A stretch of 64,000 nucleotides of DNA from Thiomicrorhabdus immobilis. Its GTDB lineage: Bacteria; Pseudomonadota; Gammaproteobacteria; Thiomicrospirales; Thiomicrospiraceae. Under the pieces are notes generated by a model. It did not search any database. It saw only the letters and a list, made by a program, of their open reading frames with translations, and had not been told where the DNA came from. Below, one piece after another: positions 1 through 64,000 of the stretch. The position numbers were made by a program, and so were the translations under genes. The stretch's first letter is position 1. Each line of letters begins with the position of its first letter. The stretch lies in assembly GCF_021654855.1 (NCBI RefSeq), contig NZ_AP024202.1, positions 186,001 to 250,000 on the forward strand, written 5' to 3'.

Positions 1-233
1 TTGGCTGATTTACGTTCAAAAGTGATTTCCACGACATCATTGGCTTTTAAGGGAACCGCAGATAAAAATCCAATGCCATGAGAGGATAAATTAATAATGG
101 TCGTATAAATAGTCCGGTCTTTGTTGATGAGAATAGATGGTAAATGAGTAGGAAGGCGAGCTTCACGACGCCGTTCTACATACTCTTGACTTGTTTTAGG
201 AGGCTGTAAAATATTTTTTTCCATAATCTCCAT
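1..233 (-). CDS. PilZ domain protein (partial, C-terminus outside window)
   Basis: This reading frame runs off the left edge, so only the first 77 residues are visible. An RRREAR stretch near residues 21-26 and NLSSHGIG further on match the two c-di-GMP-binding signatures of PilZ domains (RxxxR and D/NxSxxG). PilZ proteins act as c-di-GMP receptors controlling motility, adhesion or polysaccharide output. The start is either the ATG at 233 or the in-frame ATG at 224; neither has a strong ribosome site. The next gene upstream on the same strand is a second PilZ protein with the same arrangement, so the two look like a tandem duplication. Target process unknown. Confidence 0.75.
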   Translation of the reverse strand, partial: MEIMEKNILQPPKTSQEYVERRREARLPTHLPSILINKDRTIYTTIINLSSHGIGFLSAVPLKANDVVEITFERKSA

Positions 234-344
234 AAATCCATTTTATTGTGTCATTGACTGGCATTCTAGCAAATAAAAGTCATAATAAAAACCATAGTAT
301 AAATAAGTATTATTCCGCACTGGTTTGTTTTGTTGATTAACTCA

Positions 345-689
345 TTAAGCGACTGATAATTCATCAAATAATGTTAAATATTCCTGGCTTGGCTGTTCAA
401 TACGGACTCCAATGTGGCTTTCGTGACTATAGGTGAAGCAGTGTCTGATTTCGGCTTTAAATTGAAAGGGTTTGACTTCCTTTTGATTGGTCGCGCTGTT
501 GGGGATATCAAAATGAATTTCAATACGACTGTGTATGTCAGCCGTTTCAGAGCTGACAAACCCTATGCCATGTCGAGAGAAATCGGTCATGGTCGCGTAT
601 ATGCTTTTATTGTTAATGATCATGAGAACTGGACGGCTTGATGGAAAACGGATGTTTTTACGTTTTTCGGTGCGAGGAGTGTTTGTCAT
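345..689 (-). CDS. PilZ domain protein
   Basis: This is a 114-residue stand-alone PilZ domain. KRKNIR at residues 9-14 corresponds to the RxxxR switch, and DFSRHGIGF near residues 36-44 is the D/NxSxxG motif, so c-di-GMP binding is likely. It resembles the truncated PilZ gene immediately downstream (IYATMTDFSRHGIGF here, IYTTIINLSSHGIGF there), separated by about 110 bp. The window also encodes several c-di-GMP-metabolising proteins that could feed it. It has no fused output domain, so it probably works through protein contacts that cannot be named from sequence. Confidence 0.8.
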   Translation of the reverse strand: MTNTPRTEKRKNIRFPSSRPVLMIINNKSIYATMTDFSRHGIGFVSSETADIHSRIEIHFDIPNSATNQKEVKPFQFKAEIRHCFTYSHESHIGVRIEQPSQEYLTLFDELSVA

Positions 690-906
690 TGAAAACCTTT
701 ATCTTTTTTGGATTCAATTTTCATTATAGGCCTATTTTTTGATAATCCTAATAAAGCGTTTTTGTGCTCTATTAATGGAGTTTTATGTGTTTACTGTTTA
801 CCTTTTACAGCTTGATTTGAAACGGATGGATTACGTTTTCATTAACTATCCAAAATTAGCCTGGGCTATAATCTAGCTCAATAAGCTTAAAAATTGAGGA
901 TTTTAG

Positions 907-1437
907 ATGGCAATTAGAAAATATAAATCGATCGAACCGCAGTTAGCCGACGGTGCTTGGGTAGACGAAAGTGCCGTAGTAATCGGTAAATGTGTTTTAG
1001 GTAAAGATGTCGGGATTTGGCCGAATGCGACTTTACGTGGTGATGTGAATGATATTGTGATTGGCGACCGCTCCAATATCCAAGATGGCGCAGTGGTGCA
1101 TACCACTCATGAGAGTGAAATCTCTAAAGGTTCAAAATGCATTGTCGGCAAAGATGTGACTGTCGGGCATAACGCGGTACTGCATGGCTGCATTATTGAG
1201 GATGAGTGTCTGATTGGCATGGGGGCGGTTGTTTTGGATAATGCGGTCGTACAAAAGCATGTTTTGGTTGGTGCCAACAGTTTGGTGCCGTCAGGTAAGG
1301 TGCTGGAGAGTGGCTATCTTTATGTGGGATCTCCGGTGAAACAAGCCCGCCCGTTAAACGAGAAAGAGTTGGCCTTTTTTAAATATTCCGCCGAGCATTA
1401 CGTAAAGCTAAAAAATGACTTTCAAGCTGAGCAATAA
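907..1437 (+). CDS. Gamma-carbonic anhydrase family protein (YrdA-like)
   Basis: A 176-residue left-handed beta-helix protein with repeated hexapeptides (for example VVIGKCVLGKDVGIW). His65, His88 and His93 (the last two in GHNAVLHG) match the three zinc ligands of the gamma-class carbonic anhydrase/YrdA family. Members are trimeric and cytoplasmic. Some hydrate CO2, but many have no demonstrated activity, so function is uncertain although a role in inorganic carbon handling would suit an autotroph. The start ATG at 907 follows a GAGGATTTT-type ribosome site. The downstream DUF4010 gene is 60 bp away and could be co-transcribed. Confidence 0.85.
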   Translation: MAIRKYKSIEPQLADGAWVDESAVVIGKCVLGKDVGIWPNATLRGDVNDIVIGDRSNIQDGAVVHTTHESEISKGSKCIVGKDVTVGHNAVLHGCIIEDECLIGMGAVVLDNAVVQKHVLVGANSLVPSGKVLESGYLYVGSPVKQARPLNEKELAFFKYSAEHYVKLKNDFQAEQ

Positions 1438-1496
1438 GGCCTGGGTTAAACGATTCAACTACGCTATTCAATGACGAAATTACACACGGAATTTTT

Positions 1497-2759
1497 ATGA
1501 TTTCACTGCAGCATGAACTTTGGGCACAACTGATTTTAATTTTGCTATTTAGTTTTTTGACAGGGTCTGAGTTAAGAGGTTATCAGCAAAAGTTTCATGC
1601 AAAAACCCAGCAACTTTTTGTGGGTACGGTCAGGACGATGAGTCTGACAGGGTTGATGGGGAGTGTGTTTTATCTAGTCAATGAGTGGTTGTATCTATTA
1701 GGTTTTTTGGCCTTGTCGATGCTGTTTGCCCTGTTGTACTGGCAACGATTGAAGCTCCATAATAGCAGTTTATTGAGCTTTTTAGTTTGGGCGTTAACCT
1801 ATAGTTATGCCCCGTTGGTCATGACTCAACCGCTTTGGGTCGCCTCTGCGGTTTTTGTGACCATCGTGCTATTGCTCAACTCAAAACAGATGCTGAATGA
1901 ATTGGCTCAAAAAGTCTCCAATGAAGAGTTGAGCACCTTGGCGAAGTTGGTGTTGTTGAGTGTTGTGATTCTGCCGTTGTTGCCTCAAGAAAACATCAAT
2001 CACTGGGTTCCGGTTTCCCCATTTAAGGTTTGGCTCGCCGTTGTGGTCGTGTCATCGGTCTCTTACCTTGGTTATATCTCCCAAAAATATTTTGTTAAAG
2101 AGCAGGGGTTGATGGTCACCGGTATGCTTGGTGGACTGTATTCGTCTACCGCAACCACCGTGGTTTTAGCGCGAAAGTCGAATGAGATTCCACGTTTGAG
2201 TTACAAGATGACCGCCGCGATTATTTCGGCAACAGGTCTGATGTACCTACGTTTATGGGTCATAGTGGCGTTATTCATGTGGTCGGTGGCGGTTGAGCTG
2301 TTTCCGATTATGTTGACTTTGGCGGCAACCGCTTTTGTCTTGGCCTTTATCTATATCCAGGTTGAAAATCGTAATGGGGTCGATAAAACAGTTGATAGCA
2401 GCCGCGCACAAAACCCTTTGGAGTTAAAAGTCGCGTTTGTCTTTGCAGGCTTGTTTTTGGTGATGGCGGTGGCCACACAGTTGGTCATGCATTACTTTGG
2501 TGATGCCGGGGTGCGTTATCTATCATTAATTGTCGGCTTTACCGATATCGACCCATTTGTATTGTCGATATTGAATGGTGAATACCAGGTACAAGGGCGA
2601 GTGATTGGCAGTGCGATTTTGATTGCAGCGGGGTCAAATAACCTCTTGAAAGCGAGTTATGCTTTTGTATTAGGAGAGCCTAAAGCGGGACGTTATTCAG
2701 CATTATGGTTGGTTTTATTGGGGATTGTCACCATCGCGATAGGTTGGAACTTTCAATAA
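1497..2759 (+). CDS. MgtC/SapB-DUF4010 family membrane protein
   Basis: A 420-residue, very hydrophobic protein with about a dozen predicted membrane spans. The N-terminal region (LFSFLTGSELRGYQQK) resembles the MgtC/SapB fold and the remainder resembles DUF4010, with the typical GMLGGLYSSTATTVVLARKS near residues 205-224 and AAGSNNLLKASYAF near the C-terminus. It sits in the inner membrane. Family members are thought to be linked to ion homeostasis, but no substrate is established. It follows the carbonic-anhydrase-like gene on the same strand, with a palindrome between its end and convergent aroE. Confidence 0.75.
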   Translation: MISLQHELWAQLILILLFSFLTGSELRGYQQKFHAKTQQLFVGTVRTMSLTGLMGSVFYLVNEWLYLLGFLALSMLFALLYWQRLKLHNSSLLSFLVWALTYSYAPLVMTQPLWVASAVFVTIVLLLNSKQMLNELAQKVSNEELSTLAKLVLLSVVILPLLPQENINHWVPVSPFKVWLAVVVVSSVSYLGYISQKYFVKEQGLMVTGMLGGLYSSTATTVVLARKSNEIPRLSYKMTAAIISATGLMYLRLWVIVALFMWSVAVELFPIMLTLAATAFVLAFIYIQVENRNGVDKTVDSSRAQNPLELKVAFVFAGLFLVMAVATQLVMHYFGDAGVRYLSLIVGFTDIDPFVLSILNGEYQVQGRVIGSAILIAAGSNNLLKASYAFVLGEPKAGRYSALWLVLLGIVTIAIGWNFQ

Positions 2760-2827
2760 ATTGATGGCGTAATATTAAAGAGGGTTACTAATAGTGGGTT
2801 ATTAAAAAAACCAGGGCCGATAACGTT

Positions 2828-2839
2828 ACCAGGCCTGGT
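2828..2839. repeat. ACCAGGCCTGGT palindrome, intergenic copy 1
   Basis: An exact 12-bp palindrome between the convergent DUF4010 and aroE genes, about 70 bp after one stop codon and 38 bp after the other. A related AACCAGGGCC lies about 25 bp to the left and could pair with it, so this copy may form part of a bidirectional terminator hairpin. Confidence 0.9.
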
Positions 2840-2877
2840 TATTTGGGATGAAGCCATTTTTTATTTCAACTTGCCAG

Positions 2878-3714
2878 TTAAGCTGTGATGCTTTCTCTGA
2901 CCTGCTGGATAACCGGTGCGGTTTCAGGGCGAACCCCTCGCCAAATATAAAAGGCTTCAGCCGCTTGACCGATCAACATTCCCAGACCATCCATGGTCTT
3001 GCAACTGGGTTGGGCTTGTTTAGCCCACTCCATAAATACAGTTGGCTTGGCACCATACATCATGTCATACACCAAACTGTGTTTGCCAATCAATGCAGGT
3101 GAAATGGGCGGTATTTTGCCCTCTAGACTTGCCGATGTACCATTGATGATGATGTCATACTCCTGCAATGGAATCTCTTCCCAGCCGCTACCGGTTATGG
3201 GTGTTTCGGTATGAAAACGCTCACCTAAAACCTGGGCGCGTTTTGCGGTGCGGTTAGCGATATGTACCAGGCCTGGTTGCTTTGCCAATAATGGTTCTAA
3301 AATGCCTTGTACCGCGCCGCCCGCTCCTAAAATCAGGACTTTTTTGCCTTTGAATGGCGTTTGGCCGTTGATTTCGATATCGTTGACCAAACCGATACCA
3401 TCGGTATTCTCGCCGGAAATCGTGCCATCAGCATTGAAGGTGTAGGTGTTCACCGCGTGTGCGGTTTGGGCGCGACTGCTTAAATCATCGGCAAATTCAA
3501 ACGCATCCAATTTATATGGTACGGTGATATTGATGCCTTTGTAGCCTTGGTTTTTAAGGTTCTCAATCTCCCATCTGAATGAGGTCTCTTCAGAGTCAAT
3601 CAAAATCGCCTCATAAACCAAGTCTTGTTGGGTTTGCTCGGCAAACAAACGATGAATCAAGGGTGACTTAGAATGGCCGATGGGGAAGCCGACTACCGCA
3701 TATTTATCTGTCAT
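2878..3714 (-). CDS. aroE: Shikimate dehydrogenase
   Basis: Catalyses NADPH-dependent reduction of 3-dehydroshikimate to shikimate in aromatic amino acid synthesis, in the cytoplasm. The substrate motif GFPIGHSKSPLIH opens the protein, the catalytic lysine is in NITVPYKLDAF, the nucleotide loop is GAGGAVQG, and NRTAKRA follows, where NADPH-specific enzymes bind the phosphate. The start was placed at the ATG at 3714 (MTDKYAVVGF). An ATG 33 bp upstream would overlap hemB and add a non-homologous tail, whereas AAGG lies about 10 bp before the chosen start. It is 5 bp downstream of hemB, implying one transcript. An ACCAGGCCTGGT palindrome lies inside the gene. Confidence 0.95.
   Translation of the reverse strand: MTDKYAVVGFPIGHSKSPLIHRLFAEQTQQDLVYEAILIDSEETSFRWEIENLKNQGYKGINITVPYKLDAFEFADDLSSRAQTAHAVNTYTFNADGTISGENTDGIGLVNDIEINGQTPFKGKKVLILGAGGAVQGILEPLLAKQPGLVHIANRTAKRAQVLGERFHTETPITGSGWEEIPLQEYDIIINGTSASLEGKIPPISPALIGKHSLVYDMMYGAKPTVFMEWAKQAQPSCKTMDGLGMLIGQAAEAFYIWRGVRPETAPVIQQVRESITA
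3266..3277. repeat. ACCAGGCCTGGT palindrome inside aroE
   Basis: Exact copy within the aroE coding region, read on the minus strand as Pro-Gly-Leu-Val in KQPGLVHIANRT. Confidence 0.9.
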
Positions 3715-3719
3715 GACGA

Positions 3720-4748
<1,029 letters not shown>

Positions 4749-4833
4749 TTAATATGTCAGAGTAAACTGAATATGGAATCAATTGTGTATCGAATGATAC
4801 CTGTCACAGCGTTAAAAATAAAGGAACCTGATT

Positions 4834-5283
4834 GTGGATGATTTAATGGAGTACGTTTTTTTTGATGAAAGTTTAGCCAAACGTTTTCAATTGTATTGTG
4901 AAAACCTGGGAGTCAAAACTGAATTGGAGGCGGATCTTACTCATACGGATGATGATTCTTTCACAATCAAGATTGTTGATAACTTAACTGAAGCCGTCAC
5001 TGAGCAGATTGAAGAAGAGTATGGCGAGATGCTGTTCGGTGAGCAAGCGTCAATGATTGAGGGTAATGATGAAGCGGGAGCGATAGCGGATGCATGTGGT
5101 GTGCAAGTTCAGCTGCAATCGGGACAATTTACAACAGTTGCCATTCATCCTGAGATTATGAATAAGATTTTATCGGTACTTTCCATTGATGAATTGCAAC
5201 AATTCTTAAGTCAAGTCGCTGAAGATATTGAAAATCCTAAAATGGGGCCTATCTGCTCTCGTAAAGACTTACCTACTATATAG
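4834..5283 (+). CDS. Acidic hypothetical protein
   Basis: A 149-residue soluble, strongly acidic protein that I do not recognise. No membrane segment, cofactor motif or signal peptide is visible. The C-terminal part (IHPEIMNKILSVLSIDELQQF) looks helical, and it ends with a small cysteine-containing tail (GPICSRKDLPTI). The start is the GTG at 4834, chosen because AAGGA sits about 8 nt upstream; an ATG at 4846 is an alternative. It lies between hemB (divergent) and soxC (same strand, 256 bp downstream), with no clear functional link to either. Confidence 0.6.
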   Translation: MDDLMEYVFFDESLAKRFQLYCENLGVKTELEADLTHTDDDSFTIKIVDNLTEAVTEQIEEEYGEMLFGEQASMIEGNDEAGAIADACGVQVQLQSGQFTTVAIHPEIMNKILSVLSIDELQQFLSQVAEDIENPKMGPICSRKDLPTI

Positions 5284-5539
5284 TGTGTTTTTATGGATGA
5301 TTATCAATCCTTATAGAAACTTGGCTTAGTGCTTATAAAAAATTTATATAAGAGATTCCTAATTTTTCTTGTGTTTAGGCTTGCAGTTGCTAATTTTAAA
5401 TTTTATTATAGCCTGCTAGCAATAACTGTATTAGCCCTGGTTGTGGATTCAACTATTCGGCAATCCAGGCTATTTGGATAATGTAAACTCTTGAATCTGG
5501 GGTGTTACTCGAAGAAGTAAGGCCATCAAGGAGCAATAA

Positions 5540-6901
5540 ATGACAGATCAAATCGTAGAAAAGGTTGCAGTTCAGACTGAAGACAGTCGCAACCAAGGTC
5601 GTCGCGCCTTTTTAAAAGGTAGTGCGGCTGTAGCTGGTGGAGTGATGTTCACTAAAGCAGCTAGTGCAGCAGAAGGTGCAGGTTATGATGCTAAGAAAGC
5701 AGTAGCCCCTTATGCTGGTAAAGAAGAAATCACAACTGTATTACAGGATCAAGCAGCTCGTAAATCTTTAGGTTTCGGTGTTCGTAAGTATCCTTACGGT
5801 ATGCCTTCTCCTTTCGAGAAGGAAGTACAGCGTCGTACTCTTGAGTGGTTAACTCCAGATTCAATGGCGTCTATCACAATGACTCCATTGCACCAGTTGC
5901 ACGGTATCATTACTCCTAACGGACTTCACTTTGAACGTTTCCACGGTGGTGTACCAACAATCAACCCTGATGAGCACCGTTTAGTAATTCACGGTCTTGT
6001 TGAACGCCCATTGATCTTCACTATGGATGATCTTAAGCGTTTCCCTTCAATTTCACGTATCCACTTTGTAGAGTGTCCTGCTAACGGTGCGATGGAATGG
6101 AAAGGGGTTCAGTTGAACTCTGTTCAATGGACTCACGGTATGATGTCTTGTGTTGAATACACGGGTGTACGTCTATCTGACCTACTAAAAGAAGCGGGTA
6201 TCAAGCCAGAAGGTAAGTGGATCATTCCTGAAGGTGCGGATGCATCTGGTATGTCACGTTCAATCCCTCTTGAATTAGCTATGGATGACTGTTTCATTGC
6301 TTACGCACAGAACGGTGAAGCGTTACGTCGTGAACAGGGTTACCCAATCCGTTTAGTTGTTCCTGGTTGTGAAGCGAACATGTGGGTTAAATACCTACGT
6401 CGTATCATGGTTCACGATGTGCCTATGCAGCACCGTGAAGAAACTTCTAAGTACACTGAATTAATGCCTGATGGAACTGCGCAGCGTTTCTCATGGTACA
6501 TGGAAGCTAACTCAGTAATCACTTATCCTTCTCCTGACTTTAAAATGCAAGGTCCTGGTAAATACTACGTTCGTGGTTTAGCTTGGTCTGGTCGTGGTAA
6601 AGTTGCTCACGTTGATGTTTCATTCGACGGTGGTAAAAACTGGAAAGAAGCACACTTTACTTCACCTGTATTAGATAAAGCTTGGACTCGTTTTGAAATC
6701 GAATGGGACTGGGATGGATCTGAAGCATTCCTAATGAGCCGTGTTACTGATGAAACTGGTTATGTACAACCTCCTATGCCTCAAATGCGTAAGATCGAAG
6801 GTACTAACAACGTTTATCACCGTACAGCTATGGTTACATGGCGTGTACACGCATGGGAAGATGGTAAAAACGGAGGCATGATCGAAAATGTTCAGTACTA
6901 A
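5540..6901 (+). CDS. soxC: SoxC, molybdenum subunit of sulfite (sulfane) dehydrogenase
   Basis: Periplasmic molybdopterin subunit of Sox sulfur dehydrogenase, which oxidises the protein-bound sulfane sulfur on SoxYZ during thiosulfate oxidation. The 453-residue precursor starts with a twin-arginine signal (GRRAFLKGSAAVAGG, residues 20-34), so it is exported folded by Tat. Cys179 in HFVECPANG matches the molybdenum-ligating cysteine of the sulfite oxidase family, and a dimerisation domain follows. A good AAGGAG precedes the ATG at 5540. It overlaps soxD by 14 bp, indicating translational coupling. Codon use looks strongly optimised compared with neighbours, suggesting high expression. Cofactor genes lie 1.5 kb downstream and tat genes near 55 kb. 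Confidence 0.95.
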   Translation: MTDQIVEKVAVQTEDSRNQGRRAFLKGSAAVAGGVMFTKAASAAEGAGYDAKKAVAPYAGKEEITTVLQDQAARKSLGFGVRKYPYGMPSPFEKEVQRRTLEWLTPDSMASITMTPLHQLHGIITPNGLHFERFHGGVPTINPDEHRLVIHGLVERPLIFTMDDLKRFPSISRIHFVECPANGAMEWKGVQLNSVQWTHGMMSCVEYTGVRLSDLLKEAGIKPEGKWIIPEGADASGMSRSIPLELAMDDCFIAYAQNGEALRREQGYPIRLVVPGCEANMWVKYLRRIMVHDVPMQHREETSKYTELMPDGTAQRFSWYMEANSVITYPSPDFKMQGPGKYYVRGLAWSGRGKVAHVDVSFDGGKNWKEAHFTSPVLDKAWTRFEIEWDWDGSEAFLMSRVTDETGYVQPPMPQMRKIEGTNNVYHRTAMVTWRVHAWEDGKNGGMIENVQY

Positions 6902-7958
6902 ACAAACTTTAGTTGTAGCTTCTGTTACAGCATTATTCTCAGGTTCTGTATTAGCGATGTCTGGTTCTTCAGACAGCAATTCAGCATCTGGTGCAAAAAT
7001 TGATGGTAAGTATGCGGCGGATTATGCAGAAATTATCAAAAAAGCTGACGGTAAATATTTAGATAAAGCCGTTATTGAAGCGATTTTAGGTAAAGATGCA
7101 TCTCACGGTCGTGATGGTCTTGTTGGTAAATTAGATCCAGCTAACCCTTACTCTTTTGAAGTTGATGACAGCATCGACGGTGGTAACCACGGTAACGCTC
7201 AGTGTAAAATCCCTGCAGCATTCACTGAAGTTCACGACAGTGCTAAAGCTAACTACTTCAACGATTCCAAATTCGTAGCTAACGGATTTGGTACTCCTAT
7301 CGCTGAGTCTGCTTTACAGAAGTGGAACATCACTGTAGACGGTGACGGGAAAGGTCTTCCTGCTGCTGGCGTTGGTATGACTGTAGAAGAAGGTGGAAAA
7401 ATCTACGTTCAGTTCTGTGGTATGTGTCACGGTGAATTCGGTGAAGGTGCTAAAGGTTACCTACCTCTAGCGGTTGAAGAAAACTTAGTTACTTCTGACT
7501 TCTATGATCCAGCTCCAATGAAAGCAGTAGGTAACTACTGGCCATACGCGGTAACAATCTTTGATTACATCCGTCGTACAATGCCTTTCTGGACTCCAAA
7601 CGCACCTTATATCGGTGATGCTGGTTACCTAGGTATGACTGGTTATATCCTTCAGTCTAACTACATCAAAATTGATGATGAAGGTAATGAGTTGGATAAC
7701 GATACTTTCTTCGATTCAGCTATGCTGATGAAAATGAACAAGTATATGCCTAACCAAGGTAACTTCTTCTGTGACCACCGTCCTGTTATCCACAACGATC
7801 GTTGTATGACTAACTGTGACAATGCACAGGTTGGTGATGGTAAAGGTGATATCCATAACTATCGTCAAGCACGTAAACTACCTGATGGAACTCCTCAGTA
7901 TAACGTTCCTCAGCGTATGCATGAAGATAAGCCTGGTGTAGGTCACGCTGGTATGTAA
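6888..7958 (+). CDS. soxD: SoxD, c-type cytochrome subunit of sulfur dehydrogenase
   Basis: Electron-accepting partner of SoxC. The 356-residue precursor has a Sec signal (to about residue 23) and one haem c site, CGMCH at residues 177-181. The next region (PYAVTIFDYIRRTMPF) is typical of SoxD and probably helps hold the haem. Characterised SoxD of Paracoccus is di-haem, whereas only one CxxCH is present here; a cysteine-containing C-terminal region (CDHRPVIHNDRCMTNC) has no haem motif. Electrons would go on to cytochrome c and the cbb3 oxidase. The start overlaps the soxC 3' end. Codon use is optimised, as in soxC. Confidence 0.92.
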   Translation: MFSTKQTLVVASVTALFSGSVLAMSGSSDSNSASGAKIDGKYAADYAEIIKKADGKYLDKAVIEAILGKDASHGRDGLVGKLDPANPYSFEVDDSIDGGNHGNAQCKIPAAFTEVHDSAKANYFNDSKFVANGFGTPIAESALQKWNITVDGDGKGLPAAGVGMTVEEGGKIYVQFCGMCHGEFGEGAKGYLPLAVEENLVTSDFYDPAPMKAVGNYWPYAVTIFDYIRRTMPFWTPNAPYIGDAGYLGMTGYILQSNYIKIDDEGNELDNDTFFDSAMLMKMNKYMPNQGNFFCDHRPVIHNDRCMTNCDNAQVGDGKGDIHNYRQARKLPDGTPQYNVPQRMHEDKPGVGHAGM

Positions 7959-7961
7959 TTT

Positions 7962-8040
7962 TTAGTGGCCGAATGGCCGCTAAGAATTACTAACTCATCG
8001 TTGGGAAATCATCACTTACATTTGTAAGCTCAGATTTCCC
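7962..8040 (+). other. Structured soxCD 3' UTR: two hairpins
   Basis: Immediately after the soxD stop is a hairpin TTAGTGGCC-GAAT-GGCCGCTAA (7962-7983) without a T-tract. It is followed by a nested dyad: outer arms GGGAAATC/GATTTCCC (8003-8010, 8033-8040) and inner arms CTTACA/TGTAAG (8015-8020, 8023-8028). A true terminator lies about 50 bp further on. The stems may protect the sox mRNA from 3' decay or give a 3'-derived small RNA; both roles are inference. Confidence 0.55.
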
Positions 8041-8092
8041 GCCTTGATTTAGTAAACTTAGCAACCATTCACCGCACTAAAATGACTTATCG

Positions 8093-8130
8093 AAAACCCG
8101 CGATTACTTTTTGTAGTCGCGGGTTTTTTT
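8093..8130 (+). terminator. Rho-independent terminator of soxCD
   Basis: Inverted repeat AACCCGCGATTAC / GTAGTCGCGGGTT around a five-T loop, followed by a T-run. It ends the soxCD transcript about 170 bp after the soxD stop. Confidence 0.9.
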
Positions 8131-8252
8131 ATGTCTTATTTTTGTTTTCTACTATTTCTGTCTGATCTTATTCGTGAATGCTAAACAAATAGTTGCGATA
8201 ATCCATTCTAAAAAACCGCATGCTTTCTCTTGTTGTGGTGAAATTTCAAATA

Positions 8253-8264
8253 ACCAGGCCTGGT
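8253..8264. repeat. ACCAGGCCTGGT palindrome, intergenic
   Basis: Exact copy in the 449-bp gap between soxD and moaA, after the soxCD terminator and upstream of the moaA promoter. Confidence 0.9.
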
Positions 8265-8330
8265 CAGTTTATCTATCTAATTTCATTAGAAAATTTAATG
8301 GCGTTAATCTAATTATTTGCGGATAAATAA

Positions 8331-8360
8331 TTGAATTCTAATATGTATTGCGTGTAAAAT
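8331..8360 (+). promoter_or_regulatory. Putative sigma-70 promoter of moaA
   Basis: TTGAAT (8331-8336) and TAAAAT (8355-8360) are separated by 18 bp, a reasonable -35/-10 pair. The predicted transcription start near 8367 falls inside the ModE-like dyad. Confidence 0.5.
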
Positions 8361-8386
8361 GCGTTATTCCCGATCGGCTATAACGC
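8361..8386. promoter_or_regulatory. ModE-like operator upstream of moaA
   Basis: A dyad with perfect arms GCGTTAT and ATAACGC separated by 12 bp (centre CCGATCGG). The CGTTAT-N12-ATAACG layout matches the ModE operator as I recall it from the E. coli molybdate transport operon. It covers the predicted transcription start and ends 21 bp before the moaA ATG, a position that suggests repression. No modE gene is in the window. Confidence 0.6.
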
Positions 8387-8407
8387 CTGACGAAAAAGTG
8401 AATAAAT

Positions 8408-9409
8408 ATGCGCAAAGAATTGATTGATCCATTTAACCGAAAAATTGAGTATGTACGTGTTTCTGTGACGGATAAGTGCAACTACCGTTGCGGTTATTGT
8501 ATGCCGGAACAAGGCGTGCACCCAGATGGCACCCATACAGAGTATTTATCGTATGAAGAGCTAGCTCGTATTATCAAAGCCTTTGTAAACTTGGGTGTAG
8601 CCAAGGTTCGTTTAACTGGTGGTGAGCCATTGGTGCGTAAGAATTTGGCAAGTTTAGTGGAAGAGATTAGCCAATATGACGGGCTTGAAGATATCGCCCT
8701 TTCGACCAATGCTCATCACTTAGAAAGAGAAGCAGAGGCGTTAACCAAGGCTGGAATTACCCGTTGTAATATCTCGATTGATTCTTTGCGTAAGGAACGC
8801 TTTAAGAACATCACTCGTGGCGGCGATTTGGACAAGGTGCTTGCTGGTGTTGATAAAGCGCTAGAGGTGGGCATGAAACCGGTTAAATTCAATATGGTCG
8901 TTATGAAAGGTACGAATGACGATGAGATTGAGGCGATGGTCGATTACGGCTTACAAAAAGGTGTGGAAGTACGCTTTATCGAAACTATGCCGATTGGTCC
9001 TGCAGGCGTAAGCATGATGGATCAGCACTACCCTGCAGATAAGATCCTTGCAAGAATCAAGAAGCATGTTGGAGCAGATTTAATCCCAGCCTCAGGTAAA
9101 ACCCATGATGGGCCATCACGTAACTTCTTGATTGCTGGAACCAATACCAAGATTGGTGTCATCTCCGCAGTATCACAACACTTTTGTGAAACCTGTAACC
9201 GGGTTCGACTAACTGCAAAAGGGGTTTTAGCCTTGTGTTTAGGTCAAGAAGACTCGGTTGATTTACGCACCCCGTTAAGGAATGGCGTTACCGATGAAGA
9301 GTTACAACAAATCATCACCGATGCGATGTTGAAGAAACCGGAAAAACACTTCTTCAATGAAAACGTACACAATATCGAATTTAGACAAATGGTTCAACTA
9401 GGCGGTTAA
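8408..9409 (+). CDS. moaA: GTP 3',8-cyclase MoaA
   Basis: Radical SAM enzyme that, with MoaC, converts GTP to cyclic pyranopterin monophosphate, the first step of molybdenum cofactor synthesis. The N-terminal cluster motif CNYRCGYC, the GGEP motif (RLTGGEPLVRK), the C-terminal cluster cysteines (FCETCNRVRLTAKGVLALC) and the terminal Gly-Gly are all present. At 333 residues the length is normal. It heads a moaA-moaD-moaE run. The location just after soxCD suggests that the molybdenum cofactor made here serves SoxC. Confidence 0.96.
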   Translation: MRKELIDPFNRKIEYVRVSVTDKCNYRCGYCMPEQGVHPDGTHTEYLSYEELARIIKAFVNLGVAKVRLTGGEPLVRKNLASLVEEISQYDGLEDIALSTNAHHLEREAEALTKAGITRCNISIDSLRKERFKNITRGGDLDKVLAGVDKALEVGMKPVKFNMVVMKGTNDDEIEAMVDYGLQKGVEVRFIETMPIGPAGVSMMDQHYPADKILARIKKHVGADLIPASGKTHDGPSRNFLIAGTNTKIGVISAVSQHFCETCNRVRLTAKGVLALCLGQEDSVDLRTPLRNGVTDEELQQIITDAMLKKPEKHFFNENVHNIEFRQMVQLGG

Positions 9410-9434
9410 CCGCTGTTTTGAGTAGGATAGAAAA

Positions 9435-9683
9435 ATGGTCAATGTATTATATTTTGCAAGCTTTAGAGAGATGCTTGGTAAAGCTAATGAACAAATCAAT
9501 GCTGAATACAACACGGTCGGCGCTTTGATAGAAAGTCTGGCAACACGTGGTGAAAACTGGCAAAAAGCACTTTTGGAAAACCAAAATCTACAGATTGCGG
9601 TAAACCATGACGTCGCACAAAGGGATACCTTGATCAAGGCGGGTGATGAAGTGGCCTTTTTCCCTCCGGTTACTGGTGGGTAA
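9435..9683 (+). CDS. moaD: Molybdopterin synthase small (sulfur-carrier) subunit MoaD
   Basis: An 82-residue ubiquitin-like protein ending in PPVTGG. Its C-terminal glycine is activated as a thiocarboxylate and donates sulfur to precursor Z. It forms the synthase with MoaE, whose gene starts 4 bp downstream, and lies 25 bp after moaA. MoeB, needed to charge it, is not in the window. Confidence 0.93.
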   Translation: MVNVLYFASFREMLGKANEQINAEYNTVGALIESLATRGENWQKALLENQNLQIAVNHDVAQRDTLIKAGDEVAFFPPVTGG

Positions 9684-9687
9684 TTGA

Positions 9688-10155
9688 ATGAGTGATTTAC
9701 CACATATCAAAATCCAACAAGAAGATTTTGATTTGACTACCGAAGTGGCCGCTTTAAGGGCTGGGCATAAAGACATAGGGGCGGTGGTCAGTTTTGTAGG
9801 TACTGTACGCGACATCAATGAAGGTGATGAAGTCAGTATCCTTGAACTTGAGCATTATCCGGGGATGACTGAAAAAGCGCTGGAAAAGATTCGACTTGAA
9901 GCCCATGAAAGATGGGCGTTGGAATCCAGCTTAATCATTCATCGCATCGGCAAAATGTACCCGACTGACCAGATTGTCTTGGTTGCTGTCTCAAGTCGCC
10001 ACCGAGAAAATGCATTTTACGCCGCACACTTTATTATGGATTATCTTAAAACCAATGCCCCTTTCTGGAAGAAAGAAACCTTGCCAAATGGCGATGAGCG
10101 TTGGGTTGATGCACGCATCAGTGATAAAGAAGCTGAAAACCGTTGGGTAAAATAA
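9688..10155 (+). CDS. moaE: Molybdopterin synthase catalytic subunit MoaE
   Basis: The 155-residue large subunit converts cyclic pyranopterin monophosphate to molybdopterin using MoaD thiocarboxylate. Typical motifs are GAVVSFVGTVRD, LELEHYPGMTEKAL, HRIGKMYPTDQIVLVAVSSRHR and APFWKKETLPNGDERWVDA, the penultimate one containing the active-site basic cluster. It is tightly spaced behind moaD, so translation is likely coupled. Confidence 0.96.
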   Translation: MSDLPHIKIQQEDFDLTTEVAALRAGHKDIGAVVSFVGTVRDINEGDEVSILELEHYPGMTEKALEKIRLEAHERWALESSLIIHRIGKMYPTDQIVLVAVSSRHRENAFYAAHFIMDYLKTNAPFWKKETLPNGDERWVDARISDKEAENRWVK

Positions 10156-10198
10156 TCTACAATTAAAGCCAATAATATCGGCGATTACAGCATCCTGG

Positions 10199-10216
10199 GT
10201 ACTTTAGATAAAGTAC
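10199..10216. repeat. Short inverted repeat after moaE
   Basis: GTACTTTA-GA-TAAAGTAC, a perfect 8-bp dyad in the moaE-moeA gap and just before a terminator. It could be an RNA hairpin or a protein site; no family match recognised. Confidence 0.45.
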
Positions 10217-10245
10217 TCAAACGAGTTAATTAATACGATCTGTCT

Positions 10246-10272
10246 TTCCCTGCTTTAGCAGGGATTTTTTTA
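10246..10272 (+). terminator. Rho-independent terminator between moaE and moeA
   Basis: Stem CCCTGC-TTTA-GCAGGG followed by ATTTTTTT. It separates moaADE from moeA-moaC, although some read-through may still link them. Confidence 0.8.
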
Positions 10273-10296
10273 TAAAGCGAGTTCTGAGAACCTACT

Positions 10297-11502
10297 ATGA
10301 AAACTTTTGATGAAGCCTTGCATTACTTGTTGGCGCAAGTTAAGCAAACAGAGAACACAGAAACGATCTCCATTTTTGATGCCTTAGGGCGTGTCTTGGC
10401 TGAGCCAATTGTTTCACCGTTGAATGTTCCTCCGCATGACAATAGCATGATGGATGGTTATGCATTACATAGTTATGATTTGGAACATAATTCTGTATTT
10501 GAAGTCAGTCAAAGAATTCCCGCTGGAACCTCTCCAATGCCGTTGAAACCGGGAACGGCCGCACGTATCTTTACTGGTGCACCTATCCCCGAAGGAGCCA
10601 ATATGGTGGTGATGCAAGAGGAAACCGAGCAACTTGCCGATAATGAAATCAGAATCACTGCAAGTCATAGTAGTGCTGGCCAGAATATTCGAGTAGTGGG
10701 TGAGGATATTCAGCAGAATACCACGATTCTAAAAGCAGGGCATAAGCTACGACCTCAGGATTTGGGGTTGATCACCTCGATTGGTTTTAATCAAGTCACC
10801 GTGTTTAAACCTTTAACGATTGCAACCTTCACTACTGGCGACGAGTTGCTAGAACCCGGAGAGGTTTCCCAGCCGGGTAAAATCTATAATGCCAACCGTT
10901 ATGTGTTAGCAGGCCTGGTGCCGCAACTGGGCTTCAAATTGATTGATTTAGGCCGCGTTGACGATACCATCGATGCAACGGTGGAAGCGATGAAAAAAGC
11001 CGCCTCTATGGCGGATGTGGTGATTACCACCGGTGGCGTTTCAGTGGGTGAAGAAGACCATATCAAGCCTGCGATAGAACAACTGGGTTCATTGGATATG
11101 TGGAAAGTGAAAATGAAGCCCGGTAAACCGATCGCTTATGGTGATATCCAAGGTACCCCTTTTATCGGTTTGCCGGGTAATCCTGTGTCAGCCTTTGCGA
11201 CTTTCAACCTGTTTGCACGTCCTTATCTATTAAAGATGCAAGGGGCTAATGTCCTTAAGGCAAAGCCCATCTGGCTTGAGGCGGATTTTGAATGGTTGAA
11301 GCCTGGTTTTAGACGTGAGTTCGCGCGTGCAAGGTTGGTCAATAAAAATCAAATAAGTGTGGTGGAAATCTATCCTAATCAAGGTTCTGGTGTCCTGACT
11401 TCGACCGTTTGGGCGGATGGCTTTGTGGTGATTCCTGAGGACAACCAAATAAATAGGGGCGATAAAGTCGCTTTTTACCCTTTCAATCCAGTGGATGAAT
11501 AA
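10297..11502 (+). CDS. moeA: Molybdopterin molybdenumtransferase MoeA
   Basis: Inserts molybdate into adenylylated molybdopterin. The 401-residue protein has the expected N-terminal region ([13 protein letters not shown]), the catalytic domain with [16 protein letters not shown] and [10 protein letters not shown], and a C-terminal beta domain. moaC overlaps its stop codon region, so the two are co-translated. MogA/MoaB, which makes the adenylylated substrate, is not seen in the window. A degenerate palindrome (CAGGCCTGG, 10910-10918) encodes AGLVP. Confidence 0.95.
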
Positions 11503-11983
11503 CATGACAGAACAACTCTTAACCCATTTAGATGAAAAAGGCCAAGCCCGTATGGTAGATGTGAGTGATAAGGCTTATACCGAACGTTCTGCGACGGCTT
11601 GCGCGACCATTTTCATGCAACCAGAAACCTTAAGCATGATTGTAGAGGGTAAGCATAAAAAGGGTGATGTGATGGCTACGGCACGTATAGCAGGGATTAT
11701 GGCGGCAAAACGCACACCGGATTTGATTCCCATGTGCCATCCGTTGATGATTACCTCGGTAAAAGTCGAGCTCACCCCAAATCTTGAGAAAAGCAGTGTC
11801 GAGATTGAAGCGACTTGCAAAACCGTTGGGCAAACGGGAATTGAAATTGAAGCCTTAACGGCGGCCTCTGTAGCGGCCTTGACCCTTTACGATATGTGTA
11901 AAGCGGTTGATCGCGGTATGGTAATCGATCAAGTGAAACTGTTAGAGAAGATTGGCGGCAAGTCAGGCCACTGGCAACGGTAA
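11495..11983 (+). CDS. moaC: Cyclic pyranopterin monophosphate synthase MoaC
   Basis: Partner of MoaA in making cyclic pyranopterin monophosphate. The 162-residue protein carries [16 protein letters not shown], the catalytic MCHPLMIT motif and the conserved [19 protein letters not shown] stretch. Two starts are possible: the ATG at 11495, overlapping moeA by 8 bp, or the ATG at 11504 just after the moeA stop, which gives an N-terminus closer to known MoaC. Neither has a clear ribosome site, so coupling to moeA translation is likely. Confidence 0.94.
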
Positions 11984-12012
11984 AACGATAATCGTTATAA
12001 CGTTTAACGGCT

Positions 12013-12042
12013 AAAAAACCCGCAAATTTTGCGGGTTTTTTT
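12013..12042. terminator. Bidirectional terminator between moaC and the diguanylate cyclase gene
   Basis: AAAAAACCCGCAAA / TTTTGCGGGTTTTTT, a symmetric stem with A-run and T-run at either side. It serves moaC (+) and the convergent cyclase gene (-). Confidence 0.9.
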
Positions 12043-12056
12043 ATGTTTGATTGATA

Positions 12057-13145
12057 TTAAAGCAGATTGGTTTCTTCGTTATTGTGTTTAAAATTATGCT
12101 TGGCTTGATACATGTGTTGGTCTGCTAAATGTATGATTTCTTCGGCTGTTGGATATTCCACAGGGCCGGCCTGCATATAACCGACACTGATGGTTAATTC
12201 GGGTTCGTGTTGTTGGATTTCCTCAATCAAGCGTCGACTATAAATTTCAGATGCCTGGTTTTCAGTGCATTGTGGCAGTACGATACAGAACTCATCGCCG
12301 CCATAGCGAAAACACTGGTCTTCTTCACGTGAAACTCGATTAATCGCACTGGCGACGGTGCGTAAGATTTCATCACCACGCTGGTGTCCCTCTTCATCGT
12401 TAATCTGTTTAAAGTCGTTGATGTCCAGATAGGCTACCGAAACCGGCTCCAAACGACGTTGTGCGGCACGTAATATCTGAGTCAGGATTTCATTTAAATG
12501 GCGAACATTAAGTAGCCCTGTTAAGGGGTCGGTTCGTGAAACCATCTCCAACTGGATGGTACGTTCCTTAACCTTTTTCTCCAGTTCAATCGCATAGTCT
12601 TCAGATTTTTCTTTAGAGCTTTCAATTTCAGAGATCAAACTGCGAATATAAGTATCGAACACCAGCGAAATATCAAACATGAACAGTTTTTCTAAAGCCG
12701 ATTGGACGAGAATACACTGCTCCGGCTGGTTGATAAAGAGTGTCTCTATCAGCTCCATCAGGAGTTTTTTGAGTTGTTGTACTGCGGAGAGATATAGCTT
12801 TGGTTCAACTCCGATACGTTTATGCACCATGCCTATGCGAAGCCGGTTGTTAACATATTCGATGTCGTAGAAGCCACTGAAAAGGTCAATGACATATTTG
12901 CGTTGGGCTGTCCGTAGTCGACCTAAAGTATCGGCATCCCCGATCAGTAAGGCGATTTCTGGAACATTGGTTTGCAGTTCATAAAATTGTTTTACTAGAC
13001 GGTCAATTTCCAATTCGATTTGCGGTTTCACTCCGCTGAGAATTTCGGCATCTTCAACACTGATATTGAACAGCGTTTTGCGGTTTTCTATTTCAAGCTC
13101 AGTGATCCGCATTTGTTCAAGTAAGGTTTGATCAGTTCTATTCAT
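12057..13145 (-). CDS. Globin-coupled diguanylate cyclase
   Basis: The N-terminal half (about residues 25-170 of 362) is a protoglobin-type sensor with the proximal histidine in GMVHKRIGV, so it should bind haem and sense O2 or a related gas. A coiled coil (SSKEKSEDYAIELEKKVKERT) leads to a C-terminal GGDEF domain that makes c-di-GMP from two GTP. The catalytic YGGDEF is intact, and REED five residues before it is the product-inhibition I-site. The start is the ATG at 13145 (MNRTDQ), with GAGAG upstream; a longer frame adds 26 residues without homology. The architecture resembles E. coli DosC. Confidence 0.88.
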   Translation of the reverse strand: MNRTDQTLLEQMRITELEIENRKTLFNISVEDAEILSGVKPQIELEIDRLVKQFYELQTNVPEIALLIGDADTLGRLRTAQRKYVIDLFSGFYDIEYVNNRLRIGMVHKRIGVEPKLYLSAVQQLKKLLMELIETLFINQPEQCILVQSALEKLFMFDISLVFDTYIRSLISEIESSKEKSEDYAIELEKKVKERTIQLEMVSRTDPLTGLLNVRHLNEILTQILRAAQRRLEPVSVAYLDINDFKQINDEEGHQRGDEILRTVASAINRVSREEDQCFRYGGDEFCIVLPQCTENQASEIYSRRLIEEIQQHEPELTISVGYMQAGPVEYPTAEEIIHLADQHMYQAKHNFKHNNEETNLL

Positions 13146-13374
13146 AAATGCTCTCGTATAAAACAATTTGTAGTTATCTAACTTGAATGGCTGTTTTACT
13201 AGTCTGTTGAGCCATATGGCCACAAACCTAATAAGTTATGAGGACAGGATTTTAATTATAATGGTACGATAACTTAAAAATGTAAAGTGCTAATTCATTA
13301 CAGCTTATAGTCTTAAGTCAATCAACAATCATTAATCAGATGTGGCTACAAACCTTTGAATTGGGATAGCGAAA

Positions 13375-13695
13375 ATGAAAAGTCCAATCAATTTAGATCA
13401 GGTCGATTATTCAAATACAGAAAATTCATCGGTTGGTTCATGGTCGGTTTATCTATTACGTTGTGCCGATAATAGTCTGTATTGCGGTATCACCACCAAT
13501 CTCAAAAAACGCCTCCGCCAACACAATGGCGAACTGGTAGGTGGAGCCAAATACACCAAAACCCGCCAGCCATGCGAGTTGGCTTATTGCGAAACTTATG
13601 ACAATCGTAGTGATGCCTCTAAACGTGAATATGAGATAAAACAGCTGAGTAAACAGGCAAAAGAGCGCCTGATTTTAGATGCGATTGCTGTATGA
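13375..13695 (+). CDS. GIY-YIG domain protein, UPF0213 (YhbQ-like)
   Basis: A 106-residue stand-alone GIY-YIG nuclease-fold protein. VYLLRCADNSLYCGITTNLKKRLRQHN holds the diverged GIY...YIG (VYLL, YCGIT) and the conserved arginine; the later KTRQPCELAYCETYDNRSDASKREYEIK supplies the glutamate region. YhbQ-type proteins are proposed to act in DNA repair, but their role is not settled. The first 22 residues precede the domain, so an internal start is possible. A palindrome and a terminator follow the stop codon. Confidence 0.85.
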   Translation: MKSPINLDQVDYSNTENSSVGSWSVYLLRCADNSLYCGITTNLKKRLRQHNGELVGGAKYTKTRQPCELAYCETYDNRSDASKREYEIKQLSKQAKERLILDAIAV

Positions 13696-13706
13696 ATTTA
13701 ATGTTT

Positions 13707-13716
13707 CCAGGCCTGG
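13707..13716. repeat. CCAGGCCTGG palindrome core after the GIY-YIG gene
   Basis: Exact decamer flanked by T and T (11 of 12 positions of the long form), 11 bp past the stop codon. Confidence 0.85.
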
Positions 13717-13743
13717 TGGGTTTTATGCCTGGATTTTAGATAC

Positions 13744-13775
13744 AAAAAAACCCGCGTATAAGCGGGCTTTTTATT
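13744..13775. terminator. Bidirectional terminator between the GIY-YIG gene and deaD
   Basis: AAAAAAACCCGC-GTATAA-GCGGGCTTTTT between convergent genes. A-run and T-run on either side allow use in both directions. Confidence 0.85.
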
Positions 13776-13792
13776 GGCAATGCTAAAGTCGA

Positions 13793-15592
13793 TTAGCTAC
13801 GTTTTGGCGCACGACGCGGCTTGCCTTTGTCTTTGCTCGGTGCGGCTTTATTGCGAGTTAAACGCTTACGCGGTTCACTTGCACTACCACCGGAAACTTC
13901 ACGAATTTTAAGTTGCTGTCCACATACCCAAGCTTTGCTCAAATCTTCTCTAGCCGCTTTTGGCATATCAGATGGCAAATCAACCGTGCTGTAAGTATCT
14001 TCAATATTTAACTGACGGATAAATTCGCTGTCTAAGCCGGCTTCGTTGGCGATACAGCCGACGATGTTGCCTGGACGAACTCCGTGTTGATTCCCCACTT
14101 CAATGCGGAAACGTGTCATACCTTCATCAGGTGTTGCCGAACGTTCACGACGTGGTTTACGCTCTGGACGTTCGCCACGCCCCCCGCGATCGCCACGGTT
14201 ACCGCGGTCATTTCTGTCGCTACGACCTCTATCATCACCGGCGTTACGTTCCGCACGTGGTTCACGGATCGGTTTGTCTGACATAAAGAATGGAATGTCG
14301 CCTTGTAACAGACGCGCTAAACCAGCCGCAATTTCAACTGCAGGAATGTTCTTCTCGGTTTCAATCTGTTCAATCATCTCTTGATAGAAAGCGGTGTCTT
14401 CTAGTTGAGTTGCTTCAATAATGCGAGACTTGAATTTTTCTACACGGCTGTCATTGATGTCTTGTGTCGAAGGCAAGTGCATTTCTGGAATCTTGCTTTT
14501 CGTGGTGCGCTCAATTGAGCTTAATAAACGACGCTCACGTGGGGTAACGAATAATACCGCTGTTCCTGAACGACCCGCACGACCTGTACGACCGATACGG
14601 TGAACATAAGATTCATTATCTTGCGGAATATCATAGTTGAACACGTGGCTGATACGCGGCACATCTAAACCACGGGCAACCACATCGGTAGCGACTAAGA
14701 TATCAAGTTTGCCTTTCTTAAGTTGGTCAACGATACGTTCACGTTGGTTCTGGGCAATATCACCATTCAAAGCGGCCGCAGCATAACCACGTGCTTCTAG
14801 GCGTTCTGCCAGGTCAACAGTCGCTGTTTTGGTACGTACAAAGATGATTGAACCATCAATCTCTTCTTCCGCTTCTAAGATACGGGTTAAGGCATCCAGC
14901 TTGTGGCCACCGCTTACCAAAAGATATTTTTGTTCAATCGTCGTTGCGGTTGCAGTCTGTTGTTTGATAATAACCTCAGTTGGGTTATTTAGGTAATTGG
15001 TCGCAATGCGGTGAACTTCTTTAGGCATAGTTGCCGAGAAAAGTGCAATTTGACGGCTTTCAGGCGTTTGCTGAAGAATCCACTCAACATCGTCGATGAA
15101 TCCCATGCGTAACATTTCATCGGCTTCATCCAAAACAAGTAGCTTTAAGGTATCAAGTTTTAAAGTTCCTTTACGGATGTGGTCCATAACGCGGCCAGGA
15201 GTTCCCACCACAACGTGTACACCACGGTTTAAGGCACGGATTTGTGTGCCATAATCTGAACCACCGTAAATAGGAAGGACGTGAAAACCTTTCATATGGT
15301 GTGCAAAACCTTGAAACGCTTCAGCAACCTGAATCGCTAACTCACGAGTAGGCGCCAAAACAAGGATTTGCGGGTTTTTTTGTTTGATGTCGGCTTGCGA
15401 TAATGCAGGTAGAGCGAAAGCGGCAGTCTTACCTGTACCGGTTTGCGCCATACCTAGAATGTCATTACCTGTCATTAACGCAGGAATCGCTTGTGCCTGG
15501 ATTGGTGAAGGTGTTTCATAGCCAATGTCAGTAATGGCTTTAAGTACTTCAGGGGTTAAGTTTAAATCTTTGAATGTTACATCAACAGTCAT
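13793..15592 (-). CDS. deaD: DEAD-box ATP-dependent RNA helicase DeaD/CsdA
   Basis: A 599-residue RNA helicase for ribosome assembly and mRNA decay, often induced by cold. The Q-motif region, AQTGTGKT (motif I), PTRELA, DEAD (VLDEADEML), SAT (FSATMP) and HRIGRTGRAGR (motif VI) are all visible. An RG-rich low-complexity linker follows (about residues 435-475), then a DbpA-type RNA-binding domain and a basic tail (RKRLTRNKAAPSKDKGK). The start is the ATG at 15592. Over 400 bp of sequence without a gene lies upstream, which would allow a long 5' leader as known for deaD mRNAs. The gene is monocistronic. Confidence 0.93.
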   Translation of the reverse strand: MTVDVTFKDLNLTPEVLKAITDIGYETPSPIQAQAIPALMTGNDILGMAQTGTGKTAAFALPALSQADIKQKNPQILVLAPTRELAIQVAEAFQGFAHHMKGFHVLPIYGGSDYGTQIRALNRGVHVVVGTPGRVMDHIRKGTLKLDTLKLLVLDEADEMLRMGFIDDVEWILQQTPESRQIALFSATMPKEVHRIATNYLNNPTEVIIKQQTATATTIEQKYLLVSGGHKLDALTRILEAEEEIDGSIIFVRTKTATVDLAERLEARGYAAAALNGDIAQNQRERIVDQLKKGKLDILVATDVVARGLDVPRISHVFNYDIPQDNESYVHRIGRTGRAGRSGTAVLFVTPRERRLLSSIERTTKSKIPEMHLPSTQDINDSRVEKFKSRIIEATQLEDTAFYQEMIEQIETEKNIPAVEIAAGLARLLQGDIPFFMSDKPIREPRAERNAGDDRGRSDRNDRGNRGDRGGRGERPERKPRRERSATPDEGMTRFRIEVGNQHGVRPGNIVGCIANEAGLDSEFIRQLNIEDTYSTVDLPSDMPKAAREDLSKAWVCGQQLKIREVSGGSASEPRKRLTRNKAAPSKDKGKPRRAPKRS

Positions 15593-16016
15593 TTAGGGGT
15601 CCTTTTCTCATATTGAGAATGAAGTGCCCTTGAATAAATAAGCGTTTTTTCGGGTGAATAGCAAACAAAGCCACTTAACAAACCGGAGATTTGCTTGGCG
15701 AAAGGTCAAACTATTAACGAAAGTAGTGAGTCGTTATTCTGGGGCAAATTGCTTTAGGGAAAATTCCCTACAATAGAGCACCTTTGCATCAGAATAATCA
15801 GATCGCTTGATATTTTAGCAAGCGTAGGCAAATGGCTCTTTGAAGCATGATTTTTGTTGTGGCGTTTTTTTATCAGAAAGGCCGAAATCATTGCGAGTGC
15901 GCGGATTCTACTAAAAACCTAATGAAATTGCAAACTTACATTGGTCTTATTGCCAAAATAAAAGTTACCAGGCCTGGTAATTGTCTTTTTTTGTTAGAAG
16001 AAAAGAGGAGGGAAGG
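15593..16016. other. Intergenic region between deaD and cynS
   Basis: About 420 bp without a convincing gene. It holds the presumed deaD leader and promoter (read leftward), one palindrome copy at 15967, and cynS trailer sequence. A 76-codon frame across it has no recognisable protein features. Confidence 0.6.
15967..15978. repeat. ACCAGGCCTGGT palindrome, intergenic
   Basis: Exact copy whose symmetry extends to 16 bp (TTACCAGGCCTGGTAA), about 80 bp past the cynS stop. Confidence 0.9.
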
Positions 16017-16046
16017 CCGCTTTGTTTACAATTGTAAGCAAAGCGG
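16017..16046 (-). repeat. 30-bp near-perfect inverted repeat after cynS
   Basis: Arms CCGCTTTG and CAAAGCGG flank TTACAATTGTAA with a single T/G mismatch pair, starting 10 bp after the cynS stop. No clear U-run follows on the minus strand, so it may be an mRNA-stabilising hairpin or an atypical terminator. Confidence 0.6.
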
Positions 16047-16056
16047 AAAAGGCGGG

Positions 16057-16500
16057 TTACCAAGATTTATAAGCTAGGAATTTTCCGTTCATGGTGACAA
16101 CAACTCGATCCCCTGCAGGATTCTCTTCTTTGTCGATATCCATAGAGAAGTCAATCGCACTCATAATGCCATCGCCAAACTTTTCATTGATCACCTCTTT
16201 CATGGTTGGACCATATACACCGACAATTTCATACAGACGATAGATTAATGGATCGGTTGGAATGACTTGATCCCATTTCTTGGTTGGAAAGGCTTTTAAA
16301 GCTTCGGTTACTTCAGTGCCTAAACCTAACAGTTCGGTGACTTTTGCAGCCGGTTCCGGATCAAGATGGTTCATGCCTAAGCAGGCAGAGGTTACATAAA
16401 CTTCACCTAATCCAGCGGCTTTGGCGATTTCACCCCAGCCAATTGATTTTTCGTATTTTGCTAAAACGATTGCTTCGGTCATTTCTACTTTAGACATCAT
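16057..16500 (-). CDS. cynS: Cyanate hydratase (cyanase)
   Basis: Converts cyanate plus bicarbonate to ammonia and CO2, giving detoxification and a nitrogen source. The C-terminal catalytic motifs are intact: the Arg and Glu of YRLYEIVGVYGPT and the Ser of FGDGIMSAIDF. The N-terminal helical domain (EKSIGWGEIAKAAGL) is the usual DNA-binding-like fold. The start was set to the ATG at 16500 (MMSKVEMTE) because GGAG lies nine bases upstream; a TTG at 16515 overlaps that site. A close sigma-54 promoter match precedes it, and the next genes (OsmC, flavoprotein, rubredoxin reductase) are divergent. Confidence 0.95.
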   Translation of the reverse strand: MMSKVEMTEAIVLAKYEKSIGWGEIAKAAGLGEVYVTSACLGMNHLDPEPAAKVTELLGLGTEVTEALKAFPTKKWDQVIPTDPLIYRLYEIVGVYGPTMKEVINEKFGDGIMSAIDFSMDIDKEENPAGDRVVVTMNGKFLAYKSW

Positions 16501-16547
16501 AAGAGTGTTCTCCAATTGTATTGAAATTAAATAGTCGAGAGTAGTAT

Positions 16548-16563
16548 TGCAAATGCTGTGCCA
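16548..16563 (-). promoter_or_regulatory. Sigma-54 promoter of cynS
   Basis: The minus strand reads TGGCACAGCATTTGCA, matching all fixed positions of the -24/-12 consensus TGGCAC-N5-TTGCA. The predicted start near 16537 gives a 37-nt leader to the cynS ATG. Confidence 0.85.
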
Positions 16564-16617
16564 TATTTATTAAGTGGTTGATATATATAGTAAAAAGCAT
16601 TTTTTGAATGTTTTTAA

Positions 16618-16675
16618 TGTTAACAAATGTTAACAATTTAATAAATATCTTTAAGATTGTTAACAAATATTTACC
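16618..16675. promoter_or_regulatory. Candidate activator-binding sites (UAS) in the cynS-OsmC divergent region
   Basis: Two similar 18-mers, TGTTAACAAATGTTAACA at 16618 and TGTTAACAAATATTTACC at 16658, share 15 of 18 positions and start exactly 40 bp apart. The palindrome TGTTAACA occurs at 16618, 16628 and 16658, keeping 10-bp helical phase. They lie roughly 90-130 bp from the cynS start and 110-150 bp from the OsmC-gene start, typical enhancer distances for sigma-54 activators. A related 18-mer lies before the ABC operon at 26475. Confidence 0.65.
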
Positions 16676-16751
16676 TTTTGTATGGCTGTTATTAATTAAT
16701 TACATTAACAATCTAGTGTAACTATCTGTATTGGTTGGTAATATTAAAAAA

Positions 16752-16767
16752 TGGCATCTAAGAAGCT
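16752..16767 (+). promoter_or_regulatory. Candidate sigma-54 promoter of the OsmC operon
   Basis: TGGCATCTAAGAAGCT has GG and GC at the required spacing and a good -24 element, but AA instead of TT in the -12 element. The predicted start near 16778 leaves a leader of about 58 nt. Confidence 0.5.
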
Positions 16768-16835
16768 ATAGGAGAGGTAAGTTTTCGATAACCGAAAGTC
16801 TAAAAAAACTTAAATTAAATTCTTAGGAGAATTAC

Positions 16836-17375
16836 ATGTCTGAATTAATCATTCCATCTTGCTTACGTCCAATCGATACAGACGGCTTAAATAAATTAGG
16901 CGAAGCCGGTAAAGCAGCGCCTGATACGATTAAAACGCTTAAAAGTAAAACCGTTTTGGAAGGTCAGTTTAAAAACTTGAACTATGTGCGTGACTTAGAA
17001 CCGATTGTTGTCGATGAGCCTCCTGTGCTACTTGGTGAAGATACTGCACCAAATCCATCTGAAATGGCATTGCTTTCATTAGGTTCTTGCTTGTCAGTCG
17101 GGGTACAGGCTAACGCGACTAATCGCGGCATCCCTTTGACTAAGCTAGAAGTTGAACTAGAAGGTGATATCAATATTACCGCAGTATGGGGTACCGGTGA
17201 TTTGGATCCAAACAAAAAACTGGGTGTTACCGAAGTTAGAGCTTTCTTCACGATTGAATCACCAGGCACGCCAAAAGAGGTCTTGGAAGAGTTGGTGGCG
17301 CATGCGATGAAATGGTCTCCAGTAGCAAACACTTACTTAAATGCGGTAGATATGTCTGGCAAATTGGTCGATTAG
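16836..17375 (+). CDS. OsmC family protein
   Basis: A 179-residue OsmC/Ohr-fold protein. The conserved NPSEMALLSLGSCLSVGVQANA (about residues 71-92) begins the central helix and carries one of the usual two redox cysteines. The second peroxidatic cysteine in the C-terminal helix (normally about residue 125-135) is not present (HAMKWSPVANTYLNAV), so peroxidase activity is doubtful. It is the first gene of a probable three-gene operon with a flavoprotein and a rubredoxin-reductase fusion, behind a candidate sigma-54 promoter. AGGAGAATTAC precedes the ATG. A 24-bp palindrome overlaps its stop codon. Confidence 0.8.
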   Translation: MSELIIPSCLRPIDTDGLNKLGEAGKAAPDTIKTLKSKTVLEGQFKNLNYVRDLEPIVVDEPPVLLGEDTAPNPSEMALLSLGSCLSVGVQANATNRGIPLTKLEVELEGDINITAVWGTGDLDPNKKLGVTEVRAFFTIESPGTPKEVLEELVAHAMKWSPVANTYLNAVDMSGKLVD

Positions 17376-17398
17376 TTCTTACCAGGCCTGGTAAGAAC
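17375..17398. repeat. 24-bp perfect palindrome containing ACCAGGCCTGGT
   Basis: The 12-mer at 17381-17392 is extended by GTTCTT and AAGAAC into a perfect 24-bp dyad that begins on the last base of the OsmC-gene stop codon. A further half-copy (AACCAGGCC) follows at 17396. It could form a strong hairpin between two cotranscribed genes. Confidence 0.9.
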
Positions 17399-17431
17399 CA
17401 GGCCAATCTGACTTGAAAAGGAGTCAAACTC

Positions 17432-18517
17432 ATGATTAGTCAAATTGTAAAAAACGATTTAAAACCGCTTACCCTATCCATTGACCATGGAAAATATACC
17501 ACCGAAATTTTAGAAAAATTGGGTAAAGCGGGCGCTTTTCGACACCATATCCCTTCACAAAATAACGGCAAGCTCGACTTGTTTGGCACCATTGCGGACA
17601 TGGCCGTGGTTTCAGAAGAGTGTATGTCTACCGGGTTTATGATGTGGGCACAAACCGTCTGTGCTTGGTATATTGAAAACTCAGACAATGAGTGGTTAAA
17701 AACCGATATTCTGCCAAAAATGGTAGAAGGTGAATGTTTTGGAGCAACTTCATTATCTAATCCGATGAAGTACTTTGCGGGTATTGAAGATTTGAAACTG
17801 TCTGCAGAAGAAACGGAAGACGGTTTTATCATTAACGGAACCTTGCCTTGGGTATCGAATCTATTGGAAGGTTCTAAAAAGCATTTCTTCGGCTCTATTT
17901 TTACGGTCCATGGGAAAAATGGTGAAGAGAACCGCGATGCGATGGCGCTTATTCCTTGCGATTTGGAAGGATTGACCATGAAGCAAATGGTGCAGTTTGT
18001 CGGTATGGAAGGTACCGGTACTTATGCGCTCATTTTCGATAATGCGTTTCTACCTAAAAAATACTTGTTATCCGATCCCGTACAACCTTTGCTTAAAAAG
18101 ATGAAAGCCGGTTTTATTCTTTTGCAGACAGGCATGGCTGCAGGAGTGATTCAAGGTTCAATCAATGAAATGAATAAGTCCAACTTGACCTTGGCAGAAA
18201 CCAATGCGTTTTTAGATGATTCACCAGAAGAGTTGCAAGAGGAATTGGAGGACGCTATCGAGTTTATTCAGGACTTGTGTGAAGCGCCCTATACAGAAGG
18301 TGAGGATTATATCAAATCGGTATTAGAGGCACGTTTACTCGGTGCTGAACTCTGCAAACGTTCAGCTGACTCGGTCATGCAACATGCGGGAGCTAAAGGT
18401 TATATTGTGGATGCAGCGGCTCATCGTAAACAGCGCGAAGCCTATTTTGTAATTATTGTGACCCCTTCGATTAAGCACTTAAGAAAAGAAATCGCTAGAC
18501 TTGAAGAAGCGGCGTAG
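17432..18517 (+). CDS. Acyl-CoA dehydrogenase-fold flavoprotein (possible monooxygenase)
   Basis: A 361-residue protein with the acyl-CoA dehydrogenase arrangement: helical N-terminal domain, a middle beta domain ([12 protein letters not shown], then [13 protein letters not shown]) and a C-terminal four-helix domain. I do not see the catalytic glutamate stretch typical of true acyl-CoA dehydrogenases. The C-terminus instead reads [25 protein letters not shown], closer in style to DszC/SfnC-type flavin monooxygenases. No fatty-acid oxidation genes are nearby. It sits between an OsmC protein and a rubredoxin-linked reductase, so an oxidation of a small nitrogen or sulfur compound is plausible; the substrate is unknown. 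Confidence 0.65.
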
Positions 18518-18522
18518 GAGGA

Positions 18523-19890
18523 ATGATGAGTCAGCCATATCAAAAGTATATTTGTAAAACCTGTGGATTGATCTATGACGAAGAGTTGGGTGATCCAGAT
18601 TCAGGATTGGCTCCTGGTACACGATTTGAAGATATTCCTGATGATTGGTATTGCCCTTTGTGTTTAGTGAGTAAAAGTGATTTCATTTTGGTGGATACCG
18701 CTAAAAAAATTGCTGGTGGCGAGCAAACAAAACGAAAGGTTAGTAGCCAGGCTGATGTGTTGATTATTGGATCGGGTTATGCCGGATGGCAAGCTGCGGA
18801 AGCGATTAGAAACGAAAACTCCAGTGCCGTAATCACTCTATTAACCGCTGACGATGGCGCGGTATACCCTAAACCCGCTTTATCGATGGCTTTGAGTCAG
18901 AATAGGACTCCAGAGGATTTGACCGAGGCGACCGCCAATCAAAAAGCGGCTGAACTGGAGTTGGGTGTGAAAACCCGTACCAAGGTGATGTCTATCAATA
19001 CTAAGCGTAAAAAAGTGATGACAACCACCGGAAGTTTTAGTTATGACAAACTGATTTTAGCTACAGGTGCCAAAGCCATGGCGCCACAAATCGAAGGTGA
19101 TGCTTCTCATGAAATTGTTACTATCAATGATTTAACGGCTTATAAAAAGTTTTATAAAGCCTTGCAACAGACTAAAAAAGTCACCCTGATTGGCGGAGGT
19201 TTGATTGCTACTGAATTGGCTGAAGATTTGCGTTCGTTTGGTGTGGAAGTGGATATGATCGTTAGGGGCGCCCATTTGATGAGTCAAATCATGCCTGAGG
19301 CGATTTCACATAATTTAGAAGAGAAGTTAAGAGCGCGCGGTGTGAATTTGATATTTAATTCCGAAGTCAAAGAGATGAATTTTTCTGAAAATGGCTATAC
19401 GCTTAAAACCGACCAAGGCGAAACCTATGGTGCGGAATTGGTTTTAGCGGCTATCGGTATTGCTCCGAATATTGATTTGGCAAAAAAAGCCAAACTGGAT
19501 ACCAATTTAGGAATTTGTATCGACCAATATTGTCAAACCAGTGAAAAGGATGTGTTTGCAATTGGGGATTGTGCCGAAGCGGATGGCGTGGTTCAAGCCT
19601 ATCTGGAGCCGATTCGACGTCAAGTGAAAGCACTGGCATCTCATCTTTATGGCAGTTCCGAAGAGTGTTTCAAAGTATTGCCAACCTTGATTAAAACCAA
19701 GACTCCCAGCCTATCTATTATGTTAAGTCCGCCCTTGCATGCAACCCATGGGCAGTGGGAATTGAATATGAATGTCGGTGAAAATCAGCGGTTACACTAT
19801 ACCGTTGATGGCAAAGTCTCGGGATTTGCTCTCAGTGGTGAGTTTGTTACTTCTGCTAACAAACTTTACCAGGAACTTTATTCCGCTTAA
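18523..19890 (+). CDS. Rubredoxin fused to NAD(P)H-dependent rubredoxin reductase
   Basis: Residues 1-55 form a rubredoxin with iron ligands Cys11, Cys14, Cys44 and Cys47 (CKTCG...CPLC). Residues from about 75 to the end are a two-dinucleotide-domain flavoprotein ([13 protein letters not shown] for [16 protein letters not shown] for NAD(P)[11 protein letters not shown] for the flavin). It therefore carries both steps from NAD(P)H to rubredoxin iron in one chain. Rubredoxin reductases supply hydroxylases or O2/peroxide-reducing enzymes; the likely client is the preceding flavoprotein or the OsmC protein, which is inference. It starts at ATG 18523 or 18526 after GGAGGA, 5 bp past the flavoprotein gene. 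Confidence 0.85.
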
Positions 19891-19927
19891 TTATCCATTA
19901 CCTGTCCTAATAACTCTCCAAGCCAGC

Positions 19928-19954
19928 AAGCCCTTTATTTAAAGGGCTTTTTTT
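19928..19954. terminator. Terminator between the rubredoxin-reductase gene and the sigma-54 activator gene
   Basis: AAGCCCTTTA-TT-TAAAGGGCTT followed by a T-run, between convergent genes, 38 bp past the plus-strand stop. Confidence 0.88.
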
Positions 19955-19963
19955 ATGCAGATT

Positions 19964-21667
19964 TTACATCCCCAATTTTTGTAAACGATAGTTAAATTGA
20001 CGGGGAGTCATATTGAGTAATAGAGCCGCTCGGGTTTTATTGCCTCTTGCCATTTCTAGCGCCTGTTGCAAGCGCTCCTTTTCATTTTCAGAAACTTTCC
20101 AGTAAGCCCTTTTTTCATCAGGGCCAGGAATGGGGTCGACAAACTCATGAGTAGCATAGCTTTCAAGCTGCGGTGCTGGAGCGGCAATGGGTTGAGGTGA
20201 TGGCACCACATTTTGTGGAATGGTCGCTGGCTGTACGTTTTCAATGTGAGTGGCGACAAATGCTGGTTGTGTAACAGCGGCAGGTGTGGTGCCGCCACGC
20301 ACAATACCCCGTTCCTCTGAGATGATATGGTTAATCAGTTTTGAGGAAATCAAGCGGTTCTTATCGGCCAAAAGCACGGCACGTTTAATGATGTTTTCTA
20401 ATTGACGAATGTTCCCAGGCCAGTCATAGCGCTCCAAAAATGCCATGGCTTCAGGATCAAAAATCGCGCTTGCCGAATATTCTTGGTTTGCTTGGTTGAG
20501 GAAGTGTCTGGCCAATAGTCGAATATCGCCTTCACGTTCTCTTAGAGGAGGCAACTCAATTGGAAATACGTTTAGACGATAGAATAAATCGAGTCTAAAC
20601 GCCCCATTGTTGACTTGTTCGTGCAGGTCTTTGTGTGAGGCGACGATGATGCGGATATCGATTGGAATCGGTTTGGTGGCGCCTATTCTGGTTATGGTTC
20701 GGTCCTCTAGCACTCGCAATAATTTGGCTTGTAATCCCAAGTCCATATCACCAATTTCATCTAAGAATAAAGTGCCGTGATGAGCCAATTCCATTTTGCC
20801 TTGTTTGGCTTGGATGGCGCCTGTAAAAGCCCCTTTCTCATGCCCAAATAGTTCAGATTCAAGTAAATCCTCGGGAATGGCGGAGCAGTTTATCGCGATA
20901 AAAGGGCCATCCTTACGATGGGAGGCCAAATGGAGCATGCGTGAGAATCGTTCTTTACCGGTTCCGGATTCACCTTGAAGCATAACCGTCACCGAGGTGT
21001 TGGTCGCACGGCCAACTTTATTCAAAGCCGCCATTAAAGCCGGGCTTTCGCCAATGATTCCGTACTGGCTTCCTTGGCCTAAAGCCATGGATCTTAATTG
21101 CTCGTTCTCTTCTTTTAAAATTTGGGTTTGGCGTTGAATCATCGCGTTGACGGCCAATATTTCACTAATGAATAGCGCAATCAATTTGAGTAAGCCAAGG
21201 TCTTTGTCGAGCGAGCGGCGGGGGTTGGCCAAGCGGTTTACAGCCAGTACACCAATGACGATGTTGTTTCGAGTGATTGGGGTGGCAATAAATGAAACCT
21301 TGCCTTCTGGGAGGGTCGAACGGTCTACGGTGCGGAACAGGTAGTCGTCTTCTTTATCGATGTCAGAAACGATGGTAGGGGTTCCTGTGTACATAACCTT
21401 TCCTGAAATCCCTTCACTTATCGCAAAGCGACTGCGGGAAATTTCATCAGCGGTTAGGCCGTAAGAGTAAGCGGTATGTAGATAGCCGGTATCGCCATCC
21501 TGTAATAGGATGCGTCCACGATTTAAGCCCATTTGTCTTGAAATCAGACTGAGAATGGTGCGTATTGCCTTGTCAGGATCGTAGGCATTTTCAATCTGTT
21601 CGGCAGCCTCTTTAATGACAACATATTCAGTGTGATTGGCTATATCTAAATGTTCGACTTTTTTCAC
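19964..21667 (-). CDS. Sigma-54-dependent activator, NifA-like (GAF-AAA-Fis HTH)
   Basis: A 567-residue enhancer-binding protein. An N-terminal GAF sensor (about residues 20-175) is followed by the AAA+ domain with GESGTGKE (Walker A), GAFTGA (the sigma-54 contact loop) and LFLDEIGDM (Walker B). A Pro/Gln/Ala-rich linker leads to a Fis-type helix-turn-helix (NKTRAALLLNMTPRQFNYRLQ) resembling NifA. No receiver domain is present, so it is not a two-component regulator. No nif genes are seen. Sigma-54 promoter matches before cynS, the OsmC gene and the ABC operon, all within 7 kb, make it the natural candidate for their activator; this is inference. Confidence 0.9.
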   Translation of the reverse strand: MKKVEHLDIANHTEYVVIKEAAEQIENAYDPDKAIRTILSLISRQMGLNRGRILLQDGDTGYLHTAYSYGLTADEISRSRFAISEGISGKVMYTGTPTIVSDIDKEDDYLFRTVDRSTLPEGKVSFIATPITRNNIVIGVLAVNRLANPRRSLDKDLGLLKLIALFISEILAVNAMIQRQTQILKEENEQLRSMALGQGSQYGIIGESPALMAALNKVGRATNTSVTVMLQGESGTGKERFSRMLHLASHRKDGPFIAINCSAIPEDLLESELFGHEKGAFTGAIQAKQGKMELAHHGTLFLDEIGDMDLGLQAKLLRVLEDRTITRIGATKPIPIDIRIIVASHKDLHEQVNNGAFRLDLFYRLNVFPIELPPLREREGDIRLLARHFLNQANQEYSASAIFDPEAMAFLERYDWPGNIRQLENIIKRAVLLADKNRLISSKLINHIISEERGIVRGGTTPAAVTQPAFVATHIENVQPATIPQNVVPSPQPIAAPAPQLESYATHEFVDPIPGPDEKRAYWKVSENEKERLQQALEMARGNKTRAALLLNMTPRQFNYRLQKLGM

Positions 21668-21784
21668 AAAAATTCCTGTAATTCAAGGGCTGATTGATGC
21701 TGTGATAACATTTTAAATTTAAAGGATAATTGGATTTCATAGTATCATTTTGTTACTTAAACATGAAGTTAGCAGGGGGTAAAG

Positions 21785-21997
21785 ATGGGTATTTCATGTT
21801 CGGATTATGATTTATTGGAAATTGCCTCAATGAGAGGTGAAAAATTATCTTTATTTTTTGAAGATGTAGACAAAAATCAACAGGTTATAGAAGGTGTTGT
21901 TGACACCCTTTATACTAAGAACGGAGAGGAGTTTGTGGTATTGAAAAATGGTGATGAATATCCTCTCAGTCAATTGCGTTCTATTAAAAAAATGTAA
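21785..21997 (+). CDS. Rof-like Rho-binding antiterminator family protein
   Basis: A 70-residue protein whose start ISCSDYDLLEIASMRG and pattern of short beta strands (LSLFF, VEGVVDTLYTKNGEEFVVL, YPLSQLRSI) resemble E. coli Rof (INCDDYDNLELAC), an Sm-like protein that binds and inhibits Rho. The match is by motif and length only. AGGGGG lies upstream of the ATG. It is divergent from the sigma-54 activator gene and convergent with the porin gene. Confidence 0.65.
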   Translation: MGISCSDYDLLEIASMRGEKLSLFFEDVDKNQQVIEGVVDTLYTKNGEEFVVLKNGDEYPLSQLRSIKKM

Positions 21998-22009
21998 CGG
22001 ATATCAAAA

Positions 22010-22040
22010 GAATTACGTCAGTTAGGTGCTGACGTAATTC
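22010..22040. terminator. Hairpin between the rof-like and porin genes
   Basis: A perfect 12-bp stem, GAATTACGTCAG / CTGACGTAATTC, with a 7-nt loop lies between convergent genes. No long T-run follows on either strand, so termination efficiency is uncertain. Confidence 0.6.
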
Positions 22041-22066
22041 AATGTTGTAATCAATCAAGTTTTTCG

Positions 22067-23287
22067 TTAAAAATTGATATTAGTCCAAATCCACAGTTTT
22101 TGAGTGTCTTTGTTGCTGGCTGTATCAGAAGAAAAATTGGCGTATTTGATACCGGCTAGGTAGTTTTTACCGAATTTTTTCGCTACCAGTAAATCGGTTT
22201 CCGAACCAATGCTGTCACTGTTTTTATCAGATTTAAAGTCATGGTAGATCGCCGCTAATTTGACGCCTGAAATCTTAGTGCCGAGTTGGGCATAAGTATC
22301 TACTAAACCTTTTACCGGAGTGGTTAAAAACTTATCTGCCCAACCGTTGTAAAGGTGCAGGGTCGCTAGAGGTGTTTGAAATGAAGAGGTTCCATCACCA
22401 CCAAGCTTTTCTTGAGCAATCATCGCGCTGACACCACTAAATTTTGTGCCCAATTGAAAATGATAGTAGTCACCACCGGTCGCACTTGGCGCATCGGCAT
22501 ATTTGGATTGATCGGCGAATTCCGCTAGGTAACTTAAGCCAACCCCATCCGAAACCTTTACTTCACCTTTGATGCGTGCCCCAACCGTTTGGCTATCTGC
22601 TGTGCTATCGAGTTTATCGATAAAGTAGCCGTAACCGGTTAAGGTCGTCTTTGGCATGATTTTATAATCAAGTTTTACGGCGTGAGTTGCCATTGGAATC
22701 TGTAGGCCAAGAGGATTGTCCTGCTCCGCAATGTAAGCGTAATCCAAGGTCAGGCCATCGACTTCTTTCATTAAGACATGGGCACCATTGTATACCTGCT
22801 CTGTTTGACGCCAGCCAACATTTCCTAAGAAACGGTTGTCCATGATGATGCGTTGTTTACCCGCTTTGATATTCGATTTGGAAAAGCTGTAATCTATCCA
22901 GGCCTGGTTCAAGCGTGTGATAGCCGGGTCTAATACAATTCCTTTATCAACGGTTGGATTCGCATCCGGTCCTAAAGGCACTTTATATTCATCACGACCG
23001 CCAATGGCTTCCGTGCCAGACATTTCCACAAATGCGCTAAAGCCCTTGAAATCGCCTGTCTTATAGCCAATACGGGTTCGTTCGGTAATGGCGGTTCCAG
23101 ATGGGGCACCATCTACGTCAACGGATTCATAACGAACGGTAATATCCACATTCGCCTTACCGCTGGTTAACGCTTCAGTAAAACTATCTGATGCAACTGC
23201 TGATTGTGAGCCGAAAAGAGCGCTAGTGATTGCTAGAGCAACTGGCGTTAAGATTTTTTTGGTTTTCAAAGACATTTTCATTGTCAT
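22067..23287 (-). CDS. Outer-membrane porin
   Basis: A 406-residue beta-barrel porin with a Sec signal peptide (KKILTPVALAITSALFGSQSAVA) and alternating strands such as VDITVRYESV and TRIGYKTGDFKGFSAFVEMSG, ending in an aromatic residue (WIWTNINF) as barrel proteins usually do. The start is the ATG at 23287 after GGAAACC; a longer frame adds 35 non-signal residues. It follows the ABC permease gene on the same strand after a 149-bp gap, so it probably gives outer-membrane passage for the transporter's substrate. A decamer palindrome lies inside the gene. Confidence 0.8.
   Translation of the reverse strand: MTMKMSLKTKKILTPVALAITSALFGSQSAVASDSFTEALTSGKANVDITVRYESVDVDGAPSGTAITERTRIGYKTGDFKGFSAFVEMSGTEAIGGRDEYKVPLGPDANPTVDKGIVLDPAITRLNQAWIDYSFSKSNIKAGKQRIIMDNRFLGNVGWRQTEQVYNGAHVLMKEVDGLTLDYAYIAEQDNPLGLQIPMATHAVKLDYKIMPKTTLTGYGYFIDKLDSTADSQTVGARIKGEVKVSDGVGLSYLAEFADQSKYADAPSATGGDYYHFQLGTKFSGVSAMIAQEKLGGDGTSSFQTPLATLHLYNGWADKFLTTPVKGLVDTYAQLGTKISGVKLAAIYHDFKSDKNSDSIGSETDLLVAKKFGKNYLAGIKYANFSSDTASNKDTQKLWIWTNINF
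22898..22907. repeat. CCAGGCCTGG palindrome core inside the porin gene
   Basis: Decamer with flanks T and T; the minus strand reads Gln-Ala-Trp in LNQAWIDY. Confidence 0.85.
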
Positions 23288-23436
23288 GTTGGTTTCCTTT
23301 ATTAAAATTTTATGGGCTGTACTTATGTTGGAAATACAAGCCTCATGAGTAATATCAACGTCTTTGTTGTATATCGTTTTTAGGGTGCTCACTGTTTTGC
23401 AAAGAGCGAGCGATCTTTGGAGAGGAGGGTTAAGTG

Positions 23437-24270
23437 CTATTCAACACGCCATGAATAACGTTTGATTAACATCACGGCAATGGCATCAAGCATATAGCCG
23501 ATGACACCGATCACCACCACGATTGCTGCAAGAGAGTCATAGTCCAGGGTATCTCGAGCATCGTTGATTGCGTAACCTAAACCAGAGGTTACACCCAGGT
23601 ATTCAGCTGGAACCAATACAACCCAAGCAACTCCTATCGCCAAACGAATCCCGGCAAATACATCTTGTGCGATGGCTGGCATAATCACACGTCGGAGCAT
23701 TTGAAAACCATCCGCGCCTAGGTTTTTAGCCACGCTGAACCAATTAGGGTCAATACGTTGCACGCCGTGAGCGGTACCAAAGACGATTGGCCAAACGGTT
23801 GCCATAATCAATAGAAAGATAATGGCGTTATCCCAAGTTTCAAACGCTAATACGGCAATCGGCATCCATGCTAATGGGCTGATCATGCGTAAAAATTGAA
23901 AAGGCATATTCGCTACCTGGCGAACCGAAACGAAGTAACCGACAAGTACACCAACGGGTACACCGATCACAATCCCCCAGAATAAACCGATAATGATTCG
24001 GTATAAGCTAGAGTAAATGGTTTCCCAAATCGAACCTGTTTCGATTAGATAAGCCAGGGCGGTAAAAGCTGGCCCTGGTGCGAATCCCGCAAAGGCTTCT
24101 GTATCCGGGTTGGATTGAATGAGTATGCCTCCAATCCACCAAAGTAACAGTAGGATTCCCATTCCCCAAACCGCATTGGAGAAGTTTTGGACGCTATCAG
24201 GAAGTTTCTTAAAGCCAGTGTGCAACTGGCCAAAAGAGAACGAGGGTTTGGATGCTATTGCTGTGCTCAT
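23437..24270 (-). CDS. NrtB/SsuC/TauC-type ABC transporter permease
   Basis: A 277-residue inner-membrane permease with about six spans. The cytoplasmic coupling loop is recognisable in AKNLGADGFQMLRRVIMPAIAQDVFAGIRLAIGVAW (around residues 183-218). The family imports nitrate, cyanate, bicarbonate or sulfonates. Its ATG overlaps the TGA of the binding-protein gene by 4 bp (ATGA), so translation is coupled. The substrate cannot be told from the permease itself; nearby cyanase favours cyanate. Confidence 0.88.
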   Translation of the reverse strand: MSTAIASKPSFSFGQLHTGFKKLPDSVQNFSNAVWGMGILLLLWWIGGILIQSNPDTEAFAGFAPGPAFTALAYLIETGSIWETIYSSLYRIIIGLFWGIVIGVPVGVLVGYFVSVRQVANMPFQFLRMISPLAWMPIAVLAFETWDNAIIFLLIMATVWPIVFGTAHGVQRIDPNWFSVAKNLGADGFQMLRRVIMPAIAQDVFAGIRLAIGVAWVVLVPAEYLGVTSGLGYAINDARDTLDYDSLAAIVVVIGVIGYMLDAIAVMLIKRYSWRVE

Positions 24271-25520
24271 AATACAAAGACCTCTTCTCGTTCAGTTGGG
24301 TTGTTTGGATTGACTCCAGGCACCTTGTCCCAAACCTGGTACTTATCCATCGCATTCTTAACATACTCATAGTTCACCAGGTCTTTGACCACAAAATCGG
24401 TATCAAGGTCTTTTAGGAAATTGGTGTTACCTGCGACTAAGGTATCCTTAAGTTCATCAATGATGAATTTAGTGGCCGATGGGTAAGGGTAAGGGTTAAA
24501 GTCGATTCGACCGACACCCCAGTCTTCATGTTTAATCGCATCTGGATCGGCATAGTGCTCAGGAGCATAGTCTGTCATCGCTTTTAAAACCACTTTAGCT
24601 TTCATTGGCAGGTATTTTTTACCTTCGCGTGAAAGCATGTGAGCCACTTCTTCTTTATGCTCTTGAGCATATAAAGCTCCACGTACGACCGCATTCATTA
24701 CTTTTTGAGACCACTCTTTTTTCTTGTCTACATGTTCATCGTGCATACAGACAACACAACAAGGATGGTTTTTCCAAACGTCACCGGTAAAACGTAACAT
24801 TTTCGCGCCGGCTAAAACCTCACCTGCGGCATTGAATGGTTCCGCAACAATGTAGGCGTCGATTTTCTTAGCCGCTAATGCCGGTGGCATATCTGGTGGC
24901 GGCATGATTTGTAGGTTTACTTGGTTTGGCTTAAGAGGATCTGTCTGGTCTTGGATGACAGGTTCTAAACCAGCGTTTTTCAGCGCCATTTGTAGAACGA
25001 TGTTGTGCATCGAGTACCAATAAGGAATGGCAATTTGTTTACCGCCCAACTGTTCAAACTTTTCAACCCCGGTGTGCTTGCCAACGACTAAGCCTGAACC
25101 ATTGGTGTGCGCCCAGCTGGTGATTTTTACCGGGAATTTGTTGTTGTATCGCATCCAGATTGGAATCGGTTTTAGAAAGTGCACCAAGTTGAACTTTTTA
25201 GCCGCGAAACCTTCAATCAATGGTGACCATCCGCGAATAAGGGTGGGTTTCTCAGCTTTTAAGCCTTCGTCTTCAAAAAATCCCATTGCGTGAGCAACAA
25301 GCAAGGCGCTTGCATCGGTGATTGGAAGATAACCAATGCGCACCACTTCGTCTTCTGGCATTTCCATATTGGCGAAAGCATCTAGAGGTAAACTCATTGC
25401 CGCCGTCAATCCTCCAGCGGCAGCCATGCTGTCCAGGATGAATTCTCGACGTCCTTTTGCAGGGTTAAATTTATAATCTACTTTTGCGGATTCTTCTGTA
25501 ATATCACAAAGTTGGCACAT
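24267..25520 (-). CDS. NrtA/CmpA-type ABC transporter substrate-binding protein
   Basis: A 417-residue binding protein. GRREFILDSMAAAGG near the N-terminus is a twin-arginine-like export signal, and the mature part (VVRIGYLPITDASALLVAHAMGFFEDEGLKAE) has the fold of nitrate/bicarbonate/cyanate/sulfonate binders. A pair of cysteines near the start (MCQLCDI) precedes the signal. The start was moved to the ATG at 25520 because AAGGAG lies eight bases upstream; a frame seven codons longer would cover that site. Ligand unknown: cyanate or nitrate are plausible, given cynS and the cynABD precedent in cyanobacteria. Confidence 0.88.
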   Translation of the reverse strand: MCQLCDITEESAKVDYKFNPAKGRREFILDSMAAAGGLTAAMSLPLDAFANMEMPEDEVVRIGYLPITDASALLVAHAMGFFEDEGLKAEKPTLIRGWSPLIEGFAAKKFNLVHFLKPIPIWMRYNNKFPVKITSWAHTNGSGLVVGKHTGVEKFEQLGGKQIAIPYWYSMHNIVLQMALKNAGLEPVIQDQTDPLKPNQVNLQIMPPPDMPPALAAKKIDAYIVAEPFNAAGEVLAGAKMLRFTGDVWKNHPCCVVCMHDEHVDKKKEWSQKVMNAVVRGALYAQEHKEEVAHMLSREGKKYLPMKAKVVLKAMTDYAPEHYADPDAIKHEDWGVGRIDFNPYPYPSATKFIIDELKDTLVAGNTNFLKDLDTDFVVKDLVNYEYVKNAMDKYQVWDKVPGVNPNNPTEREEVFVL

Positions 25521-25559
25521 GGTAATTCTCCTTAAAGGCAATAAATCGGGTAATTAAAA

Positions 25560-26345
25560 TTAAGAGGCTTTTTGTTCTAATTCGGCTTGTTTTGCTTGGT
25601 CGATTTTTTCAAACTCAGCAAAAAGCTGTTCTTTGAGCTCGATAAACTTAGGTGCGCTACGGTCTCTAGGGTATTCGACAGGAACTTCCAAGGAGCCGAC
25701 GATTCGACCAGGGTTGTGGTTCATAATGACGACTTTATCAGCCATCGCTACGGCTTCTTCGATGTCATGGGTAACCAGCACCATGGTGATGCCTTGGTCA
25801 TGACAAATTTGAGCCACTTCAGTTTGCAGTTGGGCACGGGTGAAAGCATCTAAAGCAGAAAAAGGTTCATCCAGTAGCAGCACTTCAGGCTCCGCAGCTA
25901 AAGAACGGGCTAGGGCAACCCTCTGTTGTTGGCCACCAGAAAGCTGCTGGACATTTTTATCTTTATGCTCTGTTAGCCCAACCATATCAAGCAGGTTCTC
26001 AACGCGCTCTTCATTGCCTTTGTAGGTTCCTGAAAACACGAGAGATAGAGCCGCATTTTCCCTAACGGTCATCCAAGGGTATAAAGAAGGTTTTTGAAAC
26101 ATCATGTTCCACTTGGCATTGGGTTTATATACCGTATGGCCGTTGATGCGGACGGCGCCTTCTGTTGGTATCAACAGTCCTGCCAACATTTGTAAAAGGG
26201 TCGATTTACCACATCCGCTTCGCCCAATTAATGCGGTTAACTGGCCTTTAGGAATGGTTAGGTTGATGTTGTCCAATGTTGGAGAGGTCTGTTTTTTATT
26301 GTAGTAATGGGTGAGATCTGAAATCCAAATATTAGAAGCTGACAT
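25560..26345 (-). CDS. NrtD/SsuB/TauB-type ABC transporter ATP-binding protein
   Basis: A 261-residue ATPase with GRSGCGKSTL (Walker A), LSGGQQQRVALAR (signature) and VLLLDEPFSALD (Walker B), then the His switch in LVTHDIEEA. It powers import through the downstream permease and is the first gene of the minus-strand operon ATPase - binding protein - permease - porin. The start is the ATG at 26345 (MSASNIWISDL), with AGGA seven bases upstream; the longer frame has no homology. A candidate sigma-54 promoter lies just upstream. Confidence 0.92.
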   Translation of the reverse strand: MSASNIWISDLTHYYNKKQTSPTLDNINLTIPKGQLTALIGRSGCGKSTLLQMLAGLLIPTEGAVRINGHTVYKPNAKWNMMFQKPSLYPWMTVRENAALSLVFSGTYKGNEERVENLLDMVGLTEHKDKNVQQLSGGQQQRVALARSLAAEPEVLLLDEPFSALDAFTRAQLQTEVAQICHDQGITMVLVTHDIEEAVAMADKVVIMNHNPGRIVGSLEVPVEYPRDRSAPKFIELKEQLFAEFEKIDQAKQAELEQKAS

Positions 26346-26384
26346 AAATATTCCTAAATGAGTTTTGATTATTGAACGGTATAT

Positions 26385-26400
26385 TGCACTTATACGGCCA
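26385..26400 (-). promoter_or_regulatory. Candidate sigma-54 promoter of the ABC transporter operon
   Basis: The minus strand reads TGGCCGTATAAGTGCA. GG and GC are at the correct spacing and TGC is kept, but the -24 element departs from TGGCAC. The predicted start near 26374 leaves a leader of about 29 nt. Confidence 0.45.
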
Positions 26401-26474
26401 ATATTAGAAATAGATATGAAAATCAACTGGTTAGGGTGTGTTTAAGTTTAAATGTAAGAATTTAAGCTTAAAAC

Positions 26475-26492
26475 TGTTCTAAAATGTATACA
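26475..26492. promoter_or_regulatory. Candidate UAS upstream of the ABC transporter operon
   Basis: TGTTCTAAAATGTATACA shares 13 of 18 positions with the 18-mer at 16618 in the cynS-OsmC region. It lies about 110 bp upstream of the predicted sigma-54 start, an enhancer-like distance. Confidence 0.45.
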
Positions 26493-26610
26493 AAGTTAGT
26501 CAAAATGGTGCGTGTTATGTATTTTTTGGTAAGGGATAAAAGGGAATAAACTTAAAAATGCAGATAAACAGCGGGGTCGGAGTGAATAAGAATGTAAGGA
26601 ATTGTAAGAA

Positions 26611-28743
26611 TTATTTGCTATGGTTAACTAAGAAGTTCTGTTCGAACTCTAGGGCAGGACAAGGTTTGCTGTAATAGTAGCCTTGAATCAATATATCTTG
26701 ATGTTGTTGGCGAATGAACTCGGCCTGTTGTTGGTTTTCAACACCTTCGGCTACGATGTTCAATGATTTGGTCTGCGCCAAGCGTACAATGGATTCGACA
26801 ATCGCCATATCATCAGGATTTTCAGGTATATGGCGAATGAAACTCTGGTCTATCTTGAGCTCGTGAATTGGCAGTTTTTGTAGATAGCTCAAGGATGAGT
26901 AGCCTGTTCCAAAATCATCAATAGAGATGTGGAAACCTAAGCTGACTAAATGTTGGATTTTTTGCAGAGCCAAATCGGTATTGCGGATCAATACCCCTTC
27001 GGTCAGTTCGAGAGTGATGTTGTTGGGATTGACCAGGGTGAATTTGACCAGGCCTATGACCAGTTCTACAAAACTTTGCTCATGGAACTGGATTGGACTG
27101 ATATTGATTGAGATTCGAATATCGCCATATTTTTTGTTCCAGGCTTTGGCCTGCAAAAAGGCTTTGTGCATCACCCATAGGCCAATTTTGATAATCTGTC
27201 GACCTTCTTCGGCAACGGGGATGAATTGGCCAGGAGGAACAAGTCCCAAGCTTGGATGGAACCAGCGTAATAGCGTTTCGGCACCAACGGTTTTGCCTTG
27301 TGAATCGACCTGGGCTTGGAAATAGAGTTGGAATTCATCATCCAATTCAGAGTGATTGAGTGCTTGTAGCATCTCTAGACGTTGTTTGGCGACCGCGCTG
27401 AGTTTGTCTTCAAACAGGTAAGCCTGATTGCCGCCTAGGTTTTTGGCCTCATGCATCGCGAGGTTGGCATGACGAATGATTTGATCGATATTTTCGGTTT
27501 CAAGCCCTCTGTTAAAGAGATAAACCCCGATACTTGCGGTGATGTGTAATGAACGATTTTTGATGTTGTAGCGATCAGCCAGGCTTTCTCTGATCTTGTG
27601 CGCTAAACTCAAGATATGGGTCGTGGTTTCGTCGAAATCTTGACTGACTTCTTTTAGCAGGATTGCAAACTCATCCCCATCCAAACGTGCAACTAAATCG
27701 TCGGTCGAGGTTAATGCCGAAATCTTTTGCGAGACTAAAATCAATAATTGGTCTCCAATCGCGTGCCCGAGGGTATCGTTGATCATTTTGAAGTTGTCTA
27801 GATCAAGCAATATCAACCCTGAAAAACTTTGCGATTTGGGTTGGTTGTTCAGGGTACTGACTAGGTGATTATTAAGTAATGTACGGTTTGCTAGGCCGGT
27901 TAATTCATCATAGTAAGCTAGACGTTCAATTTCATTACGGGCTTCTTGAATATCGGTAATATCTTGTAAAACACCGATAAAGTGTTCGATATTACGGTTC
28001 TCATCGGTCATCATCGAAAGACTCAGTACCGCGTGGTATTGAGAATTGGCTGAAGGGGTGAGTTGTACCTCTCCGCTCCAGCATGACTCGTCTAATAGCG
28101 CTTTCATAACCGAATCGAAAGGGACTCTAAACACCACCTGTTTTTGTAACCATTCGATATAAGTCATGCCTTGCAATGTTTCAGGCGTTAAACCGGTATA
28201 GGCAGAAAAGGCAAAGTTCGGCTGGGTAATATAGCCATGGGCATCGGTAATGAATTGGCCAGCGTAACTGGCATCCATTAGTTTGCTTTGCGCTTCGGCT
28301 TGTATTTGCAATGATTGATCCTGGATTAGAATCAATAGGCTTTCGGTTTTTTGTGCAAGCGATTGGATTTTATGGGCTTTGATGATGATCGGTATCAGGC
28401 AGGTTTTGCTATTTGTATCGGACTCACATCTTATCCATAACAAAGGGCTGGAATGAATCTCTTTACTCAGTAAATTTTCTTTTAACCACTGCTCAACATC
28501 AAACTGAATTCGGTCCCGTTTATGGCTGTAGACCTCAAGTTGTTTAAATAAGGAATCATTTTGATTGGAAAGCTTAATATAAGATTGGGCTTTCTGGTTG
28601 ATTAGGTGAGGTTTGAGGTTCAATGAAAATAGAATCAAACCATCATGAAAGCTGTCGGCAATTTGCTGTTTCTGATTTTTATGTGCGAGACTTAGCTGTT
28701 CAATTAGCGAATTCATCTCGGGCTCAAATTGCGGTAATATCAT
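26611..28743 (-). CDS. PAS-GGDEF-EAL protein, probably a c-di-GMP phosphodiesterase
   Basis: A 710-residue cytoplasmic protein: N-terminal region of PAS-like character, a PAS domain (about 155-265), a GGDEF domain (about 275-440) and an EAL domain (about 460-705). The cyclase motif is DGDEF (355-359) and no RxxD I-site precedes it, so the GGDEF half is probably not a working cyclase, although its DLD metal residues remain. The EAL half keeps its residues: ETLLRW (489-494), NIS, ELTEG, IDDFGTGYSSL, LKIDQSF, AEGVE and QGYY. It has a tandem paralogue directly upstream. Confidence 0.85.
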   Translation of the reverse strand: MILPQFEPEMNSLIEQLSLAHKNQKQQIADSFHDGLILFSLNLKPHLINQKAQSYIKLSNQNDSLFKQLEVYSHKRDRIQFDVEQWLKENLLSKEIHSSPLLWIRCESDTNSKTCLIPIIIKAHKIQSLAQKTESLLILIQDQSLQIQAEAQSKLMDASYAGQFITDAHGYITQPNFAFSAYTGLTPETLQGMTYIEWLQKQVVFRVPFDSVMKALLDESCWSGEVQLTPSANSQYHAVLSLSMMTDENRNIEHFIGVLQDITDIQEARNEIERLAYYDELTGLANRTLLNNHLVSTLNNQPKSQSFSGLILLDLDNFKMINDTLGHAIGDQLLILVSQKISALTSTDDLVARLDGDEFAILLKEVSQDFDETTTHILSLAHKIRESLADRYNIKNRSLHITASIGVYLFNRGLETENIDQIIRHANLAMHEAKNLGGNQAYLFEDKLSAVAKQRLEMLQALNHSELDDEFQLYFQAQVDSQGKTVGAETLLRWFHPSLGLVPPGQFIPVAEEGRQIIKIGLWVMHKAFLQAKAWNKKYGDIRISINISPIQFHEQSFVELVIGLVKFTLVNPNNITLELTEGVLIRNTDLALQKIQHLVSLGFHISIDDFGTGYSSLSYLQKLPIHELKIDQSFIRHIPENPDDMAIVESIVRLAQTKSLNIVAEGVENQQQAEFIRQQHQDILIQGYYYSKPCPALEFEQNFLVNHSK

Positions 28744-28831
28744 GTATTTAGAGGATTCTTAATAAATTAATAAAATCTATAATACATAAATAAATGCGGG
28801 TCGCAACAACAATTATTGTGTAGGTAAGAGA

Positions 28832-30952
28832 TTATTGTTCTAAAAATTGTTTTTCAAATTTTTTGGCAGGGCACGGTTGGCTGAAATAGTAACCTTGAAT
28901 CAATATATTAGCCGACTGTTGTTGAATGAAATCAAGTTGTTCCTTGGTTTCGACCCCTTCGGCGACAATACGTAAATCTTTGGTTTTTGCAAGGTGCACA
29001 ATAGATTCGACAATGGCAACATCTTCTTTGCTGTTAGGAACTCGTGAAATAAAGCTTTTATCGATTTTGAGTTCGTGAATAGGTAATCGCTGGAAGTAAC
29101 TTAATGAAGAGTAACCGGTACCAAAGTCATCAATTGAAACCTTAAACCCAAGTTCGACGATGCGTGCAATTTTTTCCACGGCATTTTCTGTGTCAGAGAT
29201 CAGAATCCCTTCGGTAAGTTCTAAGGTGATATTCTTGGGGTCTACCTTGGTTTCTATCATGATGGAAATGACATTCTGAATAAAGTCGGCTTCATGAAAC
29301 TGGATAGGACTGATATTGATTGAGAGATTAAAGTCTGGTTTTATGCGTGTCCAAGCTTTAGCTTGAATAAACGCGTGGTACATAATCCAAGCGCCCAGTT
29401 TAAGGATTTGCTGGCTCTCTTCGGCAATTTCAATAAATTTATTGGGGGGTATGAAACCAAGTTCGGGATGTTCCCATCTGACTAAGGTCTCGGCACCATG
29501 CAGTTGGTTTCCAGATCCTATTTGAGCTTGGAAGTAGAGCTTGATTTGGCCTTTTTGGTAGGCAAAGGTTAAATCGTGTTCGAGTTGACGGCGGCTTTTT
29601 ATCTCGGCACTTAAAGCGGGTTCATAGATATAGATATTATTTTTTTTCTTAATATCTTTGGCTTTACTGGCGGCTAAATCCGCTTTGATAAGCAAGCTGT
29701 CCGCATTTTCGTTCTCTTCGCGAGGGTAGACAACCAAACCGATACGGGTCGAACTGTGGAGCGTTAATTCATCGACTAAAAAGTGCTGGTTGAGTGCTTT
29801 GGCTATTTTTTGCGCTAATTTCACCGCATTGCGAGTCGCTTCTTCAGTATCCGCCGCTCGATCCTGGGTCGCAACCACAAATTCATCCCCGCCCACACGG
29901 GCGATATTGTCTTCTTCACGAAGAACGGATTTTAAGCCTAAAGCCACTTTCTTAAGGAATTGGTCGCCTGTTCTTCTGCCAAAGGCATCGTTAATGCTTT
30001 TAAAGCGATTGATGTTGATATATAACAGCGCGCTATAGGAGTTGTGACGGCGATGATTCTTAATGGTCGAATTGATGTATTCAATGGCAAGCTTTCGATT
30101 GGCAAGCCCTGTTAAGTTGTCATAAAAAGCCATGTGTTCGATACGGTTATGGGCTTCTTTGATATCGGTGATGTTTTGCAAGTTAACAATGTAATGCTCG
30201 ATGTTGTATTCTTTATCGGCAATCATTGAAATACTCAATACCGCATGGAACACCATATCTTTGGTTGGGTGTAATGTCACTTCACCACTCCAAAACTTCT
30301 GTTCCAACAAGGTTTTCAGGATACCGTTGGTATCATTTTTCAAATCGACTTGCTGTTCCAGCCATTGCATCAGGGTCATTTTCTGCAACGTTTCTTTACT
30401 GAGTCCGGACATGGCGATGAAGCTGTCATTAGGTTTAATGATATAGCCCTTCTCATTGGAAATGAACTGTGCGGTATAGCTGTTGAACGCGGCTTGCATT
30501 AAACGTTTTTGTCCATCGGCTTCAGTATGAACACTACGGTCATAAATGACCAATAATAGGTTCTTGATTTGCCCCTCTTTATTCAGCATCGCTTTGGCAC
30601 TGAATAATAGAGGAGTGCTCTGCAATGTCAGGGGATCGCTGTACCAAAGTAAGATTTCAGTTGGGTCTTTTGAAATCGTGTTTTTAATCTCGTTGAGCCA
30701 ATGCTCTAGTTTGAACGACAGGGTGGCTTTTTTGTTTTTGTAGAGTGAGAGGCGACGATTTTCTGGATGAAACTTCTCATCGATTGAGAGTAGGAGTTTG
30801 GCTTGTGTATTGATTGTGTGGATGTCGAGTGAAGGTTTGAACACAATTATCCCATCATGAATGGCATCAAAGATTTCACGCTTGTTTTGCCGTTCTTCAC
30901 GAATTCTTTCTAAAGAGTTTTCAAGCTCAGTAAGTTGGGAGTTAGTGTCCAT
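28832..30952 (-). CDS. PAS-GGDEF-EAL protein, paralogue of the adjacent gene
   Basis: This 706-residue protein has the same layout as the downstream gene and clear similarity along its whole length (for example WSGEV near 221-225 and the EAL block). Here the GGDEF motif (354-358) and the I-site REED (345-348) are intact, but the metal-binding DxD is replaced by YININRFK (NIN near 312-314). Cyclase activity is therefore doubtful for a different reason than in its neighbour. EAL catalytic residues are intact (ETLVRWEHP, ELTEG, DDFGTGYSSL, AEGVE, QGYYFSQP). The two genes are 88 bp apart and probably cotranscribed. Confidence 0.85.
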   Translation of the reverse strand: MDTNSQLTELENSLERIREERQNKREIFDAIHDGIIVFKPSLDIHTINTQAKLLLSIDEKFHPENRRLSLYKNKKATLSFKLEHWLNEIKNTISKDPTEILLWYSDPLTLQSTPLLFSAKAMLNKEGQIKNLLLVIYDRSVHTEADGQKRLMQAAFNSYTAQFISNEKGYIIKPNDSFIAMSGLSKETLQKMTLMQWLEQQVDLKNDTNGILKTLLEQKFWSGEVTLHPTKDMVFHAVLSISMIADKEYNIEHYIVNLQNITDIKEAHNRIEHMAFYDNLTGLANRKLAIEYINSTIKNHRRHNSYSALLYININRFKSINDAFGRRTGDQFLKKVALGLKSVLREEDNIARVGGDEFVVATQDRAADTEEATRNAVKLAQKIAKALNQHFLVDELTLHSSTRIGLVVYPREENENADSLLIKADLAASKAKDIKKKNNIYIYEPALSAEIKSRRQLEHDLTFAYQKGQIKLYFQAQIGSGNQLHGAETLVRWEHPELGFIPPNKFIEIAEESQQILKLGAWIMYHAFIQAKAWTRIKPDFNLSINISPIQFHEADFIQNVISIMIETKVDPKNITLELTEGILISDTENAVEKIARIVELGFKVSIDDFGTGYSSLSYFQRLPIHELKIDKSFISRVPNSKEDVAIVESIVHLAKTKDLRIVAEGVETKEQLDFIQQQSANILIQGYYFSQPCPAKKFEKQFLEQ

Positions 30953-31064
30953 TAAAGGAATGACATCCTATCAATAATTAGTACAAGGGCTAATGATTCT
31001 AGCCGATGTCTTGCTAGCATAAAAGCCCTATTAATGCTTAATATGGGCATTAGTCTGGTGAATT

Positions 31065-32438
31065 TTAATTCTCATAGATGACGCCCGGCAACCACGTCAC
31101 AAGCTCTGGCCAAATAGCCAAAACACCAAGCATTCCTAACTGTATGAGAATAAAAGGAATTGAACCTTTGTAAATGTCTGTGGTCTTCAATTCTTGAGGG
31201 GCAACACCACGTAGATAAAAAAGTGCAAAACCGAATGGCGGAGTTAAAAAAGCCGTTTGTAAGTTGATGGCAATCATGATGCCAAGCCAAATCGGATCAA
31301 CTCCCATCATCAATAAGATGGGGGCGACGACCGGTACAACCACATAGGTGATCTCGATGAAGTCTAAAAAGAAACCTAACACAAACATCAGCGCCATCAC
31401 GATGAGCATGGCGGTAAAGACCCCGCCAGGCAAGTCGGTCAATAGTTCGGTAATCAAATCATCGCCACCCAAGCCTCTAAAAACCAAAGAGAAAAACGCC
31501 GCACCAATAAAGATTAAGAATATCATGCTGGTGACTTGTAAGGTGTTCTGCATGACTGTTTTTAGTGTTCTTAGGCTTAATTGTTTGTTGACCAGAGCTA
31601 ACAGTAAAGCCCCTAAAGCCCCTAAGGAGGCCGCTTCGGTTGGGGTTGCGTAGCCACCTAAAATCGAACCCAAAACCAATAAGATGAGCAATAAAGGAGG
31701 CAGCAAGCTTTTTATGACACGACTGACCAGGCCTGGTGCCACGGGTTCACCTTGATGGCTTGGAATGCTTTCAGGTTGACTGATGGCTTTGAATACAATG
31801 TAACCCATATAGGCCACAACCAGTAGTAAGCCCGGTAATAAAGCACCTACAAAAAGGTCGCCAACAGAGAGGGTTTCGGGTGAGAAAATACCTTGGTTGA
31901 GTTGAGCTTGTTGATAAGAGGATGACAGAACATCCCCCAATAAAATCAGTACGATTGATGGCGGAATGATTTGCCCTAGGGTTCCCGAAGCGCAAATGGT
32001 GCCGCTCGCGACTTTAGGACAATATCCTTGCTTGAGCATGGTCGGTAAAGCCAGTAAGCCCATGGTAACCACGGTTGCGCCCACAATACCGGTGCTGGCC
32101 GCCAGTAATGCGCCCACGATAATCACGGCGATACCTAATCCACCTTTAACACCTCGCATGACTTCTTCCATGGTCTGTAGCAGGCCTTCGGCAATCTTAG
32201 ATTGTTCCAGCATGATGCCCATAAATACAAAAAGCGGTACAGCAATGAGGTTGGCGTTGCTCATGATGCCAAAGATGCGATTGGGTATGCTTTGTAAAAA
32301 CGCCATGTCGAAAGCGCCAAAAAGATTGGCCACCAAAGCAAATAACAGCGAAACCCCGGCTAGGGTGAATGCGACCGGAAAACCGGTTAACAGAGCAATA
32401 AAAACTAGGGCAAACAGAACTAAAGCTAACCATTCCAT
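31065..32438 (-). CDS. TRAP transporter large permease (DctM family)
   Basis: A 457-residue membrane protein with about 12 spans, the ion-coupled import channel of a TRAP system. Family features include GFPVAFTLAGVSLLFAL at the start, ASTGIVGATVVTMGLLALPTMLKQGY and GTLGQIIPPSIVLILLGD. It overlaps the small permease gene by 1 bp. No periplasmic DctP-type binding protein gene is adjacent, so the substrate cannot be guessed; family substrates include dicarboxylates and other organic acids. A palindrome copy lies inside it. Confidence 0.9.
   Translation of the reverse strand: MEWLALVLFALVFIALLTGFPVAFTLAGVSLLFALVANLFGAFDMAFLQSIPNRIFGIMSNANLIAVPLFVFMGIMLEQSKIAEGLLQTMEEVMRGVKGGLGIAVIIVGALLAASTGIVGATVVTMGLLALPTMLKQGYCPKVASGTICASGTLGQIIPPSIVLILLGDVLSSSYQQAQLNQGIFSPETLSVGDLFVGALLPGLLLVVAYMGYIVFKAISQPESIPSHQGEPVAPGLVSRVIKSLLPPLLLILLVLGSILGGYATPTEAASLGALGALLLALVNKQLSLRTLKTVMQNTLQVTSMIFLIFIGAAFFSLVFRGLGGDDLITELLTDLPGGVFTAMLIVMALMFVLGFFLDFIEITYVVVPVVAPILLMMGVDPIWLGIMIAINLQTAFLTPPFGFALFYLRGVAPQELKTTDIYKGSIPFILIQLGMLGVLAIWPELVTWLPGVIYEN
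31726..31737. repeat. ACCAGGCCTGGT palindrome inside dctM
   Basis: Exact copy; the minus strand reads Pro-Gly-Leu-Val in VAPGLVSRV. Confidence 0.9.
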
Positions 32439-33019
32439 TATAGTTTCCCCTCCGTTTCAATATCGGTATCAATATCCGATTCTATCCTCGGATGAGGGTC
32501 TGAGAACAAGGTTAAACCGGACTTGGCTAAAACCGCCAAAGACTGCAGAATGACCAAGCCAGCCATAATGATGATCAAGGTTTTTAGCATATATAAATAG
32601 GCTAAACCACCCGCTTCGCCAGAGGCTTCTCTAATCTGCCAACTGGTGCTGACATATTCCCAACCCGACCAAATGATGAATGTCATTACCGGCAGGGCAA
32701 ATAACAGCGTCCCCAAAAAATTCACCCAAGCTTTTTGATTCTCATGCATCTGTGAGTAAAAAACGTCCACCCTAACGTGTTTATCTTGTTCATAGGTATA
32801 AGCGATGCCGAGCATGAATAAAATCGCATGGTTATACATAATGCTCTCTTGCAATGCGATGGAACCGGAATTGAAGCCGTAACGCAAAATGACCACCAAT
32901 GCGGTGATAAGTACCAAAGATAAACTTCCCCAGGCCACCAGTTTTCCAAAATGTTTTTGAAAACGGTTTTGCATAAGGACAAATTGAGTAAGAAATTGGG
33001 AAAAATTCGATAACGGCAT
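32438..33019 (-). CDS. TRAP transporter small permease (DctQ family)
   Basis: A 193-residue protein with four membrane spans and the conserved ALQESIMYNHAILFMLGIAYTYEQDKHVRVDVFY segment (about residues 55-88). It pairs with the DctM subunit encoded directly downstream. The C-terminal tail is acidic (DPHPRIESDIDTDIETEGKL). It starts the operon. An internal start at Met16 is possible, since the first 15 residues are not conserved in the family. Confidence 0.88.
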   Translation of the reverse strand: MPLSNFSQFLTQFVLMQNRFQKHFGKLVAWGSLSLVLITALVVILRYGFNSGSIALQESIMYNHAILFMLGIAYTYEQDKHVRVDVFYSQMHENQKAWVNFLGTLLFALPVMTFIIWSGWEYVSTSWQIREASGEAGGLAYLYMLKTLIIIMAGLVILQSLAVLAKSGLTLFSDPHPRIESDIDTDIETEGKL

Positions 33020-33210
33020 GTTTTATATTTTAATATCGTTTAAGTAGTCCTTATTATTTTAACGATTTTATGCCGGGTTTAGCGAATTTATATTAATAGT
33101 CGCCAGTTCTGCTTGAAGAAAGGGGGGGCGGTAATGTGTCGTTTCGGGGTTGTTTGGTAGATATGCGGCTGTAAATAAGCCTGGTTTCAATCCTTTGACA
33201 GCGGAGAATG

Positions 33211-33222
33211 ACCAGGCCTGGT
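33211..33222. repeat. ACCAGGCCTGGT palindrome after the lipoprotein gene
   Basis: Exact copy 23 bp past the stop codon of the minus-strand lipoprotein gene; a related half-copy (AGCCTGGTTT) lies about 30 bp to the left. Confidence 0.9.
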
Positions 33223-33245
33223 GGGTTTGATATTCGATTTTACGG

Positions 33246-33659
33246 TTATTCTAAAAACCACATCACATCATAAATGATTCGGGTGCGAGTGTTCATGATG
33301 GCAATGTCTTCACCAATACGGATGCGAACATAATCCCTCGGAAGAGGAGGTAGGTGTCGTTCCAACTCATAAGGTAATCGACTATAGCTTATATTGTGCG
33401 GTAAGGCTTGATGTCGATGGAAGTGTCGATATTGGCGTTTTTGCTGGCCTGGAGGCATTCCATGCGGGTGAGGCTTACGATAATTATAGGTATAGTATTG
33501 CTTGATTCTCATTCTATCTGCGGTACTAAAATACAAGCTGACTTTTGTGTTAGGCCCGACATTATGATGGCTGGAAACTTGCACTGATTGGCGAGTCACA
33601 CAACCTGTGGAAGCCAAGACGGCTGTACCGAGAAGTATGATAGAAAGTGTTTTCAACAT
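33246..33659 (-). CDS. Putative lipoprotein, RcnB/CigR-like
   Basis: A 137-residue exported protein. The N-terminal MLKTLSIILLGTAVLASTGC looks like a lipoprotein signal with Cys20 as the lipid site, though the -3 position is not the usual leucine. The middle is rich in His, Arg and Tyr (QYRHFHRHQALPH). The C-terminal part (LERHLPPLPRDYVRIRIGEDIAIMNTRTRIIYDVMW) resembles the short domain of RcnB/CigR-type envelope proteins; this is a motif-level match. GGAGG precedes the ATG. It is divergent from priA. Confidence 0.6.
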   Translation of the reverse strand: MLKTLSIILLGTAVLASTGCVTRQSVQVSSHHNVGPNTKVSLYFSTADRMRIKQYYTYNYRKPHPHGMPPGQQKRQYRHFHRHQALPHNISYSRLPYELERHLPPLPRDYVRIRIGEDIAIMNTRTRIIYDVMWFLE

Positions 33660-33827
33660 GGTAAACCTCCATGAAATGCGTTTGTCATCTCTAGATTATC
33701 ACTAAACAGTCTACCAAAAGTTGAATTAAATCATGAAATAAGCTTTCTTAACTGTGAATAAAAAATTATTGGGGGGTATCGAAATAACTCAAGCGAGTTT
33801 TTCCTAGAAAATGAAATTAGCGGTAAA

Positions 33828-36164
33828 ATGGCTCCATTATTTTCCGATATAACCGTTAAGAGCCATTCATTGCAAAACCCTAAAATCGCCAAGGTTGCCG
33901 TTCCAGGACCTTTTTTATTTCCCCTTGATTACCTTCTCGATGCCGAGCAAGATCTGTTAACTACGGATTGCGCCACCGAAATTAAAGCGGTTGTCGGTGG
34001 GCGAGTTTGGGTGCCCTTTAGAAATAAGAAAGTGATTGGCATGGTGATGGAGATTAGTGAATCAGCCGATTACGAACTCAGCAAAATCAAGCCGATTGAA
34101 GAAGTGATTGATATTGAACCTCTGTTTGATGCAACCCAGCTTGGTTTATTGAATTGGGCGAGCCAGTATTATCACGAGCCAATCGGTGATGTGATGTTGG
34201 CGGCGTTGCCAAAACGCCTAAGAGCCGGTGAAAACGCTGAGATTAGCGGTATGCAGTATTGGCAGCTTTCGGCAGAGGGGCGCAGTAAAACCTTAGAGGA
34301 TATTTCCCGTCGTGCGCTTAAACAGCGCCGAGTCTTTGCGCAATTCTTGGATCAAAAGTTGAAGTCGGAATCTGATTTGAATGCCGAACTGGAAAATTGG
34401 CGTAGTGCCGTCAAAACGTTCACTGAAAAGGGCTGGTTGGAAACCGCTCACGGCCCCTGTTTAAGAGAGTCCAACTATGCACCCGCACCGAATCATACTT
34501 TAAATGATGCCCAAAAATCCGCGGTTGATGCGGTGTTGGAATCGCAGCAAATTCAAAAGCGATTTCAAGCCTTTTTATTGGAAGGCATTACCGGAAGCGG
34601 TAAAACCGAAGTCTATTTAGGCATGATTGAATCCATGCTGAAGCAGGGCAAGCAAGTCTTGGTTTTGGTTCCTGAAATTGGTCTGACACCGCAAATGGTG
34701 TCGCGTTTTGAAGCTTTCCTGCAAACGCGGGTCGCGGCGTTGCATTCCAATTTAAATGATTCCGAACGCCATTGCGCCTGGCACTTGATTCGTACCGGGC
34801 AGATTCAAGTCCTGTTGGGTACACGGTCAGCGGTTTTCACGCCATTTAAAAACCTGGGTTTATGCATTATTGATGAAGAGCATGATCTCTCTTATAAACA
34901 GCAGGAAGGGTTTCGCTACTCAGCACGAGATTTGATGGTGCAGCGGGCTTATCGTGAACAGATACCTGTGGTGTTAGGCTCGGCCACCCCTAGCTTGGAA
35001 ACCCTGCATAACGCAAAAACCGGGCGTTATACACATTTGCACTTAAAACAACGCGCCGGTGTGGCCAAGCTGCCCAGTTTGAAGCTGTTGGATATTCGTG
35101 GCGAAAAAATACAAGAGGGGGTTTCCAGACCACTCAAAACCGCCATGACCCAACATCTACAAGCTGGTGGTCAAGCCCTACTGTTTTTGAATCGCCGAGG
35201 TTTTTCACCGGTATTGATGTGCCATGATTGTGGTTGGCAAGCGGCCTGCCCGAGTTGTGACGCCAATATGACGTTCCATATGATTTCTGGGCAAAATGCC
35301 GATGGCACTGTGGCCGGTTATCTGCAATGTCACCATTGCGATGAACAAATGGCGAAACCACACTCTTGCCCAAGCTGTGCAAGTGAAGAGTTCGTCAATG
35401 TGGGTCAGGGAACCGAACGTTTAGAAGAGACCATTAAAGAGTGGTTTCCAGATAAGAAAGTCCTCAGGATTGATCGGGATACCACTCGTTTAAAAGGCTC
35501 GATGGCGGAGTTGACCGGTATCGCCCAGCGTGGTGAGGCGGATATCTTAATAGGCACACAAATGTTGGCCAAAGGGCATCATTTTCCCAATGTGACCTTG
35601 GTGGGATTGTTGGATATCGATCAAGGCCTGTTCAGCGCCGATTTTCGTGCGGCGGAAAGAATGGCGCAACTCATCTTGCAGGTATCGGGGCGAGCCGGGC
35701 GAGCTGAAAAAGCCGGTGAGGTCTTGATTCAAACCCATCATCCTGACCATCCGTTATTAACCACTCTTATCCAACAAGGCTATGATGCTTTTGCCACCAA
35801 AGCCTTGCAGGAACGTCAAGATGCGTTGTTGCCGCCGTTCAAATATCAAATTTTGATTCGTGCCGAAGCGACACATCCAAACGACGGCATGCTGTTTTTA
35901 GAATCCTTGAAAGCGGGGCTGCAAAACTATTGGCAGCAGTGGCAAGAAGCCAAAATGGTAGAAGCCGATATCGATTTTTGGGGGCCGGTTTCCGCCCCGA
36001 TGCTTCGTCGTCAGGGACGCTACCGTTATCAATTGATGCTGCAATCGTTAAATCGAGGTGACTTGCATCGTCTTATTAGCGAGATGCAACCGCATATCTA
36101 CAATAGTCCATTAAGCCGCAAGGTACGCTGGAGTATTGATGTCGATCCGCAAGAGATGTATTGA
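33828..36164 (+). CDS. priA: Primosomal protein N' (replication restart helicase PriA)
   Basis: A 778-residue 3'-5' helicase that recognises stalled forks and reloads DnaB. The N-terminal DNA-binding domain is followed by ITGSGKTEVYL (Walker A), DEEH (IIDEEHDLSYK), LGSATPS, and a zinc-binding block with paired cysteines (CHDCGWQAACPSC, CHHCDEQ, CPSCASEEF) within about residues 465-525. QVSGRAGRAEKAGEV is motif VI. The start ATG at 33828 has a weak ribosome site. The gene stands alone, divergent from the lipoprotein gene. Confidence 0.95.
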   Translation: MAPLFSDITVKSHSLQNPKIAKVAVPGPFLFPLDYLLDAEQDLLTTDCATEIKAVVGGRVWVPFRNKKVIGMVMEISESADYELSKIKPIEEVIDIEPLFDATQLGLLNWASQYYHEPIGDVMLAALPKRLRAGENAEISGMQYWQLSAEGRSKTLEDISRRALKQRRVFAQFLDQKLKSESDLNAELENWRSAVKTFTEKGWLETAHGPCLRESNYAPAPNHTLNDAQKSAVDAVLESQQIQKRFQAFLLEGITGSGKTEVYLGMIESMLKQGKQVLVLVPEIGLTPQMVSRFEAFLQTRVAALHSNLNDSERHCAWHLIRTGQIQVLLGTRSAVFTPFKNLGLCIIDEEHDLSYKQQEGFRYSARDLMVQRAYREQIPVVLGSATPSLETLHNAKTGRYTHLHLKQRAGVAKLPSLKLLDIRGEKIQEGVSRPLKTAMTQHLQAGGQALLFLNRRGFSPVLMCHDCGWQAACPSCDANMTFHMISGQNADGTVAGYLQCHHCDEQMAKPHSCPSCASEEFVNVGQGTERLEETIKEWFPDKKVLRIDRDTTRLKGSMAELTGIAQRGEADILIGTQMLAKGHHFPNVTLVGLLDIDQGLFSADFRAAERMAQLILQVSGRAGRAEKAGEVLIQTHHPDHPLLTTLIQQGYDAFATKALQERQDALLPPFKYQILIRAEATHPNDGMLFLESLKAGLQNYWQQWQEAKMVEADIDFWGPVSAPMLRRQGRYRYQLMLQSLNRGDLHRLISEMQPHIYNSPLSRKVRWSIDVDPQEMY

Positions 36165-36262
36165 TTCTTCCTTTTTGGGTTGGATTGTTAAGTTTTTCAA
36201 CGGCTATTTTGTTGTTCTTATGTCCTCGAATTTAGCGTTCTCTTCATGCTTTTTACCTATTT

Positions 36263-36314
36263 ACCAGGCCTGCTTTTTATAATCAATAAATTTTATATGG
36301 TTATAAATTTATTG
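36263..36314 (+). terminator. Region after priA: palindrome variant and AT-rich inverted repeat
   Basis: A variant palindrome, ACCAGGCCTGCT (11 of 12), at 36263-36274 is followed by arms CAATAAATTT / AAATTTATTG (36284-36293 and 36305-36314) and CTTTTC. The AT-rich stem may be a weak terminator for priA. Confidence 0.4.
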
Positions 36315-36414
36315 CTTTTCGTGTTTGGATTCATACAATGGCTAAATAATAATAAAACTCATTTAGCTCAATATTAGAATCAATCAAGTACACAATGCAA
36401 ACTAGGACGAAATT

Positions 36415-36987
36415 ATGAAAACCAAATTACTGACAATCGCTTTGTTAAGTGCAACGATGAATAGCAATGTATTTGCTAACGAAGCCATATCGGCGAATGT
36501 GGAAGAAGCACGCAATTTAGTAAAAATGTTTGGCGGTCAATTAAAGCCTGAGCTTCAAAAGGCGATGAAATCGGGTGGGCCGGTTTCCGCGGTTGAATTT
36601 TGTCACGCCAGAGCACCTGAAATCGCACAGACGGTCGCAGAGAAAAGTGGTTGGAAGGTTAACCGTGTGAGCTTAAAACCGCGTGGTGCCACCGCTTCAC
36701 CTGATGCTTGGGAAACCGAGGTGTTAAAGCGTTTTGACGCGGAAAAGACCGCAGGTGTAGAGGTGAAAACGATGGAGTTTTCTGAAGTGGTTCATGATGG
36801 CGCTAAAACAACTTTCCGTTATATGAAACCGTTGGGAACGGCAGAAGTGTGTTTAGTGTGCCATGGTACAAACTTGACCGAACCAGTTAGACAAGCGATT
36901 GCAAAATACTATCCACAAGACCAAGCGATGGGCTTCAATAAAGGCGATATTCGTGGAGCATTCAGTTTTTCAAAAGCGGTGAACTGA
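36415..36987 (+). CDS. DUF3365 (Tll0287-like) c-type haem protein
   Basis: A 190-residue exported protein: Sec signal (KLLTIALLSATMNSNVFA), then a DUF3365 domain with one haem site, CLVCH, at about residues 143-147 (EVCLVCHGTNL). The domain is often used as a haem or redox sensor module and also exists alone, as here. It should be periplasmic. The TGA overlaps the ATG of the next gene (TGATGA), so both are translated together. Function is unknown; a redox or gas-sensing role is the best guess. Confidence 0.8.
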   Translation: MKTKLLTIALLSATMNSNVFANEAISANVEEARNLVKMFGGQLKPELQKAMKSGGPVSAVEFCHARAPEIAQTVAEKSGWKVNRVSLKPRGATASPDAWETEVLKRFDAEKTAGVEVKTMEFSEVVHDGAKTTFRYMKPLGTAEVCLVCHGTNLTEPVRQAIAKYYPQDQAMGFNKGDIRGAFSFSKAVN

Positions 36988-37493
36988 TGAAAACCTTTAT
37001 TGCTTCAATCATGGTGTTATTGGCGTTTTCTGCACAGGCAGAATCCGAGCAAACACAATCAATCGAACCACAGACTTTACATGTTCAAAGCTTTGAAGAT
37101 CAGTGGGAAAAACCAATAGAGCTTAATCAACAGGTGAAATGGCTGGTGATTAGCCAAGCCAAAGACGCGGGTAAAGTGGTTAAGGAGAGTTTCGATACCT
37201 TACAGCTCGCCGATTTGAATCAATATCAATTGCTTTATATCGCAGATATCTCTGGAATGCCCGGTTTTGTTACCAAGATGTTTGCGTTACCTAAAATGCG
37301 TGATAATGCATTCAGAATGGCGTTGATCAAACAAGAAGGTCTGCTAAATAAAATGCAAATAGCAGGGTTGGATAAAGAGTTTGTGACGGTGCTGACTTTG
37401 GATGGCTTGAAGGTTAGGAATACCCAGGTATTTAGAGATCAAGCCACGTTTACCAGCTTCTTGCAAACTCAAGTGCTGAAAATCGCAAAATAA
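36987..37493 (+). CDS. Exported thioredoxin-fold-like protein of unknown function
   Basis: A 168-residue protein with a Sec signal (KTFIASIMVLLAFSAQA). The mature part (DQWEKPIELNQQVKWLVISQAKDAGKVV, YQLLYIADISGMPGFV, VTVLTLDGLKVRNTQVF) has the strand and helix order of a thioredoxin-like fold but no CxxC pair, so it cannot be a dithiol oxidoreductase. Its start overlaps the stop of the DUF3365 gene by one base, suggesting that the two periplasmic products work together. No family could be named with certainty. Confidence 0.65.
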   Translation: MKTFIASIMVLLAFSAQAESEQTQSIEPQTLHVQSFEDQWEKPIELNQQVKWLVISQAKDAGKVVKESFDTLQLADLNQYQLLYIADISGMPGFVTKMFALPKMRDNAFRMALIKQEGLLNKMQIAGLDKEFVTVLTLDGLKVRNTQVFRDQATFTSFLQTQVLKIAK

Positions 37494-37511
37494 AGGTTTT
37501 GGCTAGCGATT

Positions 37512-37549
37512 AAAAAGGCCGGTACCTGAATGGGGTATCGGCCTTTTTT
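37512..37549. terminator. Terminator between the DUF3365 operon and bioC
   Basis: AAAAGGCCGGTACC / GGGTATCGGCCTTTTTT stem lies between convergent genes, 18 bp past the plus-strand stop and 26 bp past the bioC stop; usable in both directions. Confidence 0.85.
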
Positions 37550-37575
37550 GTTTTAAATGGCAGAGAGAAGGGGCG

Positions 37576-38535
37576 TTATTTCTTGAGTTGTTTTGAGAAC
37601 TCATCGAGTGAGATTTCGACATAGCCGGATTTGTCGCGGTTAGGTCCTTTAACGACTTCTTGCGCGGCCCAGGCGTGACCGTGAACCACTTCGTAGGTTG
37701 CCGGTATTTTATTGTCCTTGTGACTGCGCAACGCTTCATAGGCGTTGAGCATGGCGGAAAAACGCTGTTTACCCATTAGGCCATTGTTACGCTGTTTATT
37801 GGCATTGGTGGCACCAATTGCCTTAAGGTCTTTTAGAATCCCCATCGGTTGGTCATAGGTTAGGGTGAAAATTTCCATATCCATAACCGGTTGGCCAAAG
37901 CCATTGCGAATCAAGGCATCACCAATATCGTGCATATCGATAAAGTTATTTACATGCTCGTAGGTTGCATCGGCGGTTTGCCAGGCCTGCTTAAGTTCTT
38001 TAAGGGTATCCGGGCCAAAGGTGGTGAACATCAATAAGCCTTCTGGACGCAATACCCGTCTAAATTCAGCAAAAACCTGATCTAAATCATCACACCACTG
38101 CAGCATTAAATTACTGACAATCAAATCAACGCTGTCATCGGCAAAAGGCAATTGGTTAACATCGGCATTCACCGCCGTAGCCGCTTGGCGGGTGGCGATG
38201 GCTTTAGTAAGTTTGCAGTTGCTCAAAAACTGGTTGAATGGCTTAGGTAGGTTCGGCCAGCGAGGTGCTTGTAAACGTGGTTGAGCCATTTTTAGCATGC
38301 TCGGCGAGAGGTCAACCGCAAACAGTTGGGCGTGAGGGTAGCGTTTGATTACTTGTTGGGTCAGCAGGCCGGTGCCAGCACCTACATCTAAAATGGTATT
38401 CGGTCCGATAGTGGTCAGCGCTAAACGCTCATCAATGCGTTCCGCCACGGTTTTTTGCAAAATCGCGGCATCATCATAACTGGGAGCGGCATGGTTGAAG
38501 TGTTGTTGAATATGTTGGCGGCTAAAGCTTTGCAT
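37576..38535 (-). CDS. bioC: Malonyl-ACP O-methyltransferase BioC
   Basis: SAM-dependent methyltransferase that disguises malonyl-ACP as a methyl ester so fatty acid synthesis can build pimeloyl-ACP for biotin. The start FSRQHIQQHFNHAAPSYDDAAILQ is the usual BioC opening, ILDVGAGTGLL is the SAM loop, and LIVSNLMLQWCDDL follows. At 319 residues it is longer than many BioC proteins because of added loops (for example around residues 95-110). It lies 3 bp downstream of bioH, its functional partner. A variant palindrome at 37981 encodes KQAWQ. Confidence 0.92.
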   Translation of the reverse strand: MQSFSRQHIQQHFNHAAPSYDDAAILQKTVAERIDERLALTTIGPNTILDVGAGTGLLTQQVIKRYPHAQLFAVDLSPSMLKMAQPRLQAPRWPNLPKPFNQFLSNCKLTKAIATRQAATAVNADVNQLPFADDSVDLIVSNLMLQWCDDLDQVFAEFRRVLRPEGLLMFTTFGPDTLKELKQAWQTADATYEHVNNFIDMHDIGDALIRNGFGQPVMDMEIFTLTYDQPMGILKDLKAIGATNANKQRNNGLMGKQRFSAMLNAYEALRSHKDNKIPATYEVVHGHAWAAQEVVKGPNRDKSGYVEISLDEFSKQLKK

Positions 38536-38538
38536 GGA

Positions 38539-39336
38539 TTACGCTTGTGTTAAAAATTTCAGGATATACTCAGCGGTTTCGTCAGGCTGAGAGAAAAACG
38601 GGATATGGCTTCCGCCTGGAATCACTTGGATTTGGGCATCAGGTTGCAATTCACCGAGGTTTTCACGAATCTCTTGTGGAATCAAAGGGTCGCACTCTCC
38701 CAACAACCAAAAAGTAGGCATGGTCAGCTGTTTGAGTTGTGCACGGTTGTCCATGTCTTTTAACAATATCAAGCCTTGGTTCAACGCGACCAGGCCTGGT
38801 AATTTGCGAGTGGACATGTGCTCACCCAACGCCTTCATCAATGCACGGCTGTTTGCAGAGCCTTGCAATTGCAAGCGCCAAAATTTCTTCAAGACACCGC
38901 TGACTTCAATGCTGATCGCCTGAATGAAGTCACCAATGATTTGCGGGCTAACCGAGCGTTGCCAACCATCATTTTGAGTGAAGCGCGGTGTGGTGGCCAA
39001 ACAGATTAAACTCAAGACCCGGTCGGGATGTTGCAGGGCGATTTGTTGAGCCAAGAGTCCCCCTAAAGACCAGCCTAACAAATGGGTTTTCTCTGGCATG
39101 GCATCGACAATCGCCTGAATCCAATCGGCTTGAATATCATGGCTGTTGGCTAAGGCAGGACTGTCGCCATAACCGGGTAAATCAATCAGCGTTAGGCTAT
39201 AGTCTTTACCCAATTTTTCTGTTGCCCAGCTTTCCCAAACACGGCTTTCCGCACCCCAACCGTGAATCAATGTGAGGTTGGGGTTGGGCTGATGGTGTTC
39301 ATCAAAAGAGGGAATGACAAGCGTGTTTAATTTCAT
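38539..39336 (-). CDS. bioH: Pimeloyl-ACP methyl ester esterase BioH
   Basis: Alpha/beta hydrolase that removes the methyl group added by BioC. The nucleophile elbow GWSLGG, the aspartate of GECDPLIP and the histidine of GGSHIPFF form the catalytic triad. LIHGWGAESRVWESW is the oxyanion region. At 265 residues the size is normal. It is directly upstream of bioC. A palindrome copy lies inside the gene. Confidence 0.92.
   Translation of the reverse strand: MKLNTLVIPSFDEHHQPNPNLTLIHGWGAESRVWESWATEKLGKDYSLTLIDLPGYGDSPALANSHDIQADWIQAIVDAMPEKTHLLGWSLGGLLAQQIALQHPDRVLSLICLATTPRFTQNDGWQRSVSPQIIGDFIQAISIEVSGVLKKFWRLQLQGSANSRALMKALGEHMSTRKLPGLVALNQGLILLKDMDNRAQLKQLTMPTFWLLGECDPLIPQEIRENLGELQPDAQIQVIPGGSHIPFFSQPDETAEYILKFLTQA
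38789..38800. repeat. ACCAGGCCTGGT palindrome inside bioH
   Basis: Exact copy; the minus strand reads Pro-Gly-Leu-Val in KLPGLVALNQ. Confidence 0.9.
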
Positions 39337-39435
39337 GCGGGTATTTTAGCGTTTTTTGCACAGATTGGTGTAAGGCATTGCACTTTACAAAGCGGCAAAT
39401 TCATTTCGCGTGATAATTGGCATAAGCAAAAAGCC

Positions 39436-39447
39436 ACCAGGCCTGGT
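39436..39447. repeat. ACCAGGCCTGGT palindrome after the DUF748 gene
   Basis: Exact copy, symmetric over 14 bp (CACCAGGCCTGGTG), 34 bp past the stop of the minus-strand DUF748 gene and upstream of bioH. Confidence 0.9.
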
Positions 39448-39481
39448 GACTATGTATAAATCAAAGTACCTTGGGGTTAAC

Positions 39482-42478
39482 TTAAATACTGAGTTTCACC
39501 TGACTTTTTTGGTCGTCTTTGCCGATGACCGGGTCGCACAGGATAATTTGGTTATTGGACGTTCCCAAATTCATCAGGTGGCGTTTAATCACCTTTTGAC
39601 GTTCTTCCGCCAGTTTAAGCAGCTCTTTATTGCTGATCTCGATATCCGGTACGACGATTTTCTGGTTATTCTTTTGCTCGCTTTGCTGTTTGATCGAGGC
39701 TTCTAACGCTTGCTGTTTCAACGCGAAACGGTCGCGTTCAGAAGCGCCTTCACACAGTTTGATTTGAATTTTTCTACGTTCTGTCAGGAGTTTATTCAGT
39801 TTATTGAGGTAGGCCTGCATTTCGGCAGAAAGCGTAGTCGTGCCCGGCGTGAAATCAACCGCCTGAAGGGTGATGTTTGAGCCTTTGTCGAGAGCATATT
39901 GACCCACCAAGGCAATCGCGCCGAAAGGCTGTAAAGCCAGTAGTAGATAAGTGCGGGAAGCGGCGGCAAGTGCTTTACCCAAAGCGGTATTAATCACATC
40001 ATGGATTTTAAAACTGGGGTTATTCAAATCACCTTGAATGGGAAGGGATAGGGCGATATTGTCATTTTTATCCTGTAGTAAACTCAACCCGGCCTGCAAC
40101 GGAACTGGAAAGCCTTTTTCTATGGCTTGGGTTTTTTGGTTGTCAACGGACTTTATCTTGAATTTATTGAGTTTGATATCGTTTTTAGCGTCGATGGTAT
40201 TGTTATCAATTTTGGTGGTGAGTTTGGCGCTTAACTGACCACTTTCAATTTTATAACCCAACTTCTGTTCCACAAGGGGGGAAAGATCGTTTAATGCCAA
40301 ACCGTCCAGATTGCTTGAGGCATAAAAATGCTTGGTAGGTTGCAGTGGTGTCAAATCCCCTTTACTGCTGAGGCGGCTGAACTCATCAAACGCAACTTTT
40401 AATGAAAAGTCACTGGTTTTCTGCGGTTGTTGGCTGGCGATTCTGCCCAAAGCAAACTGTTCAAGTTTTAAGGTTTTTTTCAAAGCCGGTTTGGTTTGCT
40501 CAAGAGTGACATGAACCGGGTTATTGCCCGATAACTTGATTGACGCCAAGCTATAGTGGAATGGCGCTTCCGGGTTTTGTGCGGCCTCAGCAACGGCGGT
40601 TTGTTTGTTGACACCGGTCGGTTTTGGTGTGTCAGCCGACTCGGCTAACGCCGCCAAAAGCGTTTCCAGTTGGGTGATTTTGTTGTCCTGGGTAACTGAG
40701 AGATGGGTTTCACTGTCTCTAATCGCTAGATTACCTAAAGTTAACCGTTTAGCCTTATTCTGTTCTTGATAATGGGCGTTGTTGAGTTGGATCTGACTAA
40801 CCGCCAATAGGCCTGGTAGCTTTTTATTTTGAGCGATTGCCAAACCTTGAAGTCGAATATCTTGCAAGCCGATATCTTTTAGGTTAATGATATTCAATTC
40901 TGCAATATTCAGTGTTCTGGCTTTGGCGATTGTTAAGTTTTGCTGTCGATTAGCCAAGCTGAAGTCGGCAATTTCCAGCTTACCTTTAGAGTCGAGCGCC
41001 ATAGCTTGATGGTTTTTAAGGTTTAAGGCACCTTGCCAGTTCAGTTGGTTAAGTTGTGCCTCCAACTGCGCTTGGTGGGCGCTGAGATTCGTGAGTTCAA
41101 CCCCTCCATTTTGGGTTAAGGCTAAGCCATTTTCGTTTAGGGAAATCTGGTTGTTTAAGGTGGCCGATATATCCGTGTTTAAACGCATTTTCTGATTGGC
41201 GTCGTCAAGCTGCAAGCCCTTAAGATTGAGTTTCTCCGCTAGAGTGATTTGGGTTTCTTGGCTTTTGTTGAGTGTAAATTTTCCGTTGAGATTGGCCTGC
41301 TTGAAGGCGATTTCAAGCGGTTTGGCTTGGCTCGTATCACGGAATTCCAACCCCTTGATGCTTAAGCTTTTATTGCTGTTAATATGAAGTGTTTCACCAA
41401 GCTGAATTTGGCTTTGGCCATTTAACGCGATTTGTTGGATTTGAGCGATAAAAGGCGCTTGATTGAGGTTGATGGCATCGGCTTGCAATAAACCGTTTAA
41501 AGCGATTTTCGTGTCGCCTGTAGCTTGTGTCGGCTGGGTCAGATACAAATCACCTTTCCAGCCAAGTTGTCGGATCTTCGCTTGGTTTTCATCTTGAATG
41601 AGTTGTATGTCTTGCAGGGCAATCTCACCTTGTTGAAACAGTTTGATGCCTTGTTTGCTTTGCTCAAGGGTAAAGGTGATGTTGCTGTTTAGGTTACCGT
41701 TAAAAATCAAGTCTGATTGCGGTACAAAGTGTTTGAAATTGGCTAAGTTAATGCCGTGTGCTTGCAAGGTTCCAACGATTTTTGGGGTGTCGGCAAACAG
41801 ATGTAGCTGCAGATTGGCTTTAATCGGTTGTTGGTTAAGGGTACTTTTAATAATTAAACGTGCATAGTCCTCTTTGGACCACGCGTGTAAGGCATTCAGG
41901 GTTAGATTTTCGATATCGAATTGGGTGGTCTGTTTTTGGTAGTGCAGTGAGATTTGAATCTGCTTTAAATCAATATTATCCAGGCCTGGTAAAAAACTGA
42001 AATGGCTGGATTTCTGCTTGGCTGTAGCATCGCTTTTTTTGGAGCTTAACGGGATTCCTGCTAAAAAAAGCGCTTGGTCTTGATTGAGTTCAAATGGCAA
42101 TCGGGCATTTTCAAAACTAAGCGATTCAATCCAAATGCGTTGTTGAAACAACGAAATCACATCCAGGTTTACGCCCAATAGCCCGATTTGGGCAACCGCT
42201 TTCTCGGTATCCGCTTTTTGAAACAGTTGTAAATCGTGAATTTGTACGACACCTTTAAGCGGATTCAGATCAACTTTGCTCAGTTGAACCTGCTGTATGC
42301 CATAAGGTTTGGCGTAATCGAGAATGAGTTTTTGGGCGAGTTGCTGTACCAGATAAGGCAATGCCAAAATAAAGGCGATAAGTAGCACGATAATGCCACT
42401 TTTCCAACGATTGCGAGTTACCCAAAAAGCCATTTTATTTATCTCATGCTGTTCTATACGCGGATACAAGGTAGTCAT
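39482..42478 (-). CDS. DUF748 (AsmA-like) membrane-anchored protein
   Basis: A 998-residue protein with one N-terminal membrane span (GIIVLLIAFILALPYLV, about residues 28-44) and a long periplasmic part made of repeated beta strands with NLK/GLQL-type segments, typical of AsmA/DUF748 proteins that bridge the envelope. The C-terminal segment (LKLAEERQKVIKRHLMN) resembles the end of other DUF748 proteins. Such proteins are implicated in lipid movement or outer-membrane assembly; no specific role can be given. It sits between bioF and bioH. The start could be residue 1 or Met16 (MAFWVTRNRWK); neither has a clear ribosome site. Confidence 0.8.
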   Translation of the reverse strand: MTTLYPRIEQHEINKMAFWVTRNRWKSGIIVLLIAFILALPYLVQQLAQKLILDYAKPYGIQQVQLSKVDLNPLKGVVQIHDLQLFQKADTEKAVAQIGLLGVNLDVISLFQQRIWIESLSFENARLPFELNQDQALFLAGIPLSSKKSDATAKQKSSHFSFLPGLDNIDLKQIQISLHYQKQTTQFDIENLTLNALHAWSKEDYARLIIKSTLNQQPIKANLQLHLFADTPKIVGTLQAHGINLANFKHFVPQSDLIFNGNLNSNITFTLEQSKQGIKLFQQGEIALQDIQLIQDENQAKIRQLGWKGDLYLTQPTQATGDTKIALNGLLQADAINLNQAPFIAQIQQIALNGQSQIQLGETLHINSNKSLSIKGLEFRDTSQAKPLEIAFKQANLNGKFTLNKSQETQITLAEKLNLKGLQLDDANQKMRLNTDISATLNNQISLNENGLALTQNGGVELTNLSAHQAQLEAQLNQLNWQGALNLKNHQAMALDSKGKLEIADFSLANRQQNLTIAKARTLNIAELNIINLKDIGLQDIRLQGLAIAQNKKLPGLLAVSQIQLNNAHYQEQNKAKRLTLGNLAIRDSETHLSVTQDNKITQLETLLAALAESADTPKPTGVNKQTAVAEAAQNPEAPFHYSLASIKLSGNNPVHVTLEQTKPALKKTLKLEQFALGRIASQQPQKTSDFSLKVAFDEFSRLSSKGDLTPLQPTKHFYASSNLDGLALNDLSPLVEQKLGYKIESGQLSAKLTTKIDNNTIDAKNDIKLNKFKIKSVDNQKTQAIEKGFPVPLQAGLSLLQDKNDNIALSLPIQGDLNNPSFKIHDVINTALGKALAAASRTYLLLALQPFGAIALVGQYALDKGSNITLQAVDFTPGTTTLSAEMQAYLNKLNKLLTERRKIQIKLCEGASERDRFALKQQALEASIKQQSEQKNNQKIVVPDIEISNKELLKLAEERQKVIKRHLMNLGTSNNQIILCDPVIGKDDQKSQVKLSI
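41980..41989. repeat. CCAGGCCTGG palindrome core inside the DUF748 gene
   Basis: Decamer, 11 of 12 in the long form; the minus strand reads Pro-Gly-Leu in FLPGLDNID. Confidence 0.85.
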
Positions 42479-42609
42479 TATTTGAATGTGTAAATAATGA
42501 ATGCTGAGTCATAAGTATAACGCAACTTTTGCACTATAGAATTACTTGGTTAAGTCTTTGAGATTATTTTAATGTTTGCTGTGAGCCAATCTGTCAGCTA
42601 AAGAGTCAT

Positions 42610-43797
42610 TCATACAGAGGATGTTGATTGAATCGCTTTTAGGGCATCCAGCAACTGGTCGATTTGCTCTGGGGTATGGATTGCACTCAAGGTCACTCGG
42701 AGTCGAGCTTGGTTTTGGGGTACGGTTGGCGGACGAATCGCAGTCACCCAAAAACCGGCTTGTTTCAAAGCTTCACTCCACTCAACGGCGGTATCACTTT
42801 TGCCAAGCATAATGGGCTGAATCGCGGTATCGCTTGGCCAAAGCTGTAAGCCGATCTGGAGCGCTCCCTCTCTAAAATGCTTGATGTTTTGTTGTAAGGT
42901 TTCACGTGAAGCTTGGCCGTTTTTTACCAGTTTTAAGGCTTCACGAATGGCCAATGCATTGAGTTGCGGCATTGCGGTGGTGTAAATATAGGGTCGGGCA
43001 AATTGAATTAAGCTTTCAATCAAAACCGAACTGCCGGCCACAAATGCGCCTGAAGTACCGAATGCCTTGCCTAAGGTACCAACCAGTATGGTGTTTTCAT
43101 CGGGCTGTAAACCAAAGTGCTCAAAACATCCTTTACCATGTTCACCTAATGCTCCAATTCCATGTGCGTCATCTACAAACAACCAGGCCTGGTACTTCTG
43201 TGCAAGTTGTTGCATGGCTTTTAACGGTGCGATATCGCCATCCATGCTAAACACACCATCGGTGACAATCATCGCTTGGCTGTGCTTGGCTTGCGCTTGT
43301 TGCAGACGACGCTCCAAAGCTTGCATATCCAAATGAGGATAGCGTTTAAAATCGGCTTCCGATAAACGTGCGCCATCGATCAGAGAGGCGTGATTGAGTT
43401 TGTCGGCTAGGATGATATCGCCAGCATGCATCAAGGTTTGTTGTACTGCTAGGTTGGCCATATAGCCGGTGGAGAATAATAGGGTTCTTTCAACGCCAAG
43501 CCAATCGGCTAATTCGTCTTCAAGCAGGTGATGGTGTAAGTGGTGGCCTGTGACTAAATGTGCCGCACCTGAACCGTAACTTAAGTCTTGTTGGGTTTGT
43601 AAGCCCTCGATTAAAGCCTGTTTGATTTGCGGGTGATTCGCCAGACCTAAATAATCGTTGGATGAAAAGTTGATACACTCAATGCCGTTGATGTTCATGT
43701 CGGGCTGTTGCGCCGAAAACACCAAAGGACGACGACGATAGAGGTAATCAGCCTCTCGTTGTTCTAATCGTGGTTGAAAACGTTTTTTGATAGACAT
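42610..43797 (-). CDS. bioF: 8-amino-7-oxononanoate synthase BioF
   Basis: PLP enzyme joining pimeloyl-ACP and L-alanine, the first step of biotin ring assembly. Motifs: NFSSNDYLGLANHP, SGAAHLVTGHHLHHHLLE, DDAHGIGALG and the PLP lysine in TLGKAFGTSGAF. The 395-residue length is normal. It follows bioB by 45 bp on the same strand. bioA and bioD are not in the window. A palindrome copy lies within the gene. Confidence 0.94.
   Translation of the reverse strand: MSIKKRFQPRLEQREADYLYRRRPLVFSAQQPDMNINGIECINFSSNDYLGLANHPQIKQALIEGLQTQQDLSYGSGAAHLVTGHHLHHHLLEDELADWLGVERTLLFSTGYMANLAVQQTLMHAGDIILADKLNHASLIDGARLSEADFKRYPHLDMQALERRLQQAQAKHSQAMIVTDGVFSMDGDIAPLKAMQQLAQKYQAWLFVDDAHGIGALGEHGKGCFEHFGLQPDENTILVGTLGKAFGTSGAFVAGSSVLIESLIQFARPYIYTTAMPQLNALAIREALKLVKNGQASRETLQQNIKHFREGALQIGLQLWPSDTAIQPIMLGKSDTAVEWSEALKQAGFWVTAIRPPTVPQNQARLRVTLSAIHTPEQIDQLLDALKAIQSTSSV
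43182..43193. repeat. ACCAGGCCTGGT palindrome inside bioF
   Basis: Exact copy; the minus strand reads Gln-Ala-Trp in KYQAWLFVDD, just before the conserved DDAHG motif. Confidence 0.9.
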
Positions 43798-43842
43798 GAA
43801 ATAAATATCGGTTCAGTGTGTTGTCTGAACCGATTAACCTGA

Positions 43843-44871
43843 TTAAGCGGTCAGTTCAGTGATTTGTTCGGCCATTTTTTTGGCTTTAGCTTCGGCTTTG
43901 ACGTTTTGTTGCATTTGGATGCCCAGTTTTTTAAATAGCTGAATATCGTGGTCAGACTCTGGGTTCTCGGTAGTCAGTAACTTATCACCGTAGAAAATCG
44001 AGTTGGCACCGGCAAAGAAGCATAACGCCTGGGCTTCATCGGTTAAGGTCATACGTCCAGCGGACAAACGCACATAGGTTTGCGGCATGACGATACGTGC
44101 CGCGGCAATTACGCGGATAAATTCAAATGAATCGGTTTTCCCTTTCATATGAGCCAAAGGGGTGCCTTCAATCGGTACCAATAGGTTTATCGGTACTGAA
44201 TTTGGATGCATACGCATGGTGGCGAAGGTGCGTAATAGCTCTGCACGGTCGGTGTGTTGTTCACCCATGCCGATGATGCCGCCAGAACAGACATTGATTC
44301 CCGCTTCTTGCACCTTGTCGATGGTGTCTAAACGGTCTTGATAGTTACGCGTGGTAATGATCTTCGGGTAGAACGCTTCAGAAGTATCCAAATTGTGATT
44401 GTAGTAATCCAATCCGGCTTCTTTAAGCTGTTTGACCTGATCATCATTCAACATTCCCAAGGTTAGGCAGGTTTCAAGCCCTAGATCTTTAACCACACGC
44501 ACCATCTCTAACACGCGAGGAAAGTCTTTTTTGGTTGGGTTGCGCCATGCGGCTCCCATACATAAACGGGTTGCCCCACGCTCTTTGGCCACCAAAGCTT
44601 GTTCGATGACCTCTTGCACTTCCATCATCTGCTCTTTTTCTATGTCAGTATGGTTGCGGGCGCTTTGTGAGCAGTAAGAGCAGTCTTCAGCGCAACCTCC
44701 AGATTTGATGTTTACCAGAGTGCTGGTTTGCACCTCATTTGGATTGAAGTACTGGCGATGAACACTTTGCGCTTGGAACATCAAGTCGTTGAAAGGTTGA
44801 TCCATAATCGCGCGGATTTCATCCACAGTCCAATCATGTCTAATTTCTCCAATATTTTGCATATTCATCAC
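43843..44871 (-). CDS. bioB: Biotin synthase BioB
   Basis: Radical SAM enzyme inserting sulfur into dethiobiotin. CAEDCSYC holds the three cysteines of the 4Fe-4S cluster. [26 protein letters not shown] and the RLSAGRM region, with its arginine ligand of the 2Fe-2S cluster, are present. The 342-residue length is normal. First gene of the minus-strand biotin run bioB-bioF-DUF748-bioH-bioC. The start at 44871 ([14 protein letters not shown]) may be any of three close ATGs. Confidence 0.95.
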
Positions 44872-45156
44872 TCTATTCCAGTATGGTGTTTTGTGCCTTG
44901 AGCCAATGGTCGTTTTGTATTGGCAGCTAAGGAATCAATTTGTAATTACGTTATTATAGCTTATAGAGAACTTTACACGAGTGAGCTGCGAAAGAAAAAT
45001 GAGAGAAAATTTTCCTGAATGGGGCGGGAAATGCAGTCAATAGCTAGTTATTGGCCAATTTTCCAATGAAATCCAGGTGAGTTTAGCCATTTATATTCGA
45101 GCCTTGAACTTTGCGAAGGTCTCAAGTAACCCCTTTTACAAGAAAAGGAGTCTGAA

Positions 45157-45834
45157 GTGCATTGGTTAGAAAAGTGGCTGTTGCCACCCAAATGTGTCAT
45201 TAGCGGTCAAGAGTCGGCTGAACGTGATATTGCAGAACAATTGGTTGAGCAATGGGCTGTGCCTAAGGCGGTGTGTCCACAGTGTTGTGAACCGAGCTTT
45301 GCAGGAGAAGTTTGCGGAAGGTGTTTAACCCAACCACCAGCGTTTGATCAAACGCAAGTTGGGTTTTATTTTGATGCCGAATTGACGGATTTGATTCATG
45401 GGCTTAAATACCAAGGTAAGCCGGCTTATGCACGTGTTTTGGGGGAGTTGTTAGCGGAAAAAATACAACCCCAAGGGGTGGAAGCCTTGCTTGCGGTTCC
45501 TTTGTATTCTGCTCGTTATCGACAAAGGGGGTTCAATCAAGCGGAGTTGATTGCGGAAACCCTTGCCGACAAGTTGGCGATTCCGCTAATTAAACAAGCG
45601 GTCTTTAGGGTTAAGGATACGCCTAGCCAAACCCATTTGAATGCCAAACAACGCGGTCATAACCTAAAAAACGCTTTTGATGTCGATTCCGCCAGGCTAC
45701 AAGGAATCGAAAAAATCGCTTTGCTGGATGATGTCATTACCACAGGTGCGACCATGCAGTCGTTAGCCCAAAAAATCAAACAACATACCTCAATCGAACA
45801 AATACAGGCCTGGGCGGTAGCCAAAACTAAATAG
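45157..45834 (+). CDS. comF: ComF family phosphoribosyltransferase-like protein
   Basis: A 225-residue protein: an N-terminal zinc-ribbon-like segment (CPQCCEPSFAGEVCGRC, about residues 40-56) and a type I phosphoribosyltransferase domain whose PRPP loop is LLDDVITTGATM. ComFC proteins are needed for DNA uptake in naturally transformable bacteria, by an unclear mechanism. The start is the GTG at 45157, with AAGGAG spaced correctly. It is divergent from bioB, an arrangement common in gammaproteobacteria (bioB next to comF). A partial palindrome (CAGGCCTGG, 45805) encodes QAW. Confidence 0.9.
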   Translation: MHWLEKWLLPPKCVISGQESAERDIAEQLVEQWAVPKAVCPQCCEPSFAGEVCGRCLTQPPAFDQTQVGFYFDAELTDLIHGLKYQGKPAYARVLGELLAEKIQPQGVEALLAVPLYSARYRQRGFNQAELIAETLADKLAIPLIKQAVFRVKDTPSQTHLNAKQRGHNLKNAFDVDSARLQGIEKIALLDDVITTGATMQSLAQKIKQHTSIEQIQAWAVAKTK

Positions 45835-45994
45835 TTTAATTTTTATCACTTAAATCTTATATTTTAGGATTGATATTTATACTTAATAACTAGGTGAGAT
45901 TTTTAATCAAGATGGTACAATCAAACCCGATATTCAATTCAATATCTAAGCCCTATTGCTAACCAGTCGTTATTTAATCCCGCTAGGAAAATTT

Positions 45995-46891
45995 ATGGAC
46001 GTTCAGCCGGTTTCACATCATCACAATCATATTGCCAAAGTCGATAATTCCAGTCAACGTAAAGTCCTGATTGCCGGAGTCATTACCGCAAGCTATATGC
46101 TGGTTGAGATTATCGGTGGATTATGGGTGAACTCAATCGCTTTAGTGGCCGATGGGGTGCATATGCTGACCGATGCCATGGCGTTGGGTATCGCCTGGTG
46201 GGGGTTTTATATGGGACAAAAGCCCGCCAATGAACGTATGACATTCGGTTATCAGCGTTTTCAGATTTTAACGGCGTTTGTAAATGGATTTACTCTGTTG
46301 TTGATAGTGGTTGGGATTATCGGTATGGCGATACATCGATTTATGGAGCCTCAGGAGGTGATGGGTAAAGAGATGTTCATTATTGCGGTGATAGGTCTGT
46401 TGAATAACTTGATCGTGTTTTGGATTTTACATTCAGGTGACCAGCATAATATGAATATGCGTGGGGCTACTCTACACTTTTTAGGGGATACCTTGGGTTC
46501 CGTGGCGGTTATTGGCGGTGCGATATTGATTTACTACACCGGTTGGATGCCGATAGACCCAATTTTATCGGTCATTATGGCGGTAATCATCGGTATAGGG
46601 GCTTATCGTTTAACGCGTGAATCGTCCCACCTTTTATTAGAAGGGGTTCCAGCGGGTTATGAAATTCAGGATATTAAAGAAGATTTGGAGTGTCATTTTG
46701 ATTATTTGACTTCCGTCCACCATATTCATATTTGGGCGATTGCCGAGGATCAAGTGGTGATGACCCTACATGCCAAGACCGATTTACAGCATATTAATGA
46801 TAGGACTTTGTTGGAAATAAAAGATTATCTCTTGCATGAACATAAAGTACATCATGTCACGCTTCAACTGGAAACAGAATATCTTTTATAA
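45995..46891 (+). CDS. Cation diffusion facilitator (CDF) family metal exporter
   Basis: A 298-residue inner-membrane antiporter with six spans. The N-terminus has a histidine run (HHHNH), spans 2 and 5 carry the metal-binding DGVHMLTD and FLGDTLGSV motifs, and the C-terminal cytoplasmic domain has the usual HHIHIW. It most likely exports Zn, Co or a similar divalent ion. The start is the ATG at 45995 (MDVQPVSHHH) because AGGA lies seven bases upstream; a TTG-initiated longer frame was not favoured. Confidence 0.88.
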   Translation: MDVQPVSHHHNHIAKVDNSSQRKVLIAGVITASYMLVEIIGGLWVNSIALVADGVHMLTDAMALGIAWWGFYMGQKPANERMTFGYQRFQILTAFVNGFTLLLIVVGIIGMAIHRFMEPQEVMGKEMFIIAVIGLLNNLIVFWILHSGDQHNMNMRGATLHFLGDTLGSVAVIGGAILIYYTGWMPIDPILSVIMAVIIGIGAYRLTRESSHLLLEGVPAGYEIQDIKEDLECHFDYLTSVHHIHIWAIAEDQVVMTLHAKTDLQHINDRTLLEIKDYLLHEHKVHHVTLQLETEYLL

Positions 46892-46969
46892 ATTTTGAAT
46901 GAAACGTCCAATGAATTTGAAGAGTGAAATTTACAAAAAATCTAAGTAGATGAAAGGATAACTTATTTC

Positions 46970-48217
46970 ATGCCACAAGAAATTATCTTGGTGATTGAAG
47001 ATCAAAAATCAATCGCCCAGTATTTGCAGCAAAGACTAAGTGAGGTTCTACCCTATTCAGTAGAGGTGGCCGAAAGCTATGCTGAAGCTAAAAGAGTCAT
47101 AAACTCTGGTGTACCTATTTTAGTCTGTTTGAGTGATTTGAACTTGCCGGACGCGGCTGAGGGGGCAACGGTTGAATTGTTGCGAAAAGCGAACATCACA
47201 ACGGTGGTGTTAACGGCCAGCTACAGTGAAGAGACTCGCCAGAAAATGCTCGCACAACGGGTAGCCGACTATGTGGTTAAAGATGGCGCATCAGCGATTG
47301 ATTACGCGATTAGTGCGGTTGTGCGTTTAGCGCAAAACTCCGATAAATGTGTCTGGTTGATTGCTTCCGGTTCACGTTCTTCAAATAGACTGTTGGGTTT
47401 ATTAAATATTCAACGTTATGTCGTTAAGGTGTTCGATGACTTCAAAAGTGCGCTTAAAAAATTAGAAGGGGGCGCGGTACCTGAGCTACTGATGTTGGAA
47501 GGTGCTGAGAAGATAAAAGGGGGTGATGTTTTGGCATTTATCGCCAATGTACGCTCAAGTTATTCAGTCAATCAGTTGCCAATAATGGTGTGTGAGACTT
47601 CCGAGAATGTAAGTTTGGCCATCAAGTTGATGAAGTACGGAGTGAATGATTTCTATAATTTAAGCCTTTCAGCAGAAGAGTTGTTTGTGCGATTAAACCA
47701 AAACATAGACCAAACCCATTCTTATAAAGAGATTGAACGTATATCAAGAACTGATGCATTGACCAATTTATATAATCGGAGGTGTTTCTTTTATTTTGGT
47801 GAAAGCTATTTCAAGCAGCTTCAGCAATTAAATACCCCGTTTTTTGTCGTGATGGTCGACATCGACCATTTCAAGAAGGTCAATGATACTTATGGTCATC
47901 AAAAAGGTGATGAGGCGATTGTCTTTACCGCAGGGGCTTTAGCCAAGTTGTTTAGCGGATTTACCATCGCCCGATTTGGGGGTGAAGAGTTTTGCGTGTT
48001 GGGTGAAGCGAAAGATAAAGCGTCAATTTTGAAAGTTTGTGAGGATTTTAGGCAAGAGGTTGAAATCTTTTCAAAATTTCAAACGGATGTCGGATTTACC
48101 GTCAGTGTCGGGGTGAGTTTTAAGGGCGAGAACCTTGAACAAGCGATAAACTTTGCCGATAGCGCGCTTTATTTGGCAAAAGAGAGTGGGCGCAACCAGG
48201 TGCAAGAATACAAATAA
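46970..48217 (+). CDS. REC-REC-GGDEF diguanylate cyclase
   Basis: A 415-residue response regulator. The first receiver domain (1-120) has acidic residues at 10-11 (EDQ), the phospho-acceptor Asp56 in CLSDLNLP and Lys in VVKDG. A second, degenerate receiver-like domain (about 125-245) lacks these residues, as in PleD-type enzymes. The GGDEF domain has MVDIDHFKKVNDTYGH and an active GGEEF (337-341), so it should make c-di-GMP when phosphorylated. No RxxD inhibitory site precedes the motif. No partner kinase is adjacent. Confidence 0.88.
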   Translation: MPQEIILVIEDQKSIAQYLQQRLSEVLPYSVEVAESYAEAKRVINSGVPILVCLSDLNLPDAAEGATVELLRKANITTVVLTASYSEETRQKMLAQRVADYVVKDGASAIDYAISAVVRLAQNSDKCVWLIASGSRSSNRLLGLLNIQRYVVKVFDDFKSALKKLEGGAVPELLMLEGAEKIKGGDVLAFIANVRSSYSVNQLPIMVCETSENVSLAIKLMKYGVNDFYNLSLSAEELFVRLNQNIDQTHSYKEIERISRTDALTNLYNRRCFFYFGESYFKQLQQLNTPFFVVMVDIDHFKKVNDTYGHQKGDEAIVFTAGALAKLFSGFTIARFGGEEFCVLGEAKDKASILKVCEDFRQEVEIFSKFQTDVGFTVSVGVSFKGENLEQAINFADSALYLAKESGRNQVQEYK

Positions 48218-48238
48218 ATGAGACTCGACAAATTAAAA

Positions 48239-48925
48239 CTATCGTTTTAAAGCCTTCAGCCATTTCCATAGATTAAATAAACTCGATAGCGAGGCCGCCA
48301 CGTAAGTCATTGCGCAGGCAAACAAAATACGTTTGGCTGTTTTGTGGTCTTTTTTGTTAAGGTATTCACCTTGTTCTAAAAGCGGCAGAGCACGTTTAAA
48401 ACTGGCATCGAACTCCACCGGCAAGGTGCTTAAGTGGATGATTACCGGTACACCCATCGCAATAAACCCTGCACCAAAAGTCAGTAGCGCCACCATCGGA
48501 GTATGCGCTAAAGGAATCAATAACGGCGTTATCATTAATGCCATACCCGCAAACTTTTGCATGATGGCGGCACGTTCGATCAGTGCGGTACGCTGCTTGA
48601 GTTCTGGGTAGTCGTATTTGTCTTGTAAAGCGTGACCGATTTCATGAGCCACCGTGGTAATCGCGGTTAATGAATTGCTATGCGCGTTGGCTGTTGAAAT
48701 TCTAACGACTTTTTCAATCGGGTCATAGTGGTCGCCTTGTTCGGTCTCTTCCACTTTCACTCCAGTGAGTTCATGTTTTTGTATCAGGTGCTCGGCAAAC
48801 TGTAATCCCGTTCCGGGGATGTATGGATGCGGGGTGCGGTGTTTGTTTAAAATCGCTTTGGTCCACAAGCTTGGCAGGGTGGTCAGAATAAATAAAACGA
48901 TAAACAATACAATCAGAATACCCAT
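48239..48925 (-). CDS. YugP-type zinc metallopeptidase
   Basis: A 228-residue membrane-anchored zinc-dependent peptidase family protein. One N-terminal span (IVLFIVLFILTTLPSLW) and two hydrophobic stretches (about 115-155) surround the HExxH motif at His94-His98 (VAHEIGHALQ). PYIPGTGLQFAEHLI and EKVVRISTANAHSNSLTAIT are typical of the family. Natural substrates are not known. The gene ends 22 bp from the convergent REC-GGDEF gene; its start faces the chemoreceptor gene. Confidence 0.85.
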   Translation of the reverse strand: MGILIVLFIVLFILTTLPSLWTKAILNKHRTPHPYIPGTGLQFAEHLIQKHELTGVKVEETEQGDHYDPIEKVVRISTANAHSNSLTAITTVAHEIGHALQDKYDYPELKQRTALIERAAIMQKFAGMALMITPLLIPLAHTPMVALLTFGAGFIAMGVPVIIHLSTLPVEFDASFKRALPLLEQGEYLNKKDHKTAKRILFACAMTYVAASLSSLFNLWKWLKALKR

Positions 48926-49316
48926 GGGATGCTTTTCAGTTCTTTTGGTAATTGCGTGCTATTTTACGGGATTTGATCAAGTTTGTTTTACTACGTTGTG
49001 TTGTTCATGACTAAATAATCATATTTGAATTATTTTTATAATTCACAGCCTAATTTCGTTTAATAGAGCTATCATCGGGAGTATTTATATACTGCTAATT
49101 TAAAGATTATGCCGTTATTAGCTTTAATAACACAATAATTGAGTATGATTTTTAGAGTAACATTAACCTCACTAAAGTAAATACATTGATTGCTTGAGTT
49201 GATAAAAGGTGGCAAGATTTTCTGGCATAAACAATGCTGTTAATGCTATCGTAAATCGAAGACGGTTTGCTGAATATTTAATATATTTCAATTAGATAGG
49301 GTAAGGGTGGTTAAAT
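48926..49316. other. Intergenic region between the YugP-like and chemoreceptor genes
   Basis: About 390 bp of AT-rich sequence between divergent genes. It contains a good sigma-54 promoter match for the chemoreceptor gene; no small gene was seen. Confidence 0.6.
49223..49238 (+). promoter_or_regulatory. Sigma-54 promoter of the chemoreceptor gene
   Basis: TGGCATAAACAATGCT matches the -24/-12 consensus at all fixed GG and GC positions with only two minor departures. The predicted start near 49249 gives a leader of about 68 nt. Sigma-54 control is common for motility genes. Confidence 0.65.
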
Positions 49317-52037
49317 ATGTTTTCAAAGTTGAAACTTAAACAAAAAATTCTCGGTGCTTTGCTTCTGGTTGGGATCATACCTTTTGGTTATATTGCGACT
49401 AAATCAGTCATGACGGCAAGTTCTTCCTTGGAAAAACAAGCTTTTTCACAATTGGAAGCCGTTCGAGATATTAAAAAAGCGGCTATTAACCGATATTACG
49501 CGACCTTTGAAAATCAACTTATTACAACGGCGAGCAATGCGACGCTTATTTCGGCGACTTCTGAGTTGAATAAGGCTTTTCAGGAGTACTCTCTAGAAGC
49601 AGGTGTTACTAACACGGAACTACCTGCAATAACTAAGAAAGTTAAAAGTTATTGGCAAGATGAGTTTGGTAAAGAATACCAGAAGCAAAGTGGTACAGAC
49701 TTCAATCTTAATGTTTTCGATGCCTTATCTGAAACCGCAATAAATTTACAATATGCTTACATTGCCAATAACCCGAACCCTTTAGGTAATAAAAACAAAC
49801 TAAGTCAATCTGAGGATGTATCGAGTTACAGTAAACTTCACGGTATTTATCATCCTTGGCTAAACCAATTGTTAGAAAAATTTGGCTATTACGATATATT
49901 TTTAATCAATACTGAAGGTCAGGTGGTCTATTCAGTATTTAAAGAGCTTGATTATGCAACCTCTTTAGAAAATGGTCCTTGGAAAGATAGTCCTTTAGCT
50001 CAATCTTATCAGCAAGCTAAAAGCTTAAAAGAAGGTGAGGTAACCGTTACCGATCTTGCTCTTTATTCTCCATCCTATAATGCCCCGGCAGGATTTGCAG
50101 CAACACCAATCACTCAAGATGGACAACGTATTGGAACTTTGATTTTTCAACTTCCGTTAGCGAATATTACCGAGATTATGTCTGATCGTTCTGGAATGGG
50201 TAAATCAGGAGAGACTTATTTGGTGGGGTCTGATCAATTAATGCGTTCAGAATCATTCCTTGATCCAGTTAATCATTCGGTTATAGCTTCTTATCGAGAT
50301 CCTGTTAAAGGAAAGGTTGATACTCAAGCATCTGTTGCGGCGATTCAAGGTCAGACAGGTGCTGAAATTATTAAGGATTACAATGGGAATCCGGTGTTGT
50401 CGGCCTATGCTCCGGTTAAGTTTGGAAGTCATCAATGGGCGATTCTAGCTGAAATCGATGAATCAGAAGCTTTTGCCGATATAAGCAATTTGGAGAACAT
50501 CATTTTTATCAGCTCTATTGTGATACTTGCGATTATTGTTAGTTTTGGTTTGTGGTTGTCAAATACACTCGCCTCTCCGGTTATTCGTTTAACGAAAACA
50601 ATGAATGAAGTCGGTAAGCAGTTTGATTTTTCTCAACGAGTTTCAGTTTCAAGTCAAGATGAAATCGGTCAGATGGGTAGTGCCTTTAATAACTTGCTCA
50701 TGACGACTGCAGATGCTTTAAATGATGTCAATCAAACAATGAGTGATATCGCTAAAGGTCAATTTGAAAGCCGGATTCAAGCCGAATTGGTTGGAGATTT
50801 AGCTGTATTAAAAAGCAATGTGAATGCATCAGCTGAAAGTGTTGACAACACTATGAAGGCTTTAGATGAAATTATGATAGCAATCAGTAATGGTGATTTT
50901 AAAGCTCGTATGAATCAAAAAGTGGAAGGCACATTTCGAAATAATGTTGATAATGCTATGCAATCAATGGATGCAGCCATTACCGAACTGGGTCATGTGA
51001 TCCAACAACTTAGTATTGGTAATTTTTCAGCTCGTGTTAAAACAGAGTTAAAAGGTGACTTAGATAATCTTAAAAACAGTACCAACCAGTCTGTTGATCA
51101 GCTTGAAAAGGCCATGAGTGAGATTATTTTAGCCATAATTGCACAAAGCCAAGGTGATCTAACGGTTACTGTACATGGTCAATACCAAGGTGAGTTATTA
51201 AAATTAAAAGAGGCATATAACCTTAGCAAACAGAAGCTAAACAGTGTGTTACAACAAGTCAACAATGCGGCCAATATGGTCAGAACCGCGAGTGAGGAAG
51301 TTGCTACAGGAAGTATCGACCTGAATGATAGAACTCAGAACCAAGCAGCCGCTTTAGAGGAAACAGCCGCATCTATGGAGGAGCTTACTGCAACCATTAA
51401 GCACAACACTGATAATGCCAGTACCGCAGATAAGCTTTCAAGAGATGCGCGTATGCAAGCTGAAAATGGACAGGTAGTGATGCAAGAGAGCATTGAAGCC
51501 ATTTCTGAAGTTGAGGCATCCAGCAAAAAGATTGAAGAAATCATTGGTCTGATTGATGGTATTGCATTTCAAACCAACTTGTTGGCTTTAAATGCCGCTG
51601 TAGAGGCCGCTAGAGCGGGTGAGCATGGAAGAGGTTTTGCGGTTGTTGCTGGAGAGGTTCGAAATCTTGCTGGTAAATCAGCAGAAGCTGCAAAAGACAT
51701 TAAGTCATTAATTGAAACAACATCCAGAAATATTGTTAATGGATCACAGAAAATTGAACATACCAGTGAGTCTTTGAAAACAATCAATGAGGCTATTCAA
51801 AAAGTCAGTGATGTTGTTAGTGAAATCGCAGCGGCTTCATCCGAACAGCAACAAGGGGTTGAGCAGGTTAATCAGGCAATTACGGCCATTGACCAAACGA
51901 CACAGCAAAATGCAGCATTGGTCGAAGAAACCACTTCTGCAGCTCAATCTATGAGTCATGAAAGCGTCAATCTTTCCAAAGCCGTTTCTGAATTTAAGTT
52001 GGAAGTGACGACCCAATTACCAAAGCGTAAATCGTAA
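49317..52037 (+). CDS. Methyl-accepting chemotaxis protein with poly-HAMP array
   Basis: A 906-residue receptor: one span near residues 11-30, a large periplasmic Cache-type sensor (to about 393; [17 protein letters not shown] is typical), a second span (394-417), then a series of HAMP-like units whose G-x-F/L-x-x-R signatures recur near residues 438, 481, 526, 568 and 613. The repeat spacing is 42-45 residues, indicating about five units. The signalling hairpin tip is canonical ([29 protein letters not shown] within 740-780). No C-terminal CheR-tethering pentapeptide is seen. Stimulus unknown. A sigma-54 promoter match precedes it and a terminator follows. Confidence 0.92.
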
Positions 52038-52046
52038 CTGTTTGCG

Positions 52047-52095
52047 AGTTAAGAAACGATGCTAAAAATTTTGCATCGTTTCTTAACTTTAGTTT
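52047..52095 (+). terminator. Terminator of the chemoreceptor gene
   Basis: A perfect 16-bp stem, AGTTAAGAAACGATGC / GCATCGTTTCTTAACT, with a 10-nt loop, followed by TTAGTTT, 10 bp past the stop codon. Confidence 0.88.
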
Positions 52096-52260
52096 CATCA
52101 TCTTATGAAAAACGCCCATACAAAAAATCTAATTTTAAGTTCACTCTTTAAAAAAACGATAATTATAGATGTGTTTCTTTCTTTGTCTTAAACGACAAAT
52201 GACTTTAATAGGCACAGGGTAATTAACTAGGTTTAGTGTTACTTTATTAGGTGCTGACCA

Positions 52261-54093
52261 TTATTGAATACATTTCAATGTAGCTAAATAACTTGGATAG
52301 TTAACTGGTTGAGCTAACAGCTTGTCTTGTTCGATGTTCACACTTTGTAACCGAATGGTTTTGTTCATATCACAACTGATTAGCGCGGTTGGGCTGGGAA
52401 TAGAACCATCTGCCATAATCCATTCACCTTGCTGTTGTGGCAAAATTTTGCTGGCGCCATATTGCCAGCCACTGTCGTCATAGAATTTTTTCGGAATCGT
52501 TGTCTTTAGTTCGTGAATCACATCGTTAAATTGTTGATCGTCTGTGTCGTGTTGATAATCCTTCAAGCCATTCAGAATGAATGCATAATCTTGCAGGTTG
52601 GCTTCGCCCATTAACTGTCCGTTATCGGCAATGGCTCGTGGTGGAGAGTCGTTTTGAATGAGCTTACTTAGTTTTGTTGCCAGTTGTTGTGCTTGGTTTT
52701 GGTATTGGGGTTCTCTCAAAACCTGCCAGGCCTGGCTAAAGGCGCTCAGCACCAAGCCGTTCCAGCCTAAAATGCTTTTTTTATCAATCGGGATTTGTTC
52801 TATGGGCGTTTGTAATTTATTGCGAATAACCTGCCAAGTTTCGATGGGTTCTATTGGTAGAGGGTGCCAACCCAGTTCATAAGGCGGAGGATTGCCAAGT
52901 AACCAGGCCTGGTCGAGTAATTGATACTCTGTATCCGTTAGTTTGTTTTTTAATTGCGCTTTACTCAATAGATAGTCGCCGCCTTCCCGTTTGTTTAGGT
53001 CAATCGCGGATTGGCTACTACGATAGAGCTGCGTTTTTGGTGAATACAGGTGATTTTGCAAGTAATTCAAGGTGTCTTTGGCAGTGGTAATATAGTCAGG
53101 GCGATTGTACTTTTTACCTGCGGTCAAAAAGGTCGTTGCTAACAATGCATTGTCATACGTCATCTTCTCAAAATGGGGTATCTGCCAGTTGGGGTCTACG
53201 GTATAGCGGTAAAATCCACTGTTGATATGGTCAAATAAATGCTCATTCTGAATATGATCCAAAGTCACAATAAGCCACTCTTCAATTCCTGCCGGTAAAT
53301 TTTCAATTGCAAGCAAAGCATTCAGTAACGGCGCTTTAGGGAATTTGCTGGTACCTTTTAAGCCTCCGCTAAAATCATCTTTAATGGTGGTAAGATGATG
53401 GAATAAACGTTCTTCAAAGGCATTGGCCGTGATTGAGGTTGATTGCTTTTTAATCGGTTTAGATTGTACTGTTTGACTCGCGTTTTGGGCGAGCAGTGAG
53501 ATGGCTTCTGGTTGGAGCTGCCACAGTGTGACCACTCGTTTCAATGTCTTTTGGAATGCTCGATTGGGCAAATAAATGAAGGCGGCGAACGGGTAGCCAT
53601 CCGGGGTCAAAATGACATGTTGCGGCCAGCCTGCTTGTCCTGTCGTTTTTTTAGCGAATTCGATCAGGGTTTTATCGAGTTCAGGATTAAGTTCACGGTC
53701 GATTTTGACAGGGATGAAGTGTTGGTTTAAATACTCGGCCGTTGTGGGGTTTTGATAGTTCTCTTGTTGCATGACATGGCACCAGTGACAGGCAAAGTAA
53801 CCACTAGAGATAAACACCAATTTGTTCGCTTTCTGAGCTTGCTGAAGAGTTGTGCTGTCCCAGATTTGCCAATGCACCGGGTCTTGAGCATGCATCGCTA
53901 GATAGTCACTATTGTGATTAAGCAGGGCATTGTTTGGCTGAGATTCTGATTGTTGAGACGTTTGTGCAAACAGTGAGGTTGAAAGCAATAAAACAAGGAT
54001 AAAAACAAAGGAGCTTAGGATGTTTTGAAAAGCCACCAGGCCTGGTAGCTTTTGCATTTTTTTTAAAATCGTTTGTATAAACATTGAAAGCAT
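52261..54093 (-). CDS. Thioredoxin-domain protein (DUF255/YyaL-like), exported
   Basis: About 610 residues: a signal or anchor segment (ILSSFVFILVLLLSTSLFA), then a DUF255 thioredoxin-like domain with the CHWCH redox motif (FACHWCHVMQQENY) and the family's DREL and GQAGWP motifs, then an alpha-helical region related to the glycosidase-like half of YyaL/SSP411. Family members usually start directly with the redox domain and are cytoplasmic, so the added export signal is notable. The start is uncertain: ATG codons at 54093, 54084 or 54057 all come after the tatC stop and give a signal peptide. Three palindrome copies lie in the gene. Confidence 0.78.
   Translation of the reverse strand: MLSMFIQTILKKMQKLPGLVAFQNILSSFVFILVLLLSTSLFAQTSQQSESQPNNALLNHNSDYLAMHAQDPVHWQIWDSTTLQQAQKANKLVFISSGYFACHWCHVMQQENYQNPTTAEYLNQHFIPVKIDRELNPELDKTLIEFAKKTTGQAGWPQHVILTPDGYPFAAFIYLPNRAFQKTLKRVVTLWQLQPEAISLLAQNASQTVQSKPIKKQSTSITANAFEERLFHHLTTIKDDFSGGLKGTSKFPKAPLLNALLAIENLPAGIEEWLIVTLDHIQNEHLFDHINSGFYRYTVDPNWQIPHFEKMTYDNALLATTFLTAGKKYNRPDYITTAKDTLNYLQNHLYSPKTQLYRSSQSAIDLNKREGGDYLLSKAQLKNKLTDTEYQLLDQAWLLGNPPPYELGWHPLPIEPIETWQVIRNKLQTPIEQIPIDKKSILGWNGLVLSAFSQAWQVLREPQYQNQAQQLATKLSKLIQNDSPPRAIADNGQLMGEANLQDYAFILNGLKDYQHDTDDQQFNDVIHELKTTIPKKFYDDSGWQYGASKILPQQQGEWIMADGSIPSPTALISCDMNKTIRLQSVNIEQDKLLAQPVNYPSYLATLKCIQ
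52726..52735. repeat. CCAGGCCTGG palindrome core in the DUF255 gene
   Basis: Decamer flanked by G and C (12-bp palindrome GCCAGGCCTGGC); reads Gln-Ala-Trp in FSQAWQVL. Confidence 0.85.
52902..52913. repeat. ACCAGGCCTGGT palindrome in the DUF255 gene
   Basis: Exact copy; the minus strand reads Gln-Ala-Trp in LDQAWLLGN. Confidence 0.9.
54035..54046. repeat. ACCAGGCCTGGT palindrome at the start of the DUF255 gene
   Basis: Exact copy; the minus strand reads Pro-Gly-Leu-Val in KLPGLVAFQN, just downstream of the candidate start codons. Confidence 0.9.
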
Positions 54094-54121
54094 AGCCAGC
54101 ACTATGCCGTAAACCTGAGGA

Positions 54122-55240
54122 TTAAGCTTTATGCTCAGGCTTGTCTTTGGAACTGGTTGCATCCTCGGCTGTATCCCCGTTAGAGTTTGGCTCTTGAGGA
54201 ATGCCCTGGTCGGCCTCGCTGGTTGACGGAATGTTTTGTTCATGAGCGTTTTTTGAAGACTCTTGTTTGTCCTTTTCAGCTTTCTCGGTTTTTTGACGTG
54301 CTTCGTAATCTTGTTCTAGTTTACGCATTTCAGCATCGATATTGTCAAATTCCGCATCCCAGTCCAAATCGTCATCGACTTGATCAGCATAACGGTCATC
54401 AAACTCATATTCTGGCGTAGTGTTTGAAGCAGTTGTCGAACTTGTTCTTGAGGTTTCATCTGTGGATTCATATTCCTCATCGTCAGCAATCTTATTTTTG
54501 CTGCGTTTCTTAACCACGATAGCACCAATGATTAAACCTAACTCAAACAGTAACCACATTGGTACGGCAAGTAAAGTCTGGGAGATCACATCGGGAGGGG
54601 TTAACAGCATGCCGATAACAAAAGCACCGACAACGATATATGGACGAGCGTGACTCAGCTTCTCAGGTTTGGTCATGCCGCTAACAATAAGCAAAATGGT
54701 GACAATAGGCACTTCAAACGCCATGCCGAAAGCGAAGAACATCTTTATGACAAAGTCTAAGTAGAGCGAGATGTCGGTCGCGATGGTAACGCCTTCAGGG
54801 GCGGTTTGCGATAAAAATCCGAAGACTAGCGGAAAAACCACATAGTAGGCAAACAGACCACCAGCATAGAATAGGAAAGAGCTAAAGAATAAAAGCGGTG
54901 CCACAAGCTGACGTTCATGCTGATAGAGAGCAGGAGCGATAAAACGCCATAACTGATAGAGCAGGTACGGCATGGCCAAATAAATCGATAATACAAAACT
55001 CAATTTAAACGGTGTCAAGAACGGCGAGGCGACCGCGGTCGCAATCATGCTGGTGCCTTCCGGCAAATAGCGTGTTAGCGGTTCTGAAATGTAGGTATAG
55101 ATTTCATTGGCAAATGGAAAAAGAAACACAAAAAATACGATAATCGCCAAAATACCACGAGTTAGACTCGTTTTCAGATCCAGCAGATGCTGGACTAAAG
55201 TCATTTCTTGGTCGTTAGGTGGCAGCGCAGCGTTGCTCAT
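54122..55240 (-). CDS. tatC: Sec-independent translocase subunit TatC with acidic C-terminal extension
   Basis: Receptor subunit of the twin-arginine translocase. The six-span core (residues 1-245) has the conserved SEPL, EIPLFTPFKL-like (ASPFLTPFKLSFVLSIYLAMPYLLYQLWRFIAPALY) and FGMAFEVPIV segments that bind the signal peptide. From about residue 250 a further 120 residues form a charged, mostly acidic cytoplasmic tail (DDEEYESTDE, DQVDDDLDWDAEFD), while E. coli TatC is about 258 residues. SoxC and the NrtA-type protein in this window carry twin-arginine signals. The gene is third in tatA-tatB-tatC, 8 bp after tatB. Confidence 0.93.
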   Translation of the reverse strand: MSNAALPPNDQEMTLVQHLLDLKTSLTRGILAIIVFFVFLFPFANEIYTYISEPLTRYLPEGTSMIATAVASPFLTPFKLSFVLSIYLAMPYLLYQLWRFIAPALYQHERQLVAPLLFFSSFLFYAGGLFAYYVVFPLVFGFLSQTAPEGVTIATDISLYLDFVIKMFFAFGMAFEVPIVTILLIVSGMTKPEKLSHARPYIVVGAFVIGMLLTPPDVISQTLLAVPMWLLFELGLIIGAIVVKKRSKNKIADDEEYESTDETSRTSSTTASNTTPEYEFDDRYADQVDDDLDWDAEFDNIDAEMRKLEQDYEARQKTEKAEKDKQESSKNAHEQNIPSTSEADQGIPQEPNSNGDTAEDATSSKDKPEHKA

Positions 55241-55248
55241 AAGGGCGA

Positions 55249-55761
55249 TTAACTTTTTTGTGTTTCTTTTGCAGGCTCTGTTACTGCAGGCTCAGAAGGA
55301 GCCTCCGCTTGAACAGGTTGTGCGGGTTGTTCTGGTGAGTTTGAAGCTTGGCTTGCCGTATCGTTGCTGGCACTCGGTTGTGCCGATGCGGCTGGTTTTA
55401 TTGGCGCAACCGGTTGGGCTGGCGCTTTATTAAACTGGCTAGTGGTTTCTGGAGGGGCTTCACCACCGAAGGTCGGGCGCTGAAAATCATCCAGATTAAC
55501 ATCGTTAAAGTTCAGACCTTGCTCTAACTCTTTACCGATGCTATCCATCTGCTTTTTCTCTTCTTCAAGATTCATAGATTGCTGAATCTCTCTAAGAGTT
55601 TCTTGAACCTGGCCATCTTCTTTAACAGAATTGACAAAGCGACGCATCTTGCCCATGAAAGTCCCGATTTTACGGGCAACTTCAGGCATACGCTCAGGGC
55701 CAATCACTAGCAACGCAATGACTAGTATGACCATTAGTTCAAGAAAACCGATATCAAACAT
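55249..55761 (-). CDS. tatB: Sec-independent translocase subunit TatB
   Basis: A 170-residue protein with the TatB N-terminal helix (MFDIGFLELMVILVIALLVIGPERMPEVARKIG) and an amphipathic helix that with TatC forms the receptor complex. The C-terminal third is a Pro/Ala/Gln-rich linker (PAQPVAPIKPAASAQPSAS), poorly conserved in general. It lies between tatA and tatC and is cotranscribed with them. Confidence 0.93.
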   Translation of the reverse strand: MFDIGFLELMVILVIALLVIGPERMPEVARKIGTFMGKMRRFVNSVKEDGQVQETLREIQQSMNLEEEKKQMDSIGKELEQGLNFNDVNLDDFQRPTFGGEAPPETTSQFNKAPAQPVAPIKPAASAQPSASNDTASQASNSPEQPAQPVQAEAPSEPAVTEPAKETQKS

Positions 55762-55789
55762 CTATGAAGTACTCAGTTAAAAGCAAAGG

Positions 55790-56035
55790 TTATGCTTTGT
55801 CTTTTTTCTCTTCCGCTTTCTTTTCATCGGCAACTACGTCAAACACGTTTTCGCCTTCCTTTTGCGCAAGTTTCTTCTCTTCTTCAGTCGGTTTGGCTTC
55901 TTCTTCTTTTACAGCAGATTTGAAACCTTTGATTGCACCACCTAAGTCGCTACCAATGTTACGTAGACGTTTTGCACCGAATAATACTAATACGATTGCA
56001 AGGATGATAAGTAATTGCCAAATGCTAATGCCCAT
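55790..56035 (-). CDS. tatA: Sec-independent translocase subunit TatA
   Basis: An 81-residue pore subunit: short N-terminal span ([30 protein letters not shown]) with the FGxK hinge, an amphipathic helix and an acidic/lysine tail. It is the first tat gene on this strand, 235 bp downstream of the HIT-protein gene, so it may have its own promoter. Confidence 0.94.
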
Positions 56036-56270
56036 GGTTTTGCTCCATTTTTAAATCTAATCTGTGGCTATTTCACTATTGGATAAATTAAAGATTTACC
56101 CAATGATACGTTTGAAATTTTTTAATGACCGCCAATCATACCAAATTCAATGATTTGTTGGCACTAAATAATATTCAATTCATGGTATTTAATTGAGATT
56201 TTCTGGTAGCAAACAGCCCAAAAAGGATTTTCAGGTCAGTTTGACTACCTCAAAGGTTAGGTGTCAAAGC

Positions 56271-56606
56271 CTATTTATTACCCATTAGGTGAATGTGGAT
56301 ATGGAAAACCTCTTGTCCACCCGATTCACCGGTATTGATTTGGGTTTTAAAGCCCTCTAAGCCTTGAGATTGTGCAAGCTGAGGCAATAACAGCATCATG
56401 TGCCCCATGCAATCCTTGTCTTCTGGAGTGAGTTCAAAAAGAGTTGGGATCGGCTTTTTAGGAATGATCAAAAGGTGAACCTTGGCTTTAGGGTTTATGT
56501 CTTTGATGACAATGCATTTGTCATCTTCATAGACGATATCTGCTGGAATTTCACGGTCGATGATTTTACAAAATAAAGTTTTATCTTCTGTACTCACGGG
56601 TCTCAT
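56271..56606 (-). CDS. hinT: HIT family nucleotide hydrolase (HinT-like)
   Basis: A 111-residue histidine triad protein with the terminal HIHIHLMG motif and a DINPKAKVHLLIIPKKPIP core, acting on purine nucleoside phosphoramidates. It sits between hisE and tatA, as in several gammaproteobacteria. Start at 56606 (MRPVSTEDKTLF); GGATGAGAC precedes it. Confidence 0.9.
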   Translation of the reverse strand: MRPVSTEDKTLFCKIIDREIPADIVYEDDKCIVIKDINPKAKVHLLIIPKKPIPTLFELTPEDKDCMGHMMLLLPQLAQSQGLEGFKTQINTGESGGQEVFHIHIHLMGNK

Positions 56607-56633
56607 CCTTTATTGATTCTGACTTGAGTGGGA

Positions 56634-56975
56634 TTATTCACTACGGCTGGCTTTTTCGTCATGTCCAGAAAGGCCAAAACGTCTTTGTAATTCTGCTGTA
56701 ACATCGTTGCTCGACAGATTTTGCGAGGCTAATAGTACCATAGTGTGAAACCACAAGTCGGCGATTTCATATACGAGGTGTTCTTGGTCTTGTTTAGCGC
56801 CGTTGCTATGTTGTAAGTCTTTGGCCGCCATCACGGTTTCTGCAGCTTCTTCAGCGACTTTTTTTAGGATTTTCTCCACGCCTTTGTCATATAGGCTGGC
56901 GACATAGGAACTTTCGGGAGTATCGGCTTTACGTGCTTCTAAAACGGCATCGATCTGTTTCAGGATATCGCTCAT
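56634..56975 (-). CDS. hisE: Phosphoribosyl-ATP pyrophosphatase HisE
   Basis: Second step of histidine synthesis, releasing pyrophosphate from phosphoribosyl-ATP. The 113-residue all-helical MazG-like protein has [26 protein letters not shown] and [17 protein letters not shown]. It is stand-alone, not fused to HisI, and overlaps the hisF stop by 4 bp. hisI, commonly between hisF and hisE, is missing from this run. Confidence 0.94.
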
Positions 56976-57745
56976 AGTCGCACCTCAATACCTTCTTTTT
57001 GCATTGCAAGTTTGGCTTCTTCAACGGTGTGCTCACCAAAGTGGAAGATGCTTGCGGCCAATACCGCCTCAGCATGGCCTTCGGTAATGCCTTTGGCTAG
57101 GTGGGACAGCTCGCCTACGCCACCAGACGCAATGACGGGGATGGATACGCTGTCGGCTATGGCGCGTGTTAGCTCTAAATCAAAGCCGATTTTTGTACCA
57201 TCACGATCCATGCTGGTAACCAGTAGTTCTCCCGCCCCTAAGCACGCCATGCGTTTTGCCCAATCTACGGCATCAATACCAGTTTCTTTACGACCGCCGT
57301 GGGTGAAAATCTCCCATTTGTTCTCTTCATCTGGTTGGCTGACTTTTTTGGCATCGATGGCTACCACGATGCATTGTGAACCAAAGGCATCGCAAGCTTC
57401 TTTAACAAAAGCGGGGTTGAAGATGGCAGCCGAATTGATGGCGACTTTGTCCGCACCGGCATTCAGCATGGTGCGAATGTCTTCGACACTACGAATCCCT
57501 CCGCCGACAGTCAGGGGGATGAATACCTGGCTGGCGACTTGTTCAACCATATGAACGGTGGTGTTGCGTTCGTGAGCGGTGGCGGTTATGTCTAAAAAGG
57601 TGATTTCGTCCGCGCCTTGCTGGTCGTAGCGTTTGGCAACTTCAACTGGGTCGCCGGCATCGCGAATATCAACAAATTGTACACCTTTGACAACACGGCC
57701 GTCATCAACGTCTAAACATGGAATAATGCGTTTTGCGAGACTCAT
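56972..57745 (-). CDS. hisF: Imidazole glycerol phosphate synthase cyclase subunit HisF
   Basis: TIM-barrel subunit that combines PRFAR with ammonia from HisH to give imidazole glycerol phosphate and AICAR. Conserved [42 protein letters not shown] and [13 protein letters not shown] with its catalytic aspartates are visible. At 257 residues the length is normal. It follows hisA after a 99-bp gap holding a palindrome. Confidence 0.95.
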
Positions 57746-57829
57746 GTGATTTCCTATTAAGAATCTTATTGGGCTATATATAACGGTTTATGTATTTAAC
57801 AGTTTATATATGGCTTTAAATTTAGAGTT

Positions 57830-57841
57830 ACCAGGCCTGGT
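57830..57841. repeat. ACCAGGCCTGGT palindrome after hisA
   Basis: Exact copy 3 bp past the hisA stop codon (minus strand), inside the his operon between hisA and hisF. Confidence 0.9.
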
Positions 57842-57844
57842 TAA

Positions 57845-58585
57845 TTATTTGGGCGCAAGTTGGTCTGAAAGTGCTTGGCCTTCTTTGAAGTCTAAAGTAC
57901 CTTCGTAGATTGCACGTCCGGTAATCGCGCCAGTCACGCCGTCGGCTTCAATTTCAGCAAGTTTGCGAATATCGTCTAGGTTAGTGATTCCACCCGATGC
58001 GATAATTGGAATGGTTAGGGCTTTGGCGAGTGCTTGGGTCGCTTCAATATTCACACCTTGCATCATGCCGTCACGACCAATGTCTGTATAGATAATGGCT
58101 TCTACCCCATCGTTTTCAAACTGTTTGCCAAGTTGTGTCACTTCGTGGTCGGTGACTTCCGCCCAGCCGTTGATGGCTACCATGCCGTCTTTTGCATCTA
58201 AACCGACCATAATGTGGCCTGGAAATGCTTTACAGGCTTCGGCGACAAATTCAGGATTGTGAACCGCTTTGGTGCCGATGATACAGTAACTTACGCCCGC
58301 ATTCAGGTAGGCTTCGATGGTTTGCAAGTCGCGGATACCACCACCAATTTGAATCGGTAGGTTAGGGAAAGCTTGGCGAACCTGGTAGACGGCTTCGCCA
58401 TTGACCGGTTTGCCGTCAAAAGCACCGTTCAAGTCAACCATATGTAGGCGACGCGCATCTTGATTGACCCATCTTTCTGCCATGGCAACGATGTCGCCTG
58501 AAAAAACTGTCGCGTCCTCCATGATACCTTGACGAAGGCGGACACATTCACCATCTTTTAAGTCGATAGCTGGAATTAATAACAT
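57845..58585 (-). CDS. hisA: Phosphoribosylformimino-AICAR ribotide isomerase HisA
   Basis: TIM-barrel isomerase producing PRFAR for HisF/His[21 protein letters not shown] has the first catalytic Asp, [13 protein letters not shown] and IGGGIRD are phosphate-binding, and [13 protein letters not shown] holds the second Asp. At 246 residues the size is normal. It follows hisH by 15 bp. Confidence 0.95.
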
Positions 58586-58600
58586 GATTGAACCTTTAAA

Positions 58601-59239
58601 CTATTGTCCGTTCCACTGTAAAAAGTTTTTGAATAGCTGTAGACCGTGGTCAGCACTTTTTTCAGGGTGGGCTTGAATTGCAAATAAATTGTTATGGCTT
58701 AACACTGAAGGGAAGGTGATTCCATGGGTGGTTAGGCCTGTGATAATGTCTGGGTTTTTTGGCTGTACATAGTAGCTGTGCACAAAATAGAAACGGCTGT
58801 CTTGTGGGATGTTATGCCACATTGCGTGTTCTTGGGTTTGGTGGATTTGATTCCATCCCATATGTGGGGTTTTAAGATTTGAGCCAGGCTCAAATTCAAA
58901 GTGTTTCACTTCACCAGGGATGACATCCAGACATTTTATGCCTTGATTCTCATCGCTATGGCTCATCAAAACCTGTAGCCCCATACAGATGCCAAGAAAA
59001 GGTTTCTCTTTAGCGGCTTGTTGTACAGGGTGAATCATTCCGGTTTCCTGCAAAGCGGCCATGCACGCTTTGGCCGCACCTTGACCTGGGAAAATGACCG
59101 CGTCTGCAGCGGCAATGTCATCAGGATTATGGGTTACCAAAATACGGGTATTAGCTGGTGCAACATGTTCTGCGGCTTTTGAAACCGAGCGTAAGTTCCC
59201 CATGCCGTAATCAATAACCGCAACTAACTTTTGATCCAT
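58601..59239 (-). CDS. hisH: Imidazole glycerol phosphate synthase glutaminase subunit HisH
   Basis: Class I glutamine amidotransferase supplying ammonia to HisF. The nucleophile is the cysteine of PFLGICMGLQVL, with His and Glu of QAHPEKS. VIDYGMGNLRSVSKA opens the protein. At 212 residues the length is normal. Its start codon directly follows the hisB stop, indicating coupled translation. Confidence 0.95.
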   Translation of the reverse strand: MDQKLVAVIDYGMGNLRSVSKAAEHVAPANTRILVTHNPDDIAAADAVIFPGQGAAKACMAALQETGMIHPVQQAAKEKPFLGICMGLQVLMSHSDENQGIKCLDVIPGEVKHFEFEPGSNLKTPHMGWNQIHQTQEHAMWHNIPQDSRFYFVHSYYVQPKNPDIITGLTTHGITFPSVLSHNNLFAIQAHPEKSADHGLQLFKNFLQWNGQ

Positions 59240-59827
59240 TTACAAACTTCCCTTGGTAGATGGCATCTTGCCAGCCATGCGTTCATCTTCAGTCAGCGCC
59301 ATGCGTAGAGCACGACCAAAGGCCTTGAAAATGGTTTCCGCCTGGTGGTGTGAGTTATGGCCTCTCAAGCAATCGATATGCAGTGTTGCGTTGGCGTGGT
59401 TCACAAAACCTTGGAAAAACTCAAAAACCAATTCGGTTTCAAAATTGCCGATTTTCTCACGAGTGAAGTCGGCGTTGAATACCAGGCCAGGTCTTCCTGA
59501 AAGGTCAATGACAACACGTGACAAAGCCTCATCTAATGGCACGTAGGCGTGTCCATAACGAGTGATGCCTTTCTTGTCACCAACCGCTTTATTGATGGCT
59601 TGGCCTAAGGTGATGCCCACATCTTCAACAGTATGGTGGTCGTCGATGTGAGTGTCGCCGTTCGCCTTGATGTTCAGGTCAATCATGCCATGACGAGCTA
59701 TCTGGTCAAGCATGTGTTCAAAAAAAGGTACGCCTGTATCGAGTTGAGCGCTACCTTCACCATCCAGATTAACGGAGATTTCGATTTGAGTTTCTAGCGT
59801 ATCGCGTTTTACATTTGCAGTGCGCAT
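59240..59827 (-). CDS. hisB: Imidazoleglycerol-phosphate dehydratase HisB
   Basis: Monofunctional dehydratase of 195 residues, without the phosphatase domain seen in enteric His[14 protein letters not shown], the metal-binding [24 protein letters not shown] and [17 protein letters not shown] are all present. First gene of the minus-strand run hisB-hisH-hisA-hisF-hisE. Confidence 0.95.
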
Positions 59828-60115
59828 AACATGATTCCTGTGATTAAGATGGCAATATGATAACTGAAAATTAACTTATTGGATATGGTAGGGCGTTGTT
59901 TGCTATTAAATTTACCACATCTTGTGGTTGCTTATATAAGAACGTGCTTATATGGGTTTACCCTTAGTTTCAGTATGGGGTAGAAATTTTATTGATGTGT
60001 GCCATAAATAATTTTTGGTGTGCATAAGTAGCGCTTTTTTGGGATAATTCGAGAGATTTTTTGAGGATGTTTGGCTCTATAAAGCTTCTAGCGAAGCCTA
60101 ATTCTGTCGGTTTTC

Positions 60116-60129
60116 TTGATGTGAATTAA
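60116..60129 (+). promoter_or_regulatory. FNR/ANR-type box upstream of ccoNOQP
   Basis: TTGATGTGAATTAA matches TTGAT-N4-ATCAA at nine of ten positions. Its centre is about 61.5 bp upstream of the transcription start predicted from the -10 match at 60172, a classical activating position. cbb3 operons are often induced by FNR/ANR under low oxygen. Confidence 0.6.
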
Positions 60130-60171
60130 GTTTTAACGGGGTTTTGACTGAGATGCAGTAGTTTAAGTAGG

Positions 60172-60177
60172 TATAAT
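60172..60177 (+). promoter_or_regulatory. Putative -10 element of ccoN
   Basis: TATAAT exact. The nearest TTGACT (60144-60149) is 22 bp away, too far for a normal -35 element, consistent with an activator-dependent promoter. Confidence 0.45.
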
Positions 60178-60291
60178 GCCAACTGAGGAGTCTGTATCTT
60201 AAATGGTCCGTCTTTCCGAGGGTAAGTAGTTAGTCTTGGTTAGGTGATAGGTAAAGACAAAATATTAAGACTATAAAGGGGAATCCGACTG

Positions 60292-61722
60292 ATGGATACT
60301 ACAGCAAAACCACAATATGATAATGGTGTGGTTAAGTATTTAACAGTAGGTGCAATCGTTTTCTTGGTGTTAGGTACTTTAATGGGTACTTATGCAGCAG
60401 CAGAACTTGCGTGGCCTGCGTTAAACTTTGATATTGCGGAAATCACTTTTGCTCGACTACGTGTTATTCATACGAATACCGTTATCTTTGCATTTGGTGG
60501 TATGACGTTAATGGCGACAGCGTTTTATACGGTTCAAAGAACCAATGGTGTAAAACTTTGGAGTAATGGTCTGGCTTGGTGGACAGCGATTTTGTTCACA
60601 ATCGGTCTTTTAGCGGTAGTGGTAACACTAGCTCTAGGTATGACGACTGGTAAAGAATACCACGAGCAAGAATGGCCTTTAGCAATTGCTATTGCAATCG
60701 TTTGGACAATGTATACGTTCAACTTTGTAATGACAATCGCTTCACGTAATAAAGATACTCATCCGAGTGTTTACGTTTCAAACTGGTTTTTCATGGGGAT
60801 GATGATTGCGATCACTTACCTATATGTGGTAAACGGTTTAGCTATTCCTGTTTCTTTATTCCGTTCTTACTCTATGTTTGCCGGTGTACAAGATGCCATG
60901 ATTCAGTGGTGGTGGGGACATAACGCAGTAGGTTTCTTCCTGACAGCTGGATTCCTTGCAATCATGTACTACTTTGTTCCTAAGCAATCACAGCGTCCGA
61001 TTTATTCGTACCGTTTATCTGTAATCCACTTCTGGGCATTAATGTTCGGTTATGTATGGTTAGGTGCTCACCACCTTCAGTACACCGCTCTTCCAGACTG
61101 GACAGGTTCTTTAGGTGCGGTAATTTCACTTGCGATGATCATTCCTTCATGGGGTGGGGCATTGAACGGTATGTTAACGCTTTCAGGTGCTTGGGATAGA
61201 CTACGTACAGATTACATCCTACGTTTCTTGATTATCTCTTTAGCATTCTATGCAATGTCTACATTTGAAGGGCCAGTAATGGCGGCTAAAACTGTAAACG
61301 CGCTATCTCACTATACGGATTGGACAGTTGGTCACGTTCACTCTGGTGCGTTAGGTTGGGTTGCAATGGTTTCTATCGGTGCGCTATATCACATGGTTAT
61401 GAAACTATGGAACACTGAAATGTACTCTATGCAGTTAATCAATTTCCATTTCTGGTTAGCAACTATTGGTACTGTGTTCTACATCGTAGCAATGTGGGTA
61501 TCAGGTATTATGCAGGGTCTAATGTGGCGTGCTTATGATGAGTACGGAACACTTGCTTATACTTTCGCTGAATCAGTTTCAGCTATGCACCCTTACTACG
61601 CAATGCGTGCCTTCGGTGGATTATTATTCTTCTCTGGTGCGGCAATCATGCTTTATAACGTTGTGATGACGGTTCGTATGGCAAATGCAAAAGCTGCAAA
61701 CACAGTTGAAGCACACGCATAA
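60292..61722 (+). CDS. ccoN: cbb3-type cytochrome c oxidase subunit I CcoN
   Basis: The 476-residue catalytic subunit with about 12 spans carries the haem b/b3-CuB site that reduces O2. The conserved histidine regions are recognisable in WWWGHNAVGFFLTAGF, LGAHHLQYTALPDW and HYTDWTVGHVHSGALGW. The cbb3 family has high O2 affinity, fitting microaerobic sulfur oxidation. AAAGGGG precedes the ATG. Codon use looks optimised, as in the sox genes. It is the first gene of ccoNOQP. Confidence 0.96.
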   Translation: MDTTAKPQYDNGVVKYLTVGAIVFLVLGTLMGTYAAAELAWPALNFDIAEITFARLRVIHTNTVIFAFGGMTLMATAFYTVQRTNGVKLWSNGLAWWTAILFTIGLLAVVVTLALGMTTGKEYHEQEWPLAIAIAIVWTMYTFNFVMTIASRNKDTHPSVYVSNWFFMGMMIAITYLYVVNGLAIPVSLFRSYSMFAGVQDAMIQWWWGHNAVGFFLTAGFLAIMYYFVPKQSQRPIYSYRLSVIHFWALMFGYVWLGAHHLQYTALPDWTGSLGAVISLAMIIPSWGGALNGMLTLSGAWDRLRTDYILRFLIISLAFYAMSTFEGPVMAAKTVNALSHYTDWTVGHVHSGALGWVAMVSIGALYHMVMKLWNTEMYSMQLINFHFWLATIGTVFYIVAMWVSGIMQGLMWRAYDEYGTLAYTFAESVSAMHPYYAMRAFGGLLFFSGAAIMLYNVVMTVRMANAKAANTVEAHA

Positions 61723-61800
61723 GTAGTAAAGTCAGATTAAGTGGCTGTGTGATAGCAGCCCTTAAATTGAAAAAATTTATGAGTTGAGGAGCACAAACTC

Positions 61801-62631
61801 ATGTCAGATAATGAAGCACCAAAAAATATCCAGGAAAGTTTAGAGAAGAATATCTTCGCTTTATTCCTGGCGACGGCGCTAGCAGTTTCGATTGCTGGTA
61901 TTGTTGAAATCGTACCGTTGTTTTATCTTAAGTCTGCTGTTGATTACACAGAAAAAACAGATAAGTACGGTAACGCTAAAAATGAAAAGTTCCCAGAGTT
62001 GGTTTGGGAACGTACTTTTACTGAAGATGCTAACGGTAAGTTAGTTTCAGACAAAGCACTTTATAAGCAAGATAAGAACGGTAAGTGGGTTCTTGCGGAT
62101 TGGAAAGCTGGCGACGGTGTTCGTCCTTACACTCCTCTTGAATTAGCTGGTCGTGATTTATATCTTCGTGAAGGTTGCTATATTTGTCACTCTCAAATGA
62201 TTCGTCCATTCCGTGATGAGCGTGAGCGTTATGGTCACTTCTCACTAGCGACGGAATCTATGTATGATCACCCGATGCAATGGGGTTCTAAGCGTACTGG
62301 TCCTGACCTAGCTCGTTTAGGTGGTAAGTATTCAGATGAATGGCAAGTATTACACTTGTTACGTCCTCAGGATATGGTTCCAGAATCAGTAATGCCTGCA
62401 TATCCATGGTTGGCTGAAAGAAAAGTATCTGAAGATTTCTTTGGAACTAAGCGTGATATGTCAACACGTTTATCAGTAATGCGTACATTAGGTGTGCCTT
62501 ACACAGACGAAGAGATTGAAAACGCTAATGCGGCTATCGAGGGTTATACCGAGATGGATGCAATGGTTGCTTACCTACAAGTATTAGGAACGATGGTTAA
62601 GCTGGATGACAGCAAAGTCTACCGTCGTTAA
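61801..62631 (+). CDS. ccoO: cbb3-type cytochrome c oxidase subunit II CcoO
   Basis: Mono-haem membrane-anchored cytochrome c: one N-terminal span (about residues 18-43) and haem site CYICH at 126-130, followed by the conserved [10 protein letters not shown] and [14 protein letters not shown]. The 276-residue protein is longer than typical CcoO (about 200-240) because of an insert of roughly 55 residues (about 50-107, rich in Lys/Asp/Glu and with DKNGKW/DANGKL repeats) between the membrane helix and the haem domain. It passes electrons from CcoP to CcoN. GGAG precedes the ATG. Confidence 0.95.
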
Positions 62632-62637
62632 TAAATT

Positions 62638-62820
62638 GTGAGTAATTTAGAACGTTATTTTAGTACAGACTGGGCGTCGATGACGACCCAGGATTGGGCA
62701 GGTTTAATCATTACAGTGTTGGTATTTCTTGGCATGCTCATTACGTTTTATTTGGCATTGCGTCCTAGTAAGCGTAAAGAGATGGAAGAGCAAAAGTACA
62801 AAATACTGAATGATGACTAG
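62638..62820 (+). CDS. ccoQ: cbb3-type oxidase small subunit CcoQ
   Basis: A 60-residue single-span protein (GLIITVLVFLGMLITFYLALRPSKRKEMEEQK) with the usual charged tail. It stabilises the complex. The start is the GTG at 62638, 6 bp after ccoO. Confidence 0.85.
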   Translation: MSNLERYFSTDWASMTTQDWAGLIITVLVFLGMLITFYLALRPSKRKEMEEQKYKILNDD

Positions 62821-62842
62821 TCATTTTTGAGGAGATTTAAAT

Positions 62843-63751
62843 ATGGCACATCATAATCCATGGCCAGATGAAGGTAACACTGGTCATATTTGGGATGAAG
62901 ATATCCGCGAATTAGATAACCCACCACCGCTTTGGTGGATGCTATCTTTCTATGCTGGTTTCATCATGATTGTTTTCTACGCTTTGTATTATCCAACGAT
63001 TCCTTTAACGGATGAGATGGGTGAGCATACAAAGGGTATGGCAGGATGGACTCAGGTTAATGAATACAATGAAGATTTTGCAGTATTGAAAAATTGGCGT
63101 GTAGCTAAGTTTGCAGATAAAGAAGAGAAGTTGGCTTCAATGTCTGTTACCGACATCATGAATGATGAAGAACTTAAGTCATATGCTGTTGCTACTTCAA
63201 AAGTATTATTTGGTGATTACTGTGCAGCATGTCACGCTGCCGGTGGTGCTGGTAACCCAAACTTCCCTGTATTGGCTGATGATGATTGGCTATGGGGTGG
63301 TAATATCAAACAAATTGAAGCTTCATTGATTCAAGGACGTATTGGTAATATGCCTGCTAAAGGTATGATGGGTAACCTTACAGATCAAGAAATTGAAGAT
63401 GTGACTGATTACGTAATCGCGTTATCAGAAGGTAAAGGTGGTGATGCTTCAGTTGCTGCTGGTAAAGCGGTTTATACTAAAGGTATGTGTTTAGCATGTC
63501 ACGGTCCTGCTGGTAAGCCATTGGCTCCTGCTGGTGCGGCAAACTTAACAGACCAGGTATGGCGTTTCTCATCTGATCGTGATGCGATTAAAGGTGTAAT
63601 CACATACGGTGTGAATGTTAAGAAGAATGGTGAGTACATCGCTGGCACACGTCAAGCAATCATGCCATCATTTAAAGAACGTTTACCTAATGCGGATGTA
63701 AATATTAAGCGTTTAGCGGTATATGTACACTCATTAGGTGGAGGTCAGTAA
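62843..63751 (+). CDS. ccoP: cbb3-type oxidase di-haem subunit CcoP
   Basis: A 302-residue membrane-anchored cytochrome with an N-terminal span (about residues 32-52) and two haem c sites, CAACH (127-131) and CLACH (216-220). HNPWPDEGNTGHIWDEDIRELDNPPPLWW is the standard CcoP opening. It accepts electrons from soluble cytochrome c. GAGGAG precedes the ATG. Confidence 0.96.
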   Translation: MAHHNPWPDEGNTGHIWDEDIRELDNPPPLWWMLSFYAGFIMIVFYALYYPTIPLTDEMGEHTKGMAGWTQVNEYNEDFAVLKNWRVAKFADKEEKLASMSVTDIMNDEELKSYAVATSKVLFGDYCAACHAAGGAGNPNFPVLADDDWLWGGNIKQIEASLIQGRIGNMPAKGMMGNLTDQEIEDVTDYVIALSEGKGGDASVAAGKAVYTKGMCLACHGPAGKPLAPAGAANLTDQVWRFSSDRDAIKGVITYGVNVKKNGEYIAGTRQAIMPSFKERLPNADVNIKRLAVYVHSLGGGQ

Positions 63752-63782
63752 GTTGGCTTTCAAACCACAAAACTGATAAAGT

Positions 63783-63816
63783 AAAAGGAGAGCTTATGTT
63801 CTCCTTTTCTGTTTTT
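63783..63816 (+). terminator. Terminator or attenuator after ccoP
   Basis: A stem AAAAGGAGA / TCTCCTTTT (8-nt loop) is followed by CTGTTTTT, 32 bp past the ccoP stop, separating ccoNOQP from the next small gene. Confidence 0.7.
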
Positions 63817-63831
63817 GGTAGTTTAAAAATC

Positions 63832-63845
63832 TTGATTTTAATCAA
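63832..63845 (+). promoter_or_regulatory. Perfect FNR-type box before the next gene
   Basis: TTGATTTTAATCAA is an exact match to TTGAT-N4-ATCAA. It lies between the terminator and the ATG at 63861, only 15 bp before the start codon. Confidence 0.65.
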
Positions 63846-63860
63846 CTTTGGAGAGAAGTT

Positions 63861-64000
63861 ATGAATGAATTAAATAGTGATTTTGTTCTTTGGATTTCAA
63901 TTGGCGCTTTAGTATTGAGTATTGTTGCATTGATTGGGTTTGGTTGGAAAGCAACTCGTGGTATTGAAGGCCTTGAGTCTGACGAGCATAAAAAAGATTA
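63861..64000 (+). CDS. Small membrane protein after ccoP (reaches the window edge)
   Basis: At least 46 codons are visible, and the last two bases (TA) probably begin the stop codon. One hydrophobic span (VLWISIGALVLSIVALIGFGW) precedes a short acidic tail (RGIEGLESDEHKKD). GGAGAG lies seven bases before the ATG. Position after ccoP suggests a role in cbb3 assembly or stability; a weak likeness to the small CcoS-type proteins (span followed by a Leu-Glu-acidic tail) is the only hint. Confidence 0.6.
   Translation, partial: MNELNSDFVLWISIGALVLSIVALIGFGWKATRGIEGLESDEHKKD

Follow-up and report, generated by a model that had tools for sequence, protein, structure and literature searches.

Phased TTGTnnACAA repeats upstream of cynS, osmC and ABC-transporter genes in Thiomicrorhabdus immobilis: a predicted enhancer of a local sigma54 activator

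The repeats at positions 16618-16675 of the window (the whole 64,000-nt stretch of Thiomicrorhabdus immobilis DNA that was analysed) are, with high likelihood, the UAS of a predicted activator encoded in the same locus (19964-21667), which would drive cynS, the osmC operon and an ABC-transporter operon via sigma54. Comparison of related genomes established, at the level of sequence, the motif itself, its phasing and spacing, its association with sigma54 promoters and its inheritance alongside the regulator gene. Very probably, the local activator serves three or four neighbouring gene sets.

The repeat, its copies and the adjacent promoters

The 18-mer TGTTAACAAATGTTAACA is found exactly at 16618-16635, between the divergent cynS (minus strand) and osmC operon (plus strand). 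As originally predicted, it recurs 40 bp away with 15/18 identity: the second copy (16658-16675) has three mismatches and is offset by exactly 40 bp. With up to three mismatches allowed, the window contains three matches (0.07 expected from shuffles), one of which is the reverse-strand self-match of the palindromic 18-mer. The symmetric form TGTNNACANNTGTNNACA has a single exact match in the whole 2,539,444-bp genome, at 16618-16635. Viewed as units of the form TTGTnnACAA, the 18-mer covers two adjacent ones, and the third unit (16657-16666) sits 30 bp, or three turns, from the second.

The original prediction placed a third version at 26475, upstream of the ABC operon. The sequence there, TGTTCTAAAATGTATACA (26475-26492), has the 13/18 identity that was stated, and this similarity judged by itself is at chance level: up to five mismatches yield 16 matches over both strands of the window, and the chance of one such match in a 150-bp stretch of 28% GC is about 7%. 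The site is rescued because relatives keep a TGT-N12-ACA dyad at the same position relative to the ABC promoter (see below). Two other matches were rejected as enhancers: the strong window match at 16023-16040, which is part of a hairpin behind cynS, and the match G000:C1:411585, located just upstream of a tRNA-Tyr gene. The inverted repeat behind cynS (16017-16046) has a predicted RNA fold of −14.7 kcal/mol (z = −5.2) and mimics the enhancer motif.

Table 1. Features of the cyanase locus in window coordinates; promoters, enhancers and IHF-consensus sites are predictions
Feature	Coordinates	Strand	Remarks
cynS, cyanase	16057..16500	-	proposed target
sigma54 -24/-12 promoter of cynS	16548..16563	-	TGGCACAGCATTTGCA
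IHF-consensus site between enhancer and cynS promoter	16571..16583	.	TATCAACCACTTA on reverse strand
Enhancer, two adjacent units	16617..16636	.	ATGTTAACAA ATGTTAACAA; dyad TGT-N12-ACA
Third unit and degraded second half	16657..16675	.	unit TTGTTAACAA at 16657-16666
sigma54 -24/-12 promoter of osmC operon	16752..16767	+	TGGCATCTAAGAAGCT
osmC - acyl-CoA-dehydrogenase-like - rubredoxin/pyridine-nucleotide reductase fusion	16836..19890	+	proposed target operon
Predicted activator	19964..21667	-	GAF - sigma54 AAA+ - Fis-type HTH_8
Opr-like porin	22067..23287	-	here downstream of ABC genes
NMT1/SsuA-type ABC transporter operon	23437..26345	-	proposed target; ATPase 25560-26345, binding protein, permease
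sigma54-like -24/-12 promoter of ABC operon	26385..26400	-	TGGCCGTATAAGTGCA; weakest of the three
IHF-consensus site between enhancer and ABC promoter	26421..26433	.	AATCAACTGGTTA
ABC-operon enhancer	26475..26492	.	TGTTCTAAAATGTATACA; reverse strand TGTATACATTTTAGAACA, TGT-N12-ACA

The Opr-like porin scored 50.7 bits, short of the 150 bits at which its family is called. At 26611-30952, two adjacent proteins of 710 and 706 aa, ∼45% alike, look GGDEF/EAL-like by eye from sequence.

Elements of the −24/−12 type (GG-N10-GC) were graded by a home-made score with thresholds 6 and 4. A score of at least 6 was reached by 18/18 cynS promoters (17 with GC and one with GT at −12), 19/19 osmC promoters (17 with GC, two with GT), seven of nine porin promoters and 4/19 ABC promoters, compared with 0.6/65 in shuffles. 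At a score of at least 4, elements are found at 15/19 ABC promoters, but shuffles then reach 10.1/65. Given these scores against shuffles, sigma54 control can be predicted firmly for cynS and osmC; it is likely for the porin and a softer call for the ABC operon. When the region was scanned for sigma70 sites, 14 were found, fewer than in shuffles (24.5), and the result was set aside. Cyanate lyase (COG1513) is listed as sigma54-regulated, with enrichment in alpha- and gammaproteobacteria, in the available part of a survey based on promoter matrices (PMC12316311).

Just past the osmC promoter, the leader (16781-16799) carries a short inverted repeat, TTTCG-N5-CGAAA; by eye, most of the 19 relatives have it too, in altered form (e.g. 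ATATTTC...GAAATAT). It is a candidate for an mRNA hairpin or a repressor site.

Units, spacing and helical register among relatives

The set of relatives comprised 58 genomes, that of the window included. Matches to the regulator were detected in 20 of them: 19 orthologs with at least 68% identity and a twentieth hit with 37%. About 20 kb around the regulator was taken in all 20 genomes, and the 19 orthologs were compared; the stretch from L111 contains no cynS-osmC spacer, because its contig stops upstream of osmC. The OsmC/acyl-CoA-dehydrogenase operon occurs together with the sigma54-activator gene in the same 19/58 genomes, and the acyl-CoA dehydrogenase (ACAD) gene is present in exactly these. 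The cynS gene accompanies the regulator in 19/19 genomes; outside them it was seen only in G002 (a partial gene) and G049 (a 42% match). A BLAST search of the spacer DNA against plasmids gave no match, and among 80 loci from a scan of named genomes, in which near relatives were excluded, only L021 has the module.

A genome scan, proposed in the original prediction as a check, proved uninformative about the regulon: a relaxed (one-mismatch) pattern matched in 25/58 genomes, of which 15 lack the regulator, and was located at the locus in seven of the 19 regulator genomes. The pattern is thus too weak to define a regulon.

The composition of the element became clear from counts of TGT-Nk-ACA in 38 regions upstream of osmC/cynS and the ABC operon, compared with dinucleotide-preserving shuffles. 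The largest excess was at N2 (39 vs 4.3), followed by N12 (30 vs 4.5), N22 (18 vs 4.3), N13 (16 vs 4.4) and N3 (14 vs 4.5). The excess at this series of spacings identifies the element as a palindrome, TTGTnnACAA, recurring about every helical turn; TGT-N12-ACA then arises from the outer edges of two units in succession. The N10 spacing known from NifA is mildly in excess (10 vs 4.2, z = 3.1), and N11 was counted 10 times (vs 4.4).

To separate the dyad from the tandem, we considered isolated units, defined in the main group of 12 genomes as exact units that lack another exact one within 13 bp. Of 30 such units, 18 have a lone TGT or ACA as partner at N12 and one has a partner at N10; the other partner spacings from 6 to 19 had at most three each. 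Since 18/30 isolated units keep the N12 partner, the site bound by a dimer is better described as TGT-N12-ACA. The claim that the spacing is N12, not the N10 of NifA, is thus borne out by both counts.

Dyads are also kept upstream of the ABC operon. Seven of the 12 main-group genomes (L101-L104, L109, L110 and L112, that of the window being one of the seven) have a dyad whose centre lies 83-85 bp before the −24 GG; in the window the distance is 84 bp. One half of each conserved dyad is a good unit, and the other half keeps the outer trinucleotide. The repeat was proposed to be common to cynS, osmC and the ABC operon, and units indeed precede all three, with the dyad kept in relatives. Among orthologs, the conserved letters are those of TGT and ACA, not TGTTAA, and the positions between them vary more freely (e.g. 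TGTCTACAATTGTAGACA, TGTCGACA...TGTCGACA).

The spacing is not rigid. In sub-clade B (seven genomes; picked after viewing the sequences, clade support in the tree 100/97) TGT-N3-ACA occurs eight times vs 1.7 and TGT-N13-ACA eight times vs 1.8, both small counts. N11 and N13 spacings occur in distant orthologs; the spacing drifts between N11 and N13.

The density of units was 5.14 per kb in 41 stretches (12 kb) of the promoters of the cluster and 0.60 per kb in 86 other intergenic stretches (28 kb) of the same loci, although the GC content of the two sets differs (0.30 and 0.40, respectively).

We measured helical register at 61 promoters (18 cynS, 19 osmC, 15 ABC and nine porin), using TTGTnnACAA units with at least 7/8 matches. 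The ABC promoters of L105 (no element), L116 (score 3.5), L118 and L119 (2.5 each) were left out of the count for want of an acceptable −24/−12 element. The porin genes of L101-L104 were likewise omitted, being internal to the ABC operon, and the stretches from L106, L108, L111, L114, L116 and L118 gave no porin match. In the zone from −170 to −40, these promoters have 90 units, against 17.8 in shuffles (maximum 34). Absence of the motif upstream of orthologous operons had been set beforehand as the refuting outcome; the five-fold excess of units over shuffles demonstrates instead that it is kept. At least one unit of 7/8 or better is present at 51/61 promoters, and none at the other ten (e.g. 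cynS-osmC of L114, L116 and L117).

The best period over the 90 units is 10.3 bp with R = 0.67, while the maximum of 2000 uniform draws was 0.35; positions peak near −59, −69, −79, −90, −100, −110, −121 and −131. The ABC and porin promoters alone (27 units) gave R = 0.64, and so did 11 genomes chosen to thin near relatives (57 units). These values are to be read with two limits: units arising in shuffles, being so few (about 18), reach R = 0.57 at the 95% point, and nominal p-values are too small because orthologs share ancestry and cynS and osmC share one intergenic region. In the window, unit centres are at −59, −69 and −99 from the −24 GG of cynS, at −131, −121 and −91 from that of osmC, and at −89 from that of the ABC operon. 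With ∼24 bp added to the GG distances, the units lie roughly 83-155 bp from the sigma54 starts; the original prediction had put them at about 90-150 bp and in helical register, and the data agree on both points.

In the nine relatives in which the porin gene does not stand behind the ABC genes, a permissive scan detected a −24/−12 element in 9/9 cases; a unit of at least 7/8 lies in the enhancer zone in eight of them and is absent in L119. In L107 and L113 the region upstream of the porin is shared with the ABC operon.

The consensus of IHF is WATCAANNNNTTR. Exact matches to it were found in 11/19 cynS-osmC regions (1.35 in shuffles) and in 9/19 ABC regions (0.87 in shuffles). At −14 to −29 from the GG, a site is present at 10/18 cynS promoters (eight of the 10 at −14/−15), 5/19 osmC promoters, 6/19 ABC promoters and one of nine porin promoters; thus, about a third of the promoters have an IHF-consensus site between enhancer and promoter. 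The osmC promoter of the window has no such site of its own. According to the available part of PMC7962754, sigma54 promoters usually have IHF in the DNA that separates them from the enhancer.

The candidate activator and competing readings

The domains of the window regulator are GAF-AAA-HTH_8, and no PAS match was found in it. Its nearest family is NifA (TIGR01817; 430.6 bits, below the curated cut-off of 528.85); the QseF/GlrR model NF011695 gave 256.4 bits, short of its cut-off of 763. The recognition helix of this type of regulator reads RQ(F/Y/L).YR, and RQ..Y is common to two annotated NifA proteins (TPRQIGY and TTRQMHY). The NifA-like helix agrees with use of the same TGT half-site at a different spacing.

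Arrays were seen in distant orthologous modules as well. L021 (Enterovirga), L170 (a Caballeronia plasmid), L179 and L181 have TGTCGACA units before osmC, 100-121 bp upstream of TGGCAY-N5-TTGC, and in L169 (a Marinobacter plasmid) there are related repeats, TTGTCnGACA, which escaped the unit scan. In L172 and L176, where the regulator is present, no clear array with a sigma54 promoter was found upstream of osmC. Seven further stretches (L177, L178, L180, L182-L184 and L186) have osmC with a good sigma54 promoter and no regulator in the fetched stretch; units of at least 7/8 were found in 0/7. At these seven loci, an inverted repeat resembling a TetR operator, CAGAMCGTTCKGT, comes immediately after the osmC promoter, and in L190 and L192 a TetR-family gene is divergent to the module. 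In L190 and L191 (Rhodobacterales plasmids) the OsmC/ACAD/ABC module adjoins a sulfurtransferase gene, and cynS was not found in the stretch, which hints at a substrate containing sulfur and nitrogen, e.g. thiocyanate.

CynF-type paralogs stand beside cynABDS-like operons, and three relatives have one as a second copy. They group in a clade of their own (support 100/100) and have a different recognition helix (KPTTL.S). Upstream of the gene for the cyn ABC binding protein, 8/8 loci of this type (L146, L147, L148, L179, L180, L182, L183 and L184) have the dyad TACGAA-N2-TTCGTA in two or three copies at intervals of about 21-22 and 17-18 bp, and TGGCA-N8-GC follows 70-101 bp further on; L148 alone among them also has a single TTGTnnACAA unit. 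These dyads are a candidate CynF enhancer. In the group of the window, TACGAA-N2-TTCGTA is at chance level (12/65 promoters, 10.4 in shuffles). The tree, the HTH and the motif led us to reject CynF as the identity of the window regulator.

Co-inheritance with the regulator, phased units at sigma54 promoters, arrays of distant orthologs and the different motif of the CynF type make an enhancer of the local regulator the most likely explanation. We infer the following mechanism. The activator, encoded about 3.3 kb from the repeats, would bind TGT-N12-ACA dyads as dimers through its NifA-like Fis-type HTH. The dyads would be built from palindromic TTGTnnACAA units that recur each helical turn on one face of the DNA, and the activator would oligomerise at the array; IHF may then bend the DNA between enhancer and promoter so that the activator contacts sigma54-RNA polymerase. 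The divergent cynS and osmC promoters would share one enhancer array, the ABC promoter would use its own single dyad, and the porin in relatives would be driven likewise. The inducing signal could be cyanate or a related compound acting via the GAF domain.

Other proteins might read the same sites. Besides one rpoN and an IHF-beta gene over its cut-off, the genome has five sigma54-activator loci, the window regulator counted; among them NtrC scored over its cut-off, and three further loci are present besides the local one. A reader such as NtrC or a QseF/GlrR-like response regulator would also be in keeping with the use of three TGTN12ACA sites and IHF by QseF (PMC6075780, as far as the accessible part goes) and with NtrC-like sites (TGCACC-N5-GGTGCA, 9-10 of 12 positions) upstream of the ABC operon in 7/19 genomes, vs 0.84 expected (L103, L104, L108, L111, L113, L114 and L118; mostly close to the enhancer). 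However, no QseF/GlrR (NF011695) scored over its cut-off in the genome, NtrC-like sites occur in 0/19 cynS-osmC regions, in distant proteobacteria the orthologous regulator goes together with the TTGTnnACAA/TGTCGACA array, and units are absent at all seven of the above osmC loci that have a sigma54 promoter and no regulator in the fetched stretch. We therefore regard reading by another sigma54 activator as improbable. The NtrC-like sites lead to a separate suggestion: the transporter may be under a second control by nitrogen status and, like cynABDS, respond to a lack of nitrogen as well; the match in the ABC region of the window itself is under 9/12.

ArcA sites are direct repeats about 10-11 bp apart, and TGTTAA is repeated at 10-bp spacing in the window; the repeats might thus belong to a regulator that does not work with sigma54, such as ArcA, or to a CrtJ/PpsR-like factor, given that TGT-N12-ACA is bound by CrtJ/PpsR (accessible parts of PMC4452267 and PMC9144470). 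Yet orthologs conserve the outer trinucleotides and not TGTTAA, and the position of the sites is locked to the sigma54 promoter, which leaves this reading with little probability. Chance palindromes in an A+T-rich spacer would explain the third copy, which taken alone is at chance level, and the promoter stretches of the cluster have 30% GC; still, dinucleotide-preserving shuffles give a five-fold lower count, and the same kind of array is found in GC-rich distant orthologs. Chance is hardly credible as the general explanation and is refuted for the set; for the degraded half-site at 16667-16675 it may yet apply.

Within the reading as an enhancer of the local regulator, a more far-reaching form can be put forward as a speculation that we consider rather doubtful. 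A NifA-like branch would read a phased TTGTnnACAA array in which each unit takes part in two overlapping dyads; neighbouring dimers would share half-sites, and the array would directly nucleate the hexamer. The NifA-type helix would have been re-spaced from N10 to N12, N13 or N11 by lineage, and the pathway so controlled would be an undescribed, cyanate-linked one of OsmC, acyl-CoA dehydrogenase and rubredoxin.

Comparison with known systems

In NifA-dependent systems, IHF acts between enhancer and promoter. The window regulator resembles NifA as a sigma54 activator with GAF, AAA+ and Fis-type HTH domains, in the TGT/ACA half-sites and in the RQ..Y helix. It differs in its score under the cut-off, in its proposed cyanate-related targets and in the spacing of 12 (or 13) instead of 10, the NifA UAS being TGT-N10-ACA (PMC6066989, accessible part).

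Another comparable system is QseF/GlrR in E. coli, an IHF-assisted sigma54 activator with three TGTN12ACA sites upstream of glmY: trinucleotides, spacing, several sites, sigma54 and IHF are all shared, the resemblance being one of layout only. QseF, however, is a response regulator, and the accessible part of PMC6075780 does not describe palindromic TTGTnnACAA units for it. CrtJ/PpsR has the same TGT-N12-ACA dyad and paired sites; unlike the predicted activator, it is a redox-responding repressor of photosynthesis genes, not a sigma54 activator. CrtJ/PpsR has PAS-PAS-HTH architecture.

The spacing was originally proposed as a possible mark of a new enhancer specificity. This view is not supported: TGT-N12-ACA has been reported for QseF and CrtJ/PpsR, and here it varies to N11 and N13. 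In the library searched, looking for the regulator, the OsmC/ACAD/rubredoxin-cyanase module and TGT-N11/12/13-ACA turned up papers on CynF, QseF, CrtJ/PpsR and NifA, and none that describes this regulator or module. The sigma54 regulon survey (PMC12316311) has cyanate lyase in common with the present locus; it offers no enhancer, activator or OsmC module, and the words 'cynS' and 'OsmC' did not turn up when its main text was searched for them. Since QseF and CrtJ/PpsR already use the dyad, we propose an undescribed enhancer-regulator pair with a known style of site. It provides a testable enhancer code for the regulator and the OsmC/ACAD/rubredoxin-cyanase module of alpha-, beta- and gammaproteobacteria and plasmids. 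Together with NifA (N10) and QseF (N12), it forms a series for studying how sigma54 activators alter operator spacing with the TGT half-site kept.

CynF of Pseudomonas pseudoalcaligenes CECT5344 is easily confused with the window regulator, and the two can now be told apart. CynF is a Fis-family sigma54 regulator essential for the cyn ABC-transporter/cyanase operon, which is cyanate-induced and ammonium-repressed (PMC6627978, accessible part). Both are Fis-family sigma54 regulators linked to ABC-transporter and cyanase genes; judged from the regulators beside cynF-cynABDS-like operons in the examined genomes, they differ in clade, HTH and motif, and the regulator of the window goes with the OsmC/ACAD/rubredoxin module.
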